In this document: positions 1 to 34,148 of the stretch, one piece after another
Layout of the letters: each line of letters starts with the position of its first letter
How positions within the stretch are numbered: the first letter of the stretch is position 1
Source of the DNA: Halobacteriales archaeon QH_7_69_31
GTDB lineage: Archaea; Halobacteriota; Halobacteria; Halobacteriales; Haloarculaceae
Assembly: GCA_003021745.1 (NCBI GenBank)
Contig: PXQY01000071.1
Coordinates: 1-34,148, forward strand
Length of the DNA stretch: 34,148 nt
Direction of reading: 5' to 3'
The notes under the pieces: model-generated
Seen by the model: only the letters and a program-made list of their open reading frames with translations
The model's database searches: none
What the model was told of the DNA's origin: nothing
Program-made: the position numbers and the translations under genes

Positions 1-750
1 AATTCCAATCATCAAGAGCAGGAGCTGTACGAAGCGCTCGACGTACCGTGCCGGGAGGGGTTGGCGCAATCGTCGTCCACCGACCACACCGAGAAGCCCC
101 GGTCCTGCGACGACGACCGAGAGCCACAGGACCGACCGGGGACCATACAGGCCGAGCAGCCACGCGACCCCGACGCGGACGATCGATATGCCGAGTAAAA
201 CGAGAGCGACCACACCGACGAACGTCGAACGGTCGAGATCGAGACTGTCGAGAAAGGCCACGATGGGCACGCCGACGTTGCTCCCACCGAAAATCACCCC
301 GCCCACGAACCCGATACCGAGATCGACCCACCGGGTCGGGCGTGCATACGCTGCGAGCCGATCCATATCCGGTATCGACACGACGTCCTGACTGAAAGCT
401 ACGTAGGCAATAACGACGAGTCCGAGGACGAACATGAGCGGACGCGTCGGTATCCGACGCAACAGAACCATTCCGAGGAGTGTCCCCACTGTCGCAAAGA
501 CGATGAACCACTGAAACCGTCGAACGCACCGGCGTATGCCGGTTCGGTCGAGCTCTCCGACGAGGTCAATATTTGCGATAATAACGGGAATGATCATCAG
601 AACGACAGCCGTCTGTGGGTCGAGCACTACCGCCAACGTGGTGGTGCTGATGAGCGCATACCCGAAGCCAGTCACTCCGGTGACCAGTCCCCCAACGAAG
701 AGAATAGTTCCAATAAGGACGAACAGTTCTGGCGACACTCCGAGTATCAT
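1..750 (-). CDS. TauE/SafE-family sulfite exporter-like permease (partial, runs off the left edge)
   Basis: Manual reverse-strand translation from ATG at 750 is open to position 1: MILGVSPELFVLIGTILFVGGLVTGVTGFGYALISTTTLAVVLDPQTAVVLMIIPVIIANIDLVGELDRTG... with a second G-rich half GIGFVGGVIFGGSNVGVPIVAFL; hydrophobic two-repeat TauE architecture. Absent from the ORF track because it is open at the window edge. Confidence 0.88.
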   Translation of the reverse strand, partial: MILGVSPELFVLIGTILFVGGLVTGVTGFGYALISTTTLAVVLDPQTAVVLMIIPVIIANIDLVGELDRTGIRRCVRRFQWFIVFATVGTLLGMVLLRRIPTRPLMFVLGLVVIAYVAFSQDVVSIPDMDRLAAYARPTRWVDLGIGFVGGVIFGGSNVGVPIVAFLDSLDLDRSTFVGVVALVLLGISIVRVGVAWLLGLYGPRSVLWLSVVVAGPGLLGVVGGRRLRQPLPARYVERFVQLLLLMIGI

Positions 751-860
751 TGACCCACGTTCGGAAGCTCGCTTCTCGTTACCCGGGACATCCCTCTCGA
801 ATCCTCCTGTGTCCGATTACATCGATCCACCGATTCGACCGATTCTATTCGAAGCGTGGG

Positions 861-902
861 TATAGACCTGATGTTGGACCTATATAGACCTGAGGTCGGA
901 CC
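861..902. repeat. Two tandem copies of a 20-bp element with 22-bp period (TATAGACCTGATGTTGGACC / TATAGACCTGAGGTCGGACC), operator-like
   Basis: Direct reading of 861-880 and 883-902; second copy contains the palindrome GACCT-G-AGGTC (887-897). Lies upstream of the minus-strand permease. Confidence 0.6.
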
Positions 903-980
903 TACTTATTCGTTACTCGGGAGTCCCATCGAGGGTCGATATGGCCATCCATCTCCGGGGGTAGAAACCGGGTCCCCGTG

Positions 981-2912
981 TCAGGCAGCGAGCGCGTCGG
1001 CAGGAACGTGCTCGTACTCCTCGTCGAGCGCTTCGGCGTCCTCCGGCAGCAACGCCACGACGAGGTACGGCGCGTAATCGGCGATATACTCGATGAGCGC
1101 ACCGATACGCTCCGAATCGATCGCTTCGAGCGAGTCCAGGAGCATCATCGGGACCGTCTCGTACACGTCGTGGACGAGATAGCCGGCGAGCGCGACCATC
1201 AGTCCGACCACGTCGCGCTCGCTCTCGCTCAACGTGTCGACCGTATCCTCATAGACGGCACCGTCCTCGGTCGTTCGAACGACGTGTAAGTCGAACGTAC
1301 TTCGCGAGATTTTCCGTCGCCCCTCGCGGCGTTCGTTTTCGGTCCGTTCGATCCACACGCGTTCGAGGTTTTCGTACCCGAGTAGGTCGAGTACGTCGGC
1401 GACGTGCTCGTTGAACGACTCGACCGACGCGCGCTCGAGGTCCTCGATACGCGTTCGGAGTGATTCGAGCTCCGCCGCCAGTTCGTCGTCCCGGGCGTCG
1501 AGCTGGTCACGTTCGTCTCCGAGAGCCTCCAGCGTCTCGATGGAGGTCTCGACGTCCGAGAGTTCCCGTTCGAGCCGCCCGCGCTCGTATTCGAGTTCAC
1601 TGAGACGCTGATACCGGTCGAGAAGGTCACTCTCGCGGAGTTCCTCGGTCTCTTCGATGCGCGCCTCCAGCATGGACACCTCCTCGCGGACGTCCCTGGC
1701 ATCAGCTTCGAGTTCCTCGATGCGGCCCTCTCGCCTGTCGAGTTCGGCGTCGACGTCCCGGAGCCGCGATTCGAGGCGCTCCTGGCGGTCCGTGACGGAG
1801 CGAAGGTCGTCGCGACGGTCACGTAGCTCCTCGAGCCGGTCGCGCGTCTCCGCCCGCTCGCTCCGTTTCTCGTCGACGAGCGTCTCGAACTCGCACAGTC
1901 GGTCCCTGATGTCGCCGGTCGTCACCTCGCTGCCACAGGTCCAGCACTCGACGGTTTTCGCGTCCGGATCGAGTTCCGCGGTGACGTCGTCGGTCGGTTC
2001 GGCGCCCGGAAGGTCGGGACATCCATCGTCGAGGAGATCGCCGGTGAACTCGACGATCGCAGCGAGGTCACCCACGGCATCGTCGTACGCACGCTCGCGC
2101 TCCTGTAGCCGCGTCAGTTCCTGCTCGATCCGTTCCAGTTCCGCGTCCTGTGTGGTGAGCTCTGCGAGCTCGGCCTCGAGTTCGGCGCGCTCCTCCCGAA
2201 GCGCCTCGATGCTCGTTTCCTGGGTCTCGATGTCGTCGCGAACGGAGCGAAGCCGGTGCCGGGTCTCTTCGAGTTCGTCGATGGCCTCCTGGGCGGCTTC
2301 TGCCGTGTCCGGGTCGGCGTCGTACTCGTCGACGGTCGATCGAACCGCGTCCAGCTCGTCGTCGAGATCCGCCAACTCCTCCTGCAGTTCCGCCCGGCGC
2401 GTTTCCAGCCTGGGGAGCTGGTCGCGTTCGCGGTCGATCTCGTCGAGCCGATCGCGGACCTCACGACGTTCCCCTTCGATGCGTCGAATCCGCGCTTCGA
2501 TGGCGTCGGTGTCGACGGGTCGCATCAACACCTCCCGAAGGTCCTCGCCGCGTTCGACGGCCCGTCGAGCCGGATTGGCTTCGAGAAGCGACGCGAAACA
2601 GTCGACAGTCTCCGTGGCGTCCGTATACGGATCTCCCTCGGCCCGAACCTCACCGCCATGTCGCACATATCGCCGCGTGTACTCGGAGCCCTCGAGTGTC
2701 AGCGTCACCGACCCGTCGTCGGCGTCGCTTTTCAGCGTGGGGCCTGTTCCGCCGAGCACACCAGAAAGGGCAGTCAACAACGACGTCCGGTTCGTCGCGT
2801 TCCGGCCCGCGAGGACCGTCACACCGGGTCGAAACGTCACCTCGCAGGTATCGATTCCGCCGAGGTTCCGCACGGTGACGGTCGCAGTCTGTTTGTCGGC
2901 CTGCTGTGGCAT
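981..2912 (-). CDS. Archaea-specific SMC-related (Sph/Rad50-like) protein
   Basis: N-terminal ATPase-like GGIDTCEVTFRPGVTVLAGRNATNRTSLLTAL, long Glu/Arg coiled coils, central zinc-hook-like CWTC, C-terminal LSESERDVVGLMVALAGYLVHDVYETVPMMLLDSLEAIDSERI (signature/Walker B region). ATG at 2912; ORF track begins at an upstream TTG (2918). Confidence 0.85.
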   Translation of the reverse strand: MPQQADKQTATVTVRNLGGIDTCEVTFRPGVTVLAGRNATNRTSLLTALSGVLGGTGPTLKSDADDGSVTLTLEGSEYTRRYVRHGGEVRAEGDPYTDATETVDCFASLLEANPARRAVERGEDLREVLMRPVDTDAIEARIRRIEGERREVRDRLDEIDRERDQLPRLETRRAELQEELADLDDELDAVRSTVDEYDADPDTAEAAQEAIDELEETRHRLRSVRDDIETQETSIEALREERAELEAELAELTTQDAELERIEQELTRLQERERAYDDAVGDLAAIVEFTGDLLDDGCPDLPGAEPTDDVTAELDPDAKTVECWTCGSEVTTGDIRDRLCEFETLVDEKRSERAETRDRLEELRDRRDDLRSVTDRQERLESRLRDVDAELDRREGRIEELEADARDVREEVSMLEARIEETEELRESDLLDRYQRLSELEYERGRLERELSDVETSIETLEALGDERDQLDARDDELAAELESLRTRIEDLERASVESFNEHVADVLDLLGYENLERVWIERTENERREGRRKISRSTFDLHVVRTTEDGAVYEDTVDTLSESERDVVGLMVALAGYLVHDVYETVPMMLLDSLEAIDSERIGALIEYIADYAPYLVVALLPEDAEALDEEYEHVPADALAA

Positions 2913-2962
2913 ACGCAATTTTTATCGCTAACAACTCTTGAGTGGTTGGGTTTCGATGGGTC

Positions 2963-3390
2963 GTGTTAAGATAAGAGTGAGGCGGTCAGAGTTTCGAGTG
3001 CCTATGCCCGAAACCGACCGCCTCATCGAGTTTAGCGATTGGATTGATTTGGAGTTTGTGGAGCGCGAGCGGAACCCGAGCAGATCATTGAAGTTGGTAT
3101 TCAGTTGCATCTGGCGGGATTGTCGCTGTCGAATACCAAACAATATCTAGAACGATTGGGTGTCGAACGGAGTCGGACAGCGATCCACGACTGGGTGAAC
3201 AAAGCCGATCTACAGCCCGAGCCCGACGCGACCCCGAATCAGATTGCGGTCGACGAAACGGTGATTCGAGTGAATGGCCACCGCGAATGGCTGTACGCCG
3301 TCATCAGAAGTCGAGACTTCTGATCGGCGAGGGGGCTTCGCTCTTGTCAACGCGGTCGATCCAGCCACGAACAAGCTCCTTCACGTTCTG
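2963..3390 (+). pseudogene. IS6-family-like transposase remnant (copy A), 3'-truncated and interrupted
   Basis: Starts MPETDRLIEFSDWIDLEFVERE then, in shifted frames, LAGLSLSNTKQYLERLGVERSRTAIHDWVNKADLQPEPDATPNQIAVDETVIRVNGHREWLYA and AVDPATNKLLHV. Left end GTGTTAAGATAAG resembles the GTGTTTAGTTAAG of copy B. Similarity stops around 3390. Confidence 0.75.
3300..3351. repeat. About 52-nt segment interrupting copy A, containing a perfect 10-bp palindrome with 2-nt spacer (ATCAGAAGTC-GA-GACTTCTGAT, 3303-3324)
   Basis: IS6-like reading ...GHREWLYA stops at 3299 and resumes as AVDPATNKLLHV from about 3352 in a +1 frame. Confidence 0.55.
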
Positions 3391-3623
3391 ACGATGGTCG
3401 AGAACCTCGGCGGCCAGATCGATCACCCGGACGTGCTCAACGAGCGTGTTATCCTCGGGACCTTCCCGAGGAAGTGGGTAAACCGCGAGGCCGCGTTCTG
3501 TCGAACGATCGCGTTCAAGGACCTCTGAACGGCTGTCGATCTCTCTTTGTGCGACTCGCTGCGGGCAACACTGGCTACTCGGTTCCCGTTCGCTGTCAAA
3601 GAAGTGTCCGGTTTCCCGGGTCG

Positions 3624-4361
3624 CTACTCGGCGAGGTATCCGCCGTCGACGACGACCTCCGAACCGGTCATGAACGTTGCCTCGTCGCTTGCAAGGAACG
3701 CCACGACGTTCGCGACCTCCTCCGGTTCGCCCAACCTGTTCATCGGGGTCTTGTCGAGGATCGCCTGAATCGTCTCCTCGTCCTGGTCGAGTGTCATGTC
3801 GGTCGCGATAGCTCCTGGATGCAGTGAGTTGACCCGGACGTTCTCTTCGGCCCACGTGACGGCACCGTTTTTCGACATGTTGCGGACCGCGCCCTTCGAG
3901 GCATGGTACGCCGGTGCGCCCTCGGTGGCCACGGTTCCCCAGATCGACGAACTGTTGACGATCGATCCGCCACCTGTCTCACTCATCAGCGGCGCAGCGT
4001 TCCTCATTCCGAGGAAGACCCCCGTCTCGTTGACCTCCCGATCCCGCTTCCAGTTCTCGAGGTCGAAATCCTCGATGCTCCCGTGAGTGAGTACCCCGGC
4101 GTTGTTGAACAGCACGTCGAGCTGGCCGTACTCCTGTTCGATGTGGTCGATCGCTGCCTCCCAGGAGTCCTCGTCCGTCACGTCGAGTTCAATGAAATCA
4201 CACTGCGCTATGATGTCCGTGTCGGGCTCGTCCTGAACGTCGCCCACGACGACCTCCGCACCTTCCTCGAGAAATTCCCCAGCAGTTGTATGGCCGATGC
4301 CCTGGGCACCGCCTGTAATCAACGCAACTTTACCACTAAGTCTGCCGTTCTCCGTCGACAT
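3624..4361 (-). CDS. SDR-family NAD(P)-dependent oxidoreductase
   Basis: TGGAQGIG cofactor motif, NNAG, S-S-S-I-W...YHASKG active site (YxxxK), C-terminal GSEVVVDGGYLAE. Start placed at MSTENGRL (4361); ORF extends to 4397. Confidence 0.9.
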   Translation of the reverse strand: MSTENGRLSGKVALITGGAQGIGHTTAGEFLEEGAEVVVGDVQDEPDTDIIAQCDFIELDVTDEDSWEAAIDHIEQEYGQLDVLFNNAGVLTHGSIEDFDLENWKRDREVNETGVFLGMRNAAPLMSETGGGSIVNSSSIWGTVATEGAPAYHASKGAVRNMSKNGAVTWAEENVRVNSLHPGAIATDMTLDQDEETIQAILDKTPMNRLGEPEEVANVVAFLASDEATFMTGSEVVVDGGYLAE

Positions 4362-4416
4362 AGCGATATACATAACATGAGTAAGTCTATTAAACATTCT
4401 GCCTCTCCGTATCGCG

Positions 4417-5105
4417 GTGTTTAGTTAAGCTTGCAGCGTGAGGCGGGAGAACTTCGTGCTGGTTCATGCCAGAAATCGCCCGCCTCGCTGGAGTTAGGGG
4501 GTGGATAGATTTGGAATTTGTGGAGCGCGAGCGGACACCCGAGCAAGCGATGGCGTTGGGTATTTAGTCGCATCTTGCGGGACTGTCGTTGTCGAATACC
4601 GTCGATCTGCTCGACTCCCTGGGTGTCCAGCGGAGTCGGAAGGCGATCCACGATTGGGTCCAGAAAGCCGATTTACAGCCAGACTCCGGCCGATCTCCGA
4701 ATCAGGTTGCGGTCGACGAAACGGTGATTCGGATCAACGACCAGCAGTACTGGCTGTATGCTGCCGCCGATCCCAAGACGAACGATCTGCTTCACGTCCG
4801 GTTATTTTCCACGACAACCACCGCCCTCACCGAAATCTTTCTCCGCGAACTGCGGCAAAAACACGATGTCGAAACCGCCGTGTTTCTCGTCGATGACGCT
4901 CACCACCTCCAAACTGCACTGCACCGAGCTGGGCTCCGATTTCAGGTGTGTCGCCACGGAAATCGGAACGCTGTCGAACGAATCTTCCGAGAGCTGAAGC
5001 GCCGAACCTCGTCATTCTCGAACTGCTTCAGCCACGTCGAACCCAGCACCGCCGAATCATGGCTCCAAGCGTTCGCCCGCTGGCACAATGCCACTAACTA
5101 AACAC
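4417..5105 (+). mobile_element. IS6-family-like insertion sequence (copy B), 689 bp, ends intact
   Basis: Terminal inverted repeats GTGTTTAGTTA (4417-4427) and TAACTAAACAC (5095-5105) flanking a DDE transposase reading frame; no matching 8-bp target duplication seen (GTATCGCG vs GATCTTTC). Confidence 0.78.
4466..5101 (+). pseudogene. IS6-family-like transposase with one in-frame TAG (4565-4567)
   Basis: Frame from ATG 4466: MPEIARLAGVRGWIDLEFVERERTPEQAMALGI*SHLAGLSLSNTVDLLDSLGVQRSRKAIHDWVQKADLQPDSGRSPNQVAVDETVIRINDQQYWLYAAADPKTNDLLHVRLF...WHNATN; only the TAG interrupts it. Confidence 0.82.
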
Positions 5106-5261
5106 GATCTTTCGATGGGACCGCCCTCTTATTCGAAGCGCGTCCGGGTATTTCTTCAAGAACAGGGATTTATATCTAAATGATAAAACGATCCGGTCGA
5201 TGAACAGGCGGTGCGGCGATAAAACGATCCGCTCGTGGGACTCTGTCACAGTCGACGATCG

Positions 5262-5888
5262 TCAGGATTCATCGGTCGAACGATCGGAGCGGTCGCTGCC
5301 GTCACACTCGCAGCCACCTCGGTCGAGAAGTTCAGCCACCCGGTAGGTCTCGCCACACCCGGTACACGTGATCCGGACGGTCTGGGTCACGTCGAGATCG
5401 TCAGTCGCGAGTCGATCCGCACTGCGTAGCTGGTCGAGCGTCTGTTCGATCACGGCTTTCGAGCGCGATTCCGCCCAGTTGATGTTTCGGGTGGCCCGCT
5501 CGACGTCGATACAACTCCGGCGGCTCGTATCCACGTCGAGACATTCCTTCAGGTGGTCACGGACCGTCTGGTGGGACACGAAGTCCTTCTCGACCGTCTC
5601 GATATCAATTCCCGCCCGTTCCAACCTCGACCGCAGTTCCGCCTGCCGGCCGGAACTCACCTCCTCGTCCCGGAGCAACCGATAGATGTTCTCCGGATCA
5701 CCGACGACGTCCGCATCAGCGTCGGCCAGCGCACGTTCCAGCACGCGTTCGTTGACGAATCCCTGGAGATCGCGGAGACTCGCCCCGTCCGCTCGGCGGC
5801 GACACAGATCCTCGTCCAGCTCCGAGAGGTCGTACTTCGCGGAGTCTCGACCGATCTTACAGCAGGTATGTCCCGAACTATCGCCCAT
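5262..5888 (-). CDS. rdfA: Rod-determining factor RdfA-like protein
   Basis: N-terminal CCKIGRDSAKYDLSELDEDLCRRRADGASLRDLQGFVNERVLERAL...NIYRLLRDEEVSSGRQAELRSRLERAGIDIETVEKDFVSHQTVRDHLKECLDV and C-terminal CTGCGETYRV...CEC zinc-ribbon; recognised family, located near an SMC-related gene. ATG at 5888. Confidence 0.82.
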   Translation of the reverse strand: MGDSSGHTCCKIGRDSAKYDLSELDEDLCRRRADGASLRDLQGFVNERVLERALADADADVVGDPENIYRLLRDEEVSSGRQAELRSRLERAGIDIETVEKDFVSHQTVRDHLKECLDVDTSRRSCIDVERATRNINWAESRSKAVIEQTLDQLRSADRLATDDLDVTQTVRITCTGCGETYRVAELLDRGGCECDGSDRSDRSTDES

Positions 5889-6070
5889 CAGCACCACCTC
5901 GCTGGGCGTGTCGAAGGCGACCGTGGCTCATCTGACTCTCGTCGGCAGAGGGCGACCGGTAGGACGCCGACGAGATCGGGGTTCATACGCGTCTCTTGGC
6001 CGCATAGGGATAAAATACTACCTGGCGCTGGGGTGTCGGTCACGGACTCCAGAGCCACCGAGCGATGATA

Positions 6071-6080
6071 GGTTTATAAG
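6071..6080 (+). promoter_or_regulatory. Candidate TATA box for the FAD/CDGSH operon
   Basis: ggTTTATAAG ends 24 nt before ATG 6105, spacing consistent with a leaderless haloarchaeal transcript. Confidence 0.5.
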
Positions 6081-6104
6081 AAAGCCGGCCGATATAGGTT
6101 CCGT

Positions 6105-6662
6105 ATGTCCACCGTAGCAGTCGTCGGCGGCGGCCCTGCCGGCTCGAGTGCGGCGTTGTTCACGGCGAAAAACGGTCTCGACACCGTCCTCTTCGATACG
6201 GACGAGACGTGGATGCACAAAGCACATCTGTTCAACTATCTCGGTCTCGAGAGCATCGACGGCGATGCGTTCATGGAGACGGCCCACGACCAGGTCGACG
6301 AGTTCGGCGTCGACCGCCACCAGGGGGAAGCGGTCACGGGTGTCGAAGCGAGCGGTGATGGATTCTCGATCGCCACCGACGCCGACGAATACACTGCCGA
6401 GTACGTCGTGCTCGCGACCGGAGCGAACCGTGGTCTCGCCGAGGAACTCGGGTGTGCGTTCACCGACGACGATGTCGTCGAGGTCGACGTGACGATGGAG
6501 ACCAGCGTCGCCGACGCCTACGCCACGGGTGCGATGGTACGGGCCGAGGAGTGGCAAGCAGTCATCTCCGCCGGTGACGGCGCCGCCGCCGCGCTGAACG
6601 TCCTCACCAAAGAGAAGGGCGAACACTTCCACGACTTCGACACGCCCGCCGACGCCGAGTGA
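6105..6662 (+). CDS. FAD-dependent (thioredoxin-reductase-like, FAD-domain only) oxidoreductase
   Basis: MSTVAVVGGGPAGSSAALFTAKNGLDTVLFD dinucleotide-binding motif, EYVVLATGA, DAYATGAMVRAEEWQAVISAGDGAAAALNVL; 185 aa, no CxxC/NADPH insert domain. Confidence 0.87.
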   Translation: MSTVAVVGGGPAGSSAALFTAKNGLDTVLFDTDETWMHKAHLFNYLGLESIDGDAFMETAHDQVDEFGVDRHQGEAVTGVEASGDGFSIATDADEYTAEYVVLATGANRGLAEELGCAFTDDDVVEVDVTMETSVADAYATGAMVRAEEWQAVISAGDGAAAALNVLTKEKGEHFHDFDTPADAE

Positions 6663-6666
6663 ACCC

Positions 6667-7326
6667 GTGGACGAAGATATCCACCAGTACGCGGGCGACG
6701 ATATCGAGGTCCGCTACGACGTACTGCGCTGTACCCACGCCAGGGAGTGTGTTGAGGGGCTGCCGGAGGTCTTCGACCCCGACGAGCGGCCCTGGATCGA
6801 CCCCGACAGCGCCGACATGGACCACCTCGCAGGGGTGATCATGCAGTGTCCCACCGGAGCACTCCAGTTCGAGCGACGCGACGGAGGACCGTCCGAACCC
6901 GTTCCCGACGACAATACAGTCACCGTCGTGCCCGATGGACCGCTCCACCTTCGGGGAGACATCGAGATCACGGATCCGGACGGAGAGATGGTTCTCGAGG
7001 ACACCCGGGTCGCACTCTGTCGGTGTGGCGCGTCACAGAACAAACCGCTCTGTGACGACAGCCACGTCGACATCGAGTTTCAGGCGGATGGCCGCATCCA
7101 GGACGACCGACTTCAAGCCGACGACGACTCGGTCGATGATGGCATCCGGGTGCGGACACGTCCCGACGGCCCGGTCACGCTCGAGGGGGAGTTCGAGATT
7201 CGAGGCACCGACCCCGAATCCACCGTTCGGGGTAGCGAGACGGCGCTCTGCCGGTGTGGTAGTTCGGAGAACAAACCCTTCTGCGATGGGACGCACGCGG
7301 AGGTCGGGTTCTCCTCCGACGATTAA
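6667..7326 (+). CDS. Iron-sulfur protein with N-terminal divergent Fer4-like domain and two CDGSH-type motifs
   Basis: GTG start 4 nt after the previous stop; RYDVLRCTHARECVEGLPEVF...CPTGAL (Fer4_19-like), then CRCGASQNKPLCDDSH and CRCGSSENKPFCDGTH. Confidence 0.9.
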   Translation: MDEDIHQYAGDDIEVRYDVLRCTHARECVEGLPEVFDPDERPWIDPDSADMDHLAGVIMQCPTGALQFERRDGGPSEPVPDDNTVTVVPDGPLHLRGDIEITDPDGEMVLEDTRVALCRCGASQNKPLCDDSHVDIEFQADGRIQDDRLQADDDSVDDGIRVRTRPDGPVTLEGEFEIRGTDPESTVRGSETALCRCGSSENKPFCDGTHAEVGFSSDD

Positions 7327-7327
7327 C

Positions 7328-7403
7328 GTAGGATTTGAAAGTCCTGACCCATATGATCGCATGACTGCGTGCGATCGACTGTATAACCGCGTTCAAATCC
7401 TAC
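7328..7403. repeat. Imperfectly nested inverted repeats: outer 12-bp arms GTAGGATTTGAA / TTCAAATCCTAC, inner GATCGCA/TGCGATC
   Basis: Arms at 7328-7339 and 7392-7403 are perfect reverse complements, immediately after the CDGSH stop codon. Confidence 0.7.
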
Positions 7404-8761
7404 TACAGCCGTGATATCGAGGCCTTCGAGGCGGAACTCCCGGGAAGGTGTCGAGACACTGAAACGAGTCCAACTCCCGATCCATCTCGGTCCGCCCCAC
7501 GTATCACTTTCGAACACTGTGTCCATTTCTGATAGTGCGGGCGTATAGGGTGCTCGACCGTGCGGCTATATCCCGGTACGGACGGTGAATCCCCGCTCGC
7601 CAAGCGGAGGCGGTGCCGCTAGTCGCGCCTCGCCTTTGACGTTCCGCTACGAGGGACTCACCACGTTCGGCGCCTCTGTACTCGGAGGGGGCCTGCGTGG
7701 CCGTGGACTGCCGGCCACGGTGTAGCCAAACGGCGGGGTGATTAAGATAATTATTGAATATTCGATGGGTGAGCTTACCGAAAGATGGCTCGAAGGTTGT
7801 GAGAACTCTCCGTCGCCGAGACGGAAATCGTCGAAATCGATCACCTGAGACTTCCAGAGCGATTCGATCGGATCGAGCTGCGGTGGTCCGACCCGGAGAG
7901 AGATCAGGTGCATCCCGATCGATAGCCCGCGAGCGCGCGAACCCGCACCGGAGACGTCGTCGAGAACGATTGATATATCTCTATCCGGGTTTCCGCACGG
8001 ATTGATTCTAACAAACCCCTACTGATTGGACGGTCAACCTCGAGGAATTGGCGATCCACCTCCGAAACGTCGACGGACCGGAATCGTCAGCTATTGTCGA
8101 TTACTTGCATCGACAATCTCACGGCGTATCCCCCGACCATGACTGGTTCGTCATCGTCGTCGAGGTGGTCGTCCGGCCGATCGGACCGCTTTCACCATTT
8201 GTCGCGTCGTGTAGGGCACTCGACCGCAGTAGCCCCTACTTATAGTTTGGATGGTACGTTTCGCCAAGTTCCGCTTCACTGAGGTGAAAGTCGTCCTGGT
8301 TCGTCGACGGCTGCCCACATTCGACCAGCCCACGCAACTCTACGCATTTCGTCCTCGCGCAGGTTCGAGGGTCGCTCGCCACCGTGATCCAACGTGCGTT
8401 CCCCAACGCCGCCGTCGTTCCACCGCTGAACCCCTTGAGATCTGCGGTTTCTTCGAGGCTATTCGTCGAACCATCTCCGGTTTTCTGTATCCCGATGTCT
8501 GGCGTCTACGTCGTCTTCAATAAGGTGTCGATGACTCTTCACCGACTAGCTTCCGGACTCAGGCTGCGGGCTCTGAATATTCAAATGTTTCCTTAATCTA
8601 CACGCCGACCGCGGGCGCGAGCGCGGTGAGGGCTTTCATCTGCCGGGAGTGGGTTCTACGCGGCGTAGGTCTTCGCGAACTCGCGGTCGGCGTCCGCACC
8701 CCGGGGACGACCTCGCGCCGGACCCGTCACGTTTTTGCGACGTCCCGGACACCCCTCCAGC

Positions 8762-9193
8762 ATGTCGCCCTCGGAGTCCCAGCGCGTGATCGCCCAGGTG
8801 AGCGCGCTGATCGTCGGCTGCACCCTGCTTCTGACGGCAGGCTTCGTCGGGCTCATCGCGGCGATTTCCGGGGAACTCGGCGGCTTCGAGTCCCGCATCC
8901 AGTGGTACGTCGCCGTCGCGGCGGTCGTCTTCGTCGGGACCATCGTCCTCCTGGAACTCAACGACGCCGGCGGGGCGACGATCATCACCTCCGCGACCGT
9001 GGTGGCCCTCTTCGCGTTCGTCCTGGGCTTTCTCGGCGCGGAGGGCGCGCTGTACACGCTGGAGAACCCGGAGACCGTCGAGGTCTCCCGGCTCGTGATC
9101 TTCGCCTCGGCGGCGCTCGTCGCGACGGGCATCGGCTACTGGGCGCTGCGACACTGGCGGGAGTTCACCGCCGGCCGCACGGGGTCGCGGTAG
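8762..9193 (+). CDS. Small integral membrane protein, unknown function
   Basis: MSPSESQRVIAQVSALIVGCTLLLTAGFVGLIAAI... about four hydrophobic helices, ends EFTAGRTGSR. Confidence 0.75.
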   Translation: MSPSESQRVIAQVSALIVGCTLLLTAGFVGLIAAISGELGGFESRIQWYVAVAAVVFVGTIVLLELNDAGGATIITSATVVALFAFVLGFLGAEGALYTLENPETVEVSRLVIFASAALVATGIGYWALRHWREFTAGRTGSR

Positions 9194-9234
9194 GCCGGCG
9201 GCGCCGCGTCGCCACCACGCTCGGCGGCCCGGCG

Positions 9235-10722
9235 CTACGACGCACCCGCAGCGTCGTCCCGGCGGAGCCGGTACCAGAACAGCCGACACCGGTAGGTCAC
9301 CGAGCGCCACAGGTACGACAGCATCGCCACGAACTCGACGATGGTGCCGGCGACGCCGTCGCGGTCGATCGGCGGCTCCGGCGGCACGGGCCGCGTCGGG
9401 TCCGTCGGGCCGGTCCCGCTCCGCTCTGACGACCGCCGCTCGGGTACGGACCGCGACGTCTCGTCGGTCCCGGCGCTGTCGCCCCCGTCCCGGTCGACGT
9501 TCTCCAGGATGGTGCGGAGCTCCGTGACCTCGTCCTCGAGGACGCGGTTGCGGCGCTGCAGCGCCCTAGTCCGTTCCCGGAGTTCGCCGTCCTCGAGGCC
9601 GGAAAGGTCCGCGTCGGGGCCGCCGCCGACGTCCGCCTCCAGCGAGGCGGCGGTCGTGGCTTGGCTGTCCGTCGCGTCGGCCGCCGCTGGCCCGGGCGCC
9701 GCGCCGCCCGGATCCGCCGGGTCGGCGTCGGCATCGTCGACGGTGGGGTCCCGCTCGGAGATGGCCGACCCTTCGGCCTCGACCGTCTCGACGGCGTCGG
9801 TCAGCGCCGCCTGGTCCTCGGCGTCGAGGCCGGGCCCGTCGTCCGGCTCGGTCGGCACGCCCGCGCCGGCGCCCTGTATCTCCCGGAGGAGGTCCTCGCT
9901 CACCGACTTGAGGTCCGGCCGCTCGTAGCTCTCCAGGCCGGGCGTGGCGCCGGCGTCGTGGGTGTCCTTCCGCTTGAACCGGACCTTCTCGACGGACTCG
10001 TCCCAGTCGGTCATCAGAAAGCCCTCGCCGGTATCGAGGTCCTCGACCTGGTCGGCGACGTCGCTGCCGAGCACCTTCCGGACGACGTCGACGTCGTTCT
10101 GCCAGGTGAGGCGGTGCCAGACCATCCAGTCGCACTGGGTGATGAAGTCCTTGTCCACCGAGGAGGGCCGCTGGGACATCCCGAGCATGCCGAGCCCGCG
10201 CTTGCGGCCGCGCTTTGCCACCCGCTCTAAGAGTTCGCTCAGCTCGTCGGTGGCGCCCTGCTGGGGGAGGTACTCCTGCATCTCCTCGATGACGAGCAGG
10301 AATGGCTTCCGGGCGTCCTTCTCCTTGGTGAACAGGGCCCGGACGACGTTCGCGATGAGTTCGCTGGCCTCGTCGCCGTCGAGGTAGTCGGAGACGTCCA
10401 GGATGATCGGCATGTTCTGCTCGAGGGCGATGTCGGCGAGCTGTTCGGCGTGGCCGGGCGACACCTGAACGTCACAGAGGTCGTCGTTCCCGACGTGGAG
10501 GATCTCGAAGCGCTCCTTCAGCCCGTAGTACTCGCCCTCCGGGTCGACGACGAGGAGGTTGTAGTTGTTCTCGAGCAAGCCCTCGGCGATCACGCTGCCG
10601 GTGTTGGACTTGCCGCTGCCGGACTTGCCGGTGACGAACCCGCGGCCTGTCAGGATCTCGATCGCCGGCAGCGTCCTCGCGCCCTCCGTCGGGACGAGCC
10701 ACTGGCCCTGTTCGTCCGCCAT
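9235..10722 (-). CDS. HerA/DUF87-type P-loop ATPase (ATP-binding protein)
   Basis: GFVTGKSGSGKSNTGSVIAEGLLENNYNLLVVDPEGEYYG (Walker A), FLLVIEEMQEYLP (Walker B), RKRGLGMLGMSQRPSSVDK; start at MADEQG (10722), upstream ORF extension is repeat DNA. Confidence 0.88.
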   Translation of the reverse strand: MADEQGQWLVPTEGARTLPAIEILTGRGFVTGKSGSGKSNTGSVIAEGLLENNYNLLVVDPEGEYYGLKERFEILHVGNDDLCDVQVSPGHAEQLADIALEQNMPIILDVSDYLDGDEASELIANVVRALFTKEKDARKPFLLVIEEMQEYLPQQGATDELSELLERVAKRGRKRGLGMLGMSQRPSSVDKDFITQCDWMVWHRLTWQNDVDVVRKVLGSDVADQVEDLDTGEGFLMTDWDESVEKVRFKRKDTHDAGATPGLESYERPDLKSVSEDLLREIQGAGAGVPTEPDDGPGLDAEDQAALTDAVETVEAEGSAISERDPTVDDADADPADPGGAAPGPAAADATDSQATTAASLEADVGGGPDADLSGLEDGELRERTRALQRRNRVLEDEVTELRTILENVDRDGGDSAGTDETSRSVPERRSSERSGTGPTDPTRPVPPEPPIDRDGVAGTIVEFVAMLSYLWRSVTYRCRLFWYRLRRDDAAGAS

Positions 10723-10825
10723 CGGGTACCCGGAGTTACGGAGCCACGGATATAGGCCTTGTTGGGGAGCACGAGGCCGAACGAAGTGAGGCCTCGGTAT
10801 GAGCGAGCGGGAGGAGGGAGCGGAG

Positions 10826-10921
10826 CGACCGACGACACGCGAGCCGCGCGATGGCGACCACCGGGATGATATGAGTGTAACGACCCGCGAGCCGCCCGCC
10901 GCCGACCACCGGGATGATATG
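10826..10921. repeat. Two copies of a ~48-bp tandem duplication in the divergent promoter region
   Basis: GACCACCGGGATGATATG at 10856-10873 and 10904-10921, and GCGAGCCG at 10839-10846 and 10887-10894; both pairs 48 bp apart. Confidence 0.7.
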
Positions 10922-10965
10922 CGAGACAGTCCTAGCTCCGACACGCCGCCGCGGCGCCACCGAGA

Positions 10966-11205
10966 ATGGTCGACCGCGAAGCCTCACCCTCGCACTTCGA
11001 GCGTGTCCGTCCCGACGAGCCGTGGCGCTTCGCCTGCCCGGAGTGTGACTCCATCTCCGTCGACAGCCTCGAGAAGGCCCGCGTGCGGCACGGTCACGAC
11101 GCCTTCTCCTTCTACTGTCGGGGCTGCAGCCAGAAGCTCGAGTACGTCCTCGACCGGAAGACCGGCGGGCGGGTATACGACGCCCGGTCGGAGCCCGAGG
11201 AGTGA
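10966..11205 (+). CDS. Small zinc-ribbon protein
   Basis: 79 aa; WRFACPECDSISVDS...FSFYCRGCSQKLEYVLDRKTGGRVYDARSEPEE, two CxxC pairs. Confidence 0.75.
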   Translation: MVDREASPSHFERVRPDEPWRFACPECDSISVDSLEKARVRHGHDAFSFYCRGCSQKLEYVLDRKTGGRVYDARSEPEE

Positions 11206-11307
11206 CCGCCGGCCGGCGGCCCTGCATACCCGGAGGCGTGCCGGTGCTGTCGAGGGCGAGTACCGTCCGGAACCCGAGTGGCCCCGAGAGTGACCGCGGT
11301 CCGACCC

Positions 11308-11807
11308 CTACTCGAGCGCGAGCATCGACCGGAGGGGCACGGGCAGGTCGGGCCGGGCCAGCTGGGCCTCGTGACCCAAGACCACGAGCGCGCCGAGCAG
11401 CGCGAGTCGAACGCCGTCACGGCGAGGGTCACCACGTCGGCCCACCGGCTGGTCACGTCGACGCCAACCGGAGGTCGTAGAACCCGGGAAGCGGGTGGAA
11501 CACGGCCATGCCCTTCCGGTTGCCGAGCCGGTCCAGGACGTAGTGGGCCCCGATCCCGATCCAGACGAACCGGCGGTTGCCGAACAGGGGGGAACGCGAC
11601 CGCGATGGCGAGCACCCAGACGTTGTGGAACGTCTTCCGGTGGGTGCCGAACGTCGTGGCCAGGCCCGGGAACAGCGCGCCGAGCACGATTGGCGGCGTT
11701 ACCATCGCGACGGTCTCCAGTGTCAACAGCGAGAGGTCCGGTTCGAGGATGACGCCGACGCCGAGCGACAACAGCACGGCATTGACCGCGTGGCCCCTCT
11801 CGTTCAT
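11308..11807 (-). pseudogene. YdjM-like membrane metal-dependent hydrolase, frameshifted
   Basis: MNERGHAVNAVLLSLGVGV...GALFPGLATTFGTHRKTFHNVWVLAIAVAFP then other frames LFGNRRFVWIGIGAHYVLDRLGNRKGMAVFHPLPGFYDLR / DVTSRWADVVTLAVTAF / LALLGALVVLGHEAQLARPDLPVPLRSMLALE. Confidence 0.78.
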
Positions 11808-12050
11808 CGTCCACCCGGGACCGCTCCTACAGACGCCACAAAGCTTGCGGCTTCGCCCCGCCGCAGTCAGGTGATTTTCCGCTGGCGGCGCTGTGGGGCG
11901 ACCATGGGGAAGGAGCGTGGAGGGGGACGACCCCTGCGTTCCCGTAGCGCCCGCGGGGTCAAGTAGCTCCCCAAATCGGACTGGAAGTGAAACCGGTGCA
12001 GTAGCGGCTCGGTGAATCCACTCGGACGGTTCCGTGCGGCGCGTTTCCCG

Positions 12051-14525
12051 TCACTCGACGCGGACGGTCCGGTCGTCCGTGACCGGCCGGAGCGGGAGGG
12101 CCGGGAAGGCGACGGTGACCGTGAAGGTCAACTCCTCGGCGTCGCCGCCGAACACGCCGACCGGGACCGTCGTGGTGCCGAGGTACCGCGTTTCGGCGGT
12201 CATCTCGACCCCGTTCACCGTCACGCGGACGCCGGCCGGTGCGCCGTCGCCCGTGTTCCGGACTGTGAGTTCCGCCATCGCGTTCTCGCCCGGGGCGATG
12301 GTGTCCGGGACCCCAGTCCACTCGAACTCGAGATCCGGGAGCGCGGCGGCCTGCTCGTGGACGCGCTCGGCGACGCCCTCGGAGAGGCCGGCGTCGACCA
12401 GCCCGTCGACGCCCGCTCGCCGGAGGTCGGCCGGCGTCGTCAGACCCTCCGCGGCGAGTTTGCTCGCCCGACCCGAGCCCACGCCCTCGACGGCGGTGAG
12501 CCCGACCGCCTCGGCCTCGATGCCGTGCTCGACGCGGGCCTCGATCCGTCGGACAAGGTTGGCGTCCCGTGGTGCCGCGAACCGCTCGCAGAACGCCCGG
12601 AGCGCCGCCAAAAGCCGGAGGGCGTTCTGGCGGATGACCCAGGCGTCGCTCCGCAGGTCGGCGGGCGTCGAGCCTTCCATCCCGGCCCGGAGGATGGCGA
12701 GCACCTTCCGGTTGCCGGCATCGAGGTCCGATCCCTCGCCGTCCAGCACGGGGCCGAGGGCCTCCCGCTCGTCGCGGCGGGCGGCGACGCTGTCGAACGC
12801 TGCGGCGTCGGCGACAGTCCGGAGGACGGCCGACGCGTCGATGCAATCGTCCTGACCGATCTGGGTCCCGGCGTCCTCGCCGCCAGCACCGTCGCAGACC
12901 CGGTGGAACGCCGCCGCCGTCTCCAGGCGGAGGTAGTACTGGGAGGTCAGCCGGCCGAGCGCCGTCGGCTCGATGGCCAGCCCTGACTGCTCGACGAACC
13001 CGTCGTTGACGAGGCGTTCGAGGGTCGCCGACACCCGGTCGCGGAGCGAGGCGCCGGCGTCGTAGGCGTCCGGCGCGCTCGCCGCGCGGGCGTAGTAGAA
13101 CGTCGTCTCGAGCCAGTCCATGACGTCCTCGACGTCGTCGACGACGCCGAGCGCGATCTCGGCGTTGAGGTGGGTCGCGAGTTCGCCGGCCAGCCGGGAC
13201 TCGATCGGCTTGCCCTCGTCGAGCAGCGCCCGGTAGCGGTCGGCGTCGGCGCCGTCGCAGACGACGTGGGCGTAGCCGGCGTCGTCGAAGCCCGGGCGGC
13301 CCGCGCGGCCGAGCATCTGGAGGATGTCCAGCGGGCTCATCTCGACCTCGCCCTCGAGGGGGTCGTGCAGCTTCGTATCGCGGATGACCACACACCGGGC
13401 GGGGAGGTTGACGCCCCACGCGAGCGTGGACGTGGAGAACAAAAGCTGGATCGTGCCCTCGCGGAACCACTCCTCGACGCGGTTCTTGTCGGCCGTCGCG
13501 AGGCCGGCGTGGTGGAAGCCGACGCCGTCGACGACGGACTGACGGAGGGTCTGATTCTCGAGGTCCTGGGCGGCCGTGTGGAGGTCGTAGTCGCCGCGCG
13601 ACCCGACCTCGACGTCGCGCTCTTCGAGTTCCTCGCGCGCCTTCTCGGCGGCGCGGACCGTGTCCTGCCGGGAGGCGACGAACACGAGCGCCTGGCCGCC
13701 GTCGGTGATGTGGGGTTCGGCCAGGTCCAGCGCGCGGTACAGCCGCCGGTACTTGTCGGCGAAGGCGTTGTCGCCGTGGGCGTACGTCGCCACGCGGGCC
13801 TCCAGCGGCACAGGCCGGTAGGCCTGGCCGAACGCGAAGGTGCAGTCGTCGGGGGCGTCGAGCCAGTCGGCGACGTCCTCGACGTTCGACATCGTCGCCG
13901 ACAGCGCGACGACGCGGGGGTCACAGAGCCGTCGGAGCCGGCCGACGGTGACCTCCAGCACGGCGCCGCGGCGGTCCGAGTCGAGCAGGTGGACCTCGTC
14001 GATGACACAGCAGTCGACGTCGGTGACGAAGGCGTACCGCGGCGAGTCGTGCTTGCGCGTCGCGGAGTCGGCCTTCTCCGGGGTCATCACGAGGATGTCG
14101 GCGCGCTCGGCGCGGCGGGGGTCGAGGTCCCGCTCGCCGGTGACGACGTACACGGAGTAGCCGAGCGTCTCGAACCGCTCCCACTCGTCTTCCTTCTCGT
14201 TGGTGAGCGCCCGCAGCGGCGCGATGAAGAGCGCGGTGCCGCCCTGCCGGAGCGTCCGGCAGATGGCCAGCTCCGCCAGCGCGGTCTTGCCGCTGGCGGT
14301 CGGCGCGCTCACCACCACGTTGTCGTCGGCGTCCAGCACCGCCGGCATCGCCTCACGCTGCATCCGATTGAACGACTCGAACGGGAACGCCTCGGCGAAC
14401 TCGGGGACGGACTCTTCGACGCCCGCAGGGGGGACCACGCCCTGTTCGGCGACCGCCCGGCGTAAAAACGCACCCCTTCCGGGGTGGAAGTGGAGGCGGT
14501 GGCCGAACGCAGCCGGAGCGGACAT
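12051..14525 (-). CDS. Ski2/Hel308-type DEAD/DEAH helicase with HhH and C-terminal Ig-like domain
   Basis: APTASGKTALAE, DEVHLL, SATMSN, LFSTSTLAWGVNLPAR, QMLGRAGRPGFD; HhH-like LTAVEGVGSGRASKLAAEG; C-terminal ELTVRNTGDGAPAGVRVTVNGVEM. Possible earlier GTG start at 14576 overlapping the upstream stop. Confidence 0.9.
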   Translation of the reverse strand: MSAPAAFGHRLHFHPGRGAFLRRAVAEQGVVPPAGVEESVPEFAEAFPFESFNRMQREAMPAVLDADDNVVVSAPTASGKTALAELAICRTLRQGGTALFIAPLRALTNEKEDEWERFETLGYSVYVVTGERDLDPRRAERADILVMTPEKADSATRKHDSPRYAFVTDVDCCVIDEVHLLDSDRRGAVLEVTVGRLRRLCDPRVVALSATMSNVEDVADWLDAPDDCTFAFGQAYRPVPLEARVATYAHGDNAFADKYRRLYRALDLAEPHITDGGQALVFVASRQDTVRAAEKAREELEERDVEVGSRGDYDLHTAAQDLENQTLRQSVVDGVGFHHAGLATADKNRVEEWFREGTIQLLFSTSTLAWGVNLPARCVVIRDTKLHDPLEGEVEMSPLDILQMLGRAGRPGFDDAGYAHVVCDGADADRYRALLDEGKPIESRLAGELATHLNAEIALGVVDDVEDVMDWLETTFYYARAASAPDAYDAGASLRDRVSATLERLVNDGFVEQSGLAIEPTALGRLTSQYYLRLETAAAFHRVCDGAGGEDAGTQIGQDDCIDASAVLRTVADAAAFDSVAARRDEREALGPVLDGEGSDLDAGNRKVLAILRAGMEGSTPADLRSDAWVIRQNALRLLAALRAFCERFAAPRDANLVRRIEARVEHGIEAEAVGLTAVEGVGSGRASKLAAEGLTTPADLRRAGVDGLVDAGLSEGVAERVHEQAAALPDLEFEWTGVPDTIAPGENAMAELTVRNTGDGAPAGVRVTVNGVEMTAETRYLGTTTVPVGVFGGDAEELTFTVTVAFPALPLRPVTDDRTVRVE

Positions 14526-14572
14526 GTGGGTCGCCGGCTGGCCCCCATTCGAGGTCGTCGAAGGCCGGTGGG

Positions 14573-14899
14573 TCACCCGTCGTCACTGCTGACCCACTCC
14601 TCGCGGCTCTCGGCACCGAGTTCGTCGTCGAGAAACGAAGCGGTCGAGGCGAAGGCGTACGCGTCCCGCACCACGTCCGGATCGCCGATGGCCCAGTAGG
14701 GTGCGCGGTGCCGGACGAGGTCCCGCTTGCGAAGACGGTTCAACACCGGGTGGATCGAGTTCTCGTCCACCTCGGTCGCGTCGGCGATCTCGGCCGCTCT
14801 GTACGCCTTGTCCCGGTTCCCCAGCAGGAATCGGACGACCCGCTCGGCGTTCGTCGGCTCGTCGTCGGTCGCCTCGAACTCGTCGATGCTGATAGGCAT
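14573..14899 (-). CDS. Winged-HTH (MarR-like) protein
   Basis: EPTNAERVVRFLLGNRDKAYRAAEIADATEVDENSIHPVLNRLRKRDLVRHRAPYWAIGDPD. Confidence 0.8.
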   Translation of the reverse strand: MPISIDEFEATDDEPTNAERVVRFLLGNRDKAYRAAEIADATEVDENSIHPVLNRLRKRDLVRHRAPYWAIGDPDVVRDAYAFASTASFLDDELGAESREEWVSSDDG

Positions 14900-14923
14900 C
14901 CCAGAGTGTGACTATGGCGGCAC

Positions 14924-14934
14924 TACTTATAAAT
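14924..14934 (-). promoter_or_regulatory. Candidate TATA box for the winged-HTH/helicase operon
   Basis: Minus-strand ATTTATAAGTA about 25 nt upstream of ATG 14899. Confidence 0.45.
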
Positions 14935-14975
14935 GTATTCTTGTATGGTTCAAGCATCTGTCGTATTTCTGTATC

Positions 14976-15482
14976 CTATCGTGTGTCCGGCGCCGGCTCC
15001 CCGAGCCACTCCTCGTAGAAGGTGTCGACGTCGGGCTCGAAGCTCTGCCAGACCGGGTAGCCGGCCGGGACGGCGTCGACGTCCAGCTGCGCGTAGCAGC
15101 CGGGGCAGAACCACTCCCGGAGCTGGAAGTCCCAGTCGGGGTGGGGCGTCTGGTACTCTGGGTAGATCTCCCGGTGCTCGCCCTCGTCCTCCCGGATGCG
15201 GACGCGGGCGTGGTGCTTCCAGTTCTCCCCGAGCGAGCAGAACTCGTGGCCGCAGTCGCACTTCACGATGCGGCCCCGGTCGGTCCCGACGGCGTAGAGG
15301 TGGTCGTTCAGTGGCAGCAGGATGGGGTTCTCGAAGTCGACGCGCTCTTCGAGAAGCCGCCGTGTCACCTCGAACCGCTCGCCGTCCTTCGGGTCCGGGA
15401 GGACGTCGTTCCGCAGCTCCGACCAGCCGATATCGCCGTCGATGAGCTGTGCCACCTGCCGTTCGTCGGTCTCGCTCGCCAT
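14976..15482 (-). CDS. acxC: Acetone carboxylase gamma subunit
   Basis: 168 aa; IVKCDCGHEFCSLGENWKHHARVRIREDEGEHREIYPEYQTPHPDWDFQLREWFCPGCYAQLDVDAVPAGYPVWQSFEPD; ATGA overlap with the alpha subunit. Confidence 0.88.
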   Translation of the reverse strand: MASETDERQVAQLIDGDIGWSELRNDVLPDPKDGERFEVTRRLLEERVDFENPILLPLNDHLYAVGTDRGRIVKCDCGHEFCSLGENWKHHARVRIREDEGEHREIYPEYQTPHPDWDFQLREWFCPGCYAQLDVDAVPAGYPVWQSFEPDVDTFYEEWLGEPAPDTR

Positions 15483-17755
15483 CAGAACCCACTCCTGTCG
15501 AGGTCCCAGAAGTCGTGGAACTCGGTCTCGAACGCTTCGGACATATCGAAGGCGTCGCGGTACATTTCGGCGACGACCTCGGCGACGTCGCCGTCCGCCA
15601 TCCGGTCGCGCTCGCGTTCGTAGAACGCCTCGAAGGTCTCGCTCTCCTCGCGGCGGCGCTCGCGGATCGCCTCGCGGGCCGTCTCGGTCGCGGCCTCGTC
15701 GAGGTCGAACGCGCGGTGCTTCTCGTCGAACGCGCCGACGACGCCGTAGACGGACTCGACGGTATCGGGCGAGTAGACCTCCGCTTCGACGTCCTTGACG
15801 ACCTTCGGTAAGGGGCGTTCCAGCGGGTCGCCCCAGCCGGGGCCGCCGCCCATCTGGAAGTGCATGACGTCGTGGTTGTCGTACTCCTTCGGGAAGTAGT
15901 TCCCACGGTGGGTGCGGGTGACGTCGCCGTCGATGTGCTCCTCGAAGGTTCCCGGCGGTGTGTCGCCGACCGGGTACGGGTCGCCCTCGCGGGCGCGCTC
16001 GGCGAGGTCGGTGTCGTGGGCGCGGACCGCGTACTTCGTCGAGCCGGGGTAGCCGCCGGACATCCCGGCCTTCGAGAACGTGACGTCCGGCTGGGCCGCC
16101 TTGTACAGCGTACACTCGTCGGTCCCCATGACGGTCATGACTCCCTCCCAGCCGGAGCCGCCGCGGTACTTCCCGTGGCCCGCGGAGTCGGTCTTGATCT
16201 GTCGGGAGAGGTACTGGGTGCCCCACTGGACGAGCTCCCACTCCTCGATGTCGCCCATGTCGGACTCGGGGTTCCACATCGCGTAGCCGTAATCGAGGCC
16301 GTCCCGAACCGCGGAGGCGCCGAGGCCCTGACAGGAGAGGTCGAACGGGCTGACGGGGAAGTAGTCGCCGACCTCGTCGGGGATCATCTGGGCCATCGAC
16401 TCCAAAAGCGTCCCGCCGCCCTGGACCGAGTCGCTGGTCTCGCTGTAACCGGTGACGACCTCCTCGCGGAAGCCGCGGGCGAAAAAGCCCTGCGAGACGT
16501 TCTCCCAGACCGCCTGGAACGCCGGCATGATGGTGCCCCACGGCGCGTGGAAGGACAGTTGAGGGTCGTCGGGGTTGGTGAGGCTGCCCTCCGGGAAGTG
16601 TGTATCGAGGGCGTAGTGGGAGCCGTCGTTTACCTTCCCGTCGTGGAGCAGACACTGGGTGAGCGACACCCACAGGCCGCCGGTCATCGAGCCCTCGGCG
16701 GCGTTAAAGGAGTGGTCCCCCTGCGAGGAGGTGCCCTCCATGTCGAGCGACATGGTGCCGTCCTCGCGGATCTCCATCTCCACCGGCAGGTGGTGCATCG
16801 TGTCCTGCTGCTGTTCCGGCTTCCAGCCCTCCTCTTCCAGCGGCAGCGCGGCGAATGACGTGCTCCGGTAGGTGCCGGGGAAGAGCCGCTCCTGGACGCG
16901 GGACTCCATCGTGCGGCGGCCCTCCTCGACCGCCTCGCGGGTGAACTGCTTGAACGTCTCGGCACCGACGTCCTCGATGATCTCGTGGACGGCCTCCCGG
17001 ATCATGTGACAGCCGGCGAGGCGGCACTTCTCGTCTAAGTCCCAGTACATCGGCGTCCGCGTCGCCCGCTCGCCGCGGACCTTCCAGTCCTGGTACAGCT
17101 CGTCGTCCTCGCCGATCTTCTCGCAGGTCGCGTAGATGCCGTCCTCGAACCGGGAGGTGTGGACAATGCTGGTGTGGCCCTGGCTGGCGCCGCCGATGTC
17201 GGCCTCGTGGGTGACGCCGTCGGCCCACGCCACCAGTTCGCCGTCGTGGAAGATGGGGACGATGGTGTGGACGTCCGTCGTGTGGACGTTCCCGAGGTCG
17301 TTGTCGTTGTTACAGAACACGTCGCCGGGCTCGATACCGCGGTCGTGCTCGTAGTCCTGGTCGATCATCCACTTGATGGCGAGGCTCCCGGTGTGGACGT
17401 GGACGATGATGCCGGTCGAGACCGCGATGGAGTCGCCCTCCGGCGTGTAGATCTGGAAGCACAGCTCCCCGATCTCCCGGACGATCGGCGACGCCGAGAC
17501 GTGGAGTGCGGTCTCGCGGGCCGACACCAAGGCCCCGCGAAGCCGCGAATAGAGCCGCTCGTACTCGAAGCGCTCGCCCTCCTTCAGCTCGAGGTCCTCC
17601 AGCCCGCGGTAGTAGCCGGTCTCCTCGGTCAGTCGTTCGGTCTCGGCGAGCATCCGCTGGAGCGTCTGACCCTCCCAGCCGATCTCGCCGCCGTTCGTCC
17701 GCTTCTCGGTGACGGCGCGTTTCTCCGCGCCGACCTTGGTGTTCTCGATACTCAT
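15482..17755 (-). CDS. acxB: Acetone carboxylase alpha subunit / HyuB-type hydantoinase B family
   Basis: MSIENTKVGAEKRAVTEKRTNGGEIGWEGQTLQRMLAETERLTEETGYYRGL...GDVFCNNDNDLGNVHTTDVHTIVPIFHDGELVAWADGVTHEADIGG; ATG at 17755. Confidence 0.88.
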   Translation of the reverse strand: MSIENTKVGAEKRAVTEKRTNGGEIGWEGQTLQRMLAETERLTEETGYYRGLEDLELKEGERFEYERLYSRLRGALVSARETALHVSASPIVREIGELCFQIYTPEGDSIAVSTGIIVHVHTGSLAIKWMIDQDYEHDRGIEPGDVFCNNDNDLGNVHTTDVHTIVPIFHDGELVAWADGVTHEADIGGASQGHTSIVHTSRFEDGIYATCEKIGEDDELYQDWKVRGERATRTPMYWDLDEKCRLAGCHMIREAVHEIIEDVGAETFKQFTREAVEEGRRTMESRVQERLFPGTYRSTSFAALPLEEEGWKPEQQQDTMHHLPVEMEIREDGTMSLDMEGTSSQGDHSFNAAEGSMTGGLWVSLTQCLLHDGKVNDGSHYALDTHFPEGSLTNPDDPQLSFHAPWGTIMPAFQAVWENVSQGFFARGFREEVVTGYSETSDSVQGGGTLLESMAQMIPDEVGDYFPVSPFDLSCQGLGASAVRDGLDYGYAMWNPESDMGDIEEWELVQWGTQYLSRQIKTDSAGHGKYRGGSGWEGVMTVMGTDECTLYKAAQPDVTFSKAGMSGGYPGSTKYAVRAHDTDLAERAREGDPYPVGDTPPGTFEEHIDGDVTRTHRGNYFPKEYDNHDVMHFQMGGGPGWGDPLERPLPKVVKDVEAEVYSPDTVESVYGVVGAFDEKHRAFDLDEAATETAREAIRERRREESETFEAFYERERDRMADGDVAEVVAEMYRDAFDMSEAFETEFHDFWDLDRSGF

Positions 17756-17796
17756 TGGGTGTCGCCTCCGTGGCCGCCGTGTCGGTCGATGTTCAT
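17752..17796 (-). CDS. Putative 14-aa His/Gly-rich coupling micro-ORF (MNIDRHGGHGGDTQ)
   Basis: ATG overlaps the beta-subunit stop (ATGA) and its TGA overlaps the alpha-subunit ATG (ATGA); GGAGG upstream. Confidence 0.4.
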   Translation of the reverse strand: MNIDRHGGHGGDTQ

Positions 17797-19997
17797 AGCA
17801 CGTCGCCTCCCGTACCCTGCTCGCGCAGGTGGTAGATCCGGTTCTCGTCGAGCGGCGCCTCGTAGCCGGGCGGGACCAGGATGGTCGTCGCCGGCGCCTC
17901 GACCACGGCCGGCCCCTCGATGCGGTTGCCCGGCTCGAGGCTCCGCATCCGCCAGAGGTCCGCCGCGTGCCAGTCGTCGTCCCAGTAGATGTCACGGGTG
18001 CCCTTGTGGGCCGCCTCCGGCGGCGTCTCGCCCTGCAGTTCCTCGTCGGGGATCGTCGGTTTCGGCGAGGGCGCGACGCCGACGCCGATGGCCATCGTCA
18101 GCTGGTAGCCGTTCTCCGGGGACTTGGCGGCGCGCTTGAACACCCGGTCGAACTTCGCCTCGTAGCGGTCGATGACCGTCTCGACGTCCGCGGCGTCCAG
18201 GCCCTCCTCGTCGTCGTACACCGCGCCGATCTCGACCTCGAGGTCGTCGAGCATCCCGAGGTACTGGATGCGGAGCGACGGCCGGAACTCCACGGTCTCG
18301 GGATCGACGCCGTCCCGGTCGAAGGCCGCCTCCGCCCGCTCGCGGAGGGCCTCGAGAGTGTCGTTCAGCGAGTACGCGACCGACGAGGCGTTCGAGTAGT
18401 CCGGCTGCAGGATCTCGTCGACCGACCGGTCGTACCGGTAGGCGGCATCCGCACACGCACAGCCGAACGCCGAGAAGGCCGCCGCCCACTGCGGGATGAG
18501 GACGTCCTGGAATGCCAGCCCGCGGCTGTAGCCCGCCGCGTGCAGCGGCCCGCCACCGCCGTAGCTCAAAAGCGTGTAGTTCTCCGGCGAGTAGCCGAGC
18601 CCGAGGATGAGCCCGCGGAGCTCGTTGGCCATGTTCCGTTCGACGATGTCCAGCACGCCGCGGGCGGTCTCATGGATGTCCTCGCCGAGCGGCTCGGCGA
18701 CCTGCTCGCGGATGCCCTCGAGGGCGACGTCGCGGTCGACGGGGATGTCGCCGCCGAGGAACGAGTCGGGGTTGAGATAGCCCAGCGCGAGCGTGCAGTC
18801 GGTGACGGTGACGACGTCGACGTCGGCGTCGCGGTTCGAGTAGCCGACCTCGTAGCCCGCCGAGTCCGGCCCGACCTCGATGCGCTCGGATGCGCGGTCG
18901 ACGCGGACGTAGGAGCCGGTGCCGGAGCCGATGGTGTCCATCGCGGTCATCGGGATCGAGACCATGAACTGCGCGAGGCTCTGGTCCCACCGCGTCGGGT
19001 AGTGACCCTCCGTAATGAGGCCGACGTCGAAGGAGGTACCGCCGACGTCCGAGCAGACGAGGTTGTCGATGCCGAGTTCGTCGGCGACGAACTCGCCGCC
19101 GAAGATGCCGCCGATGGGGCCCGACAGCATCGTGTCCGCCAGCCAGTCGTGCTCCGGCGCGACCGTGCCGCCCGAGGAGGTGAGCACCCGGACGGGCGCC
19201 GCCGAGCCGAGCTCGGCGAAGCCGTCGTCGACGCGGTAGAGCTGGTCGCGGGACGGCTCGGCGGCGTAGGCCTCGATGACGAGCGTGTTCATCCGCGGGA
19301 CCTCACCGCGGATCGGCTTCTGCTCGGAGGAGAGCCACACCGGCACCGCCTCGCCGCGCTCGGCCATGACCTCCTCGGCGATCTCCCTGACTTTCTGCTC
19401 GTGGCTGTCGTTGAGATACGAGTACACGAGACAGACACAGATGACGCGGACGCCGCGGTCGAGCAGGTCCTCGACCGCCTCGTAGGCCTCCGCCTCGTAC
19501 AGCGGCAGCGTCGGCAGGCCGGCCATGTTCATCCGGCCCCGCACGCCGCGGACGTTCTCCCGCGGCACGAGCGGCTCGGGGTGCTCGTGCTCGCGGGCGT
19601 GCAGGCGGCCGGCGTACGAACGGTCGGCCCACGACTGGATGCCGCGGCCGAACCGGTGCTGGTCCTCCATGCCGCCGTTGGTGATGAGCCCGATGTCGCC
19701 GGAGCCCTCCCGCTCGAGCAGCCGGTTGAGCATCGCCGTCCCGGAGTAGACGATGCCCTCCAGGTCGCCAGCGCCGGCCTCCGGCGGGACGCCCCAGTTG
19801 TCGAGGGCGTCGCCGAACGAGTTCCGGGTACAGACCGACTCGTCGGCCGGCGTGGTCTGGGCTTTGCCCACCGTGTAGTTCGCCTCGTCGTCCACGACGA
19901 AGGTGTCGGTCATCGTGCCGCCGGTGTCCAGCGCGAGTAGGCGCGGGCGGTGTCGCGCCTCGCTGCTCGCGGGTCGCTCCGCTCCCCGCTCGCTCAT
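17793..19997 (-). CDS. acxA: Acetone carboxylase beta subunit / HyuA-type hydantoinase A family
   Basis: RLLALDTGGTMTDTFVVDDEANYTVGKAQTTP, VCSDVGGTSFDVGLITEGHYP, LLSYGGGGPLHAAGYSRGL, MAIGVGVAPSPKPTIPDEELQG; start codon uncertain because the first codons are repeat DNA. Confidence 0.87.
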   Translation of the reverse strand: MSERGAERPASSEARHRPRLLALDTGGTMTDTFVVDDEANYTVGKAQTTPADESVCTRNSFGDALDNWGVPPEAGAGDLEGIVYSGTAMLNRLLEREGSGDIGLITNGGMEDQHRFGRGIQSWADRSYAGRLHAREHEHPEPLVPRENVRGVRGRMNMAGLPTLPLYEAEAYEAVEDLLDRGVRVICVCLVYSYLNDSHEQKVREIAEEVMAERGEAVPVWLSSEQKPIRGEVPRMNTLVIEAYAAEPSRDQLYRVDDGFAELGSAAPVRVLTSSGGTVAPEHDWLADTMLSGPIGGIFGGEFVADELGIDNLVCSDVGGTSFDVGLITEGHYPTRWDQSLAQFMVSIPMTAMDTIGSGTGSYVRVDRASERIEVGPDSAGYEVGYSNRDADVDVVTVTDCTLALGYLNPDSFLGGDIPVDRDVALEGIREQVAEPLGEDIHETARGVLDIVERNMANELRGLILGLGYSPENYTLLSYGGGGPLHAAGYSRGLAFQDVLIPQWAAAFSAFGCACADAAYRYDRSVDEILQPDYSNASSVAYSLNDTLEALRERAEAAFDRDGVDPETVEFRPSLRIQYLGMLDDLEVEIGAVYDDEEGLDAADVETVIDRYEAKFDRVFKRAAKSPENGYQLTMAIGVGVAPSPKPTIPDEELQGETPPEAAHKGTRDIYWDDDWHAADLWRMRSLEPGNRIEGPAVVEAPATTILVPPGYEAPLDENRIYHLREQGTGGDVL

Positions 19998-20598
19998 TCC
20001 GAGGCCTCCCTCCGGTCGGCCTCGCGGCTCACGGCTCCCTCCGATGAATCATGCTATTGGATCGCACGGTACCCGGTGAGAACGGCCGCACCCACAAAGT
20101 ACCTCACCCTCGCACCGAAGGCGGTTTCAACCCGCTGGGGCGCCCGGCGGCCTGTCGTCACCGTGCGAACGGGTTCCGACCCGGCAGGAGGATCAATCCG
20201 GGCAGCCACCGCATCGTCCGGTGTTCGGCGACGTGCTGGTTACCGGCGACAGCGGTCGGGGCGGCGCCGAGGCTACCGACGAGCAACGGGGAGACGCTGT
20301 GAGTGAACGGACGGTGGACGGTGCCTACCGCGGGATGTCTGTCCAGGCGATGCCGGCCCATGCCGCCGATAAGAACCCGTTCTACATCGCAACGATCGCC
20401 GATCATATCAAAAGGCGCAGTTAGGAAACTCCGCTCGATTCGTACGTGAACACAGGCGTTACGATTTCCTGATCAGTATTATGGCACTGATAGTTTGGAT
20501 TACCAACGATCCTATCGCGGAGAAGCGCTTGATCACATCGTTCAAAGAGGTATTTGAATGTACGGAATCTACTTAATCCCCACCCGTGTGTTTCACTC

Positions 20599-21225
20599 AT
20601 GCGTCGAAGAGCTGTCATCACGGGGATGGGAACCACACTCAGCGTCGTAACTACAGGGTGTAGTAATCTAACGGCGGGTCCGGATGATAATGGAATAGAA
20701 ACAACGCAAGATCCGGACGCTCTTCGGTCCGTTGACATTATCGAACAAAGTGAGGTACCTGACGAGGTTGAGGCCGACTTGACCGCGGATGTGGTTGAAT
20801 CAACAGCTACGCCGAATCATACAGCAAAAATTCACATCAATTTCACAAATAAAGGAGCGGAACGCGATTTTGATTTTGGGGATCTCCCTCCCTTCACTGT
20901 CACAAGGAGCAAGGAACACGATCCGGGCACCCTGCTTCTTGGGCCGAAGAGGGAATACGAAAAATCGGGGCGGGAATGCTGGAGACCCCAATCGTCGAAC
21001 GCAGGCGGTTACAATGCTAACGCAAAAATCGTCACGCTCGAGCAGAGTGAGAGCATCACGCGAGAGGCGAGACTATGGGGAGATCCAGGGAACGCCGACC
21101 GGAATATCTGTCTTCCAACTGGCGAGTTTCGATTCGAACGTAAGTATGTGTTCGGCTTCAATAATTCCCCCTCGTTCAGATGGGGATTCACTATCTCGTT
21201 GTCAACCCCACGAGTAAACAAATAG
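20599..21225 (+). CDS. Putative secreted lipoprotein
   Basis: MRRRAVITGMGTTLSVVTTGCSNLTAG signal with lipobox TTGC; ends FRWGFTISLSTPRVNK. Confidence 0.75.
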   Translation: MRRRAVITGMGTTLSVVTTGCSNLTAGPDDNGIETTQDPDALRSVDIIEQSEVPDEVEADLTADVVESTATPNHTAKIHINFTNKGAERDFDFGDLPPFTVTRSKEHDPGTLLLGPKREYEKSGRECWRPQSSNAGGYNANAKIVTLEQSESITREARLWGDPGNADRNICLPTGEFRFERKYVFGFNNSPSFRWGFTISLSTPRVNK

Positions 21226-21280
21226 AGCAGCTCCTCTCAAAATCTAGGGATTCCGAATCGCAAATTAATTAGACAAAATC

Positions 21281-21947
21281 ATGAAACGCCGAAACGTGTT
21301 GGCGTCGGCTGCCTTGACGGGTCTCGCCGGCTGTTCGCTCACCGGCCCCAACGACGAGGCGACCGAAACACCGTCCCGACCCGATACTGAGACGCCGACT
21401 ACTACGGAGACGCCAACTGCCAACCGAAACCGAGACATTTGACCTCCCGTTCGAAGAGCCGACCCCGACCGGTGCCGTCGCCCCAGTCGAATCGGTCCGG
21501 GCGCACTCACTCCCCGAGTCCGTCCCGTTCGAGGGACGCGTCGAACTCCTCGAACAACCGACCAGCAGTCAGGGCGCAACGCTCTCGATTTCGCTCCGAA
21601 ACACGGACAGTCGCTCCTGGTTCCTCGGGATAACTGCTCCCTATCTCCCGTTTCACGCAGCCTCTTGTTCGGGGCACCATTTAGCGGTCGAGCCCGGATC
21701 CGCCGACGTTTCCAATGGGTGTCCGGTCGGTGGGAATGCTGTGCCGAGAACGTTCGACTCCGAGACGGTCGAACCGGGCGAGGCGGTCGCCGGCGAGCGA
21801 GTCCTCCTCACGTCCGACGTTGCCGAGACGTGTTTCGCGGCGGGTGAACACCCCTTCAGTACCGACTACACCATCCGAAAATCGGAGGGCGACGACGAAT
21901 TGCCAAACGCATTCAACTGGGGATTCGACGTCGTCGTCGCCGAGTGA
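21281..21947 (+). pseudogene. Second, related lipoprotein gene with single-base frameshift
   Basis: MKRRNVLASAALTGLAGCSLTGPNDEATETPSRPDTETPTTTETPTA then other frame TETETFDLPFEEPTPTGAVAPVESVRAHSLPESVPFEGRVELLEQ...ELPNAFNWGFDVVVAE; shift near 21420-21424. Confidence 0.75.
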
Positions 21948-21972
21948 ACTGGACTCGGGTTCGCGCGGCGGC

Positions 21973-22830
21973 TCATCGGCCACCGGTCGGGTACTCGGCG
22001 TCGAGGACGTCGTCGGCCGTCCCGCCGTCGGCCGGCGAGACGCTCCCCGTCCGGTAGCCCGCCAGGTCCAGGGTCACGTGGTCGAAGCCGGCGTCGGCGA
22101 GGTGCTCGCGGGCGGCGGCCGCGAAGTCGGGGTCGAGTGCCGCCTCCAGTTCGTCGGTGCCGACCTCGATGCGGGCCAGGCCGTCGTGGTCCCGGACGCG
22201 GAACTGCTCGAAGCCCCAGGTCCGCAGCAACGTCTCCGCTTTCTCCACGCGGTCGAGTTTCGCCTCCGTGACCTCCAGGCCTGTCGGGATGCGCGAGGAG
22301 AGACACGCCATCGAGGGCTTGTCGGCCACCGAGAGGCCGTAGTGCCGGGCGATCTCGCGGACCTCGTCCTTGGTGATGTCGTACTCCAAAAGCGGCGAGT
22401 AGGCGTCCAGCTCCTCGACGGCCCGGAGGCCGGGCCGGTGGCCCTCGCCGGGGTCGGAGGCGTTCGTCCCGTCGCAGACGACGTCGATGCCGAGCGCGCG
22501 GGCGGTCTCGAACATCTTCCCCAGGCGCATCGACCGGCAGTGGTAGCAGCGGTCGTCGTCGTTCGCGACGAAGGCGTCGCTGTCCAGCTCCGAGAACGAG
22601 ACCGTCTCGTGGCGGACGCCGATCTCGGCGGCGACGCCGGCGGCCTCCTCGAGTTCGGCGTCTGGCAGGGTCTCGCTCCTGGCGGTGCAGGCGACGGCGG
22701 CGTCGCCGAGCGCCTCGTGGGCCAGGGCGGCGACGACCGACGAGTCGACGCCGCCGGAAAAGGCCACCAGGACGCCGTCGAACGCCCGGAGGTCCTCGAC
22801 GGCCGCCCGGCGTTTCGCGGCGGTGTCCAT
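21973..22830 (-). CDS. larE: ATP-dependent sacrificial sulfur transferase LarE
   Basis: VLVAFSGGVDSSVVAALAHEALG (PP-loop), RCYHCRSMRLGKMFETARALGIDVVCDGTNASD, RHYGLSVADKPSMACLSSRIPTG. Confidence 0.93.
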   Translation of the reverse strand: MDTAAKRRAAVEDLRAFDGVLVAFSGGVDSSVVAALAHEALGDAAVACTARSETLPDAELEEAAGVAAEIGVRHETVSFSELDSDAFVANDDDRCYHCRSMRLGKMFETARALGIDVVCDGTNASDPGEGHRPGLRAVEELDAYSPLLEYDITKDEVREIARHYGLSVADKPSMACLSSRIPTGLEVTEAKLDRVEKAETLLRTWGFEQFRVRDHDGLARIEVGTDELEAALDPDFAAAAREHLADAGFDHVTLDLAGYRTGSVSPADGGTADDVLDAEYPTGGR

Positions 22831-22895
22831 GTCGGTGTCTCGGTGGCGTGCGTTGAAAAGTCCGGCGTCAGGCGGCCGAGCGCCGCCGGATCCCG

Positions 22896-24173
22896 CTACG
22901 CGCCGAAGACGTCCCGCAGGTGCTCGTTCAGGAACAGGCCCTCGGGGTCCAGGTCGCGCCGCGCCTCGCGGAACGTCTCGAACTCCGGGTACAGCCCGGC
23001 GAACTCCGCGGCTGTCTTCGTGTGGTGTTTCCCCCAGTGCGGGCGGCCGTCGTAGCGGTCGAAGACGGCCTCGGCCTCCCGGACGAGCGTCTCCCACTCC
23101 CGACGGTGGTAAGCGTGGACGGCGATGAACGTCGAGTCGCGGCCGGTGGCGGGCGACAGCGGGATGTCGTCGCCGGCGACGTCGCGGAACTCGACGGGGA
23201 ACATGACGTCGTGGGACTCGACGACCGACCGGAGGTCGCGGAAGGCGGCAACGGCGTCATCGCGGGGGACGCCGTACTCCGTCTCGTTGAACCGAACGGC
23301 ACGCGTCGTGGGGAAGACGTCACGCGCCGGGCCGACCCGCTCGGAGTCGGAAAAGGTCGCCGCGACGGCGCGGTTCAGCGCCGGCGCTAGCGGTCGGGCC
23401 CGGGTTCCCGCCCGGCAGCACGCCTCCCAGACGAGGTTCTCGAGCCGCTCCTCGAGGCCGTCGATGCGGCCGGGAGCACCCTCGGCGTCCGTCTCATCGA
23501 GGGTCTTGACCAGCGCCGTGTCGGTGTGGGGGAACCACCAGAACTCGAAGTTCCGGCACTCGCGGTACGCCTCGAGGTCGGCCAGGACGGCTTCGACGTC
23601 GGCCGGGAACGTGCGCTCCCGGAGGCGGTAGTCCGGCACGACGTCGAGGGTGACGGTGCTGACCACGCCGAGGGTGCCGAGCGAGACCTGCGCGAGCGGG
23701 AACCGGTCGTCGTCGGTCTCGAGGTTAAGGACGTCGCCGTCGGCGGTGACCAGCCGCATCGCGGCCGCCTGGGTCGGCATGACGCCGAAGTCGGTGCCGG
23801 TGCCGTGTGTGCCCGTCGAGAGCGCGCCGGCGACGGTCTGGGCGTCGATGTCGCCCATGTTCTCGAGCATCAGCCCGTGGTCGGCGAGCGCGTCCGTCAG
23901 TGCCGACAGCGGCGTCCCGGCGCGGACGGTGACCCGGCCCGTCTCGGCGTCGACGTCGTCGAGTCCGGTGTACCGCTGCAGCGAGACGAACGTCTCGGCC
24001 GATCTGGCGACGGGCGGAAACGAGTGGCCCGCGCCGGCGACCCGGAGCGTGTCGTCCGCCCGCTCGACGACGTCCCTGAGCGTCGCCTCCGTCTCGGGGT
24101 AGTGGACGTGGGTCGGCCGGGCCCGGACGCTGCCCGACCAGTTCTCCCACACCCCGTCGGTCAGACGTAGCAT
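22896..24173 (-). CDS. FAD-linked oxidase, D-arabinono-1,4-lactone oxidase / aldonolactone oxidase family
   Basis: WENWSGSVRARPTHVHYPETEATLRDVVERA, RVAGAGHSFPPVA, ALSTGTHGTGTDFGVMP, C-terminal GRPHWGKHHTKTAAEFAGLYPEFETFREARRDLDPEGLFLNEHLRDVFG. Confidence 0.9.
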   Translation of the reverse strand: MLRLTDGVWENWSGSVRARPTHVHYPETEATLRDVVERADDTLRVAGAGHSFPPVARSAETFVSLQRYTGLDDVDAETGRVTVRAGTPLSALTDALADHGLMLENMGDIDAQTVAGALSTGTHGTGTDFGVMPTQAAAMRLVTADGDVLNLETDDDRFPLAQVSLGTLGVVSTVTLDVVPDYRLRERTFPADVEAVLADLEAYRECRNFEFWWFPHTDTALVKTLDETDAEGAPGRIDGLEERLENLVWEACCRAGTRARPLAPALNRAVAATFSDSERVGPARDVFPTTRAVRFNETEYGVPRDDAVAAFRDLRSVVESHDVMFPVEFRDVAGDDIPLSPATGRDSTFIAVHAYHRREWETLVREAEAVFDRYDGRPHWGKHHTKTAAEFAGLYPEFETFREARRDLDPEGLFLNEHLRDVFGA

Positions 24174-25345
24174 TTCCCCTCCCCGCGGTAGGTCGGGTGG
24201 GTCTCGACGACTTCGTCGCCGTCGACGACGGCGAGTTCCTCGAAGAACCGGCAAAGTTCCCCAGCCTTCCCGTGGCGCATCACCACGGGGGCGCCTGGCG
24301 CGAGGTCGACCGGCCCCTCGTAGCGGACCGGCGTCTGGACCTCCCCGGCGCCCTCGGCGTCGAGCAACTGGGCGCCCTCGGGGAGCCACGGGACGGGCGT
24401 CTTGTCCGCACCGACCGGGCCGGAGGCGATGTAGCCGCCGCCGCGGCAGGTGTAGACGTCGTCGGCCGGCTCCCGCGTCACCTCGACGGCGTACCCCGCG
24501 GCGGGCTCGTACGCCACGTGGTCGTACCAGTCGAACTGCCGCGGGGCGTAGTAGGCCGACCCCGCCGTGACCTCGGTCACCGACGGGTCCGCGCGGGTGA
24601 ACTCAATGCTCCCGGTGCCGCCGCCGTTGACGAACGCGAGCCCGTACTCGTCGTCCAATGCCCCGGCGACGGCCTGCCGGCGCTCGCGGACGACGGCCTT
24701 CGACCGCGGCTTGAACCGCCGGATGGCGAAGTTCTCGACGGCGCTTTTCCCCGGGCTCCGGTCCGGCAACCCGGCGAGCTGGGCCTCATAGCCCATCAGT
24801 CCCGAGAGGTGGACCCCCGTCGTCGCGACGACGGTATCGGCGACGTCCAGCGCCTCGTTCGGGGTCCGGACCGGCGAGCGCCGGACGCCGAAGTGCACGC
24901 CGAGGTGCTCGGTTGAGCAGTCGAGGTCGATACAGAGCGGGACGTCTGCGCCGGCCTCGGCCGCCGCCGCGCCGGCGCGTTCGACGTGCTCGGCGGAGTC
25001 GACCATGAGGACGATGCGGTGGCCGTCGGCGACCGCCTCGGCGACGCGACGAAGTTCGGGCGTGTCCACCACGGGGTAGGCGACGAGCAGGTCCACGAAC
25101 CCCTGTTCGGCGAGGTCGACCGCCTCGTGGCCCGTGTAGCACATCAGGCCCTCGAACCCCGGCTCCGCGATCACCCGCTCCAGGACGGCCGTACACCGCA
25201 CGGACTTCGTCGCGACCCGGACCGGGGTCCCCTCGGCGCGGTCGGCGGTCGTGGCAACGTTGGCCTCGAAGGCCGCGCGGTCGAGGAACGCCGCCGGGAG
25301 GTCGCGGCCGTCCAGGGCCGCCCTGTAGGTGCCGTACTCATTCAT
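24161..25345 (-). CDS. Alanine-racemase-fold amino acid deaminase/aldolase (D-threonine aldolase-like)
   Basis: DLPAAFLDRAAFEANVATTADRAEGTPVRVATKSVRCTAVLERVI (PLP Lys region), FVNGGGTGSIEFT, C-terminal VVMRHGKAGELCRFFEELAVVDGDEVVETHPTYRGEGKCYV. Confidence 0.85.
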   Translation of the reverse strand: MNEYGTYRAALDGRDLPAAFLDRAAFEANVATTADRAEGTPVRVATKSVRCTAVLERVIAEPGFEGLMCYTGHEAVDLAEQGFVDLLVAYPVVDTPELRRVAEAVADGHRIVLMVDSAEHVERAGAAAAEAGADVPLCIDLDCSTEHLGVHFGVRRSPVRTPNEALDVADTVVATTGVHLSGLMGYEAQLAGLPDRSPGKSAVENFAIRRFKPRSKAVVRERRQAVAGALDDEYGLAFVNGGGTGSIEFTRADPSVTEVTAGSAYYAPRQFDWYDHVAYEPAAGYAVEVTREPADDVYTCRGGGYIASGPVGADKTPVPWLPEGAQLLDAEGAGEVQTPVRYEGPVDLAPGAPVVMRHGKAGELCRFFEELAVVDGDEVVETHPTYRGEGKCYV

Positions 25346-25545
25346 GCCCCTACCACGCACCGGCCCCCACGTGACGCTTCCGGCGTGGATGGTCGGCGCG
25401 TTGGTCGGGACGCACGTTTTAGTACTGAAACGAATGAACTGCCTTCCGTGCCTGCCCTCCCACCGGGAGCGCCCGTTTGCGACGTCCGGGTGGCTACCGT
25501 TAGCCATTACCCTAACACTTTTGCTGCGGGAGGGCGTACGAACAC

Positions 25546-25866
25546 GTGACTCCGGGGGACGAGGTCACGGTCCTGCGCGATGAGATTGCGGCCTACGACG
25601 ACGGTACGGTCGCCAGAGTGCGCGTCCTGCGCGTGCCCTCCTCCCCGCGGTTCCAGGAGGGCCTCAAGTATGCCTTTCACTACGGCGAGGCGGGCGGTCG
25701 TCGCCCGATCATCCGGTTCGACAATCACCACGGCGATCAAGAACTCCACGTCGCCGGGACGACCTACGATATCGAGTTCCACGGGTTGGGACCGCTATTT
25801 CGGGCCTGGCGAGCTGCACTCCCTATCGACAAACGTCGAGTGTGGGAATCGGGGGTGAGCCAATGA
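25546..25866 (+). CDS. TumE/DUF6516-family putative toxin
   Basis: GTG start; YDDGTVARVRVLRVPSSPRFQEGLKYAFHYGEAGGRRPIIRFDNHHGDQELHVAGTTYDIEFHGL. Confidence 0.75.
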   Translation: MTPGDEVTVLRDEIAAYDDGTVARVRVLRVPSSPRFQEGLKYAFHYGEAGGRRPIIRFDNHHGDQELHVAGTTYDIEFHGLGPLFRAWRAALPIDKRRVWESGVSQ

Positions 25867-26258
25867 CGGTGACACTCGAAATACGACTCGGTCCGGCCGA
25901 CCACGACGACCTCGAGGCCGGACTCGATGCGCTCGACGCCGGCGGATCGATCGAGCCTCGGCCCGCCGTGCTGACCGTCGAGAGTCTCGAGACGCTCGGC
26001 CGGGTCTTCCGCCCGACGAACCTGGAGCTACTGGGTGCCATCCTGGATTACCAGCCCTCGAGCATCCGGGAACTCGCCCGGTCCGTGGACCGCCACCCGC
26101 CGGAGGTTCTCGACGACGTTCACGAACTGGCCGATTACGGGCTACTGGAACTCGAATCGGAGGGACGCGCCACGCGCCCGGTCGTGTGGTACGACGAACT
26201 CGACGTATCCATCCCGCTCGACGACGAGGGACCACGGAGGGACGTCGCGGCGCCGTGA
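25863..26258 (+). CDS. HVO_A0114-family winged-HTH putative antitoxin
   Basis: AVLTVESLETLGRVFRPTNLELLGAILDYQPSSIRELARSVDRHPPEVLDDVHELADYGLLELESEG; ATGA overlap with the upstream gene. Confidence 0.8.
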   Translation: MTVTLEIRLGPADHDDLEAGLDALDAGGSIEPRPAVLTVESLETLGRVFRPTNLELLGAILDYQPSSIRELARSVDRHPPEVLDDVHELADYGLLELESEGRATRPVVWYDELDVSIPLDDEGPRRDVAAP

Positions 26259-26364
26259 GGCGGGGTCGGGCGTCCCGGACCCGAGGCCCGGACATCCGCG
26301 CTGCCGGCTCCCCCGACACCGTTCCACCCGCAGGTTCAAGTACGAAAACGCGGCCAGACGGCCC

Positions 26365-27081
26365 ATGTCGACGCGGGTCATCGCCGGCGACTGCACCGTC
26401 ACCTACACGAGCGACGACGAGACGCAGACCCAACGCGGGCACGTCGTCGCGCTCTGCAAGCCGGACGACACCGTGCTCGTCCACGACGCCGCCGGCTACC
26501 GCCCGGCCGCCTGGCTCACCCGGCCGGCGGAGCTGACCGTCAACGAGGACCCGCTGTGGCTCGTCGCCGTCGATGGCGACGAATCGCTCCACGTCGAAGC
26601 CGAGGGCCCTGTCGCCCTCCGCGACCACAACACTACGGCCGCCGGCGTCCCGGTCGGGGACTGCCCCTGCGACGGCCGACTGGTCCGCTCGAGCGGCGCC
26701 GTCGCCTGTCTCGCGTGCGACGCGGACTACCCGCTACCGGGCGGCGCGACGGTGCTGGAGGCGGCCTGCGACGACTGTGGGCTCCCGCGGATCGGCGTCG
26801 AGCGCGGCGAACCGTTCGAGGTGTGTCTCGACTACGACTGCGAGTCGCTCCTGTCGGCCGTCCGGGACCGGTTCGATGGGGAGTGGAGTTGTCCCGCGTG
26901 CGACGGCGACCTGGAGATACTCCGGCGCGGCGGCCTCATCGCCGGCTGCGAGGGGTATCCGGACTGCGAGACCGGGTTCGCGATACCGGACGGCACCGTC
27001 GTCGCCGACTGCGACTGTGGCCTGCCCGTCTTCGAGACGTCGAGCGGCCGGCGGTGTCTGGACAGCACCTGCGAGGTATGA
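26365..27081 (+). CDS. NucS-N-terminal-like domain fused to topoisomerase-type C4 zinc fingers
   Basis: RVIAGDCTVTYTSDDETQTQRGHVVALCKPDDTVLVHDAAGYRPAAWLTRPAELTV followed by repeated CxxC / CPACDGDLEILRRGGLIAGCEGYPDCETGFAIPDG / CDCGLPVFETSSGRRCLDSTCEV. Confidence 0.78.
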   Translation: MSTRVIAGDCTVTYTSDDETQTQRGHVVALCKPDDTVLVHDAAGYRPAAWLTRPAELTVNEDPLWLVAVDGDESLHVEAEGPVALRDHNTTAAGVPVGDCPCDGRLVRSSGAVACLACDADYPLPGGATVLEAACDDCGLPRIGVERGEPFEVCLDYDCESLLSAVRDRFDGEWSCPACDGDLEILRRGGLIAGCEGYPDCETGFAIPDGTVVADCDCGLPVFETSSGRRCLDSTCEV

Positions 27082-27107
27082 GACGTGGGGGTCGTCCGCG
27101 GGGCTCG

Positions 27108-27428
27108 TCAGAACCCACGATCGCGGGTGACCTTCAGCGTGTAGTCGTCCTTCAGGAGGGCCTCGAGGGTGTTCCGGAGGCCGATGCCGACGAGCACGAG
27201 GCTCACCAGCCCGAACACCGCCACCATGACCAGTGGCATCCGCTGGCCGGCGGCAGGCGCCAGTGACGGCGCCGCGTCGTGGATGGCCCCCTCCAGCGCA
27301 GCCGGCAACGGCACGTTCTCAGCTGTCGCGCCCATGAAGACGTAGATCCCCGCGCCGGTCCCGAAGATCAGCAGGCCGCCGCAGGCCCCGTATATCCGTG
27401 CCGTGACCCCCTGGTACACCCGGCCCAT
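27108..27428 (-). CDS. Small membrane protein, unknown function
   Basis: Two clear hydrophobic helices (IYGACGGLLIFGTGAGIYVFMG; PLVMVAVFGLVSLVLVGIGL). Confidence 0.7.
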   Translation of the reverse strand: MGRVYQGVTARIYGACGGLLIFGTGAGIYVFMGATAENVPLPAALEGAIHDAAPSLAPAAGQRMPLVMVAVFGLVSLVLVGIGLRNTLEALLKDDYTLKVTRDRGF

Positions 27429-27513
27429 GCCAGTGGTATCGGGCCACCGGGGCTTAATTGTCGGGCACGAGCGACCGCAGCGGCTATACGGCAGCGTCCG
27501 CCAGCCACATGTG

Positions 27514-28528
27514 ATGGAGGGTCACCAGCGCGGCGACGCCGTCGCGGTCGGCGGGAACGCCCGGTGTCGTCCTCTCCGTGGTGGAGGCCGCCCACCTGCT
27601 GTACCGCGGCGACCTCGACGCGGTCGACGGCCGTGACTTCGGCGCGTTCCTGGCTGCCAACCCCGACAGCGTCGTGCCGTTCCTCGTCTACGGGGACCTC
27701 CGCGAGCGCGGGTTCTACGTCACGCCGGCCGGCGAGGACCGGGTCGAGTCGCCCGGCGGCGTCGACTTCGTGGTGCATCCCCGCGGCGACGGGCCCTGGG
27801 ACGGGACCGTCGCCTACCGGATCAGGGTGGTCGACGAGCGCGGGGACGTCGCGCTGGCCGACCTCGGCGACGTCGTGCTCGCGGTCGTCGACGAGGAAAG
27901 CGAGATCACGTACCTCGAGACCGACCGCCGGGCGCCGACCGGCTCCACCGATGTGACGCTCTCCGAGCCCGCTGCCGGCGTGCTGCTGGACGACCGGGTG
28001 CTGTGTCCCGACCCGCCAGCGGCGCTGTACGAGCGCGGGTTCTACGGCCAGCGGATGGACGGCGCCGGCGGGACGCTCCAGCTGTCGCTATTGGAAGCGT
28101 CCTACCTCGCCGACTGCGGCGACCTCGTCGTCGACGGCGTGAGCGAGGAGCGACGCTCCGCGGCGGACTCGAGCGGCCGTGGGCCGGGCGCACACGCCGA
28201 CGAGGTCCGGTCCCGGGGTCGCGCGGTGGAGGGCGACCGGTTCGACCGCCGGCTCGCGGTCTACCGGCATCTCCGGCAGCGCGGCGTGGTCCCGAAGACC
28301 GGGTTCAAGTTCGGCGCCGACTTCCGGACGTACGCTGCGGTCGACCACGTCGAGGATCTCGGCCACTCGGAGCTTCTGGTCCGGGTGCTGCCGGCATCGA
28401 CGGCCCGCTCGCCCCGTGACGTTGCCCTCGACGTCCGCCTTGCTCACGGCGTCAGAAAGCGGATGGTGTTCGCGCTGGTCGATGGCGACGAGGTCGAGTG
28501 GGTGGCGGTTGGCCGTCTGACGCCCTGA
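27514..28528 (+). pseudogene. endA: tRNA-splicing endonuclease EndA with disrupted 5' end
   Basis: Intact frame from GTG 27578 (VVEAAHLLYRGDLDAVDGRDFGAFLAANPDSVVPFLVYGDLRERGFYV...KTGFKFGADFRTYAAVDHVEDLGHSELLVRVLP...RKRMVFALVDGDEVEWVAVGRLTP); expected N-terminus MEGHQRGDAVAVGGNAR from ATG 27514 is in another frame. May still be functional. Confidence 0.72.
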
Positions 28529-28583
28529 CGGTGACGGGGAACGAACGCTTTTTGCGTCTCACGGGTCGAGGTACCGCCATCCA

Positions 28584-30230
28584 ATGACCCGCGACACCGC
28601 CGGGGCTGACGATCGTCTGGGTCCGGACGGCGGGGACGACGGATTGCGGCCGGACGGCGGAGCAGACGCCACGGGCCCGGACGAGGTGGCGCTGGACCCG
28701 TGGGGCGCCTCGACCGTCGCCGACTACCGGTCGCTGTTCGAGGAGTTCGGCATCGCGGAATTCGACGACGTCCTCGGCGGGGTCCCGTCGCCGCACTACC
28801 TGATGCGCCGCGGGGTCATCTTCGGCCACCGCGACTACCGGCCCGTCGCCGAGGCGATGCGGCACGACGAGCCGTTCGCCGCGCTGTCGGGCTTCATGCC
28901 GACGGGCGACCCCCACATCGGGCACAAGCTGGTGTTCGACGAGCTGGTCTGGCACCAGCGACGGGGCGGCGACGTCTACGGGCTCATCGCCGATCTGGAG
29001 GCCCACGCCGCCCGCGGGCTCCCCTGGGACGAGATCGACGCCCACGCCGAGAGCTACCTGCTCTCGCTCGTCGCGCTCGGGTTCGACCTCGAGGCGGGCG
29101 AGGTCTACCGGCAGTCGACGAACGAGGCGGTCCAGGACCTCGCCTTCGAGCTGGGGACGAAGGCGAACGTCTCGGAGCTGGGCGCCATCTACGACTTCGA
29201 CGGCGAGACGGAGGTCGCCCACATGCAGTCGGTCCTCACCCAGATGGCCGACATCCTCTACCCGCAGCTGGACGAGCCGAAGCCGACGGTGATCCCCGTC
29301 GGACCGGACCAGGACCCCCACGTCCGGCTCGCGCGGGACCTGGCCGGCCGGATGCGGTACTTCAAGGTCACCGAGGCGTACGCGAGCTTCGAACTGGAGC
29401 CCGACGAGCGGGCGGTCGTCGCCCGCGCCTACGAGGCACTGGCGGACGCGGATGACGGTGCGTCTGGCGACGACGCCGACGACGGCGACGACGCCGACCA
29501 CGCCGACGACGACGCCGAGGACGGCATCGTCCGGTGTGTCGAAGCCGCGGAGTGGCTCGAAGCGGAGTCGCCCGACATGCCCGGGCTGTGGGACGCCGTC
29601 GAGAAGCTGCGGGCCGGCGGGACGGAGCCGCTCCGGCCGCGCGTCCGGTTCATGGCCCGGAACGCGACCGACGAGGCGTTCGAGGCGCTGATCTCCGCGG
29701 TCGACGGCGAGAAGCGGGTCTACGAGGGCCACGTCGACGCCTTCGAGCTCGACCGTGCGGCCGCCGAGGAGCTGGCCCGCGAGGTCGAGGTGGCGACCGG
29801 CGGCTACGGGTTCCGCCCGCCGTCGTCGATCTACAACCGGTTCATGACCGGGCTGACGGGCGGGAAGATGTCGTCGTCGGTCCCGGCGTCGCACATCTCA
29901 CTGCTCGACGACCCCGAGGCGGGCTACGAGAAGGTGACCGCCGCGACGACCGGCGGCCGGGAGACCGCCGAGAAGCAGCGCGAACTCGGCGGCGAGCCCG
30001 ACGACTGTCCGGTGTACGAGCTGTACGCCTACCTCCTGGCGGCGGACGACGACGACTTCGCCGCCCGCGTATACGAGGAGTGTGCCACGGGCGAGCGGCT
30101 CTGCGGCGACTGCAAGGAGCAGGCCGCCGAGCTGATGGCGGCGTTCCTCGAAGACCACCAGGAGAAGCGCGAGGAGGCCCGCGAGGTGGTCGCCGACGCG
30201 GACGTCACCCTGGAGAGCGACCGCCGATGA
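28584..30230 (+). CDS. trpS: Tryptophan--tRNA ligase
   Basis: SGFMPTGDPHIGHKLVFDELVW (HIGH), PVGPDQDPHVRLARDLAGRM, GGKMSSSVPASHISLLDDPE (KMSKS-type). Confidence 0.95.
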   Translation: MTRDTAGADDRLGPDGGDDGLRPDGGADATGPDEVALDPWGASTVADYRSLFEEFGIAEFDDVLGGVPSPHYLMRRGVIFGHRDYRPVAEAMRHDEPFAALSGFMPTGDPHIGHKLVFDELVWHQRRGGDVYGLIADLEAHAARGLPWDEIDAHAESYLLSLVALGFDLEAGEVYRQSTNEAVQDLAFELGTKANVSELGAIYDFDGETEVAHMQSVLTQMADILYPQLDEPKPTVIPVGPDQDPHVRLARDLAGRMRYFKVTEAYASFELEPDERAVVARAYEALADADDGASGDDADDGDDADHADDDAEDGIVRCVEAAEWLEAESPDMPGLWDAVEKLRAGGTEPLRPRVRFMARNATDEAFEALISAVDGEKRVYEGHVDAFELDRAAAEELAREVEVATGGYGFRPPSSIYNRFMTGLTGGKMSSSVPASHISLLDDPEAGYEKVTAATTGGRETAEKQRELGGEPDDCPVYELYAYLLAADDDDFAARVYEECATGERLCGDCKEQAAELMAAFLEDHQEKREEAREVVADADVTLESDRR

Positions 30231-30272
30231 CCCGCGCCGGCTCCAGCGGCCGCTGTCGACCGCCGGGGGACG

Positions 30273-30536
30273 ATGGCTGACACCGAGCGCTGCTGGCTGG
30301 TCGAGCGCACCTACACCGACCGCGACCTCGTCGTCGTGGTGTACGCGACGCCGGACGGCGAGCGGCACATCCGGAAGGAGCTGGCCGGCTCGATGCTCGA
30401 ACGAACCACGGTGACCGCCGCCATCGAGGCCGAGCCCGACGACCTGGAGCCGGTCACCGACCCCGAGACGCGGGAGCGGTACGCCATGGAGGCCGAGCGG
30501 GTCCGCGAGGCCCACGACCCGAATGGGCCGGTCTAG
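30273..30536 (+). CDS. Conserved-looking small hypothetical protein
   Basis: 87 aa ERCWLVERTYTDRDLVVVVYATPDGERHIRKELAGSMLERTTVTAAIEAEPDDLEPVTDPETRERYAMEAERVREAHDP; acidic haloarchaeal composition. Confidence 0.7.
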   Translation: MADTERCWLVERTYTDRDLVVVVYATPDGERHIRKELAGSMLERTTVTAAIEAEPDDLEPVTDPETRERYAMEAERVREAHDPNGPV

Positions 30537-30592
30537 CACACCGCGGAGAAGTCTCAAGGCCTATAGTCCGTCAGTCTGAACCCCGATCCGAC

Positions 30593-31501
30593 ATGGCCGC
30601 CATCCAGATCGAAGACGTCCACAAGACGTTCGGCGACGTGCGGGCGCTCCGCGGCGTCGACCTCGACGTCGACGAGGGCGAAGTGTTCGGTTTCCTCGGC
30701 CCGAACGGCGCCGGCAAGTCGACGACGATCAACATCCTCTTGGACTTCGTCCGCGCCGACCAGGGCGACGCCGCGGTACTCGGCCACGACGCCCGTGAGG
30801 AAAGCGTCGCGATCCGCGACCGGACCGGCGTCCTCCCCGAGGGCTACGACCTGTACGACCGCCTGACGGCACGGGAACACCTCCGGTTTGCCATCGAGTC
30901 GAAGGACGCCGACAACGACCCCTATCCCCTGTTGGAACGCGTCGGGCTCGAGGACGCCATCGACCGGAAGGCCGGCGGGTACTCCAGCGGGATGCGACAG
31001 CGGCTCGCGCTGGCGATGGCACTCGTCGGTGACCCCGACCTCCTCATCCTCGACGAACCGACCTCGGGCCTGGACCCGAACGGCGCCCGCGAACTCCGCG
31101 ACATCGTCGAGACCGAGGCCGCCGGCGGCACGACGGTCTTTTTCTCGTCGCACATCCTCGGCCAGGTCGAGGCCGTCTGCGACCGCGTCGGCATCATCCG
31201 CGACGGCGAACTGGTCGCCGTCGACAGCATCGAGGGGCTCCGGGAGAACGTCGGCAGCGGATCCACGCTCGTCGTCGAGGTCGACGAGGTGCCGGACGAC
31301 GTCGCCCACCGGCTGAAGAGCCGAGACGGCGTCGAAAGCGTCTCCGTCGACGGCAACACGCTCCGGATCGGCTGTGCCGACGACGCGAAGACCATGGTCA
31401 TCGACGAACTGGAGGAGATGGGATCGACGGTGTCGGACTTCTCGACCGAGGAGGCGCCGCTCGAGGACCTCTTTGCGGCCTACACGGAGGGTGAGGTATG
31501 A
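30593..31501 (+). CDS. ABC transporter ATP-binding protein
   Basis: GFLGPNGAGKSTTINILL, YSSGMRQRLALAMAL, LLILDEPTSGLDPNG. Confidence 0.95.
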   Translation: MAAIQIEDVHKTFGDVRALRGVDLDVDEGEVFGFLGPNGAGKSTTINILLDFVRADQGDAAVLGHDAREESVAIRDRTGVLPEGYDLYDRLTAREHLRFAIESKDADNDPYPLLERVGLEDAIDRKAGGYSSGMRQRLALAMALVGDPDLLILDEPTSGLDPNGARELRDIVETEAAGGTTVFFSSHILGQVEAVCDRVGIIRDGELVAVDSIEGLRENVGSGSTLVVEVDEVPDDVAHRLKSRDGVESVSVDGNTLRIGCADDAKTMVIDELEEMGSTVSDFSTEEAPLEDLFAAYTEGEV

Positions 31502-32331
31502 GCATCCGCGCCGTCGCCGAGAAGGACTTCCGGGATGCCATCCGCTCGCGGCTGATGATCGCCGTCGCGGTGATGTTCGTCGCCTTCACGGGCGGCGGCG
31601 TCGCCCTGGGGGCGGCCTCCGAGTTCGGCGGCGACAGCGCCCTGGCCGTCATCACGATCCTGATGCTCCGTGGCACCAGCGTCTTCATCCCGATCATCGC
31701 GCTGGGGATCGCCTTCAAGTCCATCGCCGGCGAGCGGGAAACCGGGAGCCTGAAGGTGCTTTTGTCGCTGCCGAACTCCCGGCTCGACGTGGTTATCGGG
31801 AAGTTCATCGGGCGTACCGCGGTCGTCTCCGTCGCCGTCGTCGTCGGCTTCCTGTCTTTGCTCATCGCGTCGGCCATCGCCTTCAGCGGCGAGCTCGACG
31901 TCATGGGCCTGGTCGCGTTCATGCTCGCGGCGCTACTCCTGGGGATCGTCTTCGTCAGCATCGCCGTCAGCCTCTCGGCGTTCACCAGGAGTACGTTCGG
32001 GGCCGCCGTCGGCGCCGGCAGCGTGTTCGTCCTCTTCCAGTTCGCCTGGGCCGGCCTCGTCTTCCTCCTGCGGTACGCCGTCAACGGCTTCGATTGGCCC
32101 TCCGGCGAGCGGCCCGACTGGGCCGAGGTCCTCACGAGCGTCAATCCCATGGAGGGCTGGCGGACCTCCGCCAACTGGCTCGTCAACAAGCTCGCCGAAT
32201 CCGGCGAAACCGCACAGAACGGCGCCGACGCGTTCTACCTCGAGCCCTGGTTCGGGTTCGTGGTACTCGCGCTGTGGATCGTCCTGCCGCTCGTCGTCGG
32301 CTACCTCAGGTTCGAGTATTCGGACCTCTGA
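31498..32331 (+). CDS. ABC transporter permease (ABC-2 type)
   Basis: RAVAEKDFRDAIRSRLMIAVAVMFVAFTGGG..., GERETGSLKVLLSLPNSRLDVVIGKFIGR; ATGA overlap with ATPase. Confidence 0.93.
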   Translation: MSIRAVAEKDFRDAIRSRLMIAVAVMFVAFTGGGVALGAASEFGGDSALAVITILMLRGTSVFIPIIALGIAFKSIAGERETGSLKVLLSLPNSRLDVVIGKFIGRTAVVSVAVVVGFLSLLIASAIAFSGELDVMGLVAFMLAALLLGIVFVSIAVSLSAFTRSTFGAAVGAGSVFVLFQFAWAGLVFLLRYAVNGFDWPSGERPDWAEVLTSVNPMEGWRTSANWLVNKLAESGETAQNGADAFYLEPWFGFVVLALWIVLPLVVGYLRFEYSDL

Positions 32332-32648
32332 GGACCCGTTAGCGGCGCCGTTCGACCGTCAGTCGTCCGCCACGGACTGTTCACCGCGGCAGGCGCCAGT
32401 TCCGGGTCGGGTGACGCCGGTCGGGACCGCCAGCGAACACCCCTCGTCCCCGTCGGTCACCGTCGAACGACCGTCCCACGGCCCGTTAATCACCGCGCTT
32501 GCAGGTGGTTTTACTTCCACTCCGCGTGCAAGGGATTTATGTCCATGACGCCCCCACCGTCGAGTGCACACGTTCCTTCCCCTTCGGACCTGAACCGACC
32601 AGCGGCGGCCCCCGGAAGGCATACCACCCACGCGATGGTACCCGGGGT

Positions 32649-33857
32649 ATGCTCGAACTCGCGGACGTCCGCGCGGCGCGGGACCGCGTCGCCGAGACCG
32701 CCCGCGTCACGCCGCTGGAGTACTCCCACACGTTCTCGGCGTGGTCCGGGGCGGAGGTCCACCTGAAGCTCGAGAACTTCCAGCGGACCGGGTCGTTCAA
32801 GATCCGCGGCGCGACGAACAGGATCGCCGCATTGAGCGAGGCCGAGCGGGCCGACGGGGTCGTGACCGCCAGCGCCGGCAACCACGCCCAGGGGGTGGCA
32901 CTGGCGGCCAGCCGCGCCGGCGTCGACGCCACCATCGTGATGCCGGAGTACGCCCCGATCGCGAAGATCAAGGCGACGCGGGCCTACGGGGGCGACGTCG
33001 TGCTCAACGGCGTCGACTACGCGGCCGCCGCCGAGCGCGCCCGCGAGATCGAACGGGCGACCGGGGCGACGTACGTCCACGCGTTCGAGGACCGCGACGT
33101 GATGGCCGGCCAGGGCACGATCGGTCTCGAGATCGTCGAGCAGTGTCCCGACGTCGACACCGTCGTCGTCGGCGTCGGCGGGGGCGGCCTCATCTCCGGC
33201 ATCGCCACCGCGGTGACGGCGGAGACCGACGCCCGCGTCGTCGGGGTGCAGGCCGAGGGGGCCTCGAGCGTGGCCGAGTCCCTCGAGAAGGGCCGGATCG
33301 TCGAGCGGGACGCCGTCGACACCATCGCCGACGGCATCGCCACGCGGCGGATGGGCGAGCGGCCGTTCGAGGTCGTCCGGAAGCGCGTCGACGAGGTGGT
33401 CACCGTCACCGACGCCGAGATCGCGAACGCCGTCACCGCCCTGCTGGAGCGCTCGAAGACCCTGGTGGAGGGGGCGGGCGCGGTTCCGCTAGCGGCCGTT
33501 CTCGAGGAACGGTTCGCCTACGAGGACGGCGAGACCATCGTGCCCGCGCTCTGCGGCGGCAACATCGACCTCAACGTCCTGACGAACGTGATCCGCCGCG
33601 GCCTGGTCGAACGCGGCCGGTTCCTCCGGGTCCGGACGGTGCTGAAGGACCGGCCCGGGGCCCTCGAGGACCTCGTCGACCTGCTCGCCGCCTACCGCAC
33701 GAACATCTACGCCATCGAGCACGACCGCGCCTCGAAGGACATCGCGGTCAATGCCGCCGAGGTGGAGCTGGACCTGGAGACCCGCGGCGACGACCACGTC
33801 CGGGAGCTTCTGGACGCCCTGGAGGACAACGGCTACGAGGTCGAGGTACTGGTCTGA
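32649..33857 (+). CDS. ilvA: Threonine ammonia-lyase (with C-terminal ACT domain)
   Basis: HLKLENFQRTGSFKIRGATNRI (PLP Lys), TASAGNHAQGVALAA, VGVGGGGLISGIATAV, ACT-like RFLRVRTVLKDRPGALEDLVDLLAAYRTNIYAIEHDR. Confidence 0.93.
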   Translation: MLELADVRAARDRVAETARVTPLEYSHTFSAWSGAEVHLKLENFQRTGSFKIRGATNRIAALSEAERADGVVTASAGNHAQGVALAASRAGVDATIVMPEYAPIAKIKATRAYGGDVVLNGVDYAAAAERAREIERATGATYVHAFEDRDVMAGQGTIGLEIVEQCPDVDTVVVGVGGGGLISGIATAVTAETDARVVGVQAEGASSVAESLEKGRIVERDAVDTIADGIATRRMGERPFEVVRKRVDEVVTVTDAEIANAVTALLERSKTLVEGAGAVPLAAVLEERFAYEDGETIVPALCGGNIDLNVLTNVIRRGLVERGRFLRVRTVLKDRPGALEDLVDLLAAYRTNIYAIEHDRASKDIAVNAAEVELDLETRGDDHVRELLDALEDNGYEVEVLV

Positions 33858-33993
33858 ACGCCCGACGATCGCCACCCTGCATGCCCGGGTGCCGCTGGCG
33901 GAGAGATATCGAGTGACGGACCGGGGCACACGGTTGCTGACGAGCCAGCGTTGAGTAACAAATTTAATTGCTACATCCGTCTACGCCCAGCTA

Positions 33994-34148
33994 TGAGCGT
34001 CATCGTCGAGCTGTCCCTTCCGTCCACGGTGTTTCACCTGGGCGATATCCTGTCCACGGAGGGCGAGACGACGGTCACCCTCGAGACGATGGTTCCGCTG
34101 GGCGACCGGTCGGTTCCGCTGTTCAGGGTCCACGGGTCCGCCCGGAGT
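33994..34148 (+). CDS. N-terminus of a bacterio-opsin-activator/HTH-10-type regulator (partial)
   Basis: MSVIVELSLPSTVFHLGDILSTEGETTVTLETMVPLGDRSVPLFRVHGSARS, open at window end; AT-rich TTTAATT about 25 nt upstream. Confidence 0.65.

Follow-up and report, generated by a model that had tools for sequence, protein, structure and literature searches.

In the acetone carboxylase-like operon of Halobacteriales archaeon QH_7_69_31, the genes of the beta and alpha subunits are joined by a micro-ORF of 14 codons which overlaps both of them. We think it reasonably probable that this micro-ORF serves as a stepping stone for serial termination-reinitiation, keeping translation of beta and alpha coupled, with the spacer that contains it probably derived from start-site duplication. 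The analyzed window comprised 34,148 nucleotides of this genome (G000). On its minus strand the order of the operon is beta, micro-ORF, alpha and gamma, with the following features (G011 being the nearest relative and G068 a member of another genus):

17793..19997, minus strand: acetone carboxylase beta-like subunit, hydantoinase A family, 734 aa (PDB 5svb_B, E=2.6e-201)
17802..17810, minus strand: Shine-Dalgarno-like GGAGGCGAC before the micro-ORF start, within the 3' end of beta; identical in G011
17752..17796, minus strand: 14-codon micro-ORF MNIDRHGGHGGDTQ, with a 4-nt overlap with beta at its start and a 4-nt overlap with alpha at its end
17761..17769, minus strand: Shine-Dalgarno-like GGAGGCGAC before the alpha start, within the micro-ORF; G011 and G068 have it too
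15482..17755, minus strand: acetone carboxylase alpha-like subunit, hydantoinase B family, 757 aa (PDB 5m45_A, E=1.2e-172)
14976..15482, minus strand: acetone carboxylase gamma-like subunit, PF08882; start overlaps the alpha stop as TGATG
19994..20032, minus strand: a second, upstream micro-ORF VSREADRREASE of 12 codons, which has a GGAGGGA of its own and a stop overlapping the beta ATG

The gene names given by an earlier, sequence-only reading of the window were borne out, since the locus carries the Pfam families hydantoinase A, hydantoinase B and PF08882 and the best relatives of solved structure are the acetone carboxylase beta and alpha subunits. A HyuA-like beta, a HyuB-like alpha and a PF08882 gamma gene were thus found side by side, as expected of an acetone carboxylase operon, and all three belong to families that form subunits of one complex, as expected of translationally coupled genes. 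The acetone carboxylase complex is alpha2-beta2-gamma2 (PMC12250083).

The beta gene ends with a last codon and stop of CTA TGA, giving the ATGA that opens the micro-ORF (beta stop TGA at 17795-17793, micro-ORF ATG at 17796-17794); a second ATGA ends the micro-ORF and opens alpha (micro-ORF TGA at 17754-17752, alpha ATG at 17755-17753). The codons in between read ATG AAC ATC GAC CGA CAC GGC GGC CAC GGA GGC GAC ACC CAA TGA. Both the sequence and position of the micro-ORF and the repeated Shine-Dalgarno motif, as first read, were confirmed: GGAGGCGAC occurs at 17810-17802 and 17769-17761, each time 5 nt from the ATG, and the two starts are 41 nt apart, with a beta-alpha gap of 37 nt. Termination-reinitiation calls for stop and start codons that overlap or are separated by no more than about 10 nt; ATGA was found at both ends of the micro-ORF and TGATG at the alpha-gamma junction. 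The spacer had also been described as a 41-bp tandem repeat, and this held for the first 25 nt (19/25 alike) but not for the whole units, which are alike at 23/41 positions only. An identity of 19/25 was reached by 4 of the 1378 pairs of Shine-Dalgarno-bearing starts of the same genome. The motif GGAGGCGAC is rare (60 copies in 2.1 million nt, both strands counted), and in the surveyed half of the genome it was located at most 22 nt from just one of 1040 called starts, namely that of alpha. From the likeness of both starts and the rarity of the motif near other starts, it appears that the spacer was probably born by duplication of the Shine-Dalgarno/start region.

According to the proposed mechanism, a ribosome finishing beta at ATGA would restart on the overlapping ATG, read 14 codons and terminate at the second ATGA, within reach of the second Shine-Dalgarno motif, where it would restart on alpha. 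Beta and alpha would thereby stay coupled over a 37-nt gap otherwise expected to uncouple them, and after the duplication selection would have kept both stop-start contacts rather than the peptide. In Haloferax volcanii reporters, roughly half of the coupling remained with gaps of 13-14 nt and hardly any with 22-23 nt, and the loss was seen even when the constructs contained a Shine-Dalgarno motif (PMC10666635). Given this loss, the gap of 37 nt (58 nt in G068) should uncouple alpha from beta. As the enzyme is alpha2-beta2-gamma2 and the frame bridges the gap and makes contact with both genes, we infer that the micro-ORF is translated, that it couples the two genes and that the enzyme benefits from this.

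The geometry was retained in G011 (alpha 96% identical; sequence matching MAG QS_1_69_70, loci L002 and L044), where the micro-ORF has 14 codons in the same frame, overlaps its two neighbours (as GTGA) and comes with both Shine-Dalgarno motifs. It recurred in G068 (82%), where a different frame of 21 codons, MTTSDHHVPTRTRGIPPRRRR, likewise extends from ATGA to ATGA across the gap of 58 nt. Three other genomes (G005, G016 and G002; 88-92%) contained no spacer or micro-ORF, and beta and alpha overlap directly as ATGA; the same direct overlap was present in most loci read from a more distant clade (about 65%). The micro-ORF was thus in the same frame in one close relative but absent from three of the five nearest. 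The stop-start contact, by comparison, was kept in every near relative, while the peptide was not. The beta stops of G000 and G068 are located at different positions, both after A, a base that makes up 4.9% of third codon bases, and A-ending last codons are rare outside overlaps. In protein trees, G068 was placed outside the relatives lacking the relay, i.e. outside the other five, and the history of the relay might have involved either one origin and two losses or two gains. Similarity between the spacers of G000 and G068 was matched by 7/2000 shuffles with the Shine-Dalgarno region and by 98/2000 without it, which is no more than suggestive of a common origin. A plasmid search gave only relatives below 60% identity.

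Between G000 and G011, the micro-ORF differs at 13/42 nt and alpha at 119/2271. By codon position, these changes are distributed 6/5/2 in the micro-ORF and 20/15/84 in alpha, so that the signature of purifying selection expected for a functional small protein was not seen in the peptide. The suggestion of the sequence-only reading that a His-rich peptide could bind metal found no support and was rejected. Two histidines do occur in every version, but MNIDRHGGHGGDTQ, the G011 peptide VSVARTSGHGGDHS and MTTSDHHVPTRTRGIPPRRRR are not conserved among one another, eight of the nine codons changed in G011 are non-synonymous, and three near relatives lack the peptide altogether. Only GGD, encoded by the Shine-Dalgarno motif, and the adjoining GH persist, the remainder drifting almost without constraint; we give a functional peptide next to no chance. 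It is very improbable, too, that the micro-ORF is an effect of annotation, with alpha beginning upstream or beta reading through. Although 80 codons upstream of alpha are open in its frame, this frame has no start codon from the end of beta to MSIEN, the upstream extension is Arg-rich and not coding-like, and MSIEN is the start of alpha in all six close relatives; an upstream alpha start was rejected on this ground.

As for the effect of the micro-ORF on alpha, the double stop-start relay proposed by the earlier reading proved to be the best-supported part (by G011, the G068 version and an unrelated nuo operon, see below), but a special stoichiometry appears less likely. Coupling is the likelier role because relatives without the micro-ORF show the direct ATGA overlap typical of this operon. 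A regulatory leader, in which the micro-ORF would lower alpha or sense some condition by stalling or attenuation and so shift the alpha:beta ratio, has precedents among short ORFs; a two-codon minigene, for example, modulates txe translation (PMC8708949). We nevertheless regard it as improbable here, given that the subunits are required 1:1:1 and that no peptide or codon signature is conserved. An RNA element was rejected as well: the junction had no Rfam match and folded no better than its shuffles (z=0.63).

The nuo operon concerned belongs to another haloarchaeal genus (g3, L208-L217). At its nuoH-nuoI junction, reached via a pattern scan, a frame of 16 codons (e.g. MTATRTDPRATGGDLS) was present in 10/10 loci, which had been picked by the Shine-Dalgarno region and nuoI start only and come from closely related genomes, thus not representing ten independent events. 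The identity of NuoI was computed, while the upstream gene is presumably nuoH, judged by its C-terminal sequence. The first contact, with the nuoH stop, is TGATG in eight loci, TAATG in one and ATGA in one, and the micro-ORF stop overlaps the nuoI ATG in all ten. By codon position, variable columns number 4/5/5 for the micro-ORF, compared with 0/0/17 for codons 1-50 of nuoI. As in acx, conservation extends to the contacts but not to the peptide, which is free to drift.

The birth of such a relay is illustrated by the start of beta itself. G011 lacks a 62-nt insertion that in G000 contains the VSREADRREASE micro-ORF; the former GTG start of beta and its Shine-Dalgarno motif now open the VSREADRREASE frame, which ends on a new beta ATG, and the N-terminus of beta is about 11 residues longer in G000 than in G011. 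Judged from this comparison, a relay can be born when an insertion breaks the frame: the insertion is tolerated because the stop of the original frame falls within the new RTGA start.

On its own, such geometry is no rarity in this GC-rich genome, and chance gives it a fair rate: about 10 spaced pairs with in-phase RTGA..NTGA were found in 1.05 Mb of G000, several of which probably reflect chance, their spacers having an AT-rich, promoter-like look. The acx case rests on the comparison with relatives. Our survey covered 1.85 Mb (1.05 Mb of G000, with a crude gene call, plus 0.4 Mb from each of G068 and G005). In spacers of 8-60 nt between an RTGA stop and an NTGA start, open frames were distributed 1/2/9 by phase (in-phase last), and this excess in phase (9/12, p=0.004) rests on small numbers; the YTGA-stop control, in which most stops are unable to start, gave 8/4/3. 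For spacers of 61-120 nt the control was also skewed (4/1/10), and no claim is made for them on that account. When GGAGG was additionally required before the downstream start, six of eight spaced junctions in the 1.85 Mb were open in-phase relays (the window included) and two were closed, with none in the other phases. A pattern search for ATGA..GGAGGT..ATGA in 59 genomes was noisy: 0/30 loci passed the coding filter, and some conserved matches were rejected as C-termini of real genes (L204; L219/L225/L229), although another match gave access to the genuine relay at nuoH-nuoI.

The main competing explanation is a neutral by-product. In this view, duplication of the start region would have left the old start with a frame that ends on the new start by chance, alpha would initiate de novo from its own GGAGGCGAC, and the micro-ORF would have no role. 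The 19/25 duplication signature and the occurrence of chance relays agree with this, as does the fresh insertion at the beta start, which made a similar micro-ORF without any G011 counterpart; moreover, alpha has a good Shine-Dalgarno motif of its own and might start independently. Against it, G000 and G011 share both contacts despite 13 substitutions in 42 nt, the contacts occur again in G068 and in 10/10 nuo loci, and A-ending last codons, as noted, are rare outside overlaps. We therefore find the by-product doubtful, though worth serious attention, and favour the stepping stone. As a generalization, we tentatively suggest that haloarchaeal operons might recurrently use micro-ORFs bounded by stop-start contacts as stepping stones, a class of translated elements born by duplication of Shine-Dalgarno/RTGA starts, selected for the two contacts alone and without a functional product; we hold this possibility with less than even confidence.

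Termination-reinitiation itself is well known. The acx junction resembles the haloarchaeal pairs described by Huber et al. (2019, PMC6728339; 2023, PMC10666635) in organism group, in its ATGA/TGATG overlaps, in having the Shine-Dalgarno motif inside the upstream frame and in joining subunits of one heteromeric complex. However, in those pairs two full genes meet in a single overlap, whereas acx has two serial overlaps around a 14-codon frame, which bridges a gap where direct coupling is lost. Nearest to the acx frame are ribosome-delivering short frames and mycobacterial interspersed repetitive units, MIRUs (PMC12548453). MIRUs likewise contain a short inserted frame with a -4 overlap with the downstream gene, and cause little damage when inserted at a start site; they are dispersed mobile repeats, while the acx spacer resembles a local start-region duplication. 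The presence of GGAGGCGAC near just 1/1040 called starts in half the genome argues against a dispersed copy at other starts. Ribosome-delivering short upstream ORFs and bicistronic designs (PMC12548453) share a frame that feeds the next start independently of its peptide, but they are located at the 5' end of the message, whereas the acx micro-ORF would receive its ribosome from a preceding full gene. The axe-txe minigene (PMC8708949) is also a mini-ORF within an operon, and the gene after it responds to its frame and distance; it differs in having two codons and no double overlap, and perhaps acts via mRNA stability. In the open-access papers searched, nothing was found that describes a frame bridging two genes by a double overlap within an archaeal operon. 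As haloarchaeal termination-reinitiation was reported to fail beyond about 20 nt (PMC10666635), coupling is assumed to be absent from operons whose spacers are longer. If the stepping stone is real, a bridging micro-ORF would keep these operons coupled and explain how they tolerate start-site insertions, and part of the unannotated tiny ORFs in ribosome profiling would be elements whose peptide is irrelevant.

Several further frames were recorded in passing. In-phase relay frames in spaced pairs with GGAGG before the downstream start were MTAVERAAEPALPGGDRR and VIMREPTTDETAGANLGGGEP in G005 (L155), MTADRRPNR in G000 (L080) and VIYPTVPRVDGGSVA in G068 (L060). A dispersed MSERSE start repeat was considered and rejected, its 21-mer occurring in only two of 146 genomes (G005 and G113), with unlike surroundings. 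Finally, around position 212390 of contig C1 of G005 (L163, L174), a start region GGAGGTGGTTGCATGAGCGAGCGAAGCGAGCGAGTGCAACGACG stands in tandem before a gene of 128 codons, with two full copies and a third Shine-Dalgarno/ATGA, a clear tandem start-site duplication.
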